Below are positions 1-64,000 of a stretch of DNA of 64,000 nt, one piece after another (position 1 is the stretch's first letter; each line of letters opens with the position of its first letter). A program made the position numbers and the translations under genes. The notes beneath the pieces are model-generated. The model did no database searches. It had not been told where the DNA came from and was given only the letters and a program-made list of their open reading frames with translations. Source of the DNA: Lutibacter sp. B1 (GTDB lineage Bacteria; Bacteroidota; Bacteroidia; Flavobacteriales; Flavobacteriaceae). The stretch is from assembly GCF_012524075.1 (NCBI RefSeq), contig NZ_JAAZUI010000004.1, forward strand, positions 1 to 64,000. Direction: 5' to 3'.

Positions 1-59
1 TGATAACTTAATCGAACTGTTTGATCTTTAAACTCTTTACTGTAAATACGTTTTTTCAT
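1..59 (-). CDS. IS3-family transposase OrfA, N-terminal fragment (runs off the window)
   Basis: The minus strand opens with ATG at 59-57 and reads MKKRIYSKEFKDQTVRLSY before the window ends. This matches the helix-turn-helix start of IS3/IS911-type OrfA proteins (pattern K-R-x-Y-S-x-E-F-K-x-x-x-V-x-L). Only 19 full codons are visible, so the downstream OrfB with its DDE catalytic domain is inferred, not seen. The gene lies just inside a candidate IS end (102-121), which supports the assignment. Confidence 0.72.
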   Translation of the reverse strand, partial: MKKRIYSKEFKDQTVRLSY

Positions 60-121
60 GTTTCTAAGATATTTGTTTTGTAACAAACGGTCTTAAATTT
101 TGTGTCCGAGTAAAGGTAACA
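1..121 (-). mobile_element. Partial insertion sequence (IS3-like), left end
   Basis: Read on the minus strand from 121, the sequence begins TGTTACCTTTACTCGGACAC. It has the TG start and internal GGACAC commonly seen in terminal repeats of IS3-family elements. About 43 bases further in, the OrfA start codon appears. The other end lies outside the window, so the terminal inverted repeat and target duplication cannot be checked. The boundary at 121 is inferred, and it coincides with the point where the neighbouring protein loses its expected C-terminus. Confidence 0.5.
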
Positions 122-477
122 ACTCCACTTTCTTTTATAGTTCCTTTTTTAAACAAATATTTTTTATCGAACATTTTAGAATTTTCAAAAAAAGTAACAT
201 TAAAAGCATTAGAAAGTTTTATAACATCTTCTTGAAGCAATTCAACTTTAGCAAAAGAATTTGCAGGCAAATTGTCAATTTTATGGCGAAAAAGAGAAGT
301 TTCAATACCTTTTTCTTCATCAAAACCTTTAGAAACTATTATAACCATTTCCAGCTCAACATCTTTATTGTTAATAATATAAGCATTCCAATCTTCACAT
401 TGAAATTCTTCATTATATTCTTTTACAACAGCCATGTAAACATTAGAAACCTCAGGTATTTGAATATCTTTTTTCAT
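64..477 (-). CDS. Conserved flavobacterial small protein, 3' end probably altered by IS insertion
   Basis: No known function. The product starts MKKDIQIPEVSNVYMAVV (137 residues from ATG 477; an ATG 24 bases upstream adds eight residues with no family support). It resembles a small conserved Flavobacteriaceae protein often found after pheS and sometimes mislabelled as a PheRS subunit. The shared core includes DWNAYIINN, VVSKG, RHKI and VTFFENSKMFDKKYLFKK. From memory, relatives end in a short segment containing PVM and RGVL. Here the reading frame instead runs about 19 codons into the IS end and stops at 64. The gene lies 88 bases downstream of pheS on the same strand and is probably co-transcribed. 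Whether the altered protein works is unknown. Confidence 0.62.
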   Translation of the reverse strand: MKKDIQIPEVSNVYMAVVKEYNEEFQCEDWNAYIINNKDVELEMVIIVSKGFDEEKGIETSLFRHKIDNLPANSFAKVELLQEDVIKLSNAFNVTFFENSKMFDKKYLFKKGTIKESGVVTFTRTQNLRPFVTKQIS

Positions 478-565
478 TGTTCCATTCTTCATCCTTCCCA
501 AAGGGAAAGAAACTTATAATTATTTTTACACGTATTTTTAATTTTCCCTTAAGGGATTCGGGGGC

Positions 566-1585
566 TTACAACACCGATTTAAATTGTTCTAAAAAGCGAA
601 CATCATTTTCGTAAAACATTCTAATATCAGGTATTTGGTATAGTAACATTGCAATACGCTCAATTCCCATTCCAAAAGCATAACCGGAATATATTTCAGG
701 GTCTATATTGGCGTTTTTAAGTACGTTTGGATCTACCATACCGCATCCCATAATTTCTAACCAGCCAGTTCCTTTAGTTATTTTATAATCGGTTTCAGTT
801 TCTAATCCCCAATAAATATCTACTTCAGCACTTGGCTCTGTAAAAGGGAAATAAGACGGGCGTAAACGTATTTTAGATTTGCCAAACATTTCTTTTGTAA
901 AATAAAGCAATGTTTGTTTTAAATCGGCAAAAGAAACATCAGTATCAATATACAAACCTTCAACTTGATGAAAGATACAATGTGCGCGAGCCGAAATATC
1001 TTCATTTCTAAATACACGACCCGGAGAAATGGTTCTAATAGGTGGTTTATGACTTTCCATATAACGCACTTGAACCGATGAAGTATGCGTACGCAATAAA
1101 ATATCAGGATTTGTTTCAATAAAAAAAGTATCCTGCATATCTCTTGCCGGATGATATTCAGGTAAATTTAAAGCGGTAAAATTATGCCAGTCATCTTCAA
1201 TTTCAGGACCTTCGGAAACTGTAAAGCCAACTCTTGAAAAAACATCGATAATTTTATTTCTAACTATTGAAATAGGGTGACGAGAGCCTAATTCAACAGG
1301 TTCTGCAGGTCTTGTTAAATCTCCATACAATCCTTTTTGCTCATTTTCATTTTCTATAGCTTCCTTTAGTTCATTAACTTTTTCCTGAGCAATATTTTTT
1401 AAAGTATTTAATGCTTGTCCAAATTCTTTTCTTTCAGCAGGAGCAACATTTTTAAATTCAACAAATAAATCGTTAAGAATTCCTTTTTTACCTAAAAATT
1501 TAATTCTAAAAGTTTCAATATCCTCTTTAACAGTAGCATTGAAAGCTGTTACTTCTCCAATCAGTTCTTTTACTTTATCTAACAT
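566..1585 (-). CDS. pheS: Phenylalanine--tRNA ligase alpha subunit
   Basis: Class II aminoacyl-tRNA synthetase subunit that charges tRNA-Phe as part of the cytoplasmic alpha2-beta2 enzyme. The 339 residues match normal bacterial PheS length. An N-terminal coiled-coil arm (about residues 1-90) binds tRNA. The catalytic core carries a motif 2 region ([19 protein letters not shown]) and motif 3 ([11 protein letters not shown]) near the C-terminus. The beta subunit gene pheT is not in this window, as is common in Bacteroidota. A TAAATTTG box (plus-strand CAAATTTA at 1606-1613) lies just upstream and could be the -7 element, but no good -33 partner is visible. A small conserved gene follows on the same strand. 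Confidence 0.97.
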
Positions 1586-1605
1586 TTTACTTTAAAATTA
1601 GGATG

Positions 1606-1613
1606 CAAATTTA
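1606..1613 (-). promoter_or_regulatory. Candidate -7 box of pheS
   Basis: Minus-strand TAAATTTG fits the Bacteroidota -7 consensus TAnnTTTG and lies about 20 bases before the pheS start codon. No TTG is found at the expected distance, so this is a weak call. Confidence 0.35.
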
Positions 1614-1772
1614 CATAAATTTATTTTTATAAACCGGAATGTAAATTTAATAACATTCGTCTAAATTTTTTACAATCCCAGTATTTATAAAGCCTAAATG
1701 AAGCTATTTTAAAATAAATTTACGAAAACGTTTTAGTGTGTAAAATATATTACATAAATAAAACACTATATT

Positions 1773-1804
1773 TTGATTATAGTTTAAAATAATGAGTATA
1801 TTTG
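1773..1804 (+). promoter_or_regulatory. Promoter of the first glutamate dehydrogenase gene
   Basis: TTG at 1773-1775 (within TTTTG), 21 bases, then TATATTTG at 1797-1804. This is a full match to the primary-sigma pattern of Bacteroidota. It leaves a 5' leader of roughly 35 bases before the ATG at 1847. Confidence 0.65.
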
Positions 1805-1846
1805 TATTATAAATTAACATATAATTAAAATTACTAGCTATATATT

Positions 1847-3190
1847 ATGAAATCAAAAATAAAAAAGTTTATTGATTTAGTAAAAGAACGCAATCAATTT
1901 GAACCTGAATTTTTACAAGCTGTTGAAGAAGTTGCGGAAACTGTAATTCCATATATCGCTAGTCAAAAAATATATAATGGTAAAAATATTTTACTGAGAA
2001 TGGTTGAACCGGAGCGTGTAATAATGTTTCGTGTTCCATGGATTGATGATAAAGGTGAAATAGTTGTTAATAGGGGCTACCGTATTGAAATGAACTCTGC
2101 CATTGGACCCTATAAAGGTGGTTTACGATTTCACCCAACAGTTAATTTAAGTATTCTCAAATTTTTAGCTTTTGAGCAAGTATTTAAAAATGCATTAACA
2201 ACGTTGCCAATGGGTGGCGGTAAAGGTGGTTCAGATTTTGATCCTAAAGGAAAGTCGGACGGTGAAATTATGCGTTTTTGTCAAAGTTTTATGAGTGAAC
2301 TATTCCGTCATATAGGTCCAAATACCGATGTTCCTGCGGGTGATGTTGGCGTTGGAGGTAGAGAAATTGGTTATTTATTCGGAATGTATAAAAAATTGCG
2401 TAATGAATTTACTGGAGTTTTAACTGGAAAAGGAATGTCTTGGGGAGGTTCGTTAATTCGCCCTGAAGCTACAGGATATGGTACTGTTTATTTTGCTCAA
2501 AATATGTTAGAAACCAGAGGAGATTCTATTGAAGGTAAAACAGTAACGGTTTCAGGTTCAGGAAATGTTGCACAATATGCCTGCGAAAAAGCAACTCAGT
2601 TAGGTGCTAAAGTTGTTACATTATCAGATTCATCAGGATTTATTTATGACGAAGAAGGAATTAATGCCGATAAATTAGCCTATGTAATGGAGCTTAAAAA
2701 TGAAAAAAGAGGCAGAATTAACGAATATGTTAAAAAATATCCAAAAGCAAAATTCTTTAAAGATGAAAAACCTTGGGGTATAAAATGCGATGTAGCTTTG
2801 CCTTGTGCTATCCAAAATGAAATTAACAGTGATGATGCTAAAACACTTTTAGATAATGGATGCTATGTTGTTAGTGAAGGAGCTAATATGCCTTCTACAA
2901 TTGATGCGGCACACACATTTTTAGCAGCAAAAATTTTATATGCGCCGGGTAAGGCTGCTAATGCCGGTGGTGTGGCAACATCGGGTTTAGAAATGAGCCA
3001 AAACTCTTTACGTATTACTTGGACCAGAGAAGAAGTAGATGAAAAACTTAAAAATATCATGTCTGATATTCATGCATCTTGTATAAAATATGGTAAAAGA
3101 GATGATGGATATATAGATTATGTAACAGGAGCAAACATTTCCGGATTTGTTAAGGTTGCTGATGCAATGTTAGCACAAGGAGTTGTTTAA
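1847..3190 (+). CDS. gdhA: Glutamate dehydrogenase, predicted NADP(H)-type
   Basis: Reversibly converts 2-oxoglutarate and ammonium to glutamate in the cytoplasm. The 447 residues match the hexameric 50-kDa family. Substrate and catalytic residues are present: K90 in GPYKGG, K126 in GGGKGG and D166 in PAGDVG. The dinucleotide fold reads SGSGNVAQ (S238) and LSDSSG (S262). These match the Escherichia coli NADP enzyme; the clostridial NAD enzyme has Phe and Pro at these positions. I therefore infer NADPH use and an assimilatory role. The gene has its own promoter and terminator and is followed by a receiver/ATP-grasp protein and a second GDH paralogue. Confidence 0.95.
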   Translation: MKSKIKKFIDLVKERNQFEPEFLQAVEEVAETVIPYIASQKIYNGKNILLRMVEPERVIMFRVPWIDDKGEIVVNRGYRIEMNSAIGPYKGGLRFHPTVNLSILKFLAFEQVFKNALTTLPMGGGKGGSDFDPKGKSDGEIMRFCQSFMSELFRHIGPNTDVPAGDVGVGGREIGYLFGMYKKLRNEFTGVLTGKGMSWGGSLIRPEATGYGTVYFAQNMLETRGDSIEGKTVTVSGSGNVAQYACEKATQLGAKVVTLSDSSGFIYDEEGINADKLAYVMELKNEKRGRINEYVKKYPKAKFFKDEKPWGIKCDVALPCAIQNEINSDDAKTLLDNGCYVVSEGANMPSTIDAAHTFLAAKILYAPGKAANAGGVATSGLEMSQNSLRITWTREEVDEKLKNIMSDIHASCIKYGKRDDGYIDYVTGANISGFVKVADAMLAQGVV

Positions 3191-3215
3191 TTTTGAATAT
3201 ATTTACACTAATTAC

Positions 3216-3241
3216 GGGTTGTTTAAGTACAACCCTTTTTT
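3216..3241 (+). terminator. Intrinsic terminator after gdhA
   Basis: Perfect 7-bp stem GGGTTGT/ACAACCC with a 6-base loop, followed by a run of T. It lies 26 bases past the gdhA stop and separates gdhA from the next gene. Confidence 0.85.
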
Positions 3242-3309
3242 ATCTGTTTAAAGTTACTTGATATTAAAGTAAAATAATATCTTGCAATATAGAAGCAAGC
3301 TAGGTTAAA

Positions 3310-6300
3310 ATGAGAAAAAAGGTACTTCCGGATTTAAAAACGTATGAATTTGAAGAGGTTGCATTTAACCAATTAATGCAAAATCGAATCAATAAAGTTC
3401 TTATAGTTTGTTCTAACTACGATTTTTATATGTTAGAAGAAGATGGTAGAATTGACGAGCGTATTTTTAACGAATATACATCGTTAAACTTAAGATATCC
3501 TCCTAGTTTTTTACATGCTAATTCTGCCAAAAGAGCTATTAAAACGTTAAGTACAGATAAAATTGATTTGGTAATTACTTGGCTTGATATTGATAATTAC
3601 AAAGCTTTTGAAACTTCAAAACAAATAAAAGAGGCATTTCCAAATGTTCCTATTGCAGCGTTAAGTCATTATTCATCACAATTAAGAAGTAAATTAGAAA
3701 AGGAAAATCCCGGAGTTATAGATTTTGTTTTTCATTGGAATGGTAATGTTGATATTTTTTTAGCAATTATTAAGTTGACGGAAGATAGAATGAATGCTGA
3801 AAAAGATATTAATGAAATTGGCGTTAAAGCCATACTTTTGGTGGAAGATTCATTAAGATTTTACTCAAGATATTTACCAATCATCTACAAAATTTTACTG
3901 AAACAGGTAGATTCTTTTATGTCGGAAGGTTTAAATGAACACCGTAGAATGATGTTAATGAGAGGTAGGCCAAAAATATTGTTAGCTACACAATATGAAG
4001 AAGGTTTGACATTATTTCAAAAATATAAACACAACCTTTTAGGCGTTATATCGGATGTTTCATATTTTAAAGATGGTAAACGAGATTCTAAAGCAGGTTT
4101 TCAATTTTTAAAATATGTAAGAAGTATTGATAGGTATTTTCCATTTTTAATTCAATCTTCAGACAGCAATAACGAAAAATATGCTTTAGAACTAAAAGGG
4201 AAATTTTTATACAAACATTCATCTACCTTAGAGCAAGAAATTAAAAATTACATCAACAAGTATTTTTCATTTGGAGATTTTGAATTTTGGGATCCGGTTC
4301 AAATGAAAGTACTGAAAACAGCAAAAAATCTTAGTGAATTTCAAAAAGCTTTAAGTTCTGTTACCGATGAAGCTATTACATATCATGCCAAAAGAAGTGA
4401 ATACTCAAAGTGGTTACGATCGCGTGCACTTTTCCCTTTAGGAGACTTGTTTAGCAATGTTGAGTATGAAGATTTTGAAGATGTAAAACAAATCAGAGTA
4501 TTTTTAATAAATGCAATTAAAGCCTATCGTGTTTTTAAAGCAAGAGGAATAATTTCAAAATTTGATAAAAATAAATACGATGAATATTTAGGTTTTTCAC
4601 GAATAGGTGATGGCTCTTTAGGAGGAAAAGGTAGAGGTTTAGCTTTTATTGATTCATTTTTAAAAAGACATAAATTATTTAAAAAATATGATGATGTAAA
4701 CATATCTATTCCGCGTACAGTTGTGCTAAGTACCGAAGTTTTTGATGAGTTTATTGAAACATACGATTTGATCACTTTTGTTGCTGAAACTGATAACGAT
4801 GATGAAATTTTAAACAAATTTATTTCAAACCCTTTACCAAAATGGGTTTTAGAAGATATTCAGGCTTTTTTAAATATTGCTAAAACACCTATAGCTGTTC
4901 GATCTTCAAGTACATTAGAAGATTCACATTACCAACCGTTTGCAGGAATTTTTGCAACCTATATGCTTCCAAATACCGGAAAAGAAAAAATGTTAGAAAT
5001 GGTTAGTACAGCAATAAAATCTGTTTTTGCTTCAGCATTTTTTAAAAATAGTAAAGCATATTTAAAAGCAACATCACATTCTATTGAAGAAAGTAAAATG
5101 GCTGTAATTTTACAAGAGGTTGTTGGAAAACAATATGATAATCTTTTTTATCCAAACATATCAGGAGTTGCACGTTCAATTAATTTTTATCCTTTAGGAA
5201 ATGAGCAGCCTAGTGAAGGAATTGCCAATATTGCTTTAGGTTTGGGAGAAATTATTGTTGGAGGAGGTAAAACACTTAGATTTTCTCCTTATCATCCAAA
5301 AAAAGTATTACAACTATCATCTCCAAGTTCAACTTTAAGAGAAACGCAACAATATTTTTATGGGTTAGATATGAATCCGGATAGCTACAAAGCTTCTACA
5401 AGTGAGTCAATCAATAAAAAAAAGATAGTAATTAGAAGTGCTAAAGATCATCAAAAAGCATTAAAATTTGTAGCCTCAACATACGATTTGCAAAATAATG
5501 TTATAAAACCGGGTGTTTTACACGAAGGCATTCGTGTAGTAACATTTGATAATATTTTAAAATATAACACTTTCCCTCTACCTGAGATTTTGCAAGATTT
5601 GTTACGTATTGGTCAACGAGAAATGAGAAACCCAATTGAAATGGAGTTCGCAATAAATTTAGATGTACCAAAAGATAAACCAAGAGAATTCAGTTTTTTG
5701 CAAATTAGGCCAATAGTTGAAAGTAAGGAAATGGTAAGCGATTTGCCTGAAGATTTTAAACTTTCAGATAGTATAATATACTCAGAATCGGCTTTAGGAA
5801 ATGGAAAATATGAGCATATTCACGATTTAGTATATGTGAAGCCTGAAACATTTAATTCTGCAAATACAAGACAAATTGCAACTGCGGTAGAAGAGTTAAA
5901 CAGAAAATTTATAGAGCAAAACAAACACTATATTTTAGTGGGTCCGGGACGATGGGGTTCTAGCGATCCTTGGTTGGGTATACCGGTAATTTGGCCACAA
6001 ATATCTTCAGCAAAGGTAATTGTTGAAGCAGGACTTAATAATTTCAGGATAGATCCAAGTCAGGGAACTCATTTCTTTCAAAATTTAACATCGTTTAAAG
6101 TAGGTTATTTAACCATAAATCCTTTTATAAATGAAGGTTATTTTGATTTAGAATATTTGAACAATCATAAAGCGGTATATGAAAATACCTATTTACGACA
6201 TATAAGATTTAAAACATCTTTAACAGTAATTATTGAAGGAAAAAGTAATAAAGCAGCAATTTTTAAAGAAGGCTTTAAACAATTAAATGGTATGGAGCAA

Positions 6301-6345
6301 TTAGAAGATTTAATTGATGAATTACCTCCCGAAGGCTTTATGTAA
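3310..6345 (+). CDS. Receiver-like / PPDK-N ATP-grasp fusion protein (PEP synthase-like, catalytically atypical)
   Basis: A 1011-residue cytoplasmic protein usually labelled phosphoenolpyruvate synthase or PEP/pyruvate-binding protein. Residues 28-160 form a degenerate receiver-like domain: D93 is kept but the acidic pair is lost. Residues 173-320 form a second receiver with the usual set E179-D180, D249, S283 and K302. A PPDK-N ATP-grasp domain follows, with GGKGRGLAF at 438-446, AVRSSSTLED at 529-538 and the closing QIRPI at 798-802. After that, true PEP synthases have a phosphohistidine swivel domain and a PEP-binding barrel. Neither is seen; instead about 200 residues carry LVGPGRWGSSDPWLG (876-890) and SQGTHFFQN. 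It therefore cannot make PEP by the known route. It lies between two GDH genes. A role in sensing or modifying them is my inference. Confidence 0.8.
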   Translation: MRKKVLPDLKTYEFEEVAFNQLMQNRINKVLIVCSNYDFYMLEEDGRIDERIFNEYTSLNLRYPPSFLHANSAKRAIKTLSTDKIDLVITWLDIDNYKAFETSKQIKEAFPNVPIAALSHYSSQLRSKLEKENPGVIDFVFHWNGNVDIFLAIIKLTEDRMNAEKDINEIGVKAILLVEDSLRFYSRYLPIIYKILLKQVDSFMSEGLNEHRRMMLMRGRPKILLATQYEEGLTLFQKYKHNLLGVISDVSYFKDGKRDSKAGFQFLKYVRSIDRYFPFLIQSSDSNNEKYALELKGKFLYKHSSTLEQEIKNYINKYFSFGDFEFWDPVQMKVLKTAKNLSEFQKALSSVTDEAITYHAKRSEYSKWLRSRALFPLGDLFSNVEYEDFEDVKQIRVFLINAIKAYRVFKARGIISKFDKNKYDEYLGFSRIGDGSLGGKGRGLAFIDSFLKRHKLFKKYDDVNISIPRTVVLSTEVFDEFIETYDLITFVAETDNDDEILNKFISNPLPKWVLEDIQAFLNIAKTPIAVRSSSTLEDSHYQPFAGIFATYMLPNTGKEKMLEMVSTAIKSVFASAFFKNSKAYLKATSHSIEESKMAVILQEVVGKQYDNLFYPNISGVARSINFYPLGNEQPSEGIANIALGLGEIIVGGGKTLRFSPYHPKKVLQLSSPSSTLRETQQYFYGLDMNPDSYKASTSESINKKKIVIRSAKDHQKALKFVASTYDLQNNVIKPGVLHEGIRVVTFDNILKYNTFPLPEILQDLLRIGQREMRNPIEMEFAINLDVPKDKPREFSFLQIRPIVESKEMVSDLPEDFKLSDSIIYSESALGNGKYEHIHDLVYVKPETFNSANTRQIATAVEELNRKFIEQNKHYILVGPGRWGSSDPWLGIPVIWPQISSAKVIVEAGLNNFRIDPSQGTHFFQNLTSFKVGYLTINPFINEGYFDLEYLNNHKAVYENTYLRHIRFKTSLTVIIEGKSNKAAIFKEGFKQLNGMEQLEDLIDELPPEGFM

Positions 6346-6449
6346 AACAATAGCAACTATTAAATATTTATAACATAAGAATAACAATAGTTGAATTTAA
6401 TATGATTAATTTTAATAATAGATTTTATTTACGTTAAAACAGTAATATT

Positions 6450-7787
6450 ATGAAAGTGCAAGGTATATTAACAAACCTAGAAACCAAACATCCTGGTGAA
6501 AAAGAATATTTACAGGCTGTTCATGAAGTGTTGGAATCAATTGAAACAATTTACAATGAGAATCCACAATACGAAGCTGCTAAAATTATTGAACGTTTAG
6601 TTGAGCCGGATCGAATTTTAACATTTAGAGTTTCTTGGATGGACGATGCCGGAAATGTACATGTTAATTTAGGGTACAGAGTTCAGTTTAACAACGCAAT
6701 TGGCCCATACAAAGGTGGTATTCGCTTACACCCTAGTGTAAATTTGAGCATCCTTAAATTTTTAGGTTTTGAACAAATTTTCAAAAATGCCTTAACTACA
6801 TTACCTATGGGAGGCGGTAAAGGAGGTTCAGATTTTAACCCAAAAGGTAAGTCTGATGCCGAAATTATGCGTTTTTGCCAAGCTTTTATGTTAGAATTAT
6901 GGAGGATTATTGGACCAAGTGCCGATGTTCCTGCCGGTGATATTGGAACCGGAGGTAGAGAAATTGGATTTTTATACGGTATGTATAAAAAACTACAACA
7001 CGAAAATTCAGGAGTTTTAACAGGTAAGGGTTTAAATTGGGGAGGAAGTCTTATTAGACCGGAAGCAACCGGATTTGGAGCAACCTATTTTACCAAAGAA
7101 ATGTTAAAACTTGATGGAGATACTTTTAAAGATAAAGTAGTTTGTCTTTCAGGATTTGGAAACGTAACTTGGGGTGTTGCCCTAAAAGTTATTGAACTTG
7201 GAGGTAAAGTAATTACCATTTCGGGACCGGACGGATATGTACTTGATGAAAAAGGCTTAGACGCTGAAAAAATAAATTATTTATTAGCTCTAAGAGCTTC
7301 AAATAACGATATAGTTTCTCCTTATGTTGAAGTATTTCCTGAAGCTAAATTTATTCCGGGTAAAAAACCTTGGGAAGTACCTTGTGATATTGCAATGCCT
7401 TCAGCAATTCAAAATGAATTAGATGGAATTGATGCCGAAAATTTAATTAAAAATGGAGTTAAATATGTTGTAGAAGTTTCAAATATGGGCTGTACACCTG
7501 AAGCTATTTATGCTTTTCATAATGGAAAAATACCATTTGCTCCGGGTAAAGCTGCTAACGCCGGTGGAGTAGCTGTTTCCGGTTTAGAAATGTCGCAAAA
7601 TGCCATGAAATTAAACTGGACAAAAGAAGAAGTTGATGCTAAATTACATCAAATTATGTCGTCAATACATGAGGCTTGTTTAAAATACGGAACAGAAGAT
7701 GACGGCTATATTAACTACGTTAAAGGCGCTAATATTGCAGGTTTTATAAAAGTAGCCGATGCTATGTTAGACCAAGGAGTTATTTAA
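6450..7787 (+). CDS. Glutamate dehydrogenase paralogue, predicted NAD(H)-type
   Basis: A second 445-residue hexameric-type glutamate dehydrogenase. Active-site residues are conserved: K88 (GPYKGG), K124 (GGGKGG) and D164 (PAGDIG). The coenzyme site differs from the first copy. It reads SGFGNVTWG (F236) and ISGPDGY (P260), the arrangement of the NAD-specific Clostridium symbiosum enzyme, where the equivalent Phe238 and Pro262 disfavour NADPH. I infer a catabolic, NAD-linked role in oxidising glutamate. The gene starts 104 bases after the receiver/ATP-grasp gene on the same strand. No strong terminator separates them, so co-transcription is possible. Confidence is high for the family and moderate for the coenzyme. 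Confidence 0.93.
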   Translation: MKVQGILTNLETKHPGEKEYLQAVHEVLESIETIYNENPQYEAAKIIERLVEPDRILTFRVSWMDDAGNVHVNLGYRVQFNNAIGPYKGGIRLHPSVNLSILKFLGFEQIFKNALTTLPMGGGKGGSDFNPKGKSDAEIMRFCQAFMLELWRIIGPSADVPAGDIGTGGREIGFLYGMYKKLQHENSGVLTGKGLNWGGSLIRPEATGFGATYFTKEMLKLDGDTFKDKVVCLSGFGNVTWGVALKVIELGGKVITISGPDGYVLDEKGLDAEKINYLLALRASNNDIVSPYVEVFPEAKFIPGKKPWEVPCDIAMPSAIQNELDGIDAENLIKNGVKYVVEVSNMGCTPEAIYAFHNGKIPFAPGKAANAGGVAVSGLEMSQNAMKLNWTKEEVDAKLHQIMSSIHEACLKYGTEDDGYINYVKGANIAGFIKVADAMLDQGVI

Positions 7788-7826
7788 TTTTAGTGATTTA
7801 TGTTATAAAAAAGTTTCTAAAAGTTT

Positions 7827-7873
7827 AATTCTGAACGGTATACTGAGCGTAGCCGAAGTGTTGGTTCAGAATT
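7827..7873. repeat. Intergenic inverted repeat carrying the TGAGCG-AG-CGAAG motif
   Basis: AATTCTGAAC (7827-7836) and GTTCAGAATT (7864-7873) form a perfect 10-bp inverted repeat. The enclosed TGAGCGTAGCCGAAG (7844-7858) is a near copy of TGAGCGGAGTCGAAG at 7938-7952. It belongs to a family of short palindromic elements scattered between genes in Flavobacteriaceae. Confidence 0.6.
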
Positions 7874-7911
7874 TCATCATATTTATTCTCAATTATTATG
7901 AGAACCCTTAT

Positions 7912-7951
7912 TTCGATTCCGCTCAATAACCGGTTGCTGAGCGGAGTCGAA
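7912..7951. repeat. Palindromic intergenic element TTCGATTCCGCTCA...TGAGCGGAGTCGAA
   Basis: Two 14-base arms (7912-7925 and 7938-7951) pair with one G-T wobble across a 12-base loop. The right arm is a direct near-copy of the motif at 7844-7858. The element lies between the convergent GDH and restriction enzyme genes and may add to termination. Confidence 0.6.
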
Positions 7952-7955
7952 GCAT

Positions 7956-7992
7956 AGGTTGTCGAATGGTTTGCTTTTAAACAACCTTTTTA
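7956..7992. terminator. Weak terminator-like hairpin between convergent genes
   Basis: AGGTTGT (7956-7962) pairs with ACAACCT (7981-7987) across an 18-base loop, followed by TTTTATTTT. The long loop makes it a weak terminator for the GDH gene. Confidence 0.35.
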
Positions 7993-7994
7993 TT

Positions 7995-10900
7995 TTATAA
8001 ATACTTTTTTAAAACAGCTTCTTTTTGTTGAGGAATTTCTGCTATTTCTTTTTCAATAACACTTATTTTTTTTTCTATTGTTGAAATTTCTGAAACTATT
8101 TTTTGTTGTTCTGAAAGTGGTGGAAGTGGAATTTTAAAATCTTCTAATTGTTGTTTCGTTATTGCTTCTCTTGAAGTTGCTCCATTACCAATTTCTAATA
8201 ATTGAGATTTGTATTTATTTGAAACTAAAATATTTTGGACATATTGCGGCAATGCTTTATCTGTAACTCTAATAATAGAAACGTGTTGATTAACTCTTGC
8301 AGGTAAATATTTATCTTCTACAATACAACACCTTGCAATTGAAGCACCTGTAATATTAAAAAGGATATCGTTCTTTTCAACAGTTACATTATTTAATTTT
8401 CGTGCTTGTTCCTCATCAATAAAAGCTAATCCTTTGTTATTAAACTGATTATCATATATATTTTGACTTCTAATTAATGAAATTCCACTTGTTTTATATG
8501 AGCTTTCTCCACCTCTAGGTGTTGCTCCGCTTCCTATTTTTGAAGTAATATTAGATAATGATACTAAATTACCTGTAACTTTTAAAATAGCGTTTTTTAT
8601 CTTCTCTTTAAGTGTTTCAATATCCTCTTTTGCTTTTATTTCTTTTGCTTCTAAAACTTCAATTTCAGCAACTATTTTTTGTTGTATGTTTAATGATGGA
8701 ATTGGAATTTTTATGTTTGATAAATCATCACTATAAACATGGGGCTGCGCTTGACCTCTTTGTAATTGGTAGATTTCAGTTTGTATTGATTTTAAAAATA
8801 AATAAATCAATTTTGTAGAAATTAAATTTTCATTGTTTGAGATAATTGTATTACAATCTGACGCAAAAATTGGTGTTTCAAAATAGTTAACGAAACCTGC
8901 ATAAGCCCCAGATGCACTAACTGTCACAACATTTTTATCACGATTATATTCGTTATGAAAATAAGCAGGTTCCTTTCCTCCTGCAATTACAGGAATTTTT
9001 CCTTTTAAGGTTTTATTTTTTGTAATTGATGTTCCTTTTTTAATATCTGAAACAAGACCTAGATATTCTAATTTATCAGTTCCCCAAACTAATTCATATT
9101 TAATTTTTTTTTTAACAGAAAGTGAAATGTTTTTTTCAAAATCAACTCGGTCAAAAGTTAACATATCAACCAAATTATGGCGAGAAACGTTGTTTTGCAT
9201 TGTTTCATCAACAGTACTTTCAAAATCTCCTTGAAATGCTTTATAAATATAGGTACTTGCCTTTGTTTTATCATCAAATTTATCAGGATGAAACAATTGG
9301 GTGCAATCTTCAATGTTTTTGCCTCGTTGTATTGGGTGTATGCCTTCACTACCTCTACGGTTACTAAACTCGTATCCTAAAAATCGTTTTTCAGCATTTT
9401 TTTCGCCACTTTTTATCAATACCACTTTTTGTGGGTAAGTAATAATAAAATAATACAATTTATCAGCTTCTTTTTCTAAAAGAAGAGTCCAAAATTCTTT
9501 ATCGTTTTTAGCTTTTAGTTTCTTTTTATATTCTATATAAATTTCGTGTTCAGTAATAATTTTATTTGGTTTTTTTTGTAATAAAGTTATATAATCATCA
9601 AAAGAGAATTTCTCTCTTCCTTTGGAGGAGTTGGAGGTAGCTTCCCAAACGTGATTTATATATTTTGTTACAGGTTTTTCTATACCGTTTATTGTAACAT
9701 CTTGTAAGGCTGCGAAAAATTTTTCTACGGCAATTTTAATATTTAAACTTTCGTAATTATTGCGTCTTCTTAAAAATAGCGTTACTGTGTTGGTTCCTGT
9801 TGCCATAAAAGTATTACTGCCCAATTCTGTAATACCAACAATATCAAAATATTGTAAAATAATTTCACGAGACTTTGTGTAAATTCCCGTATTACTTAAA
9901 ATAGAACTTGGTAAAATTATACCTGCAACACCTCCATCTTTTAATAATTGTTTGGTTCGTTCTATAAACAAACATTCAATTTCACTACTGTTATCAGTTA
10001 GTTTATTATACAATTCAAAATCTTCATCTTTATAAAAAGTGCGTGCTGCGTTTTTAAAAGCAGAAACAGAATATGGCGGATTTGAGACTATAATATCAAA
10101 CTGTTTATTATCTTTTGGAAAATCTTTATCTGTATGTAACAGCTTCCCTTTATAATCTGGATGATTAAAACGCGCCAATCCATCACTATGAATTACATTA
10201 GCCAGTCCATCACCATGTAAATAGCAACCTACTTTACCAACTTTTACCAGTCGATAATCTTTTTCAATTCCGTATATATATTGAATTGCCCAAGCAAAAT
10301 GATCATTTTGCCAATAACTAATTTTTTTGGCTACACTCGGGTTGTATTTTGTACTGTCTTTTTGTTTAATTAACCGTTGCATTTCATGCATGGTTTCGGT
10401 CAAAAAGTGTCCGCTACCTGCTGCATAATCCATTACATAAGGTAATAAAGTATCATTATCTATTTTTGCTGTTGCCAATTTGTTTTCTAAAATGGTGTCA
10501 ATTGGTAAACTTTTAATTACAAATTGCGCTATTGGCACAGGTGTAAAAAATTGTCCGGATTCTTGTTTTAAACCTGTAGTTAATAATAACTCAAAAAAAT
10601 CGGATAGATATTGTTGTTTTTTGGTGTAGCGGAGCTTGTATTTTTGCAATAATTCAACAATTTCTTTTACTACGACTGCATTTTCATTAAAAGACTGTTC
10701 ATCATATACATCTTTAATCGCAAACTCATTATTTTTTTCTAATCTAATTTTATGAAATTCATCTAAAATTGGTTTACGTTGATCTTCAGTTAAATAATTA
10801 AATTTATTATTAAATTCTGTTTCAGAAAAATCGGTAACTACTTTTTCTAAAAACTCATGCATTCCTTCTTTATATAAATCAGTTAATCGTAGCTGAAAAC

Positions 10901-11747
10901 TTCTGTGGTCATCAATTCCTTCCAACCATTGAAAACCTAATTCGTTGTTAGTTCCTTCGTTGATTTTTTCATCATAAATTTTACAAAGAAATAATGTAAA
11001 AATTCTATTAAATGCATTTCCTTTATCTGAAACAACGTTGTGACGTAAAATTTCTAAAAAACGATTAAAAATAAAACTGCTGTCCTCTTGTTTTATTTCA
11101 ATTAACTCATTTATTGTTAGAGCTTTGCTTTCAAAATTATACGATTTTACCCATTCTTCAAAAACACCATTATCTTTAGTTAGTTTATTCCATTTTTCAT
11201 AAAAATCTTTTACATCTCCGGTTCTATATTCTTCTTCAATTTTTACAATTTCGTTTTTATAAACAATTTCATTTTCATTTAATTCAGATGCATAAAGCAT
11301 AATAATATCTGCCTTATTACTAAATTTAAAGTAGGTAAAAAGTTGACCACCATCTTTATTTAAACGATTTAAAGCTTTATCAAATTCTTTACTGTATGTT
11401 TTACATTCTATTAAAAGGTATTCAGAACCATCTTCTCGAGTTACACAAATGTCTAATCTTCCTGAAAATCCGTGCCCTGCCGGATATACTTTTTCTAATG
11501 AAATATTTTCGGGTTTATATCCTTTTTCAAGTAACCTGTTTACACATTCTAAAACAACCCAATCTTCCTGTTTTGTAATATTTTGAATGTCTTTTTCTCC
11601 TATTTTTATTTTTCCGCCAAAATAGAAAGTTTGGTTTTTAAAATCTATTTCAATAGTATAATTATCAGCATATTTTTTTATAAAAATATCTGAAGTATTT
11701 TCTTTTGGCTGAAAATTAAGTTTTTGTATGAGTTTTTTTTGATTCAA
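7995..11747 (-). CDS. Single-chain restriction-modification-specificity enzyme (type IIG/IIB, AloI-like)
   Basis: One 1250-residue protein combines three activities. Residues 1-200 form a PD-(D/E)XK nuclease like the N-terminus of HsdR, with D99, E114 and K116 (ECK). Residues 370-700 form an HsdM-like adenine-N6 methyltransferase, with QFFTP near 400, SAM motif I DYAAGSGHF at 440-448 and catalytic NPPY at 556-559. The last 360 residues form an HsdS-like part with two target recognition domains (about 893-1040 and 1075-1230). Each is followed by a helical spacer containing QQKIV. Size and order match the AloI/PpiI/TstI type IIB enzymes as I remember them, which cut on both sides of a split site. 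The frame is intact. No separate R, M or S gene is nearby, and a -7 box lies at 11770-11777. It protects the cell against foreign DNA. Confidence 0.88.
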   Translation of the reverse strand: MNQKKLIQKLNFQPKENTSDIFIKKYADNYTIEIDFKNQTFYFGGKIKIGEKDIQNITKQEDWVVLECVNRLLEKGYKPENISLEKVYPAGHGFSGRLDICVTREDGSEYLLIECKTYSKEFDKALNRLNKDGGQLFTYFKFSNKADIIMLYASELNENEIVYKNEIVKIEEEYRTGDVKDFYEKWNKLTKDNGVFEEWVKSYNFESKALTINELIEIKQEDSSFIFNRFLEILRHNVVSDKGNAFNRIFTLFLCKIYDEKINEGTNNELGFQWLEGIDDHRSFQLRLTDLYKEGMHEFLEKVVTDFSETEFNNKFNYLTEDQRKPILDEFHKIRLEKNNEFAIKDVYDEQSFNENAVVVKEIVELLQKYKLRYTKKQQYLSDFFELLLTTGLKQESGQFFTPVPIAQFVIKSLPIDTILENKLATAKIDNDTLLPYVMDYAAGSGHFLTETMHEMQRLIKQKDSTKYNPSVAKKISYWQNDHFAWAIQYIYGIEKDYRLVKVGKVGCYLHGDGLANVIHSDGLARFNHPDYKGKLLHTDKDFPKDNKQFDIIVSNPPYSVSAFKNAARTFYKDEDFELYNKLTDNSSEIECLFIERTKQLLKDGGVAGIILPSSILSNTGIYTKSREIILQYFDIVGITELGSNTFMATGTNTVTLFLRRRNNYESLNIKIAVEKFFAALQDVTINGIEKPVTKYINHVWEATSNSSKGREKFSFDDYITLLQKKPNKIITEHEIYIEYKKKLKAKNDKEFWTLLLEKEADKLYYFIITYPQKVVLIKSGEKNAEKRFLGYEFSNRRGSEGIHPIQRGKNIEDCTQLFHPDKFDDKTKASTYIYKAFQGDFESTVDETMQNNVSRHNLVDMLTFDRVDFEKNISLSVKKKIKYELVWGTDKLEYLGLVSDIKKGTSITKNKTLKGKIPVIAGGKEPAYFHNEYNRDKNVVTVSASGAYAGFVNYFETPIFASDCNTIISNNENLISTKLIYLFLKSIQTEIYQLQRGQAQPHVYSDDLSNIKIPIPSLNIQQKIVAEIEVLEAKEIKAKEDIETLKEKIKNAILKVTGNLVSLSNITSKIGSGATPRGGESSYKTSGISLIRSQNIYDNQFNNKGLAFIDEEQARKLNNVTVEKNDILFNITGASIARCCIVEDKYLPARVNQHVSIIRVTDKALPQYVQNILVSNKYKSQLLEIGNGATSREAITKQQLEDFKIPLPPLSEQQKIVSEISTIEKKISVIEKEIAEIPQQKEAVLKKYL

Positions 11748-11769
11748 AGCAGGGTTTTTCAGGTTATTA

Positions 11770-11777
11770 CAAAATTA
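11770..11777 (-). promoter_or_regulatory. Candidate -7 box of the restriction enzyme gene
   Basis: Minus-strand TAATTTTG fits TAnnTTTG and lies 22 bases before the ATG at 11747. CAA triplets on the plus strand lie 13 and 24 bases away, neither ideal as a -33 partner. Confidence 0.4.
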
Positions 11778-11809
11778 ATAAAAAAGTAAACAAAAAAACG
11801 ACAATCATT

Positions 11810-11844
11810 TTGAGTTATCAAAAAAATAATGAACATTACTTTTG
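11810..11844 (+). promoter_or_regulatory. Promoter of dinB
   Basis: TTG at 11810-11812 and TACTTTTG at 11837-11844, 24 bases apart, one more than the usual range. The -7 box is a full match and lies 12 bases before the GTG start, giving a very short leader. No SOS operator is recognisable. Confidence 0.45.
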
Positions 11845-11856
11845 TATTTTTGAGTA

Positions 11857-12948
11857 GTGAGCACTGAACCTAAATACCGCAAAATTATTCATGTGGATAT
11901 GGATGCTTTTTACGCTTCTGTAGAGCAATTGGATAACCCTGATTTAAAAGGAAAACCAATTGCTGTTGGTGGAGGTAGTGAGCGAGGTGTGGTTTCGGCA
12001 GCCAGTTACGAAGCTCGTAAATTTGGTGTTAGAAGTGCCATGAGTGGTGTTACAGCTAAAAAATTGTGTCCTCATTTAATATTTGTAAAACCAAGGTTTG
12101 GAAGATATAAAGAAATTTCAAATAAAATACGCACTATTTTTTATGATTATACCGATTTGGTGGAACCTTTATCGTTAGATGAAGCTTATTTGGATGTTAC
12201 CGAAAATAAAAAGGGTAATCCATCAGCAACATTAATAGCTCAAGAGATTAGGCAACGCATTTTTGATGAACTTAACTTACATGCTTCCGCAGGAATTTCA
12301 GTAAATAAATTTGTCGCAAAAATTGCTTCTGATATTAACAAACCAAACGGACAAAAAACCATTCCGCCGGAAGAGGTAATCCCTTTTTTAGAAGAATTAC
12401 CTATTGAAAAATTTTATGGTATAGGTAAAGTTACGGCAGCTAAAATGTATAATTTGGGCATTTTTAAAGGGAAAGATTTGAAAGAAAAAAGTGAAGAATT
12501 TTTAACGCAACATTTTAAAAGTTCAGGAAGTCACTATTATCATATTGTTCGAGGGATACATAACAGCAAAGTGAAACCTAACAGACTTCGAAAATCAGTT
12601 GCAGCAGAGCATACTTTTTTTCAAAATTTAACTTCTGAAATATTTATGCTCGAAAAATTAGAAAAAATTTCAGAAGAACTGGAACAGCGCTTAATACATT
12701 CAAAAGTATCGGGAAAAACAATCACCTTAAAAATAAAATACAGCGACTTTAAATTGCAAACACGCAGTAAAACTTTACCGTATTTTGTAAAAGAAAAGGC
12801 TATATTATTCGAAACAGTAAAAGAATTACTTTTTCAAGAAAAAGTATTGAACTCTGTCCGTTTATTAGGCATTTCAGTTACCAATTTAAATATACACTCT
12901 AAAAAAATTGAAAAAGTAATTGATGTTCAGTTAAAGTTTGAATTTTAA
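11857..12948 (+). CDS. dinB: DNA polymerase IV (Y-family translesion polymerase)
   Basis: Error-prone polymerase that bypasses DNA lesions in the cytoplasm. The 363 residues cover the full Y-family palm, fingers, thumb and little finger. Catalytic acids lie in HVDMDAFYASVEQ near the N-terminus and in SLDEAYLDVT. IGKVTAAKM forms a helix-hairpin-helix. The start is GTG at 11857. The first in-frame ATG falls inside the catalytic HVDMDAFY motif, so it cannot be the start. The gene is divergent from the restriction enzyme gene. The extreme C-terminus does not show a textbook sliding-clamp-binding peptide. Confidence 0.95.
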   Translation: MSTEPKYRKIIHVDMDAFYASVEQLDNPDLKGKPIAVGGGSERGVVSAASYEARKFGVRSAMSGVTAKKLCPHLIFVKPRFGRYKEISNKIRTIFYDYTDLVEPLSLDEAYLDVTENKKGNPSATLIAQEIRQRIFDELNLHASAGISVNKFVAKIASDINKPNGQKTIPPEEVIPFLEELPIEKFYGIGKVTAAKMYNLGIFKGKDLKEKSEEFLTQHFKSSGSHYYHIVRGIHNSKVKPNRLRKSVAAEHTFFQNLTSEIFMLEKLEKISEELEQRLIHSKVSGKTITLKIKYSDFKLQTRSKTLPYFVKEKAILFETVKELLFQEKVLNSVRLLGISVTNLNIHSKKIEKVIDVQLKFEF

Positions 12949-12998
12949 TTTTGTGATTCCTTTTTATTCCTGATTAGAGTTGAAGTAAAGGCAAGTGT

Positions 12999-13030
12999 TT
13001 ATTTTGTCATTCCTGCTGAGGCAGGAATCT
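12999..13030. repeat. GTCATTCC-type palindromic element (short form)
   Basis: ATTCCTGC (13009-13016), loop TGAG, GCAGGAAT (13021-13028), inside TTTTGTCATTCC...GGAATCT. The left half matches the larger element at 58647-58724. It lies between the convergent ends of dinB and the saccharopine dehydrogenase-like gene, where it could act as a hairpin. Confidence 0.6.
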
Positions 13031-13038
13031 AACCTTTT

Positions 13039-14157
13039 TTAAAACTCTTCTTTTTTATAAACCACATTTCGGTCTTTCAAATAGTTTAAAACATACTTGA
13101 AACAGTTTTCATATTTACCAACTAATTCTGGAGGAAAAACACCTTTCTCGCTAAATAAACCTTCTAAAAACATATTTGCTGAGGCTGTTGCCGTGTAACC
13201 TGTTGTTCTTGCCATTGATGAGGTTTTTGTTTTTTCACAAAAAGTATCGTGTAAATTATAAATAACGGTTTTGTTTTCACCTTTAACGGTAATGCGCATT
13301 ACGGTAAGTTCTTTTTCAGTTTCTCCTAATTTCCATTCATTAAATAAAATTTTAGAAGTAAACTCTAAAGGAGAAATTTCTATACCGTTTATTTTTATTT
13401 TTTCTTCATTAAAAAATCCGCTTTCTTTTAAAACTTTAACGTATTCTACATGGTTAGGATAACGCAATGTTTTTTCTTTCATATTTGGAATGTGAGACAT
13501 AGTATAAATAATAGAGCGTAGGCCATCAGAATTGAAAGACTCCAAAGTCCCAACATCTTCAAAATTTACAAATTCACAGTCAGAAAGTGCTTCTTTCACA
13601 ACAATATTTCCGTTTTCAACATAGCGAGCCGGACGCGTATATTCTTCAATAACATCAACCGGAGAAAAAGGCGCTTTGTAATTAAACGGCCACTTTGTAA
13701 CTTTAGGTAAACCGCCTACCAAACATTCAAAATAGGTTACTTTAAATTTTTCGTTATAGTAACCTAAAATATAATTTCCCATTCCGGGAGCTACACCACA
13801 ATCTACAATAGCCGTAACATTTTTTTCTTTTGCCAAAGCATCTAGTTCTAAAGAATTTTCAGGAAAAAACGAGATATCAATTACGTTTTTACCGGCTTCA
13901 ATAATAGATTTTAAGGTTTCAAAACCCAAAAAACCCGGAACTGCACAAATAACCAAATCAAACGGGGTAATGGTTTTTTGCAATTCTTTTTTATTGGTTA
14001 CATCTAAAATAATTGTATTGAGTTTATCGCATTTTTTTAAAGCATTATACAATGCTGTTTTACTAAAATCGGTTATAGAAACATGGTGTTTTTTTGCCAT
14101 ATCAACAGCTATTGTGCTGCCTACCATACCGGCACCTAAAACAATAATTTTGCTCAT
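13039..14157 (-). CDS. Saccharopine dehydrogenase family protein (possible lysine-pathway oxidoreductase)
   Basis: A 372-residue cytoplasmic NAD(P)-dependent oxidoreductase. The N-terminal Rossmann fold shows GAGMVGS (residues 8-14). The catalytic-domain regions include DCGVAPGMGN and SMARTTGYTATASA, typical of saccharopine dehydrogenase and lysine 6-dehydrogenase relatives. Flavobacterial members are usually annotated as saccharopine dehydrogenase acting in lysine breakdown. An ALDH7-type dehydrogenase that could oxidise the aminoadipate semialdehyde product lies 49 kb away at the window end, so the two are not in one operon. The exact substrate is not determined by sequence. Confidence 0.85.
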   Translation of the reverse strand: MSKIIVLGAGMVGSTIAVDMAKKHHVSITDFSKTALYNALKKCDKLNTIILDVTNKKELQKTITPFDLVICAVPGFLGFETLKSIIEAGKNVIDISFFPENSLELDALAKEKNVTAIVDCGVAPGMGNYILGYYNEKFKVTYFECLVGGLPKVTKWPFNYKAPFSPVDVIEEYTRPARYVENGNIVVKEALSDCEFVNFEDVGTLESFNSDGLRSIIYTMSHIPNMKEKTLRYPNHVEYVKVLKESGFFNEEKIKINGIEISPLEFTSKILFNEWKLGETEKELTVMRITVKGENKTVIYNLHDTFCEKTKTSSMARTTGYTATASANMFLEGLFSEKGVFPPELVGKYENCFKYVLNYLKDRNVVYKKEEF

Positions 14158-14405
14158 AGTTTAAAATTTTAAAAATGAAAGAAAACAGTAGTGAAAAATT
14201 GAAATTTTGATGTAAAAAAACAATAATTATAACCCTGGAATTAAAACCCAAGGCATTTGTGAAAGTGATTTGAAGAGATGTTTAAGCATACTATAAACAT
14301 ACAATAAATTAAATAATGATTTTTAAAAATTAAAATAAAAAACCAATAAAAGAGTTTATATTTAAAGGTGTAAAAAATGATGGTTAAATAAACCCCTAAT
14401 ATTTA

Positions 14406-15173
14406 ATGAAATACATATTTAAAAGTATACTATTACTTAGCTTTTTAACAATTGTAAGTTGTAGCAGTGATGATAATGATTCAAATAATTATACCAGCAG
14501 TTATTCTTATACAAAACAAGTAGGTTATTCGGCAGAAGATATATTATCAGCCAATTATTTTAGCAATATTTTAATTGAAGTAATGTATGTTGAAGGGTTT
14601 CAACCTCAAACAGAAACGTTGAACAACCTAAAAGCATTTATACAAGAGCGTACTTACAAAAGTAATGTAATTATTCAACAAAAATTACTTGAAATACCTA
14701 CACAAACTGATTACAGTATGGGTGAAGTAAAGAAAATTGAAGATGAGAACAGAAGCGAATTTTCTTCGGGAGATCAACTAACAATTTCAGCACTTTTTTT
14801 AAACGGTAAGTCGGATAGAGATACAGATGACTCTGTAATTTTAGGTACCGCATATCGCAATACATCGTTTGTAATTTTTGAAGAAACCATTCATTCTTTT
14901 TCTGATAATCCCTTTGAACCTAGCAGAAAAGTGATGGAAAGCACCGTAATTTTACATGAATTTTGCCATTTGTTAGGTTTGGTTAATATTGGAACTCCTT
15001 TAGTGCATGAGCATCAGGATACTGAGAACGGAGGACATTGTACTAACGAGGATTGTTTAATGTATTATCAAGCTGAAAACGGAAGTAGAATTGGTCAGTT
15101 TATTTCTGGAGATAAAGTTCCTCAATTAGATGCCTATTGTATTGAAGATTTACAAGCTAACGGAGGGAAATAA
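14406..15173 (+). CDS. Lipoprotein with archaemetzincin-like zinc protease motif
   Basis: A predicted secreted lipoprotein of 255 residues with signal peptide and lipobox ending at C19 (TIVSC). It carries H184-E185-x-x-H188-x-x-G191, then after 19 residues H211-C212-x4-C217-x-M219. Archaemetzincins have HExxHxxGxxHCx4CxM, so this looks like the same zinc site with about 17 extra residues before the third His. The usual later CxxC is missing; only C245 remains. Flavobacterial relatives are called membrane metalloprotease. Substrate unknown. Its 3' end overlaps the opposite-strand radical SAM gene by 40 bases. Confidence 0.75.
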   Translation: MKYIFKSILLLSFLTIVSCSSDDNDSNNYTSSYSYTKQVGYSAEDILSANYFSNILIEVMYVEGFQPQTETLNNLKAFIQERTYKSNVIIQQKLLEIPTQTDYSMGEVKKIEDENRSEFSSGDQLTISALFLNGKSDRDTDDSVILGTAYRNTSFVIFEETIHSFSDNPFEPSRKVMESTVILHEFCHLLGLVNIGTPLVHEHQDTENGGHCTNEDCLMYYQAENGSRIGQFISGDKVPQLDAYCIEDLQANGGK

Positions 15174-16108
15174 TTAGTTTTTTGGTAAAATTTTCCTTGC
15201 CACATATTTTTTTCGGTTAGTTTTTTATCAATTTTGGCTACTATTTCAAAATTTTTAATTCGATTCCATTTGGGTGCAATAAGTAACTCTTTTGGAGCTT
15301 CGCTTATAAAGCGTTCAATAATAATAGTTGGGCGTAAATAGCCAATAAATTCAGTAATAAAATCAATATAATCTTCTGATGTAAATAACTTAAAGTTTTC
15401 AGGATTACGTTTGTATTGCACAGCCATTACAGAGTTTTTCACAATTTGTAAATGATGCAGTTTTAGGGTATCAATAGGAAGTTTAGAAATTTCTGTAGCA
15501 TGGTTTAATAATTCCCTTTTAGTTTCGCCCGGCAAACCAATTATTAAATGGGCTCCTAAATGAAAACCTTTGTTTTTACATTTGTTAAAGGCTTCTTTGG
15601 TTTCTTCAAAGGTATGGCATCTGTTTACATTTCTTAAAGTTTTGTTTAATGTACTCTCTACTCCAAATTCTAATGAAATAAAATATTTTTTCGACAGAAA
15701 TGATAGATAATCAATAATTTCATCAGTAATACAATCGGGTCTTGTACCTATGGCCAAACCAATTACTCCGGGAACTTTTAAAGCTTCTTCATACAAATTT
15801 TTTAAAGACTCTATATCAGAATAAGTATTTGTGTATGCTTGAAAATAAGCTAAGTAATGAGTAATTTTATTTTTTTTGGAAAAAAAAGAAATTCCTTTTT
15901 CCAATTGCTCTTTAATGCTTTTTTCAGGTTCACAATAATCAGGGTTAAAAGAATTATTATTGCAATATGTACAACCTCCATAACCTTTAGTTCCATCTCG
16001 ATTGGGACAAGAAAACCCGATATCCAATGATATTTTTTGTACTCTTTCACCAAATTGAGATTTAATGAACGAAGAGTAATCGAGATATCGTTTTCCTGTA
16101 AATTGCAT
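15134..16108 (-). CDS. Radical SAM protein, TIGR01212/YhcC family
   Basis: A 324-residue radical SAM enzyme of unknown substrate. The iron-sulfur cluster cysteines lie in FSCPNRDGTKGYGGCTYC near residues 32-49, the wide C-x14-C-x2-C spacing typical of the YhcC family rather than CxxxCxxC. Conserved blocks GTRPDC, SLEFGVES and LIIGLPGE follow. The C-terminal Elp3-like portion is complete. The role of YhcC relatives is not established. The stop lies inside the convergent lipoprotein gene. Confidence 0.88.
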   Translation of the reverse strand: MQFTGKRYLDYSSFIKSQFGERVQKISLDIGFSCPNRDGTKGYGGCTYCNNNSFNPDYCEPEKSIKEQLEKGISFFSKKNKITHYLAYFQAYTNTYSDIESLKNLYEEALKVPGVIGLAIGTRPDCITDEIIDYLSFLSKKYFISLEFGVESTLNKTLRNVNRCHTFEETKEAFNKCKNKGFHLGAHLIIGLPGETKRELLNHATEISKLPIDTLKLHHLQIVKNSVMAVQYKRNPENFKLFTSEDYIDFITEFIGYLRPTIIIERFISEAPKELLIAPKWNRIKNFEIVAKIDKKLTEKNMWQGKFYQKTNYFPPLACKSSIQ

Positions 16109-16172
16109 TTGTAAAAATTGTACTACAAAATTATCAAAAGAATATGGATTGGGTTATTTTTACCGATAATTT

Positions 16173-16628
16173 ATGGAAAACCACAAAGAAATTAAGAGAA
16201 AATTGTTTGAAACGTGTATGCTTTTTGTTGAAAGGCAGCATAAAACAGTTATAGATATAATTGAATTGAATAAAACTTCGCTTTTTTCCGAAACTAAAAG
16301 TTCTGCTGGAGACAAACATGAAACCGGGCGCGCCATGTTACAACTGGAAATGGAAAAAGCAAGCCAGCAACTAACATCGATCAATCAAATGAAAGAAGTT
16401 TTATCTAAAATTTCTACTGAAAACACATCAGATATAGTTTGTTTAGGAAGTTTGATTTTAACAAGTAAAGAAAATTACTATTTATCAATAAGTATTGGTA
16501 AAATAACCATAAATAATATAGATTATTATGCGGTTTCTACCAATTCACCAATAGGGCAACAATTATTAGGCAAAAGAGTTAAAAGCATTATACCATTTAA
16601 TAATGCTGAAATTTCGAGTACATACTAA
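16173..16628 (+). CDS. GreA/GreB-like protein (sometimes mislabelled 3-oxoacyl-ACP synthase)
   Basis: 151 residues laid out like a Gre transcript-cleavage factor. The N-terminal half is helical (1-80). AGDKHETGR at 45-53 sits at the coiled-coil tip and keeps the D47-x-x-E50 spacing of the acidic pair in GreA (DLSE). The C-terminal FKBP-like half has SPIGQQLLGK (125-134), as in GreA. I infer binding in the RNA polymerase secondary channel. Flavobacterial homologues are often named 3-oxoacyl-ACP synthase, but no thiolase fold or catalytic Cys is present. It is a single gene, followed by a palindromic element. Confidence 0.65.
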   Translation: MENHKEIKRKLFETCMLFVERQHKTVIDIIELNKTSLFSETKSSAGDKHETGRAMLQLEMEKASQQLTSINQMKEVLSKISTENTSDIVCLGSLILTSKENYYLSISIGKITINNIDYYAVSTNSPIGQQLLGKRVKSIIPFNNAEISSTY

Positions 16629-16715
16629 ATTATCGTCATTGCGAATGAAATGAAGCAATCTATTAGTTATTATAAGGTTACTTCGTTGTTTTACTCCTCT
16701 CAATGACGATAATTT
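16627..16715. repeat. 89-bp palindromic intergenic element with 15-bp perfect ends
   Basis: AAATTATCGTCATTG (16627-16641) and CAATGACGATAATTT (16701-16715) are perfect inverted repeats. The interior holds CGAATGAAATGAAGCAATC, like the GTCATTGCGA...AAGCAATC elements common between genes in Bacteroidota. It overlaps the stop codon of the GreA-like gene and lies between two convergent genes. Confidence 0.7.
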
Positions 16716-16728
16716 ATAATGTAAATTT

Positions 16729-18876
16729 TTAACCTTTAATTTTTTGTTTATTCGGCAATTCTTTAAAGCCCATATTGTATAAAGTAAAACCAAAAATATC
16801 GGCATATTGTTCAATAGTTTTAGTAACAGGAGTACCGGCTCCATGCCCTGCATTGGTTTCAATTCTAATTAGGGTAGGATTATTACCTGTTTGTTTTGCT
16901 TGTAATTCGGCTGCAAATTTAAAAGAATGTGCAGGTACAACTCTATCATCATGGTCGGCAGTAGTTACCAAAGTTGCAGGATAACTAACACCTTCTTTTA
17001 TGTTATGTACAGGTGAATATCCTTTTAAATATTCGAACATTTCTTTAGAATCTTCAGCAGTTCCATAATCGTAAGCCCAGCCTGCACCTGCAGTAAAAGT
17101 ATGATAGCGTAACATATCCATAACACCAACAGCGGGTAAAGCCACTTTCATTAAATCGGGTCTTTGAGTCATAGTAGCACCTACTAATAAGCCACCGTTA
17201 GAGCCACCTCTAATTGCTAAATATTCAGATGAAGTGTAGTTATTTTCAATTAAATATTCGGCAGCAGCAATAAAATCGTCAAACACATTTTGTTTTTGCA
17301 TTTTGGTTCCGGCTATGTGCCATTCTTTACCGTATTCTCCACCTCCGCGTAAATTAGGAACTGCAAAAATACCGCCTTGTTCCATCCATACCGCATTTGT
17401 AATACTGAAACTTGGAGTTAAACTAATATTGAAACCTCCATATCCATATAAAATGGTAGGATTTTTACCATTCAGTTCAGTACCTTTTTTATAGGAAATT
17501 ATCATAGGTATTAAAGTACCGTCTTTAGATGGATAAAATACTTGTTCAGTAATAAAATTATCAGAATTAAAATCGATAGCAGGTTTTTTATATAATTCAG
17601 ATTCGCCTGTTTTTGTTTTAAATGAATAGATTGAGCCCGGAGTAATATAATTTGAAAAAGAATAATATATGATTTCATCATCTTTTTTACCACCAAACCC
17701 TGAAGCTGTTCCAACACCGGGAAGTTCAATTTCACGAATTAATTTACCTTCATAATTATATTGTTTTACCTGAGATACGGCATCAACCATATAATTTGTA
17801 AAAATATAACCATTAGCTTTAGAAGGTAATAATACATTTTTGGTTTCTGGTATTACATCAATCCAATTTTCCGGAGCAGGATTACTTGCGTTTACTTTTA
17901 CAATTCGTTTGTTTGGAGCATCTAAATTGGTTACCAATAAAAGTGTATCATTTTTATTGTCTAGAACATAGGTGTCGTAATCAAAATCTTTAATTATAGG
18001 TAAAATTTCACTTTTAGGATTTGATAAATCTTTAATATATAATTCGTTACCCGAAGTTGAAATAGAAGCTCTAATCACTAAATATTTTCCGTCTTCAGTA
18101 ACATTTCCATTAATATATCGGCGTTTTACTTTATCGCCAAAAATAATTTTATCCTCTTTTTGAGTAGTTCCTAATTTGTGAAAAAATAAACGATGCTGAT
18201 CTGTTTTTGCAGAAAGCTCACTCCCTTCAGGCTTTTCATAGCTTGAATAATAGAAGCCTTCGTTACCTTTCCATGACATTCCGCTGAACTTAACATCAAT
18301 AATGGTGTCTTCTTTAATTTCTTTAGTAATGGCATCCATAATAATTATTTTTCTCCAATCTGAACCGCCTTCAGAAATGGCATAAGCTAACATCTTCCCA
18401 TCATCAGAAAAAGATAAACCGCCTAAAGACGTTGTGCCATCTTCAGAAAAAGTATTTGGATCTAAAAACACTTCAGGCTCATCGCCTTCATTTTTAAAGC
18501 GATACAATACATATTGATTTTGCAAACCGTTATTTTTATAAAAATAGGTATACTCGCCTTCTTTAAAAGGAGCTCCTATTTTTTCATAATTCCAAATTTT
18601 TTCTAATCGTGCTTTCAATTCTTCCCTGTAAGGAATTTTAGATAGATAATTAAAAGTAACTTCATTTTCAGCACTTACCCAAGCTGCGGTTTCATCAGAC
18701 ATATCATCTTCTAACCACCTGTATGGGTCTTTAACTTTTATACCAAAATAATCTGTAACAGAATCAACTTGTTTGGTTGTAGGATATTTCAATTGCACTT
18801 CATTTTTTGTTGAATCGGTGTTTTTACATGAAATTATAAAAACGCCAATTACTGTAATTAATAAAATATTTTTCAT
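16729..18876 (-). CDS. Prolyl oligopeptidase family serine peptidase (S9A), lipoprotein
   Basis: Cleaves short peptides after proline. About 715 residues, the normal length. An N-terminal lipoprotein signal ([17 protein letters not shown]) supports the ATG at 18876 over the one 24 bases upstream. A seven-bladed propeller covers the first two thirds. The alpha/beta hydrolase domain shows GGSNGG (catalytic Ser near residue 555), the Asp in [11 protein letters not shown] and the His in NAGHGAG. It is probably anchored in the cell envelope and may help use dietary or detrital peptides. The stop lies beside a palindromic element shared with the convergent GreA-like gene. Confidence 0.93.
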
Positions 18877-19103
18877 TGTAAATAGATTTGCATTTAACAA
18901 ATTTAACCAAAAAAGTATGCTTAAGGTTAGTACTTCAATATAATTTGATGTTAAAAAGAATTGTTTAAAAAAATAGTATATTACAGAATACTAAATGGAG
19001 TAACTTATGTTACTTAAGGTTTGTAACTTTTTGTGTCACTTTGCCATATAAATAATAGTGGTATAAAAATTGCTGTTTTTTAATAAAATAAAATTTAATA
19101 ACA

Positions 19104-19460
19104 ATGACAGAATTATTAACAAAAGAAACTTTTTTTGAAAAAGTTTTTAATTACGAAAAAAATAAAGAGTGGAAATTTGAGGGAGATTTACCTTGTATTA
19201 TTGATTTTTATGCAGATTGGTGTGGCCCGTGTAAAATGGTAGCTCCAATTTTAGAAGAATTGAGTGAAGATTATAAAGGGAAAGTGAATATTTATAAAAT
19301 TGATACTGAAGCTGAACAAGAATTAGCGGGAGCTTTTGGTATTAGAAGTATTCCTTCAATTTTATTTGTTCCAAAAAATGCTGAGCCACAAATGGCACAA
19401 GGTGCTTTACCTAAACATCAGTTAGAACAAATTATAAAAGACGTGCTAGAGGTTAAATAA
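19104..19460 (+). CDS. trxA: Thioredoxin
   Basis: Cytoplasmic disulfide reductase of 118 residues. The active site DWCGPCK has C40 and C43. The cis-proline loop is RSIPSI and the fold is complete. It has about 10 more N-terminal residues than E. coli TrxA and an extra Cys at 31, as in several Bacteroidota thioredoxins. There is no signal peptide. It is monocistronic, with a strong shared terminator downstream. Confidence 0.93.
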   Translation: MTELLTKETFFEKVFNYEKNKEWKFEGDLPCIIDFYADWCGPCKMVAPILEELSEDYKGKVNIYKIDTEAEQELAGAFGIRSIPSILFVPKNAEPQMAQGALPKHQLEQIIKDVLEVK

Positions 19461-19480
19461 ATTGCCCCAACAGCCCTAAT

Positions 19481-19510
19481 AAAAAAACCACATATTATGT
19501 GGTTTTTTTA
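19481..19510. terminator. Bidirectional terminator between trxA and asd
   Basis: AAAAAAACCACAT (19481-19493) pairs perfectly with ATGTGGTTTTTTT (19497-19509) across a 3-base loop. A-rich and T-rich flanks let it serve both the plus-strand trxA and the minus-strand asd. Confidence 0.88.
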
Positions 19511-19532
19511 GTTTTAATATTTTTAAAACAAG

Positions 19533-20537
19533 CTAAGCTACAGTTTCCCCAACAAGTTTGTTTTCAATTAAATATTCAGCAATTTGAATTGCGTTAGTAG
19601 CTGCTCCTTTACGTAAATTATCGGCAACTATCCACATATTTAAAGTGTTAGGTTGAGACTCATCTCTTCTAATTCTACCTACAAAAACATCGTTTTTACC
19701 TTCTGCATAAATTGGCATTGGGTAAGTATTGGTATCTGTATTATCCTGAACTTTCACACCTGGTGTTTCGCTTAATAATTTACGTATTTCAGCCACATCA
19801 AATTCATTTTCAAATTCAATATTAACACTTTCGCTATGTCCTCCAACAACAGGAATTCTAACAGCAGTTGATGTAATAGCAATAGTTCTGTCGTTCAATA
19901 TTTTTTGAGGTTCACGAACCAATTTCATTTCTTCTTTTGTGTAACCGTTTTCTTCAAAAACATCACAATGCGGAATTGCATTTCTATGAATTGGATAATG
20001 ATAAGCCATTTCGCCTTTTACACCATTAAACTCATTTTCTAATTGTTGTACAGCTTTAACACCTGTACCTGTTATAGATTGGTAGGTAGAAACAATTAAA
20101 CGTTTTATTTTATATTTTTTATGAAGTGGTGCTAAAGGCAATACCATTTGTATAGTAGAACAGTTTGGATTAGCAATAATCTTATCGTCTTTAGTTAATT
20201 CTGAAGCATTAATTTCAGGAACAACCAATTTTTTTGTTGGATCCATTCTCCAAGCCGATGAGTTGTCTACAACCGTAGTACCAACTTCAGCAAATTTTGG
20301 AGCCCATTCTAAAGAAGTACCTCCTCCTGCTGAAAAAATAGCAATATCAGGTTGTGCATTTACAGCATCTTTCAAACCAATAACTGTATATTCTTCACCT
20401 TTATAAGATAATTTTTTGCCAACTGATCGTTCCGAAGCTACTAATAATAATTCTGTAATTGGGAAATTTCTTTCTTCCAAAACCTGTAACATTACGTTTC
20501 CTACCATTCCGGTAGCACCTACAACAGCTACTTTCAT
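19533..20537 (-). CDS. asd: Aspartate-semialdehyde dehydrogenase
   Basis: Reduces aspartyl phosphate with NADPH to aspartate semialdehyde, the branch point to lysine, diaminopimelate, threonine and methionine. 334 residues. The NADP-binding GATGMVGN (residues 7-14) and catalytic C126 in NPNCSTIQM are present, together with a substrate-binding HRNAIPHCD segment and the GGHSE active-site His. The start at 20537 gives the standard MKVAVVGATG N-terminus. It is monocistronic with a shared terminator. Confidence 0.96.
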   Translation of the reverse strand: MKVAVVGATGMVGNVMLQVLEERNFPITELLLVASERSVGKKLSYKGEEYTVIGLKDAVNAQPDIAIFSAGGGTSLEWAPKFAEVGTTVVDNSSAWRMDPTKKLVVPEINASELTKDDKIIANPNCSTIQMVLPLAPLHKKYKIKRLIVSTYQSITGTGVKAVQQLENEFNGVKGEMAYHYPIHRNAIPHCDVFEENGYTKEEMKLVREPQKILNDRTIAITSTAVRIPVVGGHSESVNIEFENEFDVAEIRKLLSETPGVKVQDNTDTNTYPMPIYAEGKNDVFVGRIRRDESQPNTLNMWIVADNLRKGAATNAIQIAEYLIENKLVGETVA

Positions 20538-20734
20538 TCTTTTAATTTTTTATAAATTTAACTGGAACAAATTTCTTAAAAAATATTATATACAAGCAGT
20601 AAATAGTTAAAATTAACAAATAAATATTTATTTGTTAAAAACATGGTAGACTATTGATTTTCTTATATTTAATAGAAAATTAATTTTTTACTCCCTTAGG
20701 TATAATTTTTGAAGCTATTTTTAATAAACTTATC

Positions 20735-22087
20735 ATGAAAAAAAGTGCTTTACTCCTAATTTTATTGTTTTCAACTTTTTCAGCATTTTCTCAATATATT
20801 GAAGGGAAGATTTTTGATGTTAAAACTAATGAGCCTATTGAAGGTGTGCATGTGTATTTAAAAAAAACCGGAAAAGGAAATTTAACAGATCGTAATGGTG
20901 AGTATTTTTTAAAAATAGGTCCAAAAGTTAAAACCAACGATACTATTTTTATTTCACATGTAAGCTATAAAACGGTTGCTTTACCTTATGTGAAAGGGAA
21001 AAATGAGTATTCGGTTTATCTTTTCCCTGAAATAAATAAGTTGGATGAAGTTAATATTATAAATCAGAGAAGATTACAACCAACTATAAAGTATCATACG
21101 TTAGCTTCTATGAAAAACGCTATACATTCTTTTGGGTCTACCTTAATAGATGATAAAATTTATGTTATTGGAGGTGATGCTTCTTTTGAGCATAATGAAT
21201 TTAAAAAATTGATGGACTATGATCCTGAAAACGCCTTGGGTGTTTTTATGAGAAAAGGTGGTAATCACAATTGGGAAAGTTATAAAGGTGATTTACTTCT
21301 TTATGATATAAAATTGAATACGTGGGAAACAATAACCAAACCTAAGTTCAGAAAAAGAGCATACCATAATTTAAATACTTTTGATAATAAAATATATGTT
21401 TTAGGAGGTAAACGACTGGCAAAAAACAAAAAACATGAATATTTGGATGATAAAATAGAAGTATTTGATCTTGAAAATAATGCCATAACGGTTGATGATA
21501 CAAACCCTCATCAGGCAGTAGATTTTGCTTCGTTTGTTTATAAAGATAATATAATTGTTATGGGTGGTTCAGTTAAAAAAAATAAACTTGATGTAAAAAA
21601 ATATACTGATAAGGTTCATTTGTACGATATAAAATCAGGGTATTGGTATCAATTAGATAGTATGCCAGTTGCCAAAGAAACACAAGGTGTTTTAATAAAC
21701 GATAAAATTTATTTAATAGGAGGTTTTAATAAAAAGGCTTTAAGCACTATAGAATCTTTTGATTTAGTAAGCAGAAAATGGAAAAATGAAGGAGAATTAT
21801 TTGAAGGAATAAGCAAACCTGCTGTAACCAGTAATAATAATATCATCTATTTTTTTGATGATGGGAAAATATCCACCTACAATGTAATAACAAAAGAACT
21901 AAACGTATATTTAATAGATTTGTATTTAAAATCGGCTAAATTATATTTTAAAGATAATACCTTGTACATACTTGGAGGATATAAAGAAACCAGTTATTCG
22001 GTTTTTCCTTCTAATGAGCTTTTTAGTATTGGTATAAATGAATTTGATAATACAAAAGTTAATAAATCAAAAATGTTTTTGCATTGA
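20735..22087 (+). CDS. Secreted CarboxypepD-regulatory-like plus kelch-repeat protein
   Basis: A 450-residue exported protein of unknown function. A signal peptide ends near SAFSQ (residue 20). Residues 21-110 form a carboxypeptidase D regulatory-like beta sandwich (EGKIFDVKTNEPIEGVHVYLKK), a domain usually found at the front of TonB-dependent receptors. The rest is a kelch beta-propeller, with repeats marked by IYVIGGD, IYVLGGKR, IIVMGGS, IYLIGGF and LYILGGY. No TonB-dependent barrel is present. Probably periplasmic or outer-membrane associated and binding a glycan or protein, but that is inference. Confidence 0.8.
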   Translation: MKKSALLLILLFSTFSAFSQYIEGKIFDVKTNEPIEGVHVYLKKTGKGNLTDRNGEYFLKIGPKVKTNDTIFISHVSYKTVALPYVKGKNEYSVYLFPEINKLDEVNIINQRRLQPTIKYHTLASMKNAIHSFGSTLIDDKIYVIGGDASFEHNEFKKLMDYDPENALGVFMRKGGNHNWESYKGDLLLYDIKLNTWETITKPKFRKRAYHNLNTFDNKIYVLGGKRLAKNKKHEYLDDKIEVFDLENNAITVDDTNPHQAVDFASFVYKDNIIVMGGSVKKNKLDVKKYTDKVHLYDIKSGYWYQLDSMPVAKETQGVLINDKIYLIGGFNKKALSTIESFDLVSRKWKNEGELFEGISKPAVTSNNNIIYFFDDGKISTYNVITKELNVYLIDLYLKSAKLYFKDNTLYILGGYKETSYSVFPSNELFSIGINEFDNTKVNKSKMFLH

Positions 22088-22194
22088 AATAAAACAGAAC
22101 TCTTCATCATATTAAATAATTATAAAGGGTTAGATAAATTTAATCTTAAAAAATGATTATTAAACTGAAATACCTTTAGTTACAAGAAAATATG

Positions 22195-22202
22195 TAGTTT
22201 TG
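22195..22202 (+). promoter_or_regulatory. -7 box of the U32/ferredoxin operon
   Basis: TAGTTTTG matches TAnnTTTG, 18 bases before the ATG at 22221. It overlaps a TTG that could be read as an earlier start codon. A transcript starting downstream of this box would not include that TTG, so ATG 22221 is preferred. No clear -33 TTG is seen. Confidence 0.5.
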
Positions 22203-22220
22203 CAAAAAAATCAAAAACGA

Positions 22221-23474
22221 ATGACTACTACTGGGAAAATTGAATTAATGGCTCCTGCCGGAAATTTTGAATCGTTACAAGCTGCGTTAGATAACGGAGC
22301 AGATTCAATCTATTTTGGCATTGAGCAATTAAATATGCGCGCAAGAGCATCTATAAATTTTACGTTAGATGATTTACAGGAAATTTCAGACAGATGTAAA
22401 GCTAAAAATGTAAGAACATACCTTACTTTAAATACCATAATTTACGATCACGATTTATCAATAGTTAAAACACTTCTTCAAAAGGCAAAAGATGCCGATA
22501 TTACAGCGGTTATTGCTATGGATCAGGCGGTTATTGCAACTGCAAGAGCAATTGGTATGGAAGTGCACATTTCAACCCAAATAAATATTACAAACATTGA
22601 GACAGTAAAATTTTATGCCATGTTTGCTGACACATTGGTGTTGAGTAGAGAACTAAGTTTACGACAAGTAAAAAAGATTACTGAACAAATTGTAAAAGAT
22701 GATGTGTGTGGGCCTTCAGGAAATTTAATTGAAATAGAAATTTTTGGTCACGGAGCATTGTGTATGGCTGTTTCGGGTAAATGTTATATGAGTTTGCACA
22801 ATCATAATTCGTCGGCAAATCGCGGCGCTTGTAAACAAAATTGTCGAAAAAAATATACAGTTATCGATCAGGAAACAGGTGTTGAAATGGAATTGGATAA
22901 CGAGTATATAATGTCTCCAAAAGATTTATGTACTATCGATTTTTTAGATCAAATTGTTGATGCCGGTATCAAGGTTTTAAAGATTGAAGGAAGAGGTAGA
23001 GCTCCGGAATATGTAGCAAAAGTAATTAAATGTTACCGTGATGCTATTGATAGTGTTGAGCAAGGAACGTATAGTAAGGAAAAAGTAATTACCTGGATGC
23101 AAGAGCTCGAAAAAGTATACAATCGCGGTTTTTGGAGTGGTTACTATTTAGGACAGAAATTAGGAGAATGGAGTAAAGGTTCTGGAAGCCATGCTACACA
23201 AAAAAAAGTATATTTAGGTAAAGGAATGCATTATTTTCCAAAATCTAAAATAGGAGAATTTAAAATAGAAGCTTACGATATCACAATTGGAGACACCATT
23301 TTAATTACTGGCCCAACAACAGGAGCTAAAGAAATGGAGGTAAAAACGATGTTTGTTAACGATATTAAAGGTGAAAAAGCTCAAAAAGGTGATTCGTGCA
23401 CCATACCATTAGATTTTAGAATTCGTCCATCAGATAAATTATATAAAATAGTTGAAAACAAAGTAGAAGCATAA
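22221..23474 (+). CDS. Peptidase U32 family protein (TrhP/YegQ-like, probable tRNA hydroxylation)
   Basis: About 417 residues. Begins MTTTGKIELMAPAGNFES, the usual start of the family. The U32 signature EIFGHGALCMAVSGKCYMS is at 174-191. Cysteines C181, C188, C204/C208 and C237 have spacing similar to the iron-sulfur ligands of UbiU/UbiV. Characterised relatives (TrhP, RlhA, UbiU/V) are not proteases but oxygen-independent hydroxylases or their partners; TrhP makes 5-hydroxyuridine in tRNA from prephenate. I infer a tRNA or rRNA hydroxylation role. A ferredoxin gene starts 2 bases after the stop, which suggests electron supply. Confidence 0.85.
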   Translation: MTTTGKIELMAPAGNFESLQAALDNGADSIYFGIEQLNMRARASINFTLDDLQEISDRCKAKNVRTYLTLNTIIYDHDLSIVKTLLQKAKDADITAVIAMDQAVIATARAIGMEVHISTQINITNIETVKFYAMFADTLVLSRELSLRQVKKITEQIVKDDVCGPSGNLIEIEIFGHGALCMAVSGKCYMSLHNHNSSANRGACKQNCRKKYTVIDQETGVEMELDNEYIMSPKDLCTIDFLDQIVDAGIKVLKIEGRGRAPEYVAKVIKCYRDAIDSVEQGTYSKEKVITWMQELEKVYNRGFWSGYYLGQKLGEWSKGSGSHATQKKVYLGKGMHYFPKSKIGEFKIEAYDITIGDTILITGPTTGAKEMEVKTMFVNDIKGEKAQKGDSCTIPLDFRIRPSDKLYKIVENKVEA

Positions 23475-23476
23475 CT

Positions 23477-23707
23477 ATGGTAATTATTACATTGCAAAGA
23501 GCTAAGTGTATTGGCTGTAATTACTGTGTTGAATTGGCTCCTTCTCAGTTTCAAATGTCAAAAAAAGATGGAAAATGTGTATTGCTTCATTCAAAAGAAA
23601 AAAAAGGATTTTTTACCTTAAAATCTCCCGATGAAACTATTTTTGATAACAGTTTAAAAGCAAAAGAAGCTTGTCCGGTTAAAATTATTGATGTTAAACA
23701 AACGTAA
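23477..23707 (+). CDS. [4Fe-4S] ferredoxin-like protein
   Basis: A 76-residue cytoplasmic electron carrier. C11-x-x-C14-x-x-C17 and C66-P provide the four ligands of a single [4Fe-4S] cluster; C34 is extra. The size fits single-cluster ferredoxins. It begins two bases after the stop of the U32 gene, so the two are almost certainly co-transcribed and translationally coupled. The likely partner is therefore the U32 protein, though a general ferredoxin role cannot be excluded. Confidence 0.85.
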   Translation: MVIITLQRAKCIGCNYCVELAPSQFQMSKKDGKCVLLHSKEKKGFFTLKSPDETIFDNSLKAKEACPVKIIDVKQT

Positions 23708-23821
23708 AATACGTTTTTTAACGTTTTACAGTTCGTAATTTTAACTGTATCTTTACAAATTAGTTAAGATTGTAAAATTGAAATTTTCAATTTACATTAA
23801 CATATTAAAATTTAAAACTAT

Positions 23822-25051
23822 ATGAGCTGTAATAATTGCTCTTCAGATATAAATACTGTACCTAAAGGTTGCAAAAGTAATGGAAATTGCGGAACAGGAA
23901 GTTGTGATAAACTCTCTGTTTTTGATTGGTTGTCCAACATGGGTTTACCAACAGGACAAAAACCTGTTAACATTGTAGAAGTTCGATTTAAAAATGGTAG
24001 AAAACATTTTTATAGAAATGTAGATGAATTAAAAATTTCTATTGGAGATATTGTTGCTGTTGAAGGAAATCCGGGGCACGATGTTGGAACTGTATCGCTT
24101 ACAGGCGAACTTGTAAAAGTTCAACTTAAGAAAAAAGGTATTGATATTAATAGTGAAGAAATCAAAAAAGTATATCGTATAGCTTCTCAAAAAGATATTG
24201 ATATTTGGCAAGCTGCACGTAATAAAGAATACGAAACACAATACAAAGGCCGAGAAATTATCAGCAGACTTGGGTTGGTAATGAAATTGTCAGATGTTGA
24301 ATATCAAGGCGATGGGAATAAAGCAACATTTTATTATACTGCCGATGATCGTGTAGATTTTAGGCAATTAATAAGAGATTTGGCAAGTGCTTTTAGCATT
24401 AGAGTTGAAATGAAACAAGTAGGTTTACGCCAAGAGGCAGCTCGTTTAGGAGGTGTTGGTTCTTGTGGTAGAGAATTGTGTTGCTCAACTTGGCTAACCG
24501 ATTTGCGAAATGTAAATACAACTGCTGCGCGTTATCAGCAATTATCATTAAATCCTCAAAAATTAGCAGGGCAATGCGGCAAACTTAAATGCTGTTTGAA
24601 TTATGAGTTAGATACCTATTTAGATGCTTTAACCGACTTCCCAAAACAAGATGTTATTTTAAAAACTGAAAAAGGAGATGCTATTTTTGTTAAAATGGAT
24701 ATTTTTAAAGGATTACTTTGGTATACCTATAAAGAAGATAGAAATAAGTGGTACAAATTAACACTGGAACAAGTAAAAGAAATCATTCAATTAAATAAAA
24801 ACAAAGAAGTTGTTCCTTCATTAGAAGAATATGAGTCTGAGATTATTGAAAGTTCTAACGAGGCATTTGAAGATGTTGTTGGGCAAGACAGTTTAACAAG
24901 ATTTGATGCTCCAAAAAGAAGTAAAAAACGAAAACCAAAAAATAAAAATCAGCAAACTCAACAAAATCAACAGAAGAAAGCAACAAACCAACAAAGTAAA
25001 AGTAACATTAGAAGAAGATCTTCTAACAGAAATACAAACAATAAAAAATAA
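23822..25051 (+). CDS. ricT: PSP1 domain protein, RicT/YaaT-like
   Basis: A 409-residue PSP1-superfamily protein. The core carries the conserved cysteine blocks GSCGRELCCS (C215, C220, C221) and GQCGKLKCCLNYE (C252, C257, C258). The N-terminus adds a second Cys-rich stretch (C3, C6, C17, C23, C28), and the last 60 residues are a basic Q/N/K-rich tail. In Bacillus, RicT works with RicA and RicF as an iron-sulfur complex that steers RNase Y; those partners are not in the window. The TAA overlaps the ATG of gldH by one base (TAATG), so the two are translationally coupled. The function in this phylum is unknown. Confidence 0.88.
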   Translation: MSCNNCSSDINTVPKGCKSNGNCGTGSCDKLSVFDWLSNMGLPTGQKPVNIVEVRFKNGRKHFYRNVDELKISIGDIVAVEGNPGHDVGTVSLTGELVKVQLKKKGIDINSEEIKKVYRIASQKDIDIWQAARNKEYETQYKGREIISRLGLVMKLSDVEYQGDGNKATFYYTADDRVDFRQLIRDLASAFSIRVEMKQVGLRQEAARLGGVGSCGRELCCSTWLTDLRNVNTTAARYQQLSLNPQKLAGQCGKLKCCLNYELDTYLDALTDFPKQDVILKTEKGDAIFVKMDIFKGLLWYTYKEDRNKWYKLTLEQVKEIIQLNKNKEVVPSLEEYESEIIESSNEAFEDVVGQDSLTRFDAPKRSKKRKPKNKNQQTQQNQQKKATNQQSKSNIRRRSSNRNTNNKK

Positions 25052-25533
25052 TGCGTATTAAGTTAAGTAGTATACTAATTGTTTTTGTGTTATTCTCATG
25101 TGATTCCAATAGAGTTTTTGATGAATATAAACCTATTAAAGATCATAAATGGTACTCAGATAATAAAATTGATTTTATTATAAACAATCAAGATACTATT
25201 TCAAAAAAAAATGTGTTTATTACTATTAGAAATAATAAAAACTATGAATTCAGTTCGTTATTTTTAATAACAAAAATTGAATTTCCCAGTGGTTTTCAGG
25301 TTATTGATACTTTAGAATATGAAATGACTGATGCTATGGGCAACTGGTTGGGTTCTGGATTTACCGATATAAAAGAAAACAAACTGTTTTATAAAGAAAA
25401 TGTTGTTTTTTCTGAAAAAGGAGACTATAATATCGATATTCAACATGCTACGCGTAGTATAAATGATATTGAAGGTACAGAACCTTTAAAAGGTATAACC
25501 GACGTAGGTTTAAGAATTGAAAAAGTAAAATAA
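25051..25533 (+). CDS. gldH: Gliding motility lipoprotein GldH
   Basis: A 160-residue outer-membrane or periplasmic lipoprotein required for gliding in Flavobacterium johnsoniae. The lipobox ends VLFSC (C17). The body matches GldH, including NDWK-like KWYSDNKIDF, NNKNYEFSSLF, DAMGNWLGSGF and the final GITDVGLRIEK. It has one-base TAATG overlaps with ricT upstream and the PBP1A gene downstream, so all three are translated as a unit. The surface SprB machinery is not in this window. Confidence 0.92.
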   Translation: MRIKLSSILIVFVLFSCDSNRVFDEYKPIKDHKWYSDNKIDFIINNQDTISKKNVFITIRNNKNYEFSSLFLITKIEFPSGFQVIDTLEYEMTDAMGNWLGSGFTDIKENKLFYKENVVFSEKGDYNIDIQHATRSINDIEGTEPLKGITDVGLRIEKVK

Positions 25534-27815
25534 TGACAAAAAAACAAACTGTTAACAATCAATTTTCAAAATATATTAAATGGTTTTGGATTACTATTTT
25601 AGGAGGTACCTTAGCCGTTGTTTTTTTATTTTTGTTAGCCTCTTGGGGTGTTTTTGGTGCACTTCCATCATTTGAAGAATTAGAAAATCCTGAAAAAAAC
25701 TTAGCAACTGAAGTTATTTCTATTGATGGTAAAACACTGGGTAAATACGCTAAAGAAAATCGTACTCCTGTAAAATATAAAGACCTTCCCGATAACTTAA
25801 TAAAAGCATTAGTTGCAACTGAAGATGAACGTTTTTACGAACATTCGGGTATCGACTTTAAAGCTTCAGCAAGAGCAGTTGTAAAACTTGGTAAAGATGG
25901 TGGAGGAAGTACCATTACACAACAATTGGCTAAATTGCTGTTTCATGGTGAAGGTTCAAAAAATATTGTTGAAAGAGTACTTCAAAAGGTAAAAGAATAT
26001 GTAATTGCCATTCAATTAGAGCGTCAATACACAAAACAAGAAATTTTAACCATGTACTTAAATAAGTACGATTTTCTGAATCTGGCAGTAGGTATTCGAT
26101 CTGCATCAAGAATTTATTTTGGTAAAGAACCCAAAGAACTCACCGTGCCTGAATCAGCAATGTTAGTTGGGATGCTAAAAAACGCTTCATTATACAATCC
26201 TTTAAGAAGAGAAGAATTGGTAAAAGATCGAAGAAATGTTGTGTTGGGGCAAATGTATAAAAACAACTTTATTTCTAAAGAGCAAAAAGATTCGTTAAAA
26301 TTAAAAGATTTAGGTTTAGATATTCACAGAGAAGGGCATAGTGAAGGTTATGCTACGTATTTTAGAGAATATTTGAGAGATTTTATGAAAGATTGGATTA
26401 AAAAGAACCCAAAACCAGATGGAACTGAATATAATATTTATAGAGACGGACTTAAAATTTATGTAACATTAGATTCTCGTATGCAACAATATGCAGAAGA
26501 AGCTATGCAAGAACATATGGCTAATTTGCAACGAGCCTTTTTTAATGAACAGAAAAAAAACAAAACTGCTCCTTTTTACGATTTAGACAGTAAGCAAATT
26601 ACAACAACAGTAGAGCAAGCAATGAAACGCTCAAATCGTTGGATAAGGATGAGAGCCGCAGGTGCTTCTGAAAAAGAAATTAGAGCTTCTTTTGAAGAAA
26701 AAACTAAAATGAACGTTTTTTCATGGAAAGGTGATATTGATACCATTATGTCTCCAAAAGATTCCATTTTATACTACAAACATTTTTTAAGAGCTGGGCT
26801 AATGTCTGTTGAACCACAAACAGGTCATGTTAAAGCTTGGGTAGGTGGTATAAATTACAAACATTTTCAGTTTGATGCGGTAAAACAACAAAAACGTCAG
26901 GTTGGCTCAACATTTAAGCCTTTTGTGTATGCATCAGCAATCAATCAATTGCAATTATCACCTTGTACAAAATACCCAAATACACCTTATACCATTCCAA
27001 AAGAAAAATATGGAATGCCCGAAGATTGGACTCCAAAAAACTCCAGTAGCAGTTATGGCGGAGAGTTAACTCTTAAAGAAGCTTTGGCGGGTTCAGTTAA
27101 TGTAATTACCGCTAAGTTAATAGATATGGTTACACCGGCAACTGTAGTTAGGTTAGCAAAAAGTGCGGGTATTAAAAGTGAAATACCTGAAGTTCCTGCA
27201 ATTGCACTAGGATCAGTAGATTTATCTTTGTTTGAAATGGTTGGTGCCTATGCAACATTTGCTAATAAAGGTTTACAAGTAGAACCGATGATGGTTTTAA
27301 AAATTGAAGATAAAAATGGTACTGTATTAGAACAATTTATTCCAAGCTCTAAAGAGGTTTTAAGTGAAGAATCTGCATATGTTGTTATAAATTTATTAGA
27401 AGGTGTAACACAATCGGGTTCAGGAGTTCGATTAAGAAGTAAATGGGGAAAATATCCGGATGATATTGTAACAGGTTATCCATACGAATTCACAAATCCA
27501 ATTGCCGGTAAAACAGGTACAACACAAAATCAATCTGATGGTTGGTTTATGGGAATTGTACCTAATTTAGCAACAGGAGTTTGGGTTGGTGGCGAAGACA
27601 GAGCTACTCATTTTGCAGGAATTGCAAAAGGGCAAGGAGCATCTATGGCTTTACCTATTTGGGCCTTATATTATCAAAAATTATATGCTGACAGTACTTT
27701 ACACGTAAGTAAAGAAGAGTTTGAAAAACCGGAAGAATTAACTATAGAAATAGATTGTTCAAAAACTTCAACTAATGATGGCAAAGAATCTCTTGAGGAA
27801 GTTCCTGAATTTTAA
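25533..27815 (+). CDS. Penicillin-binding protein 1A (bifunctional transglycosylase/transpeptidase)
   Basis: Builds and cross-links peptidoglycan from the periplasmic face of the inner membrane. 760 residues. One N-terminal membrane helix spans about 16-42. The GT51 glycosyltransferase domain has EDERFYEHSGID (E97) and GGSTITQQLAK (about 124-134). The transpeptidase domain has catalytic SxxK in GSTFKPF, SVN in AGSVN and KTGT in AGKTGTTQ. The start codon overlaps the gldH stop. An acyl-activating enzyme gene follows 8 bases later. Confidence 0.95.
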   Translation: MTKKQTVNNQFSKYIKWFWITILGGTLAVVFLFLLASWGVFGALPSFEELENPEKNLATEVISIDGKTLGKYAKENRTPVKYKDLPDNLIKALVATEDERFYEHSGIDFKASARAVVKLGKDGGGSTITQQLAKLLFHGEGSKNIVERVLQKVKEYVIAIQLERQYTKQEILTMYLNKYDFLNLAVGIRSASRIYFGKEPKELTVPESAMLVGMLKNASLYNPLRREELVKDRRNVVLGQMYKNNFISKEQKDSLKLKDLGLDIHREGHSEGYATYFREYLRDFMKDWIKKNPKPDGTEYNIYRDGLKIYVTLDSRMQQYAEEAMQEHMANLQRAFFNEQKKNKTAPFYDLDSKQITTTVEQAMKRSNRWIRMRAAGASEKEIRASFEEKTKMNVFSWKGDIDTIMSPKDSILYYKHFLRAGLMSVEPQTGHVKAWVGGINYKHFQFDAVKQQKRQVGSTFKPFVYASAINQLQLSPCTKYPNTPYTIPKEKYGMPEDWTPKNSSSSYGGELTLKEALAGSVNVITAKLIDMVTPATVVRLAKSAGIKSEIPEVPAIALGSVDLSLFEMVGAYATFANKGLQVEPMMVLKIEDKNGTVLEQFIPSSKEVLSEESAYVVINLLEGVTQSGSGVRLRSKWGKYPDDIVTGYPYEFTNPIAGKTGTTQNQSDGWFMGIVPNLATGVWVGGEDRATHFAGIAKGQGASMALPIWALYYQKLYADSTLHVSKEEFEKPEELTIEIDCSKTSTNDGKESLEEVPEF

Positions 27816-27823
27816 AAGTTAAA

Positions 27824-29638
27824 ATGAGTTTTATTTGGAAGCCTTCAAAAAATCAGATTGGGAAAAGCAACATAGGTAAAATGATGCAACTTAATGGGTT
27901 TTCAAATTATGATGATTTTTGGAAATGGTCGGTTATAAATAAAGGAGCTTTTTTAGAGCAAACTTTAGAGGCTTTAAAAATTAAATTTCATAAAAAGTAC
28001 ACATCAATTTTAGATATTTCCAAAGGTGTTGAAAATGCCTTATGGCTAAAAGATGCTCAATTCAATATTGTAGATTCTTGCTTTCAAAATGCCAATGATG
28101 CTGTTTCGATAATTTTTCAGAAAGAAAGAGAAACATTTCAAAAAATTACTCAAAAAGAACTTGAAATTTTGGTAAACAGAATTGCTAACGGCTTAGTTGA
28201 ATTAGGATTAAAAAAAGGTGATAAAATTGCAATTTGTATGCCTATGACTGTTGAGGCTGTAGCAATATATTTAGCTGGTATTAAGGCCGGTATGCCCATT
28301 GTTACAATTGCAGACAGTTTTACACCAAACGAAATAGAAACTCGTTTAAATATAACTAAACCAAAAGTAATTTTTACCCAAGATGTTTTAAAAAGAGCAG
28401 GTAAAATTTTACCGCTTTATTCTAAATGTGTAGAGGCTAAAGCTCCTCAAATAATTACAATAGAAACTGAAAATTCATCAGTTAATTATAGAGAAGAAGA
28501 TATTTTATGGACCTCTTTTTTGAGTGATAATTATAAGTTTACAACGGTTATTCAAACTTCAGAAGATGTAATTACGGTTTTATTTTCATCGGGAACTACT
28601 GGTGAGCCAAAAGCTATTCCGTGGACACATATAACTCCTATTAAATGCGCAAGTGATGGTTATTATCATCAAAATATACAAGAAAACGACATTATTTGTT
28701 GGCCCACAAATTTAGGATGGATGATGGGACCATGGCTGGTATTTTCAGCTCTTATTAATAAAGCAACCATAGCTTTGTATAACGGTTCTCCAACAGAAGA
28801 AAATTTCGGAAAATTTGTAGAAGAAACCAGAGTTACTATGTTGGGTGTAATTCCAAGTTTTGTTAAAAGCTGGAAAAGTTCCGGATATATGGAAAAATAC
28901 AATTGGAACAGTATAAAATGTTATAGTTCTACCGGTGAGGCTTCAAACCCGGATGAAATGGAGTATTTAATGAGATTAGCAAATAATAAACCTATAATTG
29001 AATACTGTGGCGGAACTGAAATAGGTGGAGGTTATGTAACAGGAACTGTAGTTCAGGAAAATATTCCAAGTACTTTCTCTTCACAGGCATTAGGCAGCGA
29101 ATTTGTTTTATTAGATGAAAATAATAATGAAACAAATAAAGGAGAAGTTTTTCTAATTCCACCAATTTTAGGTATTTCAAACAAGCTTTTAAATAAAGAT
29201 CACTTCAACGTATATTATAAAGATACTCCAACATATAAAGGTAAATTATTACGCAGGCATGGCGATCAATTGGAGCAGTTAGAAAACGGTTATTATAAAG
29301 CACATGGAAGAGTTGATGATGCTATGAATTTAGGCGGAATTAAAGTGAGTTCTGTTCAAATTGAAGCTGTTATTAATACATTGGATTTTATAAAAGAATC
29401 TGCCGCAATTGCAGTTTCACCAACAAATGGAGGGCCAAGTTTACTGGTTGTTTATTATGTTGAAAATGAAACTGATTTATCAGATAACGAGAAGTTTCAA
29501 CTAGTTAAAGAAAGTATAAAAAACCAGTTGAACCCGCTGTTTAAACTTACTGATTTGGTAAAAATTACTAAATTGCCGCGCACAGCATCAAACAAAATAA
29601 TTAGAAGAAAATTAAGAGATTTATACGAAAATAAATGA
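27824..29638 (+). CDS. AMP-dependent acyl-CoA synthetase-like enzyme
   Basis: A 604-residue ANL-superfamily adenylating enzyme. The P-loop A3 motif FSSGTTGEPK is at 254-263, followed by CGGTEIGGG, the GRVDDAMNLGGIKVS hinge and the catalytic lysine K591 in ASNKIIRR. The roughly 90-residue N-terminal segment resembles the ACAS_N cap. It looks like the AAE17/18-like acyl-activating group rather than true acetyl-CoA synthetase; the substrate is unknown, probably a carboxylic acid activated to a CoA ester. It lies 8 bases after the PBP1A gene, and its stop overlaps the exonuclease III start by 4 bases (ATGA). Confidence 0.85.
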   Translation: MSFIWKPSKNQIGKSNIGKMMQLNGFSNYDDFWKWSVINKGAFLEQTLEALKIKFHKKYTSILDISKGVENALWLKDAQFNIVDSCFQNANDAVSIIFQKERETFQKITQKELEILVNRIANGLVELGLKKGDKIAICMPMTVEAVAIYLAGIKAGMPIVTIADSFTPNEIETRLNITKPKVIFTQDVLKRAGKILPLYSKCVEAKAPQIITIETENSSVNYREEDILWTSFLSDNYKFTTVIQTSEDVITVLFSSGTTGEPKAIPWTHITPIKCASDGYYHQNIQENDIICWPTNLGWMMGPWLVFSALINKATIALYNGSPTEENFGKFVEETRVTMLGVIPSFVKSWKSSGYMEKYNWNSIKCYSSTGEASNPDEMEYLMRLANNKPIIEYCGGTEIGGGYVTGTVVQENIPSTFSSQALGSEFVLLDENNNETNKGEVFLIPPILGISNKLLNKDHFNVYYKDTPTYKGKLLRRHGDQLEQLENGYYKAHGRVDDAMNLGGIKVSSVQIEAVINTLDFIKESAAIAVSPTNGGPSLLVVYYVENETDLSDNEKFQLVKESIKNQLNPLFKLTDLVKITKLPRTASNKIIRRKLRDLYENK

Positions 29639-30396
29639 GAATAGCATCGTACAACGTAAACGGAATTAGAGCAGCATTAAATAAAGGATTTATAAGTTGG
29701 CTACAAGTAGCAGATCCTGATGTAATTTGCATTCAAGAAACAAAAGCTCATAAAGAACAGTTAGATTTAGAATTATTTGAAAAGGCAGGATATCCTTATC
29801 ACTATTGGTTTTCAGCACAAAAAAAAGGATATAGCGGTGTTGCTATTCTTTCTAAAATTGAACCAAATAAAGTAGCATATGGCACAGGTATGGAATCAAT
29901 GGATTTTGAAGGTAGAAATTTACGTGTTGATTTTGACGATTTTTCAGTAATGAGTTTGTATTTACCATCAGGTACAAATGATGACCGGTTAGATTTTAAA
30001 CTAACGTATATGGATCAGTTTCAGGAATATGTAAATAGTTTAAAACAAGAAATACCAAACTTAATTATATCAGGCGATTATAATATTTGCCATACCGAAA
30101 TTGATATTCATAATCCGGTTCAAAACAAAAATACTTCAGGGTTTTTACCTGTTGAAAGAGAATGGCTTGGTAGTTTTATTGATAGTGGTTTTATTGATTC
30201 TTTTCGATTTTTAAATAAAGAACCCCACAACTATACATGGTGGAGTTACAGAGCAAACGCACGTAATAACAATAAAGGTTGGAGAATCGATTATCATATG
30301 GTTAGTGAACCTTTAAAAGACCGAATTAAAAGAGCTTACATTTTACCAGAAGCTAAACATTCAGACCATTGTCCAATAGTTGTAGAAATAGAATAA
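29635..30396 (+). CDS. xth: Exodeoxyribonuclease III / AP endonuclease
   Basis: Base-excision repair nuclease that cuts at abasic sites. 253 residues. Family motifs in order: NVNGIRAA, IQETKAH (metal Glu), SGDYNICHTEID, WRIDYHM and the final SDHCPI catalytic His. The ATG overlaps the stop of the acyl-CoA synthetase gene (ATGA), so it is translationally coupled to a gene with which it has no obvious functional link. Confidence 0.95.
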   Translation: MRIASYNVNGIRAALNKGFISWLQVADPDVICIQETKAHKEQLDLELFEKAGYPYHYWFSAQKKGYSGVAILSKIEPNKVAYGTGMESMDFEGRNLRVDFDDFSVMSLYLPSGTNDDRLDFKLTYMDQFQEYVNSLKQEIPNLIISGDYNICHTEIDIHNPVQNKNTSGFLPVEREWLGSFIDSGFIDSFRFLNKEPHNYTWWSYRANARNNNKGWRIDYHMVSEPLKDRIKRAYILPEAKHSDHCPIVVEIE

Positions 30397-30472
30397 TTAT
30401 TAAATTTGATAAAAAGCAATTAAATACGTACAATTACTCCCAATAATAGTGCAAAAAATAAGATTGAATTAA

Positions 30473-32014
30473 ATGAAGAAATTACTAAATATAGCTTTCC
30501 TATTAATTTTTAGTATTGGATTTTCGCAAACCCCAACAGATACTATAAGATTTCAAAAACTAGAAGATACCAAAGAATTGTTTTCATCAAGTGATTCTTT
30601 ATTTTTAAAAAAGAACGACACACTAACATTAAAAATACATAAAGAAGCTACTTTAATAGATAGCCTATGGTTAAATGAATTAATAAAATCTCCATTATAC
30701 GACACTATTCAATATGTGCTAAAAGATGACGAAATTATAGAAACTGAGTTAGAAGAATTACCTACTGATTTACTAAAAGAACGTTTAAAAGTACTAAACA
30801 GTAAAACACCTTTTAACATTGAATATAATATCCATTTAGAACAAGTAATCAAAACATATTTAAAGCGAAGAAAATCTACATTTTCAACATTAATGGAAAG
30901 AGCTCGTTATTACTTTCCAATGTTTGAAGAAAGTTTAGATAAATATGATATTCCTTTAGAAATAAAATATTTGGCCATTGTAGAGTCTGCATTAAAACCA
31001 ACAGCTAAATCGCGTGTTGGAGCAACAGGTTTGTGGCAATTTATGTACCAAACCGGAAAGCAATTCAATTTAAATGTAAGCTCTTATGTTGATGAACGCT
31101 CAGATCCTTACAGAGCAACTGAGGCAGCTTGTAAATATTTAGCAAGTTTATATCAAATTTTTGGTGATTGGGATTTAGCACTAGCGGCTTACAACTCTGG
31201 CCCTGGAAATGTGAGTAAAGCCATAAGAAGATCTGGAGGAAGTACTAATTATTGGAATATAAGGCATAATTTACCACGTGAAACAGCAGGATATGTCCCT
31301 GCTTTTTACGCCACCTTATATATTTTTGAGTATGCAAATGAGCACAATATTAAAGCTAAAGAAAATGCAATAACTTATTTTGAAACGGATACAGTTCAAA
31401 TAAAAAGGCAACTTACTTTTGAGCAAATTTATGAAACTACAAAAGTGGATATTGAAGTTCTTCAATTTTTAAATCCGCAATATAAACTGGATATCATTCC
31501 TTATATAAAAGGAAAAAATTACACACTTACCTTACCTGTAAAAGATATTGGTAAATTTTTAAGTAACGAAAAAGAAATTTATGCTTTTGCTGAAGCTGAA
31601 GATGCAAAAAGAGAAAAACCATTGCCTCAGTATGTTGAAATGAATGATCGAATTTTGTATAGAGTTAGAAGCGGAGATTATTTGGGGAAAATAGCAAATA
31701 AATATGGTGTCTCGGTCAACAACATAAAACGTTGGAATAATTTAAGAAGCACACGGTTAAGAATAGGGCAGCGTTTAACAATATATCCTAAGAAATTAAC
31801 AGGAAGCACAGTTGCAAAAGCAAAACCAAAAACAACAACAAAATCGGTACCAACAGGTAATTTTAGTACCTATATAGTAAAATCAGGAGATTCACTTTGG
31901 AAAATAGCTCAAAAATATTCTAACGTTTCTGTTCAAAATATTAAAGATTGGAACAATATTTGGAGTGTTAAAAGTCTAAAACCGGGAATCAAACTTAAAA
32001 TATTTAATAAATAA
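30473..32014 (+). CDS. Membrane-bound lytic transglycosylase D-like protein with two LysM domains
   Basis: A 513-residue periplasmic peptidoglycan lytic enzyme. A signal peptide ends near GFSQT (residue 20). The SLT domain (about 150-310) has catalytic E171 in IVESALKP, GATGLWQFM and AAYNSGPGN. Two LysM modules at about 393-437 and 463-511 bind glycan. The layout is that of MltD. The next gene, a DUF4837 lipoprotein, starts 1 base after the stop; the two are probably one operon concerned with wall remodelling. Confidence 0.92.
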   Translation: MKKLLNIAFLLIFSIGFSQTPTDTIRFQKLEDTKELFSSSDSLFLKKNDTLTLKIHKEATLIDSLWLNELIKSPLYDTIQYVLKDDEIIETELEELPTDLLKERLKVLNSKTPFNIEYNIHLEQVIKTYLKRRKSTFSTLMERARYYFPMFEESLDKYDIPLEIKYLAIVESALKPTAKSRVGATGLWQFMYQTGKQFNLNVSSYVDERSDPYRATEAACKYLASLYQIFGDWDLALAAYNSGPGNVSKAIRRSGGSTNYWNIRHNLPRETAGYVPAFYATLYIFEYANEHNIKAKENAITYFETDTVQIKRQLTFEQIYETTKVDIEVLQFLNPQYKLDIIPYIKGKNYTLTLPVKDIGKFLSNEKEIYAFAEAEDAKREKPLPQYVEMNDRILYRVRSGDYLGKIANKYGVSVNNIKRWNNLRSTRLRIGQRLTIYPKKLTGSTVAKAKPKTTTKSVPTGNFSTYIVKSGDSLWKIAQKYSNVSVQNIKDWNNIWSVKSLKPGIKLKIFNK

Positions 32015-32015
32015 G

Positions 32016-32990
32016 ATGAAAAAACTAGGAGTACTTTTGGTAATTATTTCTTTTTTAGTTGCTTGCAATTCAAAAAATGATAAAATGACGTATAAAGGAG
32101 CAAATGGAAGAATTAACCACTTGCTAATTGTTATAAAAAACAGCCAATGGCAAGGAGAAATTGGAGATGAGATTCGTAAAGTTATCGCTGAACCGGTATT
32201 AGGATTACCTCAACCTGAAGCTCAGTTTGAAGTTTCGCAAATTCCAATCGAAAATTTTGGAACAATGTTTAGAGCTACCAGAAGTGTACTAAATGTAAGT
32301 ATTTCTAATGAAAATTCTTTTACTGTTGCTACAAATGTTTATGCTGCTCCTCAAAAAATTATTACAATAACGGGTAAAACTAAAGAAGATTTAATAGAGG
32401 AAATTAAAAAGAACAGTAAAAAAATTGTTTCAGTTTTTAAAGAAGCAGATTTAAAATCGGTTCAAAATAGTATTCTAAAAAAATATTGGGACCCAACACA
32501 AATTAAAACTTTTAAAAAGCAAGGTTTTTCATTAAAAATTCCTAAAACCTATAATAAAGTTGAAGATAATGGCGATTTTATATGGTATCGTTATCATTTA
32601 GATAGAGGAAACAGTATGGAAATATTTGCATATACTGTTCCAATTACTTCAGAAGAAGATGAAAACGGAGGAACAATAGTTGCTATCAGAGATGCTTTTG
32701 GTAAAAAAAATATACCGGGTCAATTAGAAGATTCATACATGATTACAGAAGAAGCCTATACACCACATGTTTTTGAAGTTGAATTAGATGGTAGAAAAGC
32801 TTTTGAAACCAAAGGTAAATGGGAAGTGAAAGGTGTTTATATGGCGGGCCCTTTTATAAATTATACAATTGTAGATAAACCAAATAATCGTTTAATTATT
32901 GTGGAAGGATTAACTTTTGCTCCATCAATTAATAAGAGAGATTATATGTTTGAATTAGAAGCCATTTTAAAAACATTTAAAATTAATTAG
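32016..32990 (+). CDS. DUF4837 family lipoprotein
   Basis: A 324-residue lipoprotein of unknown function, specific to Bacteroidota. The signal and lipobox end SFLVAC (C17). Conserved stretches include GANGRINHLLIVI, LPQPEAQFEVSQIP and KYWDPTQ. It follows the lytic transglycosylase gene by one base and ends at a strong bidirectional terminator. A role in the envelope is likely from the lipid anchor and the neighbour. Confidence 0.88.
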   Translation: MKKLGVLLVIISFLVACNSKNDKMTYKGANGRINHLLIVIKNSQWQGEIGDEIRKVIAEPVLGLPQPEAQFEVSQIPIENFGTMFRATRSVLNVSISNENSFTVATNVYAAPQKIITITGKTKEDLIEEIKKNSKKIVSVFKEADLKSVQNSILKKYWDPTQIKTFKKQGFSLKIPKTYNKVEDNGDFIWYRYHLDRGNSMEIFAYTVPITSEEDENGGTIVAIRDAFGKKNIPGQLEDSYMITEEAYTPHVFEVELDGRKAFETKGKWEVKGVYMAGPFINYTIVDKPNNRLIIVEGLTFAPSINKRDYMFELEAILKTFKIN

Positions 32991-33010
32991 CAATAATTTA
33001 ATATCAAATA

Positions 33011-33041
33011 AAAAAGCTGTTCATTATGAACAGCTTTTTTT
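33011..33041. terminator. Bidirectional terminator between the DUF4837 gene and glnS
   Basis: AAAAAGCTGTTCA (33011-33023) pairs perfectly with TGAACAGCTTTTT (33027-33039) across a 3-base loop, with T and A runs on both sides. It serves the two convergent genes. Confidence 0.9.
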
Positions 33042-33061
33042 ATATATAAAGTTAAAAATTA

Positions 33062-34741
33062 CTATTTATTCATTTTTGCCCAACTATCACGTAAAGGAAC
33101 AGTTCTGTTAAATATTAATTTATCTTTTGAAGAGTCTTGATCTACACAAAAATATCCTAAACGTTGAAATTGAAATCTGTCTAAAACTTTGGCCGATTTT
33201 AAACTTGGTTCAACATAAGCGTTAATAATGTTTAAAGAATTTGGGTTTAAAAATTCTTTAAAGTTTTTATCTTTAAAAGTATCTGGTGCTTCATGAGTAA
33301 AAAGTCTATCGTACACTCTTACTTCAGCTGTCTCGGCATGTTTGATAGATACCCAATGTAAGGTACCTTTCACTCTTCTTTTACTTGCTTCTGTTCCACT
33401 TCCACTACGACTATCTTTATCATAGGTACAATAAATTTCAGTAATTTCACCATTCTCATCTTTAACACAATTTTCAGCCTTTATAATATAAGCATTTTTT
33501 AAACGCACTTCTTTACCTATACTTAGACGGAAGAATTTTTTGTTTGCTTCTTCTTTAAAATCTTCCTTTTCAATATAAATTTCTCTGCTAAAAGGTACTT
33601 CTCTAAAACCAGCACTTTCATCTTCCTGATTATTTTCAGCAGTTAACCATTCGTCTTTTCCTTCAGGATAATTGGTTATTATCAATTTTACAGGGTCTAA
33701 AACAGCCATTACGCGTGGAGCCGTTTTATTTAGATGATCTCTAACGCAGTATTCTAATAAAGCTACATCGGTTACGTTATCTCGTTTGGCAATACCGGCA
33801 ACTTCGCTAAAATTTCTAATAGATTCCGGAGTATAACCTCTACGTCTTAGTCCTGAAATTGTAGGCATTCTTGGATCATCCCAACCGGCAACAATACCTT
33901 CTTGTACTAATTGTAACAACTTACGTTTGCTCATAACGGTATAACTTAAATTTCTACGGGCAAACTCACGTTGTTTTGGACGTAATAAGTTTTCATCATA
34001 TACTTGATTTACATACCAATCGTATAAATCTCTGTGAGATTTAAATTCCAAAGTACAAATAGAATGTGAAACTTGTTCTATATAATCAGATTCACCATGT
34101 GTCCAGTCGTACATTGGGTAAATGCACCAATCATTTCCGGTTCTATGATGATGTTTTTTTAAGATTCTGTACATAATTGGGTCGCGCATATGCATATTGG
34201 TATGAGCCATATCAATTTTTGCACGCAAAACATGTGACCCCTCATCAAATTCTCCATTTTTCATTTTGAAGAATAAATCTAAGTTTTCTTCAACAGTTCT
34301 ATTTCTGTTTGGGCTATCAGTTCCTGCTTCAGTAGGTGTACCTTTTTGAATAGCCATTTGTTCTGAAGTTTGATTATCAACATAAGCCTTTCCTTCTTTA
34401 ATAAGCATAACGGCCCAGTCAAAGAGTTGTTGAAAATAGTCTGACGAATACAATTCTTTATCCCATTTAAAACCTAACCATTGTACATCGTGTTTAATGG
34501 AATCAACATATTCCTGTTCTTCTTTTGCAGGATTTGTATCATCAAAACGCAAATTTACAGGAGCATTGTACTTTAATCCCAAACCAAAATTTAAGCAAAT
34601 TGATGCTGCATGGCCAATATGTAAATATCCGTTTGGCTCTGGTGGAAATCTAAACCTAAGCTTATCTTTAGATAAACCTTTTGCTAAATCTTCTTCAATA
34701 ATTTGCTCAATAAAATTCAACGACTTTTTTTCTTCATTCAT
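33062..34741 (-). CDS. glnS: Glutamine--tRNA ligase
   Basis: Class I synthetase that charges tRNA-Gln directly. 559 residues, standard for bacterial GlnRS. HIGH signature HIGH at 41-44 inside PPEPNGYLHIGHAAS; KMSKS-type motif MSKRK at 270-274. The GlnRS-specific reading of the catalytic domain is supported by RFDDTNP and YDWTHGESDYIEQ. Two C-terminal anticodon-binding beta barrels follow. A promoter matching the Bacteroidota pattern lies upstream at 34766-34794. Direct charging means no tRNA-Gln amidotransferase route is needed. Confidence 0.96.
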   Translation of the reverse strand: MNEEKKSLNFIEQIIEEDLAKGLSKDKLRFRFPPEPNGYLHIGHAASICLNFGLGLKYNAPVNLRFDDTNPAKEEQEYVDSIKHDVQWLGFKWDKELYSSDYFQQLFDWAVMLIKEGKAYVDNQTSEQMAIQKGTPTEAGTDSPNRNRTVEENLDLFFKMKNGEFDEGSHVLRAKIDMAHTNMHMRDPIMYRILKKHHHRTGNDWCIYPMYDWTHGESDYIEQVSHSICTLEFKSHRDLYDWYVNQVYDENLLRPKQREFARRNLSYTVMSKRKLLQLVQEGIVAGWDDPRMPTISGLRRRGYTPESIRNFSEVAGIAKRDNVTDVALLEYCVRDHLNKTAPRVMAVLDPVKLIITNYPEGKDEWLTAENNQEDESAGFREVPFSREIYIEKEDFKEEANKKFFRLSIGKEVRLKNAYIIKAENCVKDENGEITEIYCTYDKDSRSGSGTEASKRRVKGTLHWVSIKHAETAEVRVYDRLFTHEAPDTFKDKNFKEFLNPNSLNIINAYVEPSLKSAKVLDRFQFQRLGYFCVDQDSSKDKLIFNRTVPLRDSWAKMNK

Positions 34742-34765
34742 AATAACGCGAAACTAATTAGGTTG

Positions 34766-34794
34766 CAAAATTATTGATTTTTTTGGCAACACAA
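34766..34794 (-). promoter_or_regulatory. Promoter of glnS
   Basis: On the minus strand: TTG (34794-34792), 18 bases, TAATTTTG (34773-34766), then 24 bases to the ATG. Good match to TTG-N17-23-TAnnTTTG. Confidence 0.6.
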
Positions 34795-34817
34795 CTACAA
34801 AAAAACAGGCTAATTAC

Positions 34818-34825
34818 TATATTTG
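34818..34825 (+). promoter_or_regulatory. Candidate -7 box of the zinc-ribbon/folB operon
   Basis: TATATTTG fits TAnnTTTG and lies 15 bases before the ATG at 34841. No TTG is at the right distance. Confidence 0.45.
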
Positions 34826-34840
34826 ATAAAAATATAAGAT

Positions 34841-35056
34841 ATGAACAATGTACAATTAAAATATACTTGTCCCAAATGTAACAATAAAACATATAAAACG
34901 GGTGAAATAAGAACAACAGGTGGGTTTTGGACTAAAATTTTTAATATTCAAAATAAAAAATTCACATCTGTAACTTGTGAAAGATGCAGTTATACAGAAT
35001 TTTATAAAGCACCAACAAAGGCATTAAGTAATATTTTCGATTTTTTTGCTAACTAA
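34841..35056 (+). CDS. Small zinc-ribbon protein (DUF2082/PF09855-like)
   Basis: 71 residues with two CxxC knuckles: C10-P-K-C13 and, near the C-terminal third, C-E-R-C in VTCERCSYTEFYK. The pattern KYTCPKCxNK...GEIRTTGG...CERCSYTEFY matches small nucleic acid-binding-type zinc-ribbon proteins found in many bacteria, function unknown. One base separates its stop from the folB ATG, so they are co-transcribed. Confidence 0.8.
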   Translation: MNNVQLKYTCPKCNNKTYKTGEIRTTGGFWTKIFNIQNKKFTSVTCERCSYTEFYKAPTKALSNIFDFFAN

Positions 35057-35057
35057 A

Positions 35058-35420
35058 ATGGGTACAATTAAAATAAGAAATATTCGTGTTTATGCGTATC
35101 ATGGATGTTTGATTGAGGAAGGAAAAATTGGTTCCGATTATAGGGTTGATTTAACGGTTAAAGCTAATTTATCAAAATCGGCAATTACTGATAGTCTTTC
35201 AGATACAGTTGATTATGTACATTTAAATAAAATTGTAAAAGAAGAAATGGCTGTTCGTTCAAAATTATTAGAACAAGTAGCGCAACGCATTTTAGACCGA
35301 ATTTTAGCAGAAATACCTTTAGTAAATAAAGTTGATGTAGCTGTTTCAAAGCTAAACCCACCAATTGGCGGAAATGTTGCAATGGTTACTATTGAAATGT
35401 CAAAAAGAAGGAAAGAGTAA
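35058..35420 (+). CDS. folB: Dihydroneopterin aldolase
   Basis: Folate pathway enzyme that converts dihydroneopterin to 6-hydroxymethyl-dihydropterin and glycolaldehyde. About 120 residues, normal length. Conserved features: VYAYHGCLIEEGKIG near the N-terminus, the D-T-V-D-Y segment, LLEQVAQRI with the substrate-binding Glu, and the C-terminal SKLNPPIGG with its catalytic Lys. I chose ATG 35058, one base after the upstream stop; a TTG at 35046 would add four residues inside the previous gene. Confidence 0.93.
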   Translation: MGTIKIRNIRVYAYHGCLIEEGKIGSDYRVDLTVKANLSKSAITDSLSDTVDYVHLNKIVKEEMAVRSKLLEQVAQRILDRILAEIPLVNKVDVAVSKLNPPIGGNVAMVTIEMSKRRKE

Positions 35421-35428
35421 AAAAAATC

Positions 35429-35458
35429 TTGTCAGCTTATTAAAATTCATTAAATTTG
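35429..35458 (+). promoter_or_regulatory. Promoter of tRNA-Cys
   Basis: TTG (35429-35431), 19 bases, TAAATTTG (35451-35458), then 13 bases to the mature tRNA. This is one of the best matches to the Bacteroidota consensus in the window. Confidence 0.7.
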
Positions 35459-35471
35459 CAATCCGAAATAA

Positions 35472-35542
35472 GGCGTCGTGGCCGAGTGGCTAGGCTGGGC
35501 TCTGCAAAAGCTCCTACAGCGGTTCGAATCCGCTCGTCGCCT
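35472..35542 (+). tRNA. tRNA-Cys (anticodon GCA)
   Basis: A 71-base cloverleaf. D stem GCC/GGC, anticodon stem GGGCT/AGCTC with loop CTGCAAA (anticodon GCA), T stem AGCGG/CCGCT with loop TTCGAAT, and discriminator U73, the key identity base for cysteine. The acceptor stem GGCGTCG/CGTCGCC has a U5-U68 mismatch. CCA is not encoded. A strong promoter precedes it and a perfect palindromic terminator follows. Confidence 0.95.
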
Positions 35543-35546
35543 CAAT

Positions 35547-35574
35547 AAAACCTAAGCAATTGCTTAGGTTTTTT
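35547..35574 (+). terminator. Terminator after tRNA-Cys
   Basis: AAAACCTAAGCAATTGCTTAGGTTTT is a perfect palindrome, followed by further T residues, starting 5 bases after the tRNA. Confidence 0.85.
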
Positions 35575-35589
35575 GTTTTCTTTAACATA

Positions 35590-35617
35590 TTGATAAATAT
35601 AAATTGATGTATATTTG
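35590..35617 (+). promoter_or_regulatory. Promoter of the MBL-fold hydrolase gene
   Basis: TTG (35590-35592), 17 bases, TATATTTG (35610-35617), 18 bases before the ATG at 35636. Full consensus match. Confidence 0.65.
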
Positions 35618-35635
35618 TACAATTAAGCTTATTTT

Positions 35636-36496
35636 ATGAACATTTATCCTATTGAAACAGGGAATTTTAAATTAGATGGAGGGGCAATGTTTGGTGTAGT
35701 TCCTAAAGTTTTGTGGCAACGTACAAACCCTGCTGACAGCAATAATTTAATTGATATGAGTATGCGCAGTATGCTTATTGAAGATGGAGACAGACTTATA
35801 CTAATTGATACAGGGCTTGGCAATAAACAATCTGATAAATTTTTTAGTTATTATTATTTATTCGGAGACTTTTCATTAGATACATCTTTAGCAAAATTCG
35901 GTTTTCATAGAGATGATATAACCGATGTTTTTTTAACTCATTTACATTTTGACCATTGTGGAGGAGCCATAAAATGGAATAAAGACCGCACAGGCTACGA
36001 ACCGGCTTTTAAAAATGCAAAATTTTGGAGTAATAAAAATCATTGGCAATGGGCTGTAGAACCAAATCCACGAGAAAAAGCGTCTTTTTTTAAAGAAAAT
36101 ATCCACCCAATGGAAGCTAGCGGACAGTTAAACTTTGTTGAACTTCCTTCAAATGACTTTGCTAAAAATACGAAGTTGGGTTTTGATATTTTATTTGCTG
36201 ATGGGCATACCGAAAAACAAATGATTCCGCACATACAATATAAAGGTAAAACCGTTGTATATGTTGCAGATTTGTTGCCAACTGTAGGACACATACCTTT
36301 ACCATATGTTATGGGTTATGATACAAGACCTCTATTAACAATGAATGAAAAAGAAAAGTTTTTAAACTTGGCTGCAGATAATAATTACATTTTGTTTTTA
36401 GAACACGATGCTACCAATGAACTTTGTACAGTTAAGCATACCGAAAAAGGAGTACGTTTAAACGAAACATATAAATTTACCGAAATATTTAATTAA
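35636..36496 (+). CDS. Metallo-beta-lactamase fold hydrolase
   Basis: A 286-residue cytoplasmic hydrolase. Zinc ligands H102-x-H104-x-D106-H107 in THLHFDHCGG, the later DILFADGHTEKQ (His) and YVADLLPT (Asp), and the distal FLEHD. This layout fits the lactonase/AHL-hydrolase-like branch of the superfamily, but the substrate cannot be named. It has no signal peptide. It has its own promoter and is followed after 14 bases by a subtilase gene. Confidence 0.88.
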   Translation: MNIYPIETGNFKLDGGAMFGVVPKVLWQRTNPADSNNLIDMSMRSMLIEDGDRLILIDTGLGNKQSDKFFSYYYLFGDFSLDTSLAKFGFHRDDITDVFLTHLHFDHCGGAIKWNKDRTGYEPAFKNAKFWSNKNHWQWAVEPNPREKASFFKENIHPMEASGQLNFVELPSNDFAKNTKLGFDILFADGHTEKQMIPHIQYKGKTVVYVADLLPTVGHIPLPYVMGYDTRPLLTMNEKEKFLNLAADNNYILFLEHDATNELCTVKHTEKGVRLNETYKFTEIFN

Positions 36497-36510
36497 ACAA
36501 TAAATAAAAA

Positions 36511-38154
36511 ATGAGAATATTTAAACCAATGTACGCAATAGCAATTGCTGCTGTTGCTTTAACCAGTTGTAGTTCTGTTAAAAATTTAGCAGTACCAACT
36601 ATGGATACAGCTGTTAATTTGAATACAGCAAAACAAGGAATTGTTAGTGAAGAACAATTTAATAAATGGGCACATGCCGATTTAGCAACGGATACAATTC
36701 CCGGTATGAGTTTAAACAAAGCGTATCAGTTTTTAGAAGGGAAAAAAGGAGAAACTGTAATTGTTGGTGTAATTGATTCGGGTATTGACATAGAGCACGA
36801 AGATTTAAAAGATGTACTATGGACCAACCCTAAAGAAATTGCAGGAAATGGAATTGACGATGATAAAAATGGATATGTTGATGATATATATGGATGGAAC
36901 TTTTTAGGAGGAAATGGAGATCCGGCTCCTGAACAGTTAGAAATTACACGTTTGGTAGCTAGATGGATGCCTCGTTTTGACGGTAAAACAATTGAGGATA
37001 TTAGTGAAGCTGAAAAAGCTGATTTTGAAAAATATCAAGAATATTTAGAAGCTTATAAAGCATCTTCTTCAAGACATTTCAAAACGATGGAAAGTTTAGA
37101 GATAATTGGTGATAATATTGCTGAAATAAAAAAATATTTAGGGAAAGATACTTTTACAATTGAAGATTTGGAGGGTATAGAAACAGAAGATGAAGATTTT
37201 AAAAATAAGGTAACTGATATTCTTGGATTATATGGAAGAGGCTTAGATGAAGCAGCTTATTTAGAATTTTATGAAAGCCAAAAGAAAAACAAAAACTACG
37301 ATTTTAATTTTGACGGAAGAGCAATTGTAGGTGATAATCCTCAAGATATTACAGATACTAAATATGGGAACGGTTTTGTAATTGGATCTAAAGATGAAGA
37401 ATCTCACGGTACGCATGTTGCAGGTATTATTTTGGCAACTCGTAATAATGGTGTTGGTTTAGATGGTGTTGCAACAAATGCTAAATTGATGTCGGTTAGA
37501 GCTGTTCCGGATGGTGACGAACGAGATAAAGATGTAGCTTTAGCAATTAAATATGCCGTTGATAACGGAGCAAAAGTTATTAATATGAGTTTTGGTAAAA
37601 GCTTTTCACCATACCGTCATTGGGTTTTTGATGCTATAAAATATGCTGAAAAACATGATGTTTTATTAGTACATGCAGCAGGTAACGATAATAAAGATAT
37701 TGATGTTAAAGATAACTTTCCTAATGATTCGGAAGATAAAATAACTGAAATTGCAGACAATGTACTTACTGTTGGAGCAATGAGTATCAATTACGATGAA
37801 AATTTACCGGCAACATTTTCTAATTACGGTAAAAAGAATGTTGATGTGTTTGCTCCTGGAGTGCAAATATATTCTACAGTACCAAAAGATGAATATGCAA
37901 AATATAGTGGTACTTCAATGGCTTCACCGGAAACAGCAGGTGTTGCTACACTTATAAGATCGTACTATCCACAATTATCTGCAAGTCAGGTAAAACATGT
38001 TATTATGAATTCCGGAACTAAAATTAATATGGAAGTATTAGTACCTGGAAAAGAAAGTGAAAAAGTAAACTTTTCTGAACTTTCTGTAACAGGTAGTGTT
38101 GTGAATGCTTATAATGCACTGCTTTTAGCTGATAAAATGGTTAACAGTAAATAA
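36511..38154 (+). CDS. S8 family subtilisin-like serine protease, lipoprotein
   Basis: A 547-residue exported protease with signal and lipobox ending LTSC (C20). The catalytic triad is D89 (VIDSGID), H299 (SHGTHVAG) and S469 (GTSMASP); the oxyanion Asn is N392 in AAGND. The distance from Asp to His, 210 residues, is far larger than in ordinary subtilisins (roughly 30-40). The charged helical insertion at about 140-290 explains this. There is no obvious type IX secretion C-terminal domain, so it is probably membrane anchored and periplasmic. It ends at a strong terminator. Confidence 0.93.
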   Translation: MRIFKPMYAIAIAAVALTSCSSVKNLAVPTMDTAVNLNTAKQGIVSEEQFNKWAHADLATDTIPGMSLNKAYQFLEGKKGETVIVGVIDSGIDIEHEDLKDVLWTNPKEIAGNGIDDDKNGYVDDIYGWNFLGGNGDPAPEQLEITRLVARWMPRFDGKTIEDISEAEKADFEKYQEYLEAYKASSSRHFKTMESLEIIGDNIAEIKKYLGKDTFTIEDLEGIETEDEDFKNKVTDILGLYGRGLDEAAYLEFYESQKKNKNYDFNFDGRAIVGDNPQDITDTKYGNGFVIGSKDEESHGTHVAGIILATRNNGVGLDGVATNAKLMSVRAVPDGDERDKDVALAIKYAVDNGAKVINMSFGKSFSPYRHWVFDAIKYAEKHDVLLVHAAGNDNKDIDVKDNFPNDSEDKITEIADNVLTVGAMSINYDENLPATFSNYGKKNVDVFAPGVQIYSTVPKDEYAKYSGTSMASPETAGVATLIRSYYPQLSASQVKHVIMNSGTKINMEVLVPGKESEKVNFSELSVTGSVVNAYNALLLADKMVNSK

Positions 38155-38175
38155 GATATTATATAATATTCTGTT

Positions 38176-38207
38176 AAAAAGCACACTCAATTTGAGTGTG
38201 CTTTTTT
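38176..38207 (+). terminator. Terminator after the subtilase gene
   Basis: AAAAAGCACACTCA (38176-38189) pairs perfectly with TGAGTGTGCTTTTT (38193-38206) across a 3-base loop, ending in a T run. Confidence 0.88.
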
Positions 38208-38255
38208 CATTTATAGATATATGATTATATTGCGAAGCGGAAAAATATATATTAT

Positions 38256-40091
38256 ATGAGAAAATTACTAATACTACTATCATTAACAATTACCTCACTT
38301 TTTACTTCAGCCCAAAATAATACATCATACTGGCAACAACATGTAGATTATACAATGGATGTAGATGTTGACGTGAATAAATATCAATATAAAGGAACTC
38401 AAAAATTAATTTACACTAATAATTCTCCTGACGAATTAAATCAGGTTTTTTATCATTTATACTTTAATGCTTTTCAGCCCGGAAGCGAAATGGATATCAG
38501 ATTGCAAAATATTGTTGATCCTGATGGAAGAATGGTTACTAATTTAGGCACAAAAGAAAATCCTAAATATGAAAGTAGAATAGCAAAATTAAAACCAAAT
38601 GAAATAGGTTATTTAAAAGTTTTATCATTAACACAAAATGGAAAGCCAGTAAAATACCAAACTGTAGGTACTGTTTTAGAAGTTGTTTTAAATACCCCTA
38701 TACAAAGCGGAGAAAAAGTAACTTTTGATATGGAATTTGAAGGCCAGGTTCCTGTTCATATTAGAAGAGCTGGCAGAAACAGTGAAGATGGAGTTGCGCT
38801 TTCAATGGCACAATGGTATCCAAAAATGGCAGAATACGATTTTGAAGGTTGGCATGCGGATCCATATATTGCACGAGAGTTTCATGGAGTTTGGGGAAAT
38901 TTTGACGTTACACTTCATATTGATAAAACTTATACCGTTGGTGCAACAGGATATCTACAAAATCCACAAGAAATAGGTCATGGTTATGAAGATAAATCAC
39001 TAGACCTGAATATTAAAAAGGGTGAAAAATTAGCTTGGCATTTTGTGGCTCCAAATGTACACGATTTTACTTGGGCGGCAGATCCAAATTACATTCATGA
39101 TGTTTTAAGAACTGTTGACGGAACTGAACTACATTTTTTATATAAAAATGACAAAAAATATAAAAAAGCATGGAATGAAGTACAACCCTTTACAGTACAA
39201 GCCCTCAATTTTTATAATGAAAATATTGGTCCATATCCATGGAAACAATATTCAATAATTCAAGGAGGTGATGGAGGTATGGAATATGCTATGTGTACAT
39301 TAGTTGCTGGCGGAGAAAAATTAAGAGATATCGCAGGAACTGTATTTCATGAGTTTGCTCATGCATGGTTTCAGCATTTATTGGCTACTAACGAGAGTAA
39401 ACATTCTTGGATGGATGAAGGTTTTACAACGTATATTTCTACGTTAGCTTCAAATAAAATATTAAAAGGAGGTGATGGAAAACCTTCAGCAGCTAGTTAC
39501 AATGGCTATTTTTATGTTGTAAAAAATGATTTGGAAGAACCTTTAACAACACATGCCGATAGATTTAATACAAATATTGCTTTTGGCATTGGAAGTTATA
39601 CAAAAGGGAGCATGTTTTTATCTCAATTAAATTATATTATTGGTGAAGAAAATGTAAAAGAAACGCTTAAAAAATATTACAACGATTTTAAATTTAAACA
39701 CCCAACGCCAAATGATATTAAACGTGTTGCTGAAAAAGTATCCGGGATTCAATTAGATTGGTATTTGAATGAATGGATTGAAACAACTCACACAATAGAT
39801 TATGCTGTAGCTAAAATTGAAGGAACAAATATTACTTTAGCAAGAGTTGGTAAAATGCCAATGCCTATAGATGTTACGGTTACTTATGCTGATGGAAGTT
39901 CAGAAGATTTTTACATCCCATTACAAATGATGAGTGGTGAAAAACCAACTACTGCAACTATTTTAAAAGATTGGGCTTGGGCGTATCCAACATATACTTT
40001 TACTACATCTAAAGAAATTAAATCGGTTGAAATTGACACTTCTCAATTAATGGCAGATATAGACAGAGAAAATAATACGTTAGAAAAATAA
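38256..40091 (+). CDS. M1 family metallopeptidase (aminopeptidase N-like), exported
   Basis: A 611-residue zinc aminopeptidase. Signal peptide ends SLFTSAQ (residue 20). The zinc site is H365-E366-F-A-H369 with E388 in WMDEGFTTY; the exopeptidase GAMEN motif is present as GGMEY (about 340-344). A beta-sandwich N-domain precedes the catalytic domain and a short C-terminal domain follows. The lack of a large ERAP-type C-domain is usual for this bacterial branch. It probably trims peptides in the periplasm and could act together with the nearby subtilase, although a terminator separates their transcripts. Confidence 0.93.
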   Translation: MRKLLILLSLTITSLFTSAQNNTSYWQQHVDYTMDVDVDVNKYQYKGTQKLIYTNNSPDELNQVFYHLYFNAFQPGSEMDIRLQNIVDPDGRMVTNLGTKENPKYESRIAKLKPNEIGYLKVLSLTQNGKPVKYQTVGTVLEVVLNTPIQSGEKVTFDMEFEGQVPVHIRRAGRNSEDGVALSMAQWYPKMAEYDFEGWHADPYIAREFHGVWGNFDVTLHIDKTYTVGATGYLQNPQEIGHGYEDKSLDLNIKKGEKLAWHFVAPNVHDFTWAADPNYIHDVLRTVDGTELHFLYKNDKKYKKAWNEVQPFTVQALNFYNENIGPYPWKQYSIIQGGDGGMEYAMCTLVAGGEKLRDIAGTVFHEFAHAWFQHLLATNESKHSWMDEGFTTYISTLASNKILKGGDGKPSAASYNGYFYVVKNDLEEPLTTHADRFNTNIAFGIGSYTKGSMFLSQLNYIIGEENVKETLKKYYNDFKFKHPTPNDIKRVAEKVSGIQLDWYLNEWIETTHTIDYAVAKIEGTNITLARVGKMPMPIDVTVTYADGSSEDFYIPLQMMSGEKPTTATILKDWAWAYPTYTFTTSKEIKSVEIDTSQLMADIDRENNTLEK

Positions 40092-40172
40092 ATAAAAAGA
40101 GGTTGACTAAAAACACAATAAGCTTATTAATAATGTATTAATTGTTTTAATTAATCGAATTCACGTTAATAA

Positions 40173-41549
40173 TCAAATTATCTTTTTTAACAGTTTAAAA
40201 TTCTTAAATGGCGCATATTTAAGAGGTATATCTAACCACGTAGGGGTATTTACAATGGTACGTTGATTGCTAAAACTTAAAAAGCTGGTATAACCATGAT
40301 ATTTTCCCATTCCGCTATTTCCAACGCCTCCAAAAGGTAAATTGTGATTGGTGATATGCATTAAAGTATCGTTGATACATCCGCCTCCCGAAGTAGTTTT
40401 AGCTAAAATTTCTTTTGCTTTATCATTTTTCCCAAAATAATAGAATGCAAGTGGTTTTTCGTTAGAATTAATATAGCTTATAACTTCATTTATATCATCA
40501 AATGTAAGAATTGGAAGAATAGGACCAAATATTTCTTCCTGCATAATAGGAAATTCAGGTTTTACATCATCAATAATAGTTGGAGCTATGTATTTTTCTG
40601 AAGGATCTACTTCGCCTCCATATTTGATGGTACCTTTTGTCATTAATTTTTGTAAACGCTCAAAGGCTTGTGAACTAACAATTCTGGTAAAATGCTTACT
40701 CTCTTTTATATTGGAACCATACATTTTTACGATATGAGCTTCAATTTTTGTTAAAAGTTCTTCTTTAACAGTATGATGCACAAAAAGATAATCCGGAGCA
40801 ATACAAGTTTGTCCTGCATTAATAGTTTTTCCCCAAGCAATTCGTTTTGCTGCAACATTAATATTCGCATTAGCATCAACAATACAAGGGCTTTTTCCTC
40901 CCAATTCCAAAACCACAGGAGTTAAATATTCAGCAGCAGCTTTCATCACTACTTTTCCAACTGTAGGACTTCCTGTAAAGAAAATAATATCAAAGCGTAG
41001 TTCAAACAGAATTTCATTCACTTTTCTACCTCCTTGCACTAAACTGATATAATTTGAATCGAATGTATTTTGTACTAAAGTCTCCATTACTTTAGCTATT
41101 TTTGGAGCATCTGGAGAAGGTTTAAGAAGTGCGCAACAACCGGCAGAAATAGCACCAACAACCGAATTCATTAATAATTGAAATGGATAGTTCCAAGGTG
41201 CTATAATAAGCGCAACGCCTAAAGGTTCATAAATAATTTTACTGGAAGACGGCAGTAGAAACAAAGGTGTTTTTACCCGTTTTGGTTTTGCCCATTGTTT
41301 CAAATGTTTTATATGATTGTCTATTTCTTGAAGTACAATGCTTATTTCAGTAATATATGCTTCTTCATAAGACTTATGTAAATCGATCCAAAGAGCATCA
41401 CTGATTTCTTTTTCATATTGAAGTATAGCCGCTTTAAATTTTTTGAGATTGGCTATTCTGAATTCAACATTTTTAGTTGTATGAGTAGAGAAAAATTCTC
41501 GATGTTCTTTCAGTAAATTTTCAATGTTATTTCTTGATGTATCTTCCAT
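40173..41549 (-). CDS. Aldehyde dehydrogenase, class 3-like
   Basis: A 458-residue NAD(P)-dependent aldehyde dehydrogenase. Catalytic E215 (LELGGKSP) and C249 (GQTCIAPDY) are present, as is the APWNYPFQL cofactor region. Length and the AGQTC-xAPDY pattern fit class 3/fatty aldehyde dehydrogenases, which lack the N-terminal tail of other ALDHs. It lies 29 bases downstream of an SDR gene on the same strand. The pair may interconvert lipid alcohols, aldehydes and acids, but the substrate is not known. Confidence 0.9.
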   Translation of the reverse strand: MEDTSRNNIENLLKEHREFFSTHTTKNVEFRIANLKKFKAAILQYEKEISDALWIDLHKSYEEAYITEISIVLQEIDNHIKHLKQWAKPKRVKTPLFLLPSSSKIIYEPLGVALIIAPWNYPFQLLMNSVVGAISAGCCALLKPSPDAPKIAKVMETLVQNTFDSNYISLVQGGRKVNEILFELRFDIIFFTGSPTVGKVVMKAAAEYLTPVVLELGGKSPCIVDANANINVAAKRIAWGKTINAGQTCIAPDYLFVHHTVKEELLTKIEAHIVKMYGSNIKESKHFTRIVSSQAFERLQKLMTKGTIKYGGEVDPSEKYIAPTIIDDVKPEFPIMQEEIFGPILPILTFDDINEVISYINSNEKPLAFYYFGKNDKAKEILAKTTSGGGCINDTLMHITNHNLPFGGVGNSGMGKYHGYTSFLSFSNQRTIVNTPTWLDIPLKYAPFKNFKLLKKII

Positions 41550-41578
41550 TTTAAGTGATAATGTTAAGCTTCATAATT

Positions 41579-42379
41579 TTATTTTCTTCCTGTAAAATGC
41601 TCCATGGTTTTATAAATACCCATTACACGACCAACAAACCAATCGAAAAACCAAATTGGCAATATTCCTTGACTAAAACGCACAAAATGTACGCTCCACG
41701 GCATACTTAAAAATATACGGTTACGCTCAATAGCTCTAATTATCTTTTTTGCAACTTTTTCAGGATTAAGTATTGGGATGATTGATTTTACACCGTCAAA
41801 CATTCCTGTATTAATGTAATACGGGGTAACGGTGGTTACACCAATATTTTTTTTAAGTTGTTTCATTTCTAGTCTTAAACTGTCCGACCAACCAATTACA
41901 GCCCATTTACTGGCAGCATAAACCGACATTTTAGGGTTGGAAATTAAACCTGCGGAAGAAGCAATATTGCAAATATATCCGGAATTTTGGTTTAACATAT
42001 CAGGTAAAAATTGCTGAGTTATAATCATAGGAGCATTGCTGTTTATATCCATAGTTTTTGTGATATCTTGTAAGCTATGTTCGTGAAAATATTTCCCCAC
42101 AACAATTCCTGCATTATTAATAAGAATATCAACTATACCTATGTCAGATTTCACTATAGCAGCACTATTTTTAACCTGTTCGGGGTTTGAAACATCAACA
42201 GTATAACCATGTGTTTTTCCTAATTCAGAAAATTCATTCTGAACTTCTTCAATTTTAATAGTATTAATATCCCAAATAATAAGTTCTGCACCACGCTCAA
42301 GAACTAACCTTCCCATAATTTTACCGATTCCTGAAGCTCCACCGGTAATGAGTACTCGTTTACCTTTTAATACACTCAT
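41579..42379 (-). CDS. Short-chain dehydrogenase/reductase
   Basis: A 266-residue SDR. The NAD(P) motif TGGASGIG is at 12-19, NNAG (INNAGIVVG) is in the middle, catalytic Ser is in NIASSAG and Y-x-x-x-K is in YAASKWAVIG. The C-terminal segment (HFVRFSQGILPIWFFDWFVG) is hydrophobic and resembles membrane-associated retinol/lipid-type SDRs. It heads a two-gene unit with the aldehyde dehydrogenase. Confidence 0.9.
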   Translation of the reverse strand: MSVLKGKRVLITGGASGIGKIMGRLVLERGAELIIWDINTIKIEEVQNEFSELGKTHGYTVDVSNPEQVKNSAAIVKSDIGIVDILINNAGIVVGKYFHEHSLQDITKTMDINSNAPMIITQQFLPDMLNQNSGYICNIASSAGLISNPKMSVYAASKWAVIGWSDSLRLEMKQLKKNIGVTTVTPYYINTGMFDGVKSIIPILNPEKVAKKIIRAIERNRIFLSMPWSVHFVRFSQGILPIWFFDWFVGRVMGIYKTMEHFTGRK

Positions 42380-42490
42380 TTTTTAGTTTTTGTATAATAG
42401 TTTAAAGGAACTATTCATTATAAAAATCCTTCAGAATTTTTATAAAGTTAAAAAACTAAACACAATAAATACGTAAAATTATGGTGTATT

Positions 42491-45361
42491 TTACTTGCTA
42501 TAAACACTTTGAGGAGGGCCTAAATATGTTTGTTTTAAATTTCCGGTATCAATTACTATTTTTTGAAGCACCAAACCGCTGTCTACCATATAAAATTTAA
42601 GTGTGTGATTTCCTGCATTTGTAATTGTATGTGTAGAGGTAAGCACTTTAATGTTATTAGCTACAGATTGTTCCCAGTCTAAACCAGAAGTATCCAAATT
42701 CATAGTAACAATTTGAGGTTTCTCATTGTCAATGCCAATACCATATTTTAAACCATCTCGAATGGTATAATTAATTGTTGGAGAAAAGTATGCATGTACT
42801 TTAATTTCTCCTTTTGTAAATAGATGAAGGTTATATTCCAACCTTGGACTGTCATCTGTAATGGTTTGAGGGGCGACTTTTACAGGCATGGGTGTAATTC
42901 CCGACGAGGTTTTTCCCAAATTAGGTATTGTTACCCATTTAAAAGGAATGTTGGTTACTTTAGCTGAATAATTTTCAGCTTCTATAGAAATATAACCGTT
43001 ACTTTCTACAAAACCTTTTATTGAAGTTTTTTCAGGATTATTAATAGTTATTGTTACAGGAATTTCCTTTTGTGTGCCTTCAACAATAACTTCAGAAGAA
43101 ACGATTCCTTTTGGTGCATTTTTCCAGTCAATATTGAAAAAAATTTCCTTTTGTGTAGCTACACTTCCTTTAGTTTCTGAAATTACTAACCATTTTTCAG
43201 CAGATTTAATTGTAAAGTCAAACGGAGTTTTCCCTCTGTTAAAAAGGGTAATACAAAATGTTTGTTTATTAAAAGGGTCAAATGTTGGTAAAACTGCTTT
43301 TTCTGAAGCGTTTGGCCACCATTTATCAGAATTGTCTATTGCAATACCCATTTCTGCTTCCTCTTTCAATTCGATGGTTTTAGTTTCAGGAATATTATTA
43401 TGTTCGGGTTGTTGCCAATAGGTATAACCAATATGTGTTTGAGACATGATGTGATTCCATTTTCCATCAGCAAGTTTTGTATGATAGTCATTTGCCAAAG
43501 AAGCATCTTTATCAAATAATTGCTGTACTCTTTTGGCTGTTTCATTTGTTAAAACTCTACCTTGCTGAGCATACAAGTTATTTTTTGCGGCTGTTACATA
43601 AAGTTCATTTAAGTTTGCACAAGCCAATACTGGAAATAAGACTAGCTGATAATAAGCATCTTTTGCTTCATCAGGAATAAGGTTGTAAATATCTTCTGCT
43701 TCTGAAGCTAAGATATTATATTCTTTTACAATTCTTTCAGCTTCATTATAATTTGTTAAACTATAGGTTGAAGCATCAATTAATTCAGGTTTTCTACGCG
43801 CATTGTATTTGGTGTATTTTTTTACAATTGCGCCAATATCTGCAGCAAAAGCATTACCAAAAATTTCTTTAGCCCAAAGAGTATAATAATTGTTAAGATT
43901 TTCAGCTGTCCATTCATCAGGATTCCATGCATAGTCTAAAAAGAATTCTGTTGGAAATTCCATTGGTTTTATGTCCCCAACATTTACAATCCAAACTCTA
44001 TCCGCCCCATACTTGTAAGCTAAATGCATTTGTTCCCAAGTGCGTTCAATTTGTGTGGTGTTTAACCATTTGTAATTACGCGGACCACCAACATAATCAA
44101 AATGATAGTAAATTCCGTAGCCACCTTTTCGTGGCTGAGCATCTAAGTTCGGAAGTTTTCGAATGTTTCCCCAATTATCATCGCATAGCAACAATGTTAC
44201 ATCATCCGGCACTCGCATACCTTTATCGTAATAATCTTGAACTTCTTTGTATAAAGCCCACATTTGAGGAGTTTCTTCAATAGGTTTACCAGTTATTTCA
44301 GTAATAATTTCACGTTGGGTTTTGACAATATTCTCTAAAAGTTCTATGGCGGTTCCTTCAGTCATGGGTTCGTCACCATCACCGCGCATACCAATAGTAA
44401 CAATAATTTCCGTATTTCCTTTACGTTCCATTCCTTCTTTCCAGAATTTTTTGAGTTCTTCGGCATTGGTATTAAAATTCCAATCGCCTTTTCCAAAGGC
44501 TTTCCATTCAGCATGTGCACGCGTTAAAGGTTCGTGGTGCGATGTTCCCATAACAATACCATACTCATCGGCTAATTTTGCGTTTTCAAGATCATTAACA
44601 TAAAACATTCTTCCCCACATCGATGGCCATAGATAATTGCCTTTCATTCTTAAAATGAGTTCAAAAACCTTATCGTAAAACTTCGCATTAAAACCTCCGT
44701 AATTTTCAAAAGCCCAACCTGAAAGTGCCGGAGCTTCATCATTTATAAAAATACCGCGATATTTTACTTTTGGTTCGCCTTGCGTGTGCGTTCCTGATAC
44801 TACATGCAATTCTGTTTGTTTTAAAATAGGCACATCTGCCCAAAAGTGCCAAGCGTGTACACCAATTTGTTTAGATAAATCATACATTCCGTAAATAGTT
44901 CCGCGCTTGTCACTACCTAAAATTACCAATGCTTTTTTTATACCTTTAAAAGGATTTTCAACTGTTTTTGTACTAAATTTTTCCCATTTACCTTCAAGTT
45001 CTGTTGCGTCAATTTTTCCTTCTTTGATTAATTTTTCAATGAGTGGATTTTTACCGAGTGTTCCAATAAGCACTATATAATCTGTATTTTCAATACTGTC
45101 TTGATAAATGTTTGGAGTAATTTCGGTAACGTTTTTAATATCATTTTGAAGATGTGTAGCAACACGTAAAACCCCTGAAAAATCAGTACTACTTACCATA
45201 AGTGATGCTACTTTTCCGTTACTTGCCAAAGGAAAACTTCCTTTAGAGGATTGGTTGGTTATATACTTGTTTTTTTCAACGGCAAAACTGCTTTGAAAAC
45301 AAGTTACTATACATAAGATTGTTACTACTAAGGTTGAAATTTTTATTGTTGAAACTCGCAT
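42491..45361 (-). CDS. Glycoside hydrolase family 115 (xylan alpha-1,2-glucuronidase-like), exported
   Basis: A 956-residue secreted hydrolase expected to remove (4-O-methyl)glucuronic acid from glucuronoxylan. A signal peptide covers about residues 1-27. GH115 core blocks include VKYRGIFINDEAPALSGW, MKGNYLWPSMWGRMF, GTSHHEPLTRAHAEW, GMRGDGDEPM, LLLCDDNWGNIRKLP and GADRVWIVNVGDIKP. The C-terminal region after about 780 is the extra GH115 beta domain (SIEAENYSA). No SusC/SusD pair, xylanase or transporter lies beside it, so it is an orphan CAZyme. A LacI-type operator-like palindrome sits 68 bases upstream, overlapping the likely transcription start. Confidence 0.9.
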   Translation of the reverse strand: MRVSTIKISTLVVTILCIVTCFQSSFAVEKNKYITNQSSKGSFPLASNGKVASLMVSSTDFSGVLRVATHLQNDIKNVTEITPNIYQDSIENTDYIVLIGTLGKNPLIEKLIKEGKIDATELEGKWEKFSTKTVENPFKGIKKALVILGSDKRGTIYGMYDLSKQIGVHAWHFWADVPILKQTELHVVSGTHTQGEPKVKYRGIFINDEAPALSGWAFENYGGFNAKFYDKVFELILRMKGNYLWPSMWGRMFYVNDLENAKLADEYGIVMGTSHHEPLTRAHAEWKAFGKGDWNFNTNAEELKKFWKEGMERKGNTEIIVTIGMRGDGDEPMTEGTAIELLENIVKTQREIITEITGKPIEETPQMWALYKEVQDYYDKGMRVPDDVTLLLCDDNWGNIRKLPNLDAQPRKGGYGIYYHFDYVGGPRNYKWLNTTQIERTWEQMHLAYKYGADRVWIVNVGDIKPMEFPTEFFLDYAWNPDEWTAENLNNYYTLWAKEIFGNAFAADIGAIVKKYTKYNARRKPELIDASTYSLTNYNEAERIVKEYNILASEAEDIYNLIPDEAKDAYYQLVLFPVLACANLNELYVTAAKNNLYAQQGRVLTNETAKRVQQLFDKDASLANDYHTKLADGKWNHIMSQTHIGYTYWQQPEHNNIPETKTIELKEEAEMGIAIDNSDKWWPNASEKAVLPTFDPFNKQTFCITLFNRGKTPFDFTIKSAEKWLVISETKGSVATQKEIFFNIDWKNAPKGIVSSEVIVEGTQKEIPVTITINNPEKTSIKGFVESNGYISIEAENYSAKVTNIPFKWVTIPNLGKTSSGITPMPVKVAPQTITDDSPRLEYNLHLFTKGEIKVHAYFSPTINYTIRDGLKYGIGIDNEKPQIVTMNLDTSGLDWEQSVANNIKVLTSTHTITNAGNHTLKFYMVDSGLVLQKIVIDTGNLKQTYLGPPQSVYSK

Positions 45362-45428
45362 AACTCTTCTTTAAGTTTATAAATACATTTCTTAATTAGA
45401 AACGAATAACTATTATTAAAATTATTTA

Positions 45429-45444
45429 ATGCAATCGGTTGCAT
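45429..45444. promoter_or_regulatory. LacI/GalR-type operator-like palindrome upstream of the GH115 gene
   Basis: ATGCAA-TCGG-TTGCAT: 6-base perfect half sites around a central CG, as in operators of LacI-family repressors. It begins at the last base of a candidate -7 box (45451-45444 on the minus strand), so a bound protein would cover the transcription start of the GH115 gene. Confidence 0.55.
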
Positions 45445-45451
45445 AAAGATA
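45444..45451 (-). promoter_or_regulatory. Candidate -7 box of the GH115 gene
   Basis: Minus-strand TATCTTTA matches TAnnTTTG except for the last base. The same variant occurs before the ricT gene and the SDR gene at 60800. No -33 TTG at the right distance. Confidence 0.35.
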
Positions 45452-45471
45452 CTATTTAGTACTTTAAATTA

Positions 45472-45507
45472 AAATAAAAAAACTCAAAATTTAATTTGAG
45501 GCTTTTT
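45472..45507. terminator. Terminator of the small membrane-anchored protein gene
   Basis: CTCAAA (45483-45488) pairs with TTTGAG (45495-45500); the flanks are A-rich on the left and T-rich on the right, so it can work on either strand. It ends the minus-strand gene at 45508-45888. Confidence 0.65.
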
Positions 45508-45888
45508 TTAATCGGGATTTGAATCTAAAACAATACAATCGCATTTACTTGTTTTGGCAGGTAAAAGAACCGGTTTTTTTAAACTTCCATTTGGTTCGAG
45601 CGTTCTTTCAAACACAACATTTTTTTGTTTTAATATATTGTTGTTACTGTCGTAAGCTGTAATTCTTACAGTTACATTATTATGAGTTCTTCCAAGTAGA
45701 TTGGTTACGGTTAATTCAGTAGATGATGTAAGCAATAAATTTTCAATTTTTGAACAATCAGCTTTTAATTCAATTTTTTTTGGAGTGTTTAAAATAGATT
45801 CAAGATTATGACCGTTTTGAGTCATATAAATATAAACACCTGCAATAATTAAAAGAGTAACAACAACAAATTTTACTGGTTTTTTCAT
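45508..45888 (-). CDS. Small membrane-anchored protein of unknown function
   Basis: 126 residues. One N-terminal membrane helix (about 6-24) is followed by an exported domain. The pattern LTVTNLLGRTHNNVTVRITAYD, then NNILKQKNVVFERTLEPNGS, looks like an FxLYD-type beta-sandwich that often handles envelope or DUF-type binding. Two Cys near the end (KCDCIVLD) and one in KADCSK could form disulfides. It is the last gene after corA on the same strand, 17 bases downstream of it, and ends at a clear terminator. Confidence 0.65.
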   Translation of the reverse strand: MKKPVKFVVVTLLIIAGVYIYMTQNGHNLESILNTPKKIELKADCSKIENLLLTSSTELTVTNLLGRTHNNVTVRITAYDSNNNILKQKNVVFERTLEPNGSLKKPVLLPAKTSKCDCIVLDSNPD

Positions 45889-45905
45889 ATTTTTTTAAGT
45901 TGAAA

Positions 45906-46970
45906 TTATAACCACCGTTTGCGTTTAAAATATCGTAGCATAATAATTACAATAACAATCATAACTATCCAAGTAGCTACATAACCATATTTCCAATGCA
46001 ACTCGGGAATATTGTCAAAGTTCATTCCGTAAATGCCTGCTATAAATGTTAAGGGTATAAATATGGTCGATATTATGGTTAACAGTTGCATTACTTGATT
46101 GGTTCTGTTGCTTACGCCTGTTAAATATAGCTCCATAATACTTGCAATCATTTCTCTTTGCGTTTCAACAGTATCATTTATTTGGATGATATGTTCATAT
46201 ACATCTCTTAAATAATGAGTGGTATTATCTTGTATTAGATTATTTGTATTTTTTTGAAGGTTTGAAACAGCCTCTCTTAAAGGGTAAGTAGCTTTACGTA
46301 TTTTAAACAGCAGTTTTTTTATTTCGTGAATTTCATTTAACGATTCACTTGTTGGTGAATTTATAACTCTTTCTTCTAAATTTTCAGTTATTTCACTAAT
46401 ATGTTCAATAACAAAAAAGTAATTATCAACAACAGTATCAAGAAGTCTGTAAAGAAGATAATCAACACCTTTTTCTCTCATATTTCCTTTGTTTTCTTGA
46501 AGTCTTAAACGAAGGCCATCAAACAAATCGCCTTCTTTCTCCTGAAAAGAAAGAATCCAGCCAGCACCCATTACAAAACTGATTTGTTCTGAAATTATAG
46601 AAACTTTATCTTTTCCAATTCCAAGCATTTTTAGTGTTAAAAAAATATGATCATCATACTCTTCTAATTTTGGTCTGTGTTTTGTATTTAACACATCTTC
46701 AATTAACAAAGGATGTAAGCCAAAATTGGTTCCAATAGAAGCTATTGCTTCAGTATCGTGCAAACCATCAATATTTACCCAGCTAACACTATTTTTTGTT
46801 TTATAAGGAAAACATTCTTCTGCAGTTTTATAAATGGTTTGTGCATAATCGGTTTTGGTATAATCAATAACAGATATTTTCATTTTATCTGCCTTACGTT
46901 TTCCAACATGAATAAGACTTCCGGGAGGTAATCCGGCTTTTTTTGAGATGTGTTTGGCAGATTCGTGCAT
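45906..46970 (-). CDS. corA: CorA-type magnesium/cobalt transporter
   Basis: A 354-residue inner-membrane divalent cation channel. A large N-terminal cytoplasmic domain with a long helix precedes two C-terminal membrane helices. The loop after TM1 carries the signature GMN in GIYGMNFDNIPE, needed for Mg2+ selectivity. The C-terminus is basic (RYFKRKRWL). The helices fit a pentameric CorA fold. It is followed by a small membrane-anchored protein gene. Confidence 0.95.
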   Translation of the reverse strand: MHESAKHISKKAGLPPGSLIHVGKRKADKMKISVIDYTKTDYAQTIYKTAEECFPYKTKNSVSWVNIDGLHDTEAIASIGTNFGLHPLLIEDVLNTKHRPKLEEYDDHIFLTLKMLGIGKDKVSIISEQISFVMGAGWILSFQEKEGDLFDGLRLRLQENKGNMREKGVDYLLYRLLDTVVDNYFFVIEHISEITENLEERVINSPTSESLNEIHEIKKLLFKIRKATYPLREAVSNLQKNTNNLIQDNTTHYLRDVYEHIIQINDTVETQREMIASIMELYLTGVSNRTNQVMQLLTIISTIFIPLTFIAGIYGMNFDNIPELHWKYGYVATWIVMIVIVIIMLRYFKRKRWL

Positions 46971-47102
46971 TAAATTAACTGTATTTATTAAAGTTGTTTT
47001 ATATTAAATAATTTTATTTCTTAAAAGTAAAAATACAAAATATTTAAATAGATTAAATTTTACTATAAAGCAATAGTTTTTAAAAGAAGTTTAAGGTAAA
47101 AG

Positions 47103-47780
47103 CTATTTTTCAACCTGTTCAATTACCGTATTGATATTTAATTTTTGGTTGGGTAAAAACCCTTTAACCATTAAAAAAATACCGAAAATGATTAATAAAA
47201 CACCCATTGTGCGTTTAATTTTATAGGTAACTGAGGGTGTAAGTTTCTTTTTTAACTGTTTTGCTAAAACTATTTTACAAATATCAGTTACTAGATAGCT
47301 TATTAAAACAATTCCGAAATAGTTAAATATTTTTGTTGAATCCATTTCTAAAGTTGGTCCAATAACAACTATCATTCCTAACCAAAAAGCCAAAACTCCA
47401 ATATTGATGAAATTAAGTAAAAATCCTTTTATTAGAAGTTTCAAATAGTTTGTTTTTTCAGGTAGTACAACTGTTTCATCTTGTATAGCTCTTTTTTGAC
47501 TTTTATCAGCAAAAGTAATAATACCATAAACCAATAAAATTAAACCTCCTATTAAAAATAATTTCGGGTTGTCTTTAATTTCTTCCAGTAAACTTCTACT
47601 GCCATAATATGCTATTAAAATAAAAGTAATATCACCTAAAACAACCCCAATATCAAAGGTAAAAGCAGCTCTAAACCCTTTTATTATACTAGTTTGTATG
47701 AGCATAAAAAAAACAGGACCTATCATAAAGGCTAAAAAGAACCCAATTAGTACTGCATCTTTTATTTCGGTAAAATTCAT
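47103..47780 (-). CDS. LysE/RhtB-family amino acid exporter
   Basis: 225 residues with about six hydrophobic segments. The N-terminus GFFLAFMIGPVFFMLIQTSI matches the LysE/RhtB family (G-x-x-P-G-P-type loop here IGPVFFML), and the middle has GDITFILIAYYG. Probably exports amino acids or related small molecules; the substrate cannot be told. It lies downstream of the PaaE-like reductase gene on the same strand, 37 bases apart. Confidence 0.85.
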   Translation of the reverse strand: MNFTEIKDAVLIGFFLAFMIGPVFFMLIQTSIIKGFRAAFTFDIGVVLGDITFILIAYYGSRSLLEEIKDNPKLFLIGGLILLVYGIITFADKSQKRAIQDETVVLPEKTNYLKLLIKGFLLNFINIGVLAFWLGMIVVIGPTLEMDSTKIFNYFGIVLISYLVTDICKIVLAKQLKKKLTPSVTYKIKRTMGVLLIIFGIFLMVKGFLPNQKLNINTVIEQVEK

Positions 47781-47817
47781 AAGCGTTTAATAATAAAGAG
47801 TGAAATTACTATAATTA

Positions 47818-48873
47818 TTAAACATTATCATAGTCAACCGTTATTTTTTGTGTTGTTGGATGTGCTTGGCAGGTTAAGATAAAACCATCGTTGATCTCAG
47901 CTTCGCTTAAAATTGAGTTTTTAACCATTTTTGCTTTGCCATCCGTAATTTTTGCTAAACAACTGCTGCAAATACCGCCCTGACAAGAGTATGGAGCATC
48001 GAGCCCTTGTTTTAAAGCAGCTGTTAAAATGGTAGATTTTGAATCCATTGTAAAAGTTTCTTCTTCGTCATCAACAATTACAGTTATTTCACAAGTTCCT
48101 TCAAATAGTTGAGTGTTTTCTTCTTCGGAAGTAATTGGAGTTGAAAACAATTCAAAATAAATAGCGTTTTCGTTAACACCATAGTTAGATAAAGTTTCTT
48201 TTGCGGTATGTACCATTTCTTCCGGACCACAAATAAACGCTTTATCAAAAGTTAAGTTTTTGAATTTATTTTTTAGTAAATAGTTAATATTTCCTTTATC
48301 AATTCTTCCAAATAAAGCATCTTCATTTTGCTCTCGGCTATATAGATATTGGACAAAAAAAGTAGTTGGATGTAGTTTTTTTAATGTCTCAATTTCATTT
48401 TTAAAAATAGTATCCTCTTTACGTCTGTTGCCATAAATTAGAGAAAATGTACTATTAGGCTCTTCACTTAATACAGCTTTTATCATAGCCATTATTGGAG
48501 TAATACCGCTTCCGGCAGCAATTGCCAAATAATTTTTAGCATTATTAGTAGATGTTTCTAACACAAATTTTCCTTCCGGTTTTGAAACTTCTAAACTATC
48601 CCCTTCTTTTAAAATGGTAGTAGCAAAAACTGAAAAAGTTCCATTATCTACAGCTTTAACGGCTATACGAAAATCGTTACTGTTTGGTGACGAGCAAATT
48701 GAGTATGCTCTTCTTAATTCTTCGCCTGAAATTACTTTTTTAATAGTAATATACTGTCCGGGAGTAAAATTAAATTCGTTTTCAAGTTCATTTGGAATAT
48801 CAAAACGTATAGAAACTGCATTACGAGTTTCTTTAATAATTTCTTTTATAGCGAGTTTATGAAATTTAGACAT
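47818..48873 (-). CDS. PaaE-like FAD/2Fe-2S oxidoreductase (ferredoxin--NADP reductase type)
   Basis: A 351-residue electron-transfer protein. The FAD domain has RRAYSICSSP (FAD motif RxYS) and the NAD(P) domain has AAGSGITPIMAM and a C-terminal FICGPEEMV. The plant-type [2Fe-2S] domain has C297-x4-C302-x2-C305-x29-C335. This is the architecture of PaaE, the reductase of phenylacetyl-CoA epoxidase, and of related oxygenase reductases. No paaABCD genes are here, so it may supply another oxygenase, such as a fatty acid desaturase. Flavobacteria often carry it as a lone gene. Confidence 0.88.
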   Translation of the reverse strand: MSKFHKLAIKEIIKETRNAVSIRFDIPNELENEFNFTPGQYITIKKVISGEELRRAYSICSSPNSNDFRIAVKAVDNGTFSVFATTILKEGDSLEVSKPEGKFVLETSTNNAKNYLAIAAGSGITPIMAMIKAVLSEEPNSTFSLIYGNRRKEDTIFKNEIETLKKLHPTTFFVQYLYSREQNEDALFGRIDKGNINYLLKNKFKNLTFDKAFICGPEEMVHTAKETLSNYGVNENAIYFELFSTPITSEEENTQLFEGTCEITVIVDDEEETFTMDSKSTILTAALKQGLDAPYSCQGGICSSCLAKITDGKAKMVKNSILSEAEINDGFILTCQAHPTTQKITVDYDNV

Positions 48874-48994
48874 TGTTAAATAATAATTTATAATTACAAA
48901 AGTAATTAAACTTTAGAGAACATTTTAAATACATTATATTTACCTGTAACAAATGAAAAAGATTTTATACTTATATTAAAACAACAAATCCAAA

Positions 48995-50473
48995 ATGATC
49001 AAACAATTTTTAAATCAGGAATGGAAACAGTTCTTTCGTTCATCATATTGGCAAAAAAGTGTAGCATTAAACATTTTAATGGGATTTTTAGCACTATATT
49101 TTATTGTGGTGTTTTTAGCTTTAGGTATTAGTTTATACCCAATACTTAAAAAACAATTCCCAGAATCTGATCCGTTGATTATTGTGAATGGGTTTATATT
49201 TTATTGGTTTTTAGCCGATTTACTAATACGATTTTTTTTACAAAAATTACCTGTAATGAATGTAAAACCATTACTTGTTTTACCTGTAAGCCGAAGTAAA
49301 ATAACACATTACGTTTTAAACAAATCGGTAGTTTCTTTTTTTAATTTTTTACCACTTTTTGCAACTATTCCATTTGGATTATTTTTAATAAATGAAGACT
49401 ATAATACAACATCAGTAATTATATGGATAGTTTTACTCACAATTTTTACTCTTATTATTAATTTTTTAAATTTTATTATTGAAAGTAAATCGTCTGAAAC
49501 AGAATTGTCGTTTTTACCAATTTTAGTGATAGCTTCAGCATTATTCGCCTTAAATTATTTTGAAATAGTTTCCTTTTCATCCATACTTTCAAAAGCAATT
49601 AACAGTATAACTCAAAACCCGGTATTATTAATAATTCCTGTAGCAATTTTAATAGGACTTTATTATTTGAACTATTCAATTATAAAGAAAAAATTATATA
49701 TAGACGCTTCATTAAAAAAGAAAACGCAAGTTGCCACAACAACTGATATGGCTTGGACTCGCAAATTTGGAGATATAGCACCTTTTTTACAGTTAGATTT
49801 AAAATTATTGTGGAGAAATAAACGACCTCGTTCTTCTATTTTTATGATTATTATTGGTTTGTTGTACGGATTGTTTTTTTACCCGAATCCTACATATAAA
49901 GATATGGTGCCTATGTTTGTTTTTGTTGGTGTTTTTATTACAGGAATTTTTATGATAAACTTTGGGCAATTTATACCGGCTTGGGATAGTGGTTATTATA
50001 AATTATTAATGAGTCAGAACATCAAATATAAAGAGTATTTAAAATCAAAATATTCATTAATGATAATTAGTGCTGTAGCATTGTTTGTGTTAAGTATTCC
50101 TTATGTGTATTTTGGTTGGAAAATATTACTCATTCATTTTGCGGCTATGGTTTATAATATTGGCGTAAATTCGTATGTTTTGTTATATGGAGGCTCTTTT
50201 AACCGAAAACAAATTGATTTAACACAAAAAGCGGCATTCAATTATCAAGGAACAGGAGCCGTACAATGGCTTATAGGTTTTCCTTTGTTATTAGCACCAA
50301 TTCTTATTTTTTATCTTCCTTATAAATTTATAAGTTTTGAAGCTGGTATAGCTACCTTAATTATTTTAGGAACTATTGGAATTATTTTTCATCAAAAATT
50401 AATGAAATTTATTTCACAACAGTACCTAGCATCAAAATATAAAATGATAAGTGCATTTGAACAAAATACTTAA
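48995..50473 (+). CDS. DUF5687 family membrane protein, ABC exporter permease-like
   Basis: A 492-residue polytopic inner-membrane protein with about ten to twelve hydrophobic segments (for example 24-50, 60-80 and 105-135). It matches the Bacteroidota DUF5687 family. It starts MIKQFLNQEWKQFFRSSYWQK. It is followed 17 bases later by an ABC ATPase, so it is most likely the permease of a simple exporter, like ABC-2-type permeases. The transported substrate is unknown. Confidence 0.82.
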   Translation: MIKQFLNQEWKQFFRSSYWQKSVALNILMGFLALYFIVVFLALGISLYPILKKQFPESDPLIIVNGFIFYWFLADLLIRFFLQKLPVMNVKPLLVLPVSRSKITHYVLNKSVVSFFNFLPLFATIPFGLFLINEDYNTTSVIIWIVLLTIFTLIINFLNFIIESKSSETELSFLPILVIASALFALNYFEIVSFSSILSKAINSITQNPVLLIIPVAILIGLYYLNYSIIKKKLYIDASLKKKTQVATTTDMAWTRKFGDIAPFLQLDLKLLWRNKRPRSSIFMIIIGLLYGLFFYPNPTYKDMVPMFVFVGVFITGIFMINFGQFIPAWDSGYYKLLMSQNIKYKEYLKSKYSLMIISAVALFVLSIPYVYFGWKILLIHFAAMVYNIGVNSYVLLYGGSFNRKQIDLTQKAAFNYQGTGAVQWLIGFPLLLAPILIFYLPYKFISFEAGIATLIILGTIGIIFHQKLMKFISQQYLASKYKMISAFEQNT

Positions 50474-50490
50474 TATAAAAATAATTTGTA

Positions 50491-51186
50491 ATGATAAAAT
50501 CAACTGAACTTTCAAAAAAATACGGCTCAAACTGTGTATTAAATATAGAAACATTAGAAATACCAAAAGGGCAAACTTTTGGTTTGGTAGGTAATAACGG
50601 AGCCGGAAAAACAACCTTTTTTAATTTAATGCTCGATTTAATTAAGCCAACAACCGGTTATATTATTAACAACGAAATTCAAGTAAATAAAAGTGAAGAT
50701 TGGAAGCCTTTTACAGCTGCTTTTATTGACGAAAGTTTTTTAATAGGTTATTTAACACCCGAAGAATATTTTTATTTTGTTGGAGAACTACGAGGAATGA
50801 ATAAAGCTGATATTGATACTTTTTTAGATCAATTTCAAGAAATTTTTAATGATGAAATTTTAGGGAAGAAAAAGTACTTAAGAGATTTATCTAAAGGAAA
50901 TCAAAAAAAAGCTGGAATTGTAGCTGCATTAATTGGAAATCCTGAAGTAATTGTTTTAGACGAACCTTTTGCAAATTTAGATCCAACAACACAAATAAGG
51001 CTTAAAAAGTTATTAAAAGAAATAGTTCAAAACAGTAATGTTACGGTATTAATTTCAAGTCACGATTTAGGTCACGTAACAGAAGTTTGTGAAAGAATTG
51101 TTGTGTTAGACAAAGGAAATATAATTAAAGATATTAAAACGTCTGAAGAAACCTTAAAAGAGTTAGAAGCGTATTTTTCTGTGTAA
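50491..51186 (+). CDS. ABC transporter ATP-binding protein
   Basis: A 231-residue nucleotide-binding subunit. Walker A GNNGAGKTT is at 34-42, the signature LSKGNQKKAG is near 133-142, Walker B is VIVLDEP and the switch His is in LISSHDLGH. The Q-loop region is FIDES. Paired with the DUF5687 permease 17 bases upstream to form an exporter of unknown substrate. It resembles the ATPase of ABC-2-type systems. Confidence 0.93.
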   Translation: MIKSTELSKKYGSNCVLNIETLEIPKGQTFGLVGNNGAGKTTFFNLMLDLIKPTTGYIINNEIQVNKSEDWKPFTAAFIDESFLIGYLTPEEYFYFVGELRGMNKADIDTFLDQFQEIFNDEILGKKKYLRDLSKGNQKKAGIVAALIGNPEVIVLDEPFANLDPTTQIRLKKLLKEIVQNSNVTVLISSHDLGHVTEVCERIVVLDKGNIIKDIKTSEETLKELEAYFSV

Positions 51187-51203
51187 CACAATTAAATACA
51201 CAT

Positions 51204-51211
51204 AATTTTGT
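51204..51211 (+). promoter_or_regulatory. Candidate -7 box upstream of sprE
   Basis: TAATTTTG fits TAnnTTTG, 68 bases before the TTG start of the TPR gene. No TTG is seen at the usual -33 spacing. Confidence 0.4.
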
Positions 51212-51279
51212 ATTTTTACATCCCATCAACAATAAATAATAATATTGAGAAGTTAAAGGGTAAGTAAAAACAATTTCTT

Positions 51280-53445
51280 TTGAAAAATACGTTTAAAATA
51301 TTTGTAAGTTTTTTAATAATTCTTCTTACAATTGGGTGCTCAACCAAAAAAGATGCTTTTATAAATAGAAGTTATCATTCTATAACTACAAAATACAACG
51401 TACTTCATAACGGTAATGAAGCTTTTCGTGTAGGCTTAGAGCAGCTTAATGAAAATTACGAAGATGATTTTTGGAATATTTTACCCATAGAACCTTTAAA
51501 AGTAGATGAATTAGCAATTCCGGGAATTGCTTCCGATACCGATAGCTCTCCAAAAGAATTTGAAAAGGCAGAAGAAAAAGCGGTAAAAGCCGTTCAAAAG
51601 CATTCTATGTTAATTGCCCGAAAAGAAAAAAATAACCAAATAGATGATGCATATCTGCTTTTAGGAAAATCAAGATACTATTCTAAAAGATTTGTTCCTG
51701 CTTTAGAAGCGTTTAATTATGTGATTATAAATTACCCTAATGCCGATTTAATTAATGAAACAAGAATTTGGCAATCAAAAACACATATACGCTTGCAAAA
51801 TGAAGATCAGGCAATTGAGAACCTAAAATTACTGCTTAAAAATAAAAATCTAAGCGAAAAAATTAAGGAAGATGCCCATACAGCTATTGCTATGGCTTAT
51901 ACAGAAAAAGATAGCATTCGTCAAGTAATTGATCATTTAAACAAAGCAGTAATAACCGATAATAATAAAGAGCAAACAGCAAGAAACCTCTATATTTTAG
52001 GGCAGCTTTATCAACAAAATAAGTTAATAGATTCATCTAACATTGCTTATCAAAAAGTTATTGATTTAAAAAGAGTTCCGTATAAATATAAAATTCATGC
52101 TCAAATAGAAAAAGCAAAAAATGTTTCTACTAAAGAAGAAGCTGTTGCTACAATTGAAACACTTAAAAGCCTGATTAAAGATAGAGATAACAGACCCTAT
52201 TTAGGAGAGCTGTATTATCAGTTGGCAATGATTGAAAAAGAAAGTAATTTAGAAAATGCAATTACTGATTTTAAAAAATCATTACAATCAGAATCCATAC
52301 AAAATTTCCAAAAAGAATTATCTTTTGAAGAAATTGGAAACATATATTTTGATAAAGCCGATTTTATAACAGCAGGCGCATATTACGATAGCATTTTACA
52401 AATTACCGATGATGAAAATTCTAAAAGAGTTCGTCGTTTAAAAAGAAGAAGAAATAATTTAGATGAAGTAATTTTTTACGAGAATATTGCTAAAGTAAAC
52501 GATAGTATTTTGAATATAGTCTCAATGAGTAAAGACGAGCAATCAGCATTTTTTACATCATATATTGAAAAACTGAAAGAAAAAGAAGCACAACAGCAAA
52601 AGAAAATAACTACCGGAAGCGGATTTTTAAGTTCAAAAAATAATAATTCTAATTCTGGCAAATGGTATTTTTACAATATACAAACTGTTGGTTTTGGCGA
52701 ACAGGAATTTAAACGTATTTGGGGTAACAGACCTTTAGAAGATAATTGGCGTTTAAGTGAAAAAACTCAATTAAATTTTGGAGGTAAAAATGTAATTACA
52801 CAAAATAATACTGAAACGGATACTTCAAAAAACCTAGACTTATCGTATTATTTAGATAAAATACCTACCAATCAATTTAAGATTGACAGTATTAAAAACG
52901 ATCGAAATAATGCTTATTATAAATTGGGAATAATTTATAAAGAACAGTTTAAGGAAGTAGATTTAGCTGCGGATAAATTAGAAAAATTGTTGGTGTTTAA
53001 TCCTAACAAAGATATTGAACTTCCGGCAAAATATCATCTGTTTAAAATTTATGAAAGCAAAAATAGTGAAAAAGCAAATTCATTAAAAAATGATATAATT
53101 ACCAATTATACTAATTCAAAATATGCTAAAATCATTTCAAACCCAAATCAATTATTAGATGAAGGCGATAAAAATTCACCCGAAAGTGAATACGAATCTG
53201 TTTATTACGAATATAAAGATGAAAAATTTGAAAGCGTAATTACTAAATCTACTCAGGCAATAAGTAAATATGAAGGTCAATCAATAGTGCCAAAATTTGA
53301 ATTATTAAAAGCATATGCTATTGGTAAAAAAGATGGAGTAGCATCTTTTAAAGAAGCTTTAGAGTTTGTTGCTGTAAACTATCCAAATACTGAAGAAGGA
53401 AAAAAAGCGCAAGAAGTAATAGAAACCATAAAAGCAAAAATATAA
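51280..53445 (+). CDS. sprE: TPR-repeat lipoprotein, SprE/PorW-like (gliding/type IX secretion)
   Basis: A 721-residue lipoprotein starting with TTG; no nearby ATG would keep the signal peptide. The lipobox ends LLTIGC (C20). The body is made of many TPR-like helical repeats, for example AYLLGKSRYYSKRFVPALEAFNYVI and a C-terminal AISKYEGQSIVPKFELLKAYAIG. The N-terminal INRSYHSITTKYNVLHNGNEAF matches SprE of Flavobacterium johnsoniae and PorW of Porphyromonas, which are needed for type IX secretion and gliding. It lies upstream of the bactofilin and ATP synthase genes on the same strand. The symbol is by similarity. Confidence 0.78.
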   Translation: MKNTFKIFVSFLIILLTIGCSTKKDAFINRSYHSITTKYNVLHNGNEAFRVGLEQLNENYEDDFWNILPIEPLKVDELAIPGIASDTDSSPKEFEKAEEKAVKAVQKHSMLIARKEKNNQIDDAYLLLGKSRYYSKRFVPALEAFNYVIINYPNADLINETRIWQSKTHIRLQNEDQAIENLKLLLKNKNLSEKIKEDAHTAIAMAYTEKDSIRQVIDHLNKAVITDNNKEQTARNLYILGQLYQQNKLIDSSNIAYQKVIDLKRVPYKYKIHAQIEKAKNVSTKEEAVATIETLKSLIKDRDNRPYLGELYYQLAMIEKESNLENAITDFKKSLQSESIQNFQKELSFEEIGNIYFDKADFITAGAYYDSILQITDDENSKRVRRLKRRRNNLDEVIFYENIAKVNDSILNIVSMSKDEQSAFFTSYIEKLKEKEAQQQKKITTGSGFLSSKNNNSNSGKWYFYNIQTVGFGEQEFKRIWGNRPLEDNWRLSEKTQLNFGGKNVITQNNTETDTSKNLDLSYYLDKIPTNQFKIDSIKNDRNNAYYKLGIIYKEQFKEVDLAADKLEKLLVFNPNKDIELPAKYHLFKIYESKNSEKANSLKNDIITNYTNSKYAKIISNPNQLLDEGDKNSPESEYESVYYEYKDEKFESVITKSTQAISKYEGQSIVPKFELLKAYAIGKKDGVASFKEALEFVAVNYPNTEEGKKAQEVIETIKAKI

Positions 53446-53467
53446 CAAACCCTAAAAGTAAAAGATC

Positions 53468-53866
53468 ATGTTTACAGAAAAAAAAGAAAAACAGTCGCAA
53501 GTTTTGGAACGTAATGTTATAGGAAAAAACACATCAATAGTAGGAGATATTATCTCTGAAGGAGATTTTAGAATTGATGGTAAAGTTGCAGGAACTATAA
53601 AAACAATAGGACGTGTTATTGTTGGTAAAACAGGTAGTATTGAAGGTAAGGTTGAATGTGATAATGCAGATATTGAAGGTGAGTTTTCAGGAGAATTACT
53701 TGTTAAAAATATACTTACTTTGAAAGCTACTGCAAAAATATCAGGGGATGTTGTAATTTCTAAATTATCAGTAGAACCGGGAGCGCAGTTTAATGCAACA
53801 TGCTCAATGAAAGGAGCAATTAAGGAATTAAAAAATGGACAAGCCAAAAAAGAAAAAACAGCTTAA
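53468..53866 (+). CDS. Bactofilin (polymer-forming cytoskeletal protein)
   Basis: 132 residues of a DUF583/bactofilin beta-helix with short repeats: IVGDIISEGDFRIDGKVAGTI, IVGKTGSIEGKVEC, ADIEGEFSGELL, ILTLKATAKISGDV. Self-assembles into filaments and may anchor envelope or wall enzymes. It starts 22 bases after sprE. Its last 32 bases overlap the next gene (atpZ-type), which starts at 53835, so translation is coupled. Confidence 0.92.
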   Translation: MFTEKKEKQSQVLERNVIGKNTSIVGDIISEGDFRIDGKVAGTIKTIGRVIVGKTGSIEGKVECDNADIEGEFSGELLVKNILTLKATAKISGDVVISKLSVEPGAQFNATCSMKGAIKELKNGQAKKEKTA

Positions 53867-54065
53867 TAAATATATACAATTAACAGGTTTAGCATTTCAA
53901 ATGGGAGCTACCATATATTTGGGGGCTTACTTTGGTAAATGGCTTGATGCTCATTTTCAAACTTCAAAAAAAACATTCACTATTATACTTACATTGTTAG
54001 CGTTATTAATTTCAATTTGGAGTGTTGTTTCACAGCTAAAAAAAATAAACGACAAATATGAGTAA
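53835..54065 (+). CDS. AtpZ/AtpI-family ATP synthase accessory protein
   Basis: A 76-residue membrane protein with two predicted membrane helices (about 16-34 and 46-64). The GLAFQMGATIYLGAYFGKWLD segment matches AtpZ/AtpI proteins, which sit at the front of ATP synthase operons and help assemble or magnesium-load the complex. It overlaps the bactofilin gene by 32 bases and the next gene by 8. The role here is inferred from family and position. Confidence 0.85.
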   Translation: MDKPKKKKQLNKYIQLTGLAFQMGATIYLGAYFGKWLDAHFQTSKKTFTIILTLLALLISIWSVVSQLKKINDKYE

Positions 54066-54444
54066 AACAATTATTGGTTTCTGTTTAAAATTACTAGTAG
54101 TAATGAGTGTTGTTTTTAGTATGCATAGCTTAATTTTATATTTTTTAAAGCTTCCATTATTTGCAAATCTAATAATACCTTCTTATTTAATAAACAGTAT
54201 TTTAGTTACTGTAATTTTTATAATCTTGTTTAAACTAAGAGAAAAGTATAATCATCTTTTGGGATTTATTTTTATGGGGAGCAGTTTTTTAAAATTTGCA
54301 GTATTTTTTATTTTTTTCTATCCTATTTTTAAAGAAGATGGTCATATAAGTACGTTGGAAGCAACGTCATTTTTAGTACCATATCTTGTAAGTTTGATTA
54401 TTGAAACTTTTTTTCTGGTAAAAGTGTTGAATAATAAGATTTAA
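54058..54444 (+). CDS. Small four-helix membrane protein (DUF6168-like) before atpB
   Basis: 128 residues, about four hydrophobic helices (for example 9-29, 35-60, 70-90 and 105-125). No catalytic motif. It occupies the position where an AtpI-like protein often lies, but the sequence does not match AtpI. I would call it a DUF6168-type protein of unknown function, probably linked to assembly of the ATP synthase membrane sector. Overlaps the upstream gene by 8 bases. Confidence 0.65.
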   Translation: MSKTIIGFCLKLLVVMSVVFSMHSLILYFLKLPLFANLIIPSYLINSILVTVIFIILFKLREKYNHLLGFIFMGSSFLKFAVFFIFFYPIFKEDGHISTLEATSFLVPYLVSLIIETFFLVKVLNNKI

Positions 54445-54494
54445 TAGTTAAAATTTTTAAGGTATAAAAGCCGAATTGAAAATGGAAATATTTT

Positions 54495-54523
54495 TTGGTT
54501 TCTAATATAAAACCGTACATTTG
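54495..54523 (+). promoter_or_regulatory. Internal promoter before atpB
   Basis: TTG (54495-54497), 18 bases, TACATTTG (54516-54523), 36 bases before the ATG. It suggests the ATP synthase genes have their own transcript beyond any read-through from sprE. Confidence 0.65.
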
Positions 54524-54559
54524 CATTACGTTTTTATAAAATACTATTAATAAAGTAAT

Positions 54560-55660
54560 ATGTATAGAGTTAACTTGGTAAAAATAATTACCTTACTACT
54601 ATTAACCGTAACAATCTCGGTAAATGCACAGCATGAAGCTTCAAAATCAGCTCAAGTAGAAAAATCTCATTCAGAAGAAGGTGGCGATTTTAAGGCTGAA
54701 ATACACAAAGATATTAGACATCATGTGAAAGATGCTTATGAGTTTGTGTTTTTTTCTAATTCAAAAACAGGAACACATTACGGATTTTCTTTACCGGTTA
54801 TTTTGATAGATAATGGATTGCATGTTTTTATGGCATCTAAGTTTAATCAAGGAGAAAGTTTGGTTCATATAGGAGGTGCGTATTACAAGTTATATCATAG
54901 TAAAATTTATAAAACAGATGCAAGTGGTGAAATACATTACAATGAAAAACACTTTGTGTCAAATGAAAAACCATTAGATTTATCAATAACAAAAGGAGTT
55001 GTTAGTATTTTTATTGTAGGTGTACTTTTGTTTTTAATATTTACAAGTTTGGCAAAATCATATGTTAAAAATGGAGCAATACCAAAAGGGATTGGTCGGT
55101 TTTTTGAGCCTATTGTTCTTTATGTTAGAGATGAAATAGCTATTCCGAATATTGGTGAAGAACATTATAAAAAGTATATGAGTTACTTGTTAACAATTTT
55201 CTTTTTTATATGGTTTTCAAATTTATTAGGGCTTACACCTTTTGGTATAAATATAACAGGAAATATTGCTGTTACTTTTGTATTAGCCTTATTTACGTTT
55301 GTGATTACACAGTTTTCAGGAAATAAAAATTATTGGAAACATATTTTTTGGATGCCAGGAGTTCCTACTCCAATGAAAATAATATTAGCTCCAATAGAGC
55401 TGTTAGGTGTTTTTATTAAACCTTTTGCATTAATGATTCGTTTATATGCAAACATGTCAGCAGGGCATATTGTAATTTACAGTTTGTTGGGTTTAATGTT
55501 TATTTTTCACAGCATCATTGGAAGTAGTTTTAGTTTTATTTTGGCATTTCTAATTTCAATATTAGAATTACTTGTTGCAATACTACAAGCGTATATTTTC
55601 ACCATTCTATCAGCATTGTATTTTGGTTTTGCGGTAGAAGAACATGCTGAAGAGCATTAA
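54560..55660 (+). CDS. atpB: ATP synthase subunit a
   Basis: A 366-residue inner-membrane subunit forming the proton half-channels. It has a cleavable signal-like start ending SVNAQ (about 23) and a His/Glu-rich N-terminal extension of about 100 residues before the first core helix, as usual in Bacteroidota. The critical arginine lies in ALMIRLYANMSAGHIV. Several membrane helices follow in the normal order. It is the first structural gene of the operon, with its own promoter, and is followed 32 bases later by atpE. Confidence 0.95.
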   Translation: MYRVNLVKIITLLLLTVTISVNAQHEASKSAQVEKSHSEEGGDFKAEIHKDIRHHVKDAYEFVFFSNSKTGTHYGFSLPVILIDNGLHVFMASKFNQGESLVHIGGAYYKLYHSKIYKTDASGEIHYNEKHFVSNEKPLDLSITKGVVSIFIVGVLLFLIFTSLAKSYVKNGAIPKGIGRFFEPIVLYVRDEIAIPNIGEEHYKKYMSYLLTIFFFIWFSNLLGLTPFGINITGNIAVTFVLALFTFVITQFSGNKNYWKHIFWMPGVPTPMKIILAPIELLGVFIKPFALMIRLYANMSAGHIVIYSLLGLMFIFHSIIGSSFSFILAFLISILELLVAILQAYIFTILSALYFGFAVEEHAEEH

Positions 55661-55692
55661 AATTGAATGTTTAATTAATTAATTTATATATT

Positions 55693-55884
55693 ATGGAAAT
55701 TCCAGGAATTGTAGGAGCGGGTTTAATTGTTATTGGAGCTGGTATTGGTATTGGTAGAATTGGTGGTTCAGCAATGGACGCTATTGCTCGTCAACCAGAA
55801 GCATTTGGTAAAATTCAAACAGCTATGCTTATCGCAGCAGCTCTTATTGAAGGTATTGCGTTTGCAGCTTTATTTGCATCCTAA
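55693..55884 (+). CDS. atpE: ATP synthase subunit c
   Basis: A 63-residue hairpin that forms the rotor ring. The first helix has the glycine motif GAGIGIGRIGG and the second has the proton-carrying E53 in LIEGIAF. The ligands typical of sodium-binding rings (Gln before, Ser/Thr after the Glu) are absent, so proton use is expected. The polar loop is ARQPEA. Confidence 0.96.
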   Translation: MEIPGIVGAGLIVIGAGIGIGRIGGSAMDAIARQPEAFGKIQTAMLIAAALIEGIAFAALFAS

Positions 55885-55957
55885 AATTAAAATAAAAAGC
55901 TGTAACGGTTGGTTATAGCTTTTTATTAAAATTAAACAAAACATAATTAAAAAAAAT

Positions 55958-56458
55958 ATGGAACAATTATTAAATGATTTTTCTTTTGGATTGTTTTTTT
56001 GGCAGTCATTATTATTTATTCTATTATTAATTTTGCTAGGTAAATTTGCTTGGAAACCTATTTTAAAAGCAGTTGATGATAGAGAGCAAGGAATTAAAGA
56101 TGCATTAGCAGAAGCAGAAAATGCTCGAAAAGAAATGCAAAATCTTACAGCAGATAATGAGCGTATTTTAAAAGAAGCTCGTGCGGAACGTGATATTCTT
56201 TTAAAGGAAGCAAAGGTTATGAAAGAAAATATTATTAGTGACGCTAAAGAGCAAGCAAAAGAACAAGCTAATAAAGTTATTGAACAAGCTAAAGCAACTA
56301 TTGAATCTGAAAAACAAGCTGCCATAACCGAATTAAAAAATCAAGTAGCAGAATTGTCTGTTGGCATTGCAGAAAAAGTTGTAAGAGCTGAATTATCTGA
56401 TAAGGACAAGCAATTAAAACTTGTTGAAGATATGTTAAAAGAAGTAACTATTAGTTAA
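55958..56458 (+). CDS. atpF: ATP synthase subunit b
   Basis: A 166-residue peripheral stalk subunit. One N-terminal membrane helix (about 10-30) is followed by a long charged coiled coil (KPILKAVDDREQGIKDALAE...) that reaches the catalytic head. Normal length. Starts 73 bases after atpE and precedes atpH by 10 bases. Confidence 0.95.
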   Translation: MEQLLNDFSFGLFFWQSLLFILLLILLGKFAWKPILKAVDDREQGIKDALAEAENARKEMQNLTADNERILKEARAERDILLKEAKVMKENIISDAKEQAKEQANKVIEQAKATIESEKQAAITELKNQVAELSVGIAEKVVRAELSDKDKQLKLVEDMLKEVTIS

Positions 56459-56468
56459 TAAAATTCAA

Positions 56469-57026
56469 ATGAGCGGAACCAAAGCGGCATTACGATACGC
56501 AAAAGCAATACTAAATTTAGCACTTGAACAAAAAAAAGAAGTTGAAGTAAATAATGACATGTTGCTTATTACAAATACAATTGTTGAAAGCAAAGACTTG
56601 CAATTGTTGCTTACAAGTCCAATTTTAAAATCTGACAAAAAAAAATCAGTTTTAAAAGAAATTTTCTCAAACAAAATTTCAAGCTTATCAAGTAGTTTAA
56701 TTAATCTTTTAATTGATAACGAAAGACTTGCTATACTTGATGAAGTTTCAAAAAAATATATTTCCCTTTTTGATTCATTAAAAGGAAAAGAGATAGCTAA
56801 AGTAACTACAGCTATTGCTTTAGATGATGAATTAAACAATAAAGTTTTACAAAAAGTAAAAGAAATTACAGGAAAAGAAGCAATAGTTGAAAATATTATT
56901 AATCCGGATATTATAGGCGGATTTATATTGCGTGTTGGAGATATTCAATACGATGCAAGTATTGCAAATAAATTACAAGTATTAAAAAGACAGTTTGAAA
57001 ACAAAAGTTTTATTTCAAAATTGTAA
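56469..57026 (+). CDS. atpH: ATP synthase subunit delta
   Basis: A 185-residue soluble stalk subunit (OSCP family) linking the b stalk to the alpha/beta head. The N-terminal six-helix bundle begins KAALRYAKAILNLAL. The C-terminal signature lies in NPDIIGGFILRVGDIQYDAS. Ordinary length and gene position. Confidence 0.95.
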   Translation: MSGTKAALRYAKAILNLALEQKKEVEVNNDMLLITNTIVESKDLQLLLTSPILKSDKKKSVLKEIFSNKISSLSSSLINLLIDNERLAILDEVSKKYISLFDSLKGKEIAKVTTAIALDDELNNKVLQKVKEITGKEAIVENIINPDIIGGFILRVGDIQYDASIANKLQVLKRQFENKSFISKL

Positions 57027-57060
57027 AATAAAAAGAATTTAGTTTTAAAAAAAATAAAAA

Positions 57061-58638
57061 ATGGCATCAATAAAACCAGCTGAAGTATCAGCGATTTTAA
57101 AACAACAATTAGAAGGCTATGAGTCATCAGCTACGTTAGACGAAGTAGGAACAGTATTAGAAGTAGGTGATGGTATTGCTCGTGTTTATGGTTTAGCTAA
57201 TGTAGGATACGGTGAGTTAGTTGAATTTGAAGATGGATTGGAAGGAATGGTACAAAATTTAGAAGAAGATAATGTAGGTATTGCATTATTAGGACATTCT
57301 GATGAAATTAAAGAGGGCTCTACCGTAAAACGTACCAAAAGAATTGCTTCGTTAAATGTAGGTGAAGGTATTGTTGGGCGTGTTGTAAATACATTAGGTG
57401 ATCCAATAGATGGTAAAGGACCTGTTCAAGGAGAAATGTTTAACATGCCTCTAGAACGTAAAGCTCCGGGTGTTATTTTCCGTGAGCCGGTAACAGAACC
57501 TTTGCAAACAGGTGTAAAAGCTGTTGATGCTATGATTCCCATCGGAAGAGGTCAACGTGAGCTTATTATTGGCGACCGTCAAACAGGTAAATCTACTGTT
57601 GCTATTGATACCATTATCAATCAAAAAGAATTTTATGATGCCGGTGAACCGGTATATTGTATATACGTTGCAATAGGTCAAAAAGCATCTACTGTAGCAG
57701 GAATAGCTACCTTATTAGAAGAAAAAGGTGCAATGGCTTACACAACTATTGTTGCTGCAAATGCTTCAGATCCTGCATCAATGCAGGTATATGCACCAAT
57801 GGCTGGAGCTGCTATTGGAGAATATTTTAGAGATACAGGTCGTCCGGCTTTAATTATTTATGATGATTTATCAAAACAAGCTGTTGCTTATCGTGAAATT
57901 TCATTATTATTACGTCGTCCACCAGGACGTGAAGCATATCCGGGAGACGTTTTCTATTTACACTCTCGTTTATTAGAGCGTGCTGCAAAAATTATCAATG
58001 ATGATACTATTGCTGCTCAAATGAATGACGTTCCTGATTCATTAAAAGGAAAAGTTAAAGGTGGAGGTTCACTTACTGCATTACCAATTATAGAAACTCA
58101 GGCAGGTGACGTATCAGCTTATATCCCAACAAACGTAATTTCAATTACAGACGGACAAATTTTCTTAGAATCTGATTTATTCAACTCTGGTGTACGTCCT
58201 GCGATTAACGTAGGTATTTCGGTGTCTCGTGTTGGTGGTAATGCTCAAATTAAGTCTATGAAAAAAGTTGCGGGTACTTTAAAATTAGACCAAGCTCAAT
58301 ATCGTGAATTAGAAGCGTTTGCTAAATTTGGTTCTGACCTTGATGCTGCAACAATGAATGTTATTGAAAAAGGTAAACGAAATGTTGAAATTTTAAAACA
58401 AAAACAAAGCGACCCTTTTAAAGTAGAAGATCAAATTGCAATTATTTACGCAGGCTCAAAAAATTTATTAAAAAAAGTTCCTGTTGATAAAGTAAAAGAA
58501 TTTGAAAGCGATTATATTGAATATTTAAATGCTAAGCATAGAGATACTTTAGATACTTTAAAATCTGGTAAATTGACAGATGAGTCTATTGAAGTATTAA
58601 CAAAAGCAGCAAAAGAAGTATCAGCAAAATACGCATAA
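57061..58638 (+). CDS. atpA: ATP synthase subunit alpha
   Basis: A 525-residue subunit of the F1 head. The Walker [10 protein letters not shown] is near 170-178, Walker B-like [11 protein letters not shown] follows, and the arginine finger lies in [13 protein letters not shown]. Full length. Followed by a palindromic element and atpG. The beta (atpD) and epsilon (atpC) genes are not in the window and are expected elsewhere, as in other Bacteroidota. Confidence 0.98.
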
Positions 58639-58646
58639 AACCTAAA

Positions 58647-58724
58647 TTGTCATTCCCGTGAAAGTGGGAATCTCATGATTTGAAGTTCATTTAAAATGAT
58701 TCCGCATAAAGTTCGGAATGACAA
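58647..58724. repeat. GTCATTCC-type double-hairpin element inside the ATP synthase operon
   Basis: Outer arms TTGTCATTCC (58647-58656) and GGAATGACAA (58715-58724) are perfect 10-bp inverted repeats. Inside are two smaller hairpins, ATTCCC/GGGAAT and ATTCCG/CGGAAT. The left half matches the element at 12999-13030. It fills almost the whole atpA-atpG gap. Confidence 0.75.
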
Positions 58725-58735
58725 ACAAAATTGAA

Positions 58736-59596
58736 ATGGCAAATTTAAAAGAAATACGTAACAGAATTACATCAATTGGATCAACAATGCAAATTACCAG
58801 TGCCATGAAAATGGTATCTGCAGCAAAGTTGAAAAAAGCACAAGATGCAATTACTCAAATGCGCCCTTATGCAAATAAGTTGACCGAGCTTTTACAAAAT
58901 TTAAGCGCAACTTTAGAAGGCGAAATTGGAGGTGTGTATTCTGAACAAAAAGAAGTATCAAAAGTATTATTAGTTGTAATTACTTCAAATAGAGGTTTGT
59001 GTGGAGGTTTTAATTCTTCTATAATTAAAGCTTCTGTAAAAAATATTGAAGATAATTACAAAGGTAAACAAGTAGACCTTTTAACTATAGGGAAAAAAGG
59101 AAACGATATTTTATCTAAAACGTATACAGTTATTGAAAATGATAATGAAATTTTTGATGATTTAACTTTTGAAAATGTTGCTGTTGTTGCAGAAAGACTT
59201 ATGAATCTTTTTGCTACAGGAAAATACGATAAAATTGAGTTGGTTTACAACCGATTTAAAAATGCAGCAACGCAAATACCAACTATAGAACAGTTTTTAC
59301 CAATTATTCCCGTAAAAGAAAGTTCAAATGTAAATATTGATTATATTTTTGAACCATCAAAAGCTGAAATAGTTTTGGAATTGATACCAAAATCATTAAA
59401 AACACAATTATTTAAAGCCATTAGAGACTCATTTGCATCTGAACATGGGGCTAGAATGACTGCAATGCATAAAGCTACAGACAACGCTACTGATTTACGT
59501 GACGAACTATTATTAACATATAATAAAGCTCGCCAATCAGCTATTACTAATGAAATATTAGAGATTGTTGGAGGAGCTGAAGCTCTTAATAATTAA
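58736..59596 (+). CDS. atpG: ATP synthase subunit gamma
   Basis: About 286 residues forming the rotor shaft. I chose ATG 58736 because it gives the family start MANLKEIRNRITSIGSTMQITSAMKMV-type N-terminus (shown by MANLKEIRNRI). An upstream in-frame ATG at 58718 lies inside the repeat element and would add six unrelated residues. The C-terminal helix (ATDNATDLRDELLLTYNKARQ) is complete. It ends at a strong terminator, and no atpD or atpC follows. Confidence 0.95.
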   Translation: MANLKEIRNRITSIGSTMQITSAMKMVSAAKLKKAQDAITQMRPYANKLTELLQNLSATLEGEIGGVYSEQKEVSKVLLVVITSNRGLCGGFNSSIIKASVKNIEDNYKGKQVDLLTIGKKGNDILSKTYTVIENDNEIFDDLTFENVAVVAERLMNLFATGKYDKIELVYNRFKNAATQIPTIEQFLPIIPVKESSNVNIDYIFEPSKAEIVLELIPKSLKTQLFKAIRDSFASEHGARMTAMHKATDNATDLRDELLLTYNKARQSAITNEILEIVGGAEALNN

Positions 59597-59615
59597 GTAG
59601 AGTTTAATCAAATAT

Positions 59616-59655
59616 AAAAAAGCCTTTTAAATTAATTTAAAAGGCTTTTTTATTT
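59616..59655 (+). terminator. Terminator of the ATP synthase operon
   Basis: AAAAAGCCTTTTAAATT pairs with AATTTAAAAGGCTTTTT in a long near-perfect palindrome, followed by a T-rich run, 20 bases after the atpG stop. Confidence 0.9.
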
Positions 59656-59676
59656 TAAAATACACCAATTAAAGTG

Positions 59677-59709
59677 TTGATATACAAACATAAAGGGTTA
59701 TTAGTTTTG
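59677..59709 (+). promoter_or_regulatory. Promoter of the lipoprotein gene at 59772
   Basis: TTG (59677-59679), 22 bases, TAGTTTTG (59702-59709). Full consensus match, leaving a leader of about 55 bases. Confidence 0.6.
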
Positions 59710-59771
59710 TTTATATGTTTTTTGGCATAGAATTTGAATTTTCAATATCATAATCCGTAAAACAAATGATT

Positions 59772-60692
59772 ATGAAAGCTTTAAAATTACTTTTCGCAAC
59801 TCTTATTATAGGAATATCATTTACATCATGTAGTGATGATGTTCATTATATAGACGATCCATATTATGTGACTTTGGAAGATGTAGTTACAGCTTATGAT
59901 TTATGGTATATAGATTATAACAGTACTATTGGCACCGGTGATGTTCCTTTTTTATCACGAGCTTTCACAATATCATTTATCAATGGTAAACTGTACGCTA
60001 ACAATAATTTGGTTGATATAGGATATACAGGAAACGGTTACGGAATACAAATAGGGTATTATGATACCTACGATGGAGTTTTAAAAATAGATCATGATAT
60101 TTATGGATATTACACTTTAGAAGTTATTCAATTGTCAGATGATAGAATTAAAATAAGAGATAATTATGAAAATGTTACCTATTATTTAGAGGGTTATCAA
60201 AAGTATAATTTTAATTATGATCAAATTTTTTACGACAATATAGAGTATTTTTTACAAGAATATGATGCTTGGGAAAAAACGTATACAAGCCAAGAAGGAG
60301 AGATAAATGAATTTGATAATGAAAACTTTTTAAAGTTTACACCAGATAATATAACAACCTTTTATTCATCACAAGACGATTTTGGCACAGATATTGGAGA
60401 GATATATTGGGATTATGTAGGAGATTATTATGTGGCAAATGTACAAGGATATAACAATCTTAAAATTTTAACATTAGATTATGATTCTTGGGGCAATGAA
60501 GAGTTTGAATTGAGCGTTATTAATGATGGAAAAATAAGTTTGTATCATGTAGAATCAGGAACAACCTACGAATTCACAGGAAGAGGGTACATACAATACT
60601 TAAAATCAAGTTCGTCAAAAAGTACGATTGATGAAGGAAGAAAACGAACAAAAGTACATAGAGAAACAAAGATTAGAAGAAATTTAAAATAA
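59772..60692 (+). CDS. Lipoprotein of unknown function (flavobacterial, often misnamed NaMN adenylyltransferase)
   Basis: About 306 residues. Signal peptide and lipobox end SFTSC (C20 from ATG 59772; a second in-frame ATG lies 6 bases upstream). The mature protein is acidic, tyrosine-rich and appears to contain two related beta domains: the segment before LSDDRIKI and the later LTLDYDSWGNEEFELSVI share the Y-D-x-W/Y and F-x-x-G-K-x-Y-type layout. The final 25 residues are basic (RKRTKVHRETKIRRNLK). Homologues in flavobacteria are sometimes called nicotinic acid mononucleotide adenyltransferase, but no nucleotidyltransferase motif is seen. Confidence 0.75.
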   Translation: MKALKLLFATLIIGISFTSCSDDVHYIDDPYYVTLEDVVTAYDLWYIDYNSTIGTGDVPFLSRAFTISFINGKLYANNNLVDIGYTGNGYGIQIGYYDTYDGVLKIDHDIYGYYTLEVIQLSDDRIKIRDNYENVTYYLEGYQKYNFNYDQIFYDNIEYFLQEYDAWEKTYTSQEGEINEFDNENFLKFTPDNITTFYSSQDDFGTDIGEIYWDYVGDYYVANVQGYNNLKILTLDYDSWGNEEFELSVINDGKISLYHVESGTTYEFTGRGYIQYLKSSSSKSTIDEGRKRTKVHRETKIRRNLK

Positions 60693-60739
60693 AGTTTGGT
60701 TAGTTGATTTTTGGTTGGTTATTTATTAACCAATTGATG

Positions 60740-60770
60740 AAAACCGCTCCTTCATCGGAGCGGTTTTTTT
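60740..60770 (+). terminator. Terminator after the lipoprotein gene
   Basis: AAAACCGCTCC (60740-60750) pairs with GGAGCGGTTTT (60757-60767) across a 6-base loop, with a following T run. It lies between the lipoprotein and SDR genes; a TATCTTTA box follows at once and may start the SDR transcript. Confidence 0.88.
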
Positions 60771-60799
60771 GTATCTTTATGGTGCATAAAGTTATATAT

Positions 60800-61555
60800 A
60801 TGAATCAAAAAACAGCATTTATTACGGGAGCCACATCTGGTATAGGAAAAGCAACAGCAGAAATTTTTGCAAAAAATGGAATTAAATTAATTCTTTGTGG
60901 AAGACGGAAAGAAAGATTATTAGCGTTGCAAAAAGAGTTAAGTAAGTTAACACAGGTTACTATTTTAGCATTTGATATAAGTAAAAAAGAGGAAGTATTT
61001 GATGCTATAACATCTTTATCAAAAGATTTTCAACATATAGATATTTTAATAAATAATGCTGGTAATGCTCACGGTTTAAGCACAATACAAGAAGGGAATA
61101 TAGATGATTGGAATGCAATGTTAGATATTAATGTTAAAGGGTTGCTATATGTTTCAAAAGCAATATTGCCTCAAATGGTTGTGAGGAAAAGTGGTTTTGT
61201 TGTAAATATTGGCTCTATTGCGGGTAAAGAAGTGTATCCTAACGGAAATGTGTATTGCGCATCTAAACACGCAGTAAATGCTTTAAATAAAGCGATGCGG
61301 ATAGATTTAAACAAATACAATATTAGAGTTTCGGCAATTCATCCAGGAGCTGTAGAAACAGAGTTTTCTGAAGTCCGTTTTAAAGGTGATGTTGAAAAGG
61401 CAAAAAATGTGTATGCAGGTTATAAAGCTTTACAGGCAGAAGATATTGCAGACATTATTTATTTTGTTGTAACTAGACCTTCTCATGTAAATATAGAAGA
61501 TTTAATTGTTTACCCAACGGCGCAGGCATCGGCAACAATTTTGAATAAAAATTAA
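60800..61555 (+). CDS. Short-chain dehydrogenase (YdfG-like NADP-dependent SDR)
   Basis: About 251 residues from ATG 60800, which gives the family N-terminus MNQKTAFITGATSGIG. Reading further upstream would cross the terminator at 60740-60770, so earlier starts are rejected. NADP motif TGATSGIG with Arg in CGRRKERL; NNAGNAHG; catalytic Y-x-x-x-K in YCASKHAVNAL. It is similar to YdfG, which acts on 3-hydroxy acids and serine, but the substrate is not proven. The next gene starts 7 bases after the stop. Confidence 0.9.
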   Translation: MNQKTAFITGATSGIGKATAEIFAKNGIKLILCGRRKERLLALQKELSKLTQVTILAFDISKKEEVFDAITSLSKDFQHIDILINNAGNAHGLSTIQEGNIDDWNAMLDINVKGLLYVSKAILPQMVVRKSGFVVNIGSIAGKEVYPNGNVYCASKHAVNALNKAMRIDLNKYNIRVSAIHPGAVETEFSEVRFKGDVEKAKNVYAGYKALQAEDIADIIYFVVTRPSHVNIEDLIVYPTAQASATILNKN

Positions 61556-61562
61556 GCTTAAA

Positions 61563-62702
61563 ATGATTAACAAGCGTCTATTAATAAAAAATTTATTAGC
61601 CTACAATGATGAAAACAGCTTTTACGATAAAAAGCAAAAAATTTCATTAGATTCTAAAGAAGGTAAAGCAAAGTTTTTAAAACATGTATGTGCTTTATCT
61701 AACTCTAACCCAGAAAATAATTCTTACATAGTTGTTGGAGTTGAGGATAAAGAGAATAAAATTAAAGGAGTAGATTTTTTTGATGATAGTAAAATTCAGA
61801 ATCTTATTGATGCCTATTTAAAAAATCCTCCAAAAATTCAATACGAAAATGTAGCTTTTCCTAGGTTACAAAGACATAAAGTTGTTGGATTGGTTACTAT
61901 ACTTCCTAACAACAAAGTTACATCACTAAAAAAAACGATATGGAAATATGTTAGAGGCAAAGTTTTTTATAGAAGAGGAAGCAATTCTATGTCTACTTTA
62001 GGTAAGTACGAATTAAGAAGTACAAATAAATCTATTGTTGAAGCTCTAGAAAAAAGTGCCAGCAATAATATTCAGTTAACATTAGACGGTGTTTTTGATT
62101 TTTTTGGAAGACATAAAGAAGAATACAATCCAACATATAAAGTATTTAACGAACAAGTTGTACTATGTTGGGCCGGAAATAAAAAAGAAGTTGATGGAAA
62201 AACTTTTTACTCTCGTGTAGATATAGAACTTATTAACGAGCAGATTAGATTGTTTTATTCTGCTTTAGATGAAGTTAAAATTGAATTTAACAAACGTTCT
62301 TTTATTATAACAGAATATGTGTATTTGGGAATAAAGGATAAATATGATTTTTATCCGTTTGAAAAAACTGTTATAAATTTTAAAGATAACGGCAAACACA
62401 ATATTGTTAGTGAAATGCTTTTTCAACCACCTCAGTTTGATAGGTTTGTTTTGTTACATCTATTTAATAGCTGTAATGCAATTTTAGAAAAAATGAAGAA
62501 GAATTTACCCTTAACTCAAAACGAATTATTTGACGCTCAAGAGTTACCTACAAATTATATGATTTGTGTTTTGAATAAAATACCTAACGCTTTTGCTAAA
62601 TTAAATGAAGCAAAAATCTACTTAAAAGAATTAGAAGATAAAACTAGTTATATAAAATATAAAGAAGCTGTTAGAGTTTTAAGAAAAGTTAAGTACAGAT
62701 AA
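61563..62702 (+). CDS. AlbA_2 (Schlafen-type) domain protein
   Basis: 379 residues. An N-terminal AlbA_2/divergent AAA-4-like domain (about 20-130) carries KAKFLKHVCALSNSNPENNSYIVVGVED and VVGLVTI, then a KYVRGKVFYRRGS block typical of these putative DNA- or RNA-binding proteins. The C-terminal 240 residues match no domain I know and contain FDRFVLLHLFNSCNAILEKM. In many bacteria such genes are predicted transcriptional regulators. It is 7 bases after the SDR gene and ends in a strong terminator. Confidence 0.75.
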   Translation: MINKRLLIKNLLAYNDENSFYDKKQKISLDSKEGKAKFLKHVCALSNSNPENNSYIVVGVEDKENKIKGVDFFDDSKIQNLIDAYLKNPPKIQYENVAFPRLQRHKVVGLVTILPNNKVTSLKKTIWKYVRGKVFYRRGSNSMSTLGKYELRSTNKSIVEALEKSASNNIQLTLDGVFDFFGRHKEEYNPTYKVFNEQVVLCWAGNKKEVDGKTFYSRVDIELINEQIRLFYSALDEVKIEFNKRSFIITEYVYLGIKDKYDFYPFEKTVINFKDNGKHNIVSEMLFQPPQFDRFVLLHLFNSCNAILEKMKKNLPLTQNELFDAQELPTNYMICVLNKIPNAFAKLNEAKIYLKELEDKTSYIKYKEAVRVLRKVKYR

Positions 62703-62730
62703 AAACGCTCCTAAAATGGAGCGTTTTTAA
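62701..62730. terminator. Bidirectional terminator at the end of the AlbA_2 gene
   Basis: AAAAACGCTCC (62701-62711) pairs with GGAGCGTTTTT (62718-62728) across a 6-base loop. It overlaps the AlbA_2 stop codon and serves the convergent ALDH7 gene as well. Confidence 0.88.
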
Positions 62731-62741
62731 TTGAATATTTT

Positions 62742-64000
62742 TTACAGATCGAATTTAATACCCTGCGCTAAAGGCAACTCTGTAGTATAATTTATGGTAT
62801 TAGTTTGGCGTCTCATGTAAATTTTCCAAGCATCAGAACCCGATTCTCTTCCGCCACCTGTTTCTTTTTCACCTCCAAATGCACCTCCAATTTCAGCGCC
62901 AGACGTTCCAATGTTAACATTAGCAATTCCACAATCTGATCCTGTTTGAGATAAGAATTTTTCTGCTTCACGTAAATTATTGGTCATAATAGCAGAAGAT
63001 AATCCTTGAACAACTCCATTTTGAATTTCAATGGCATTATCAACATCACCAGAGTATTTTAATAAATATAAAATAGGAGCAAATGTTTCGTGTTGCACTA
63101 TTTTATAATGATTTTCAGCTTCAACAATGGCAGGTTTAACATAGCAACCACTTTCATATCCTTTACCGCTTAAAACACCTCCTTCAACCAAAATAGTTCC
63201 TCCTTCTTCCACAACTTTAATCAAAGCATCTTCATACATTTTAACAGCATCTTTATCTATCAAAGGTCCAACATGATTTTTGGCATCAAGCGGATTTCCT
63301 ATACGTAACTGTTTGTACGCATCAACCAGAGCATTTTTAAGTTTATCATATATTGATTCGTGAATAATTAATCTTCGAGTTGAAGTACAGCGTTGACCTG
63401 CAGTACCAACGGCACCGAAAACCGCTCCAATAATTGTCATTTTAATATCAGCATCAGGTGTTACAATAATTGCATTGTTTCCTCCTAATTCTAAAAGCGA
63501 TTTTCCTAAGCGTTCTGCTACTGTTTTTGCAACAATTTTACCCATTCTAATAGAGCCTGTAGCTGAAATTAGTGGAATATTTTTATCGGCAGTCATAAAC
63601 TCTCCTACCCTATAATCACCGTTAATTATGTTAGAAATACCTTCAGGTAAATTATTTTCTTTTAGTATTTCAGCAATTATATTTTGACAAGCAATACTGC
63701 ATAGTGGTGCTTTTTCTGAAGCTTTCCAAATGCAAACATCACCAGAAATCCAAGCTAACGCAGTATTCCAACTCCACACAGCAACAGGAAAGTTAAAAGC
63801 TGAGATAATACCAACAATGCCTAATGGATGGTATTGATCGTACATTCTATGTCCCGGACGTTCAGAATGCATTGTAAAACCGTGTAATTGACGAGATAAA
63901 CCAACGGCAAAGTCGCAAATGTCAATCATTTCTTGTACTTCACCCAATCCTTCTTGCAACGATTTTCCCATTTCATATGAAACTAATTCACCTAAAGGTT
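62742..64000 (-). CDS. ALDH7-family aldehyde dehydrogenase (aminoadipate semialdehyde dehydrogenase-like), 5' end outside the window
   Basis: The frame stays open to the window edge (the last readable residues are PLGELVSYE before the internal Met at 63971), so the N-terminus is missing. The catalytic Glu is in LLELGGNNA and the catalytic Cys in [10 protein letters not shown]. The segments [17 protein letters not shown] and [25 protein letters not shown] match the antiquitin/ALDH7 branch, which oxidises alpha-aminoadipate semialdehyde in lysine breakdown. It may work with the saccharopine dehydrogenase-like enzyme at 13 kb. Confidence 0.9.

Follow-up and report, generated by a model that had tools for sequence, protein, structure and literature searches.

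A receiver and ATP-grasp protein family encoded near glutamate dehydrogenase genes in Bacteroidota, with a candidate role in glutamate dehydrogenase control

A 1011-residue protein encoded between two glutamate dehydrogenase (GDH) genes of Lutibacter sp. B1 is a good candidate for a GDH controller, because many of its relatives also adjoin GDH genes. That it is a dedicated, receiver-gated and ATP-dependent regulator of GDH activity is a reading we judge evenly balanced between right and wrong. The link to GDH is real, and the C-terminal domain of the protein is undescribed, with no significant match in Pfam, PDB sequences or PDB folds.

Results

Locus and domain organization

The window is the whole 64,000-nucleotide stretch analysed (contig NZ_JAAZUI010000004.1, positions 1 to 64,000). 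As the initial annotation had described, a gdh, the gene for the 1011-residue protein and a second gdh follow one another on one strand, and the open reading frames and family cut-offs agree with this order. The features are as follows.

1847-3190, + strand: GDH1, NADP-type glutamate dehydrogenase, 447 aa (PRK09414, 762 bits, cut-off 536)
3216-3235, + strand: terminator-like hairpin with a downstream T run, 3′ of GDH1 (consensus match)
3310-6345, + strand: receiver/PPDK_N/C-domain protein, 1011 aa (ORF, Pfam, alignment, AlphaFold2 model)
3391-3804, + strand: first receiver-like unit, degenerate, with a conserved YDxYxLEEDGR stretch, residues ~28-165 (Pfam, alignment, model, Foldseek)
3823-4263, + strand: second receiver, with conserved E179-D180, D249, S283 and K302, residues ~172-318 (alignment, model)
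4264-4599, + strand: linker with weak DUF5752 similarity, residues ~319-430 (Pfam, model)
4615-5757, + strand: PPDK_N ATP-grasp domain, residues 436-816 (Pfam E 1.4e-40; K440, R531, E777, E779, Q798 and R800 align with PPDK residues)
5767-6267, + strand: C-terminal domain, no known family found, residues ~820-986 (profile and fold searches, alignment)
5941-5988, + strand: GPGRWGSSDPWLGIPV motif, residues 878-893 (alignment)
6055-6078, + strand: PSQGTHFF motif with invariant H921, residues 916-923 (alignment)
6450-7787, + strand: GDH2, glutamate dehydrogenase, 445 aa (PRK14030, 825 bits, cut-off 743)

GDH2 also exceeds the cut-off of the NADP-specific model PRK09414, and GDH1 and GDH2, which flank the 1011-residue gene, are the sole GDHs detected in the genome. 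Cotranscription of the three genes is putative. We counted the hairpin against the regulator reading; the terminator scan gave one hairpin compared to a shuffle mean of 3.0, which is not above shuffles. No histidine kinase was recognised by eye among nine ORFs examined in the window. At another locus (L115) a kinase adjoins a family member, but a LuxR-type regulator lies beside that kinase.

Intact ATP-grasp site and missing dikinase domains

The PPDK_N domain that had been assigned to the protein was recovered by Pfam, and its ATP-site residues are kept. Over 33 family rows, K440, R531, E779 and Q798 occur in 33/33, R800 in 32/33, and position 777 is E or D in 33/33. The same residues line up with the PPDK of the window genome in a multiple alignment; a pairwise BLASTP comparison between this PPDK and the ATP-grasp part returned no alignment. 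The ATP site thus looks intact, as judged from sequence. Pfam reported neither the phosphohistidine domain PF00391 (PEP-utilizers) nor PF02896 (PEP-utilizers_C) in the 1011-residue protein at E 1, its C-terminal part included, whereas the genome's own PPDK, as a positive comparison, shows PPDK_N and both PEP-utilizers domains. Furthermore, the C-domain profile matched PPDK with a probability of only 0.5%. The protein therefore shares with PEP synthase and PPDK (PPDK_N, PF01326) the ATP-grasp domain and its ATP-site residues, but differs in lacking any reported PF00391 or PF02896, in its C-terminal domain and in its added receivers, and we rejected its identity as either enzyme, in line with the earlier claim that it is not a normal PEP synthase. 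The one PF00391 match in the genome lies within the true PPDK, so that no split partner is evident, and we likewise rejected a split dikinase whose histidine domain sits on a separate protein. Perhaps a phosphohistidine domain exists below threshold, with L003 as a candidate.

In whole-model Foldseek searches of the PDB, the best matches were rifampin phosphotransferase (5hv1) and HpeI (9goj), and sequence-profile matches to these chains were confined to the ATP-grasp part. A phosphohistidine domain is part of rifampin phosphotransferase and probably serves HpeI in trans; in contrast, we found none in the 1011-residue protein and no separate one in the genome.

A conserved C-terminal domain without a known family

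As had been noted from the sequence, a conserved region replaces the missing domains. The best hits of this region were E 0.018 against Pfam (51 rows), 0.16 against PDB sequences, 0.09 against PHROGs, 0.017 with a TM of 0.24 against PDB folds and 0.037 with a TM of 0.37 against viral folds, all of which we took as chance. R881, in the GRWGS region, and H921 are present in 45/45 rows (window protein and 44 relatives), and R, D, E, S and H positions of the domain stay invariant even between distant forms in the alignment. Such a set of residues suggests an active site.

Receiver units

Two receiver-like units, at residues ~28-165 and 172-318, are suggested by the order of strands and helices in the AlphaFold2 model (mean pLDDT 83.2), and Foldseek matched the model to receivers, PleD among them. 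A Response_reg match below the Pfam cut-off (22.2 vs 30.2 bits) at residues 69-140 falls on the first, degenerate unit, and the second is recognised from the alignment and the model; in the relatives L115 and L116, Response_reg is above the cut-off, as is DUF5752 in L115 only. The description of one degenerate and one complete receiver holds up well, with D180 in 44 of the same 45 rows and E179, D249, S283 and K302 in all 45. The phospho-acceptor site of the second receiver is thus predicted to be complete. The tandem arrangement resembles that of PleD, with two receiver units in a row, but the output is the ATP-grasp and the new domain rather than GGDEF. In PleD the first receiver is the complete one, and here it is the second.

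Relatives and their architectures

Three core architectures were found: the receiver form, a core-only form and a form of ~1060 aa. The tree supports a core-only clade of 6 rows and a ~1060-aa clade of 11 rows. In it the receiver forms fall into two groups plus L146; a single receiver clade is not supported by this tree, whose outgroups are extremely long. Of the 48 rows in alignment A1, three come from plasmid records, and the remaining 45 make up A3. Plasmid records were the part of the survey that reached beyond Bacteroidota, and there matches covering at least half of the query were confined to three Bacteroidales records. A GS...DxD nucleotidyltransferase end was visible by eye in 9/11 of the ~1060-aa-type rows, and Pfam reported the domain in 3/5 relatives of this type that were scanned. 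At L146, a separate nucleotidyltransferase gene lies 3′ of a receiver-form paralogue, on a contig with no GDH.

Linkage to GDH genes

Family matches were present in 25 of 148 genomes of a phylum sample and in 20 of 395 genomes of a class sample. Up to five best candidates per genome were scored in the former, giving at least 43 members, and up to two in the latter, giving at least 20 further members. G000 and G107, counted in the phylum sample, were not recounted in the class sample, and two receiver-only matches (G370 and G446) were left out of the class-sample count. A GDH gene lies within 5 kb of 35/43 members scored in the phylum sample (the window's own included, and a partial GDH match in G097 counted as near) and of 10/20 further members in the class sample. 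As the rough chance expectation is ~1% per gene, chance placement was rejected. In a seeded search, whose loci are mostly close relatives, 73/79 loci have a GDH within this distance.

Mapping across Bacteroidota thus places the gene near GDH in most, but not all, sampled members, and placement relative to gdh is non-random, since a GDH is no more than 5 kb away in 45/63 members of both samples together, across several arrangements and architectures. The core-only and ~1060-aa forms likewise adjoin GDH, the tie spans different GDH subfamilies, and the gene may be on the same strand as GDH, divergent or convergent. Because orientation and GDH type vary, a single inherited operon was rejected. 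Among the 18/63 sampled members with no GDH within 5 kb, two belong to a GDH cluster at a distance of 6-7 kb and some are near contig ends; one lineage (f87) is mostly unlinked, with 1/8 places within 5 kb. Inspection by eye revealed no other neighbour common to all of these GDH subfamilies and architectures.

Discussion

In Bacteroidota, gut species included, GDH is one of the main routes by which nitrogen enters and leaves metabolism. We identified no agent that switches GDH activity in Bacteroidota in the literature searched, and a candidate gene that combines a conserved ATP site with a receiver and a new conserved domain, and that is tied to GDH across the phylum, makes GDH control testable. 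The initial annotation had proposed an ATP-dependent signalling or protein-modifying enzyme that adjusts glutamate metabolism; the apparently intact ATP site and second receiver, together with the GDH tie, strengthen this proposal, and the modifying role stays conjectural. In the regulatory reading, a partner kinase would phosphorylate D249 and so gate the ATP-grasp/C-domain core, which would spend ATP by dikinase chemistry, perhaps via H921, and switch a neighbouring GDH between states. Two GDHs of different type could thereby be kept from joint activity. Counting against this reading are the unlinked members, lineage f87 and the L146 nucleotidyltransferase locus among them, and the small share of sampled genomes that gave family matches.

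The 1011-residue protein could act by covalent modification of GDH. We tentatively suggest a new enzyme family that reversibly modifies GDH, in which the ATP-grasp and the new catalytic domain (GRWGS/SQGTHFF) would phosphorylate GDH, sisters bearing a nucleotidyltransferase would nucleotidylate it, and the sensory inputs would be interchangeable. If true, this would be the Bacteroidota counterpart of the control of glutamine synthetase by GlnE/GlnD, and reversible modification would account for what was reported long ago about how Bacteroides controls GDH. Many ~1060-aa relatives, which adjoin GDH, end in a Polbeta-type nucleotidyltransferase as in GlnE/GlnD, but the 1011-residue protein has no such domain. 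GlnE had no match in the window genome, nor did a nucleotidyltransferase search made with one query and no positive control.

Alternatively, the ATP-grasp and C-domain could phosphorylate a small molecule of glutamate or 2-oxoglutarate metabolism, the gene lying beside GDH through the common pathway. The retained PPDK_N residues are compatible with this, as are the match to rifampin phosphotransferase, which acts on a small molecule, and to HpeI, and the class I/II aminotransferase gene that follows the family member in L118, L121 and L122; however, the protein has no phosphohistidine domain, the only PEP-utilizers match of the genome being inside PPDK, and the receivers, like the diversity of N-terminal parts, point to a role in regulation, and we consider such a metabolic dikinase unlikely. 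We give a similarly low probability to a pseudo-enzyme or energy sensor, whose ATP-grasp would bind ATP or AMP and whose C-domain would bind GDH and alter its assembly or activity with no covalent change. This would also explain the GDH linkage, and a low-confidence stretch between the ATP-grasp and C-domain in the model (residues 806-809) may be a hinge, but the compared ATP-site residues are kept, the acidic ones included, and the invariant C-domain residues seem better suited to catalysis. Finally, a general nitrogen-signalling protein, merely co-regulated with GDH and acting elsewhere, would fit the members with no GDH within 5 kb (8/43 in the phylum sample, 10/20 further ones in the class sample), but is improbable given a tie that spans different GDH subfamilies and all three core architectures, with no other shared neighbour noticed.

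Returning to the dedicated GDH regulator, a 1996 paper by Baggio and Morrison reportedly concerns, by its title, trans-acting gene(s) of Bacteroides thetaiotaomicron that lie downstream of gdhA and influence the activity of GDH. Set beside that title, the likeness is a gene of ~3 kb next to GDH: in L150/L151 it lies ~90 and ~300 bp, respectively, downstream of a GDH1-type gene of 444-446 aa, and the two are separated by three genes in L123 and by four in L125. A gene of this type might conceivably be the one behind the 1996 report, a weak link that we hold with less confidence than the regulatory role. Any assignment of gdhA to one GDH type is tentative, because a 2015 paper gives the name gdhB to its NAD(P)H-dependent GDH, and mass and pI discriminate poorly between the two types. 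BT_1971 was rejected as a family gene, being called a catalase in two papers. The GDH link of the family is not described in the literature searched, a scope outside which most subscription journals fell. At least one member bears only the generic name ‘PEP/pyruvate-binding domain-containing protein’.

The GDH cluster of the window

The central gene lies between two glutamate dehydrogenase (GDH) genes, and the features of the cluster are as follows:

1847-3190, + strand: GDH1 gene, an ORF whose product scores above the cut-off of PRK09414, an NADP-specific model
3216-3235: terminator-like hairpin 3′ of GDH1, from the terminator scan
3310-6345, + strand: central gene, an ORF of 1011 codons
6450-7787, + strand: GDH2 gene, an ORF whose product exceeds the cut-offs of two models, PRK14030 and PRK09414

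These two GDHs are the only ones found in the Lutibacter sp. B1 genome (3.4 Mb, 194 contigs searched). Because of the hairpin after GDH1, a single transcript of the three genes is uncertain; the scan gave fewer terminator-like sites than the shuffles did. Beyond the cluster, 7995-11747 on the minus strand encodes a 1250-aa single-chain restriction-modification protein with HSDR_N, an N6 methylase and two specificity-domain stretches.

Domains and conserved residues of the central protein

The AlphaFold2 model of the central protein (mean pLDDT 83.2) contains two receiver-like units, an ATP-grasp domain and a C-terminal alpha/beta domain, and its top PDB matches by Foldseek were rifampin phosphotransferase, HpeI and PleD. 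The pLDDT drops under 50 at residues 539-546, 806-809, 918-921 and the tail, and the model makes 806-809 a possible hinge. Pfam places PPDK_N at residues 436-816, finds neither of the PEP-utilizers domains, and gives Response_reg (on the first receiver unit) and DUF5752 below their cut-offs. In the second receiver, E179, D249, S283 and K302 are kept in all 45 rows compared (the window protein and 44 relatives that share 39-81% identity with it), and D180 in 44. Pairwise BLASTP gave no alignment with the genome's own PPDK; in the family alignment with that PPDK, all 33 family rows carry the PPDK residue at the positions of K440, R531, E779 and Q798, and 32 do so at R800; the E777 position is E or D in all 33.

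In PPDK and PEP synthase, the PPDK_N domain takes a phosphoryl group from ATP and passes it on to a histidine. The central protein lacks the usual histidine domain, and genome-wide the only PEP-utilizers match falls within PPDK, so the acceptor could be H921, GDH or a metabolite.

The isolated C-terminal domain (about 820-986) was well predicted (pLDDT 87.9, pTM 0.84). It had no match at E 0.001 or better among PDB structures (best 0.017, TM 0.24, Foldseek alone) or viral models (best 0.037); the best E was 0.018 against Pfam (51 rows) and 0.16 against PDB sequences, and no similarity to PPDK was seen. Its conspicuous motifs in 51 rows are GxGRWGxxD..LG.P and SQGxHFF. Since R881, D886, E906, S917, H921 and several G, W and F are invariant in 32 rows including distant forms, the alignment suggests an active or binding site. 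The ATP-grasp and receivers are of known kinds, whereas the C-terminal domain and the GDH association appear to be new: no description of the latter was found in the literature searched, and one RefSeq member is annotated 'PEP/pyruvate-binding domain-containing protein'.

Genomic association with GDH

Relatives occur in 25 of 148 evenly sampled Bacteroidota genomes, at 43 places including the window's own. A GDH lies within 5 kb at 35 of these, the nearest always on the same strand, compared with a roughly estimated chance of about 1% per gene. Of the other eight places, one is 6.8 kb off in a GDH cluster (G035), two are near the end of a GDH-less contig (G047), three are 14, 16 and 46 kb from GDH, and two have none on the contig. 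In a class sample of 395 genomes, 20 gave matches, and 16 of these genomes were kept (two matched by the receiver alone and two were already counted); 10 of their 20 places are within 5 kb of GDH, eight of the 10 with opposite-strand GDH neighbours only. The main exception is lineage f87, with GDH within 5 kb at 1/8 places. A seeded search of 79 loci found GDH within 5 kb in 73 (downstream 69, upstream 40, both sides 36), which adds little independent evidence because most loci are close relatives.

Three architectures and the proposed mechanism

The family takes three forms around a core of PPDK_N and the C-terminal domain:

Form 1: receiver form, as in the window protein
Form 2: core-only, about 580 aa
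Form 3: other N-terminus, 780-1065 aa

Core-only and form 3 proteins are supported clades in the tree; the receiver forms fall into two groups plus L146 and may not be a single clade. Form 3 ends in a Polbeta nucleotidyltransferase in 3/5 proteins scanned with Pfam, and the GS...DxD motif is visible in 9/11 aligned rows. Forms 2 and 3 adjoin in six loci (L103-L108), their genes overlapping by a few bases in both loci examined. The next gene encodes a 428-429-aa GDH in four (L103, L105, L106 and L107); L104 is a larger cluster with forms 2 and 3, a receiver form and two GDHs, and L108 runs out at the contig edge. Form 3 without form 2 adjoins GDH in L109 and L111-L114 but not in L110. The 428-aa GDH of L105 belongs to another subfamily than GDH1 and GDH2, as archaeal-type GdhA is its top-scoring model, below cut-off. 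In L146 (f87), whose contig has no GDH, the nucleotidyltransferase (283 aa) is encoded by a gene of its own, located after that of a 1149-aa receiver-form paralogue.

The inputs vary while the core and its GDH neighbour mostly persist, and this is our main argument for a core that works on GDH or together with it. The domains of the central protein, its conserved residues and its genomic tie to GDH are established from sequence or by prediction; that it regulates GDH activity is about an even call, and covalent modification is a distinctly less likely possibility. Phosphorylation of D249 would gate the ATP-grasp/C-domain core, which would use ATP to switch GDH.

Relation to earlier work on Bacteroides GDH

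A 1987 study reportedly found reversible inactivation of GDH in B. fragilis, and in a 1996 study activity in E. coli reportedly depended on a 3-kb downstream segment. At most, the family is a candidate for the trans-acting gene(s) downstream of gdhA that affect GDH activity in Bacteroides thetaiotaomicron (Baggio and Morrison 1996, title). In L150 and L151, a GDH1-type gene is followed about 90 and 300 bp downstream by a convergent member, which shares ~80% identity with the Phocaeicola massiliensis one. In mass and pI, the GDH1-type proteins (L150, 48.8 kDa, pI 6.1; L151, 49.2 kDa, pI 6.3) resemble the NAD(P)H enzyme of B. fragilis, listed at 49.1 kDa, pI 6.1, in a 2015 paper (PMC4539542). 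Two points weigh against this: the pI ranges of the two GDH types overlap (GDH1-type 5.8-6.4, GDH2-type 5.4-6.4), and gdhB is, in that paper, the name given to the NAD(P)H-dependent GDH. The L150 protein exceeds the cut-off of the NADP-specific PRK14031.

Additional copies and neighbouring genes

A second, diverged receiver/PPDK_N copy occurs near the first in seven loci, directly beside it in L054 and L064 and just after GDH2 in L035, L036, L058, L061 and L062. At L115:9788-11858, the interval between a receiver-form gene and the next GDH holds genes for a PAS/HisKA_3 histidine kinase and for a LuxR-type response regulator. L003 (G000:C69) encodes a protein that has at least 849 aa and ends in PPDK_N; the upstream SHVQLLARN stretch, which Pfam did not report, resembles a degenerate histidine domain by eye. 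Besides L146:4435-5283, f87 has a ~283-aa gene beside a 1149-1154-aa receiver-form paralogue at L144:642-1487; the L146 product is a Polbeta nucleotidyltransferase, and that of L144 has no Pfam match at 0.1. In three loci of family f14 (L118, L121 and L122), the receiver-form gene has a class I/II aminotransferase gene downstream of it. At L109:10010-14048, the GDH/~1060-aa pair is followed by the histidine biosynthesis genes HisG, histidinol dehydrogenase and IGPD, and genes of like size, compared by length alone, lie near such pairs in L103, L104, L107, L108, L111 and L112.
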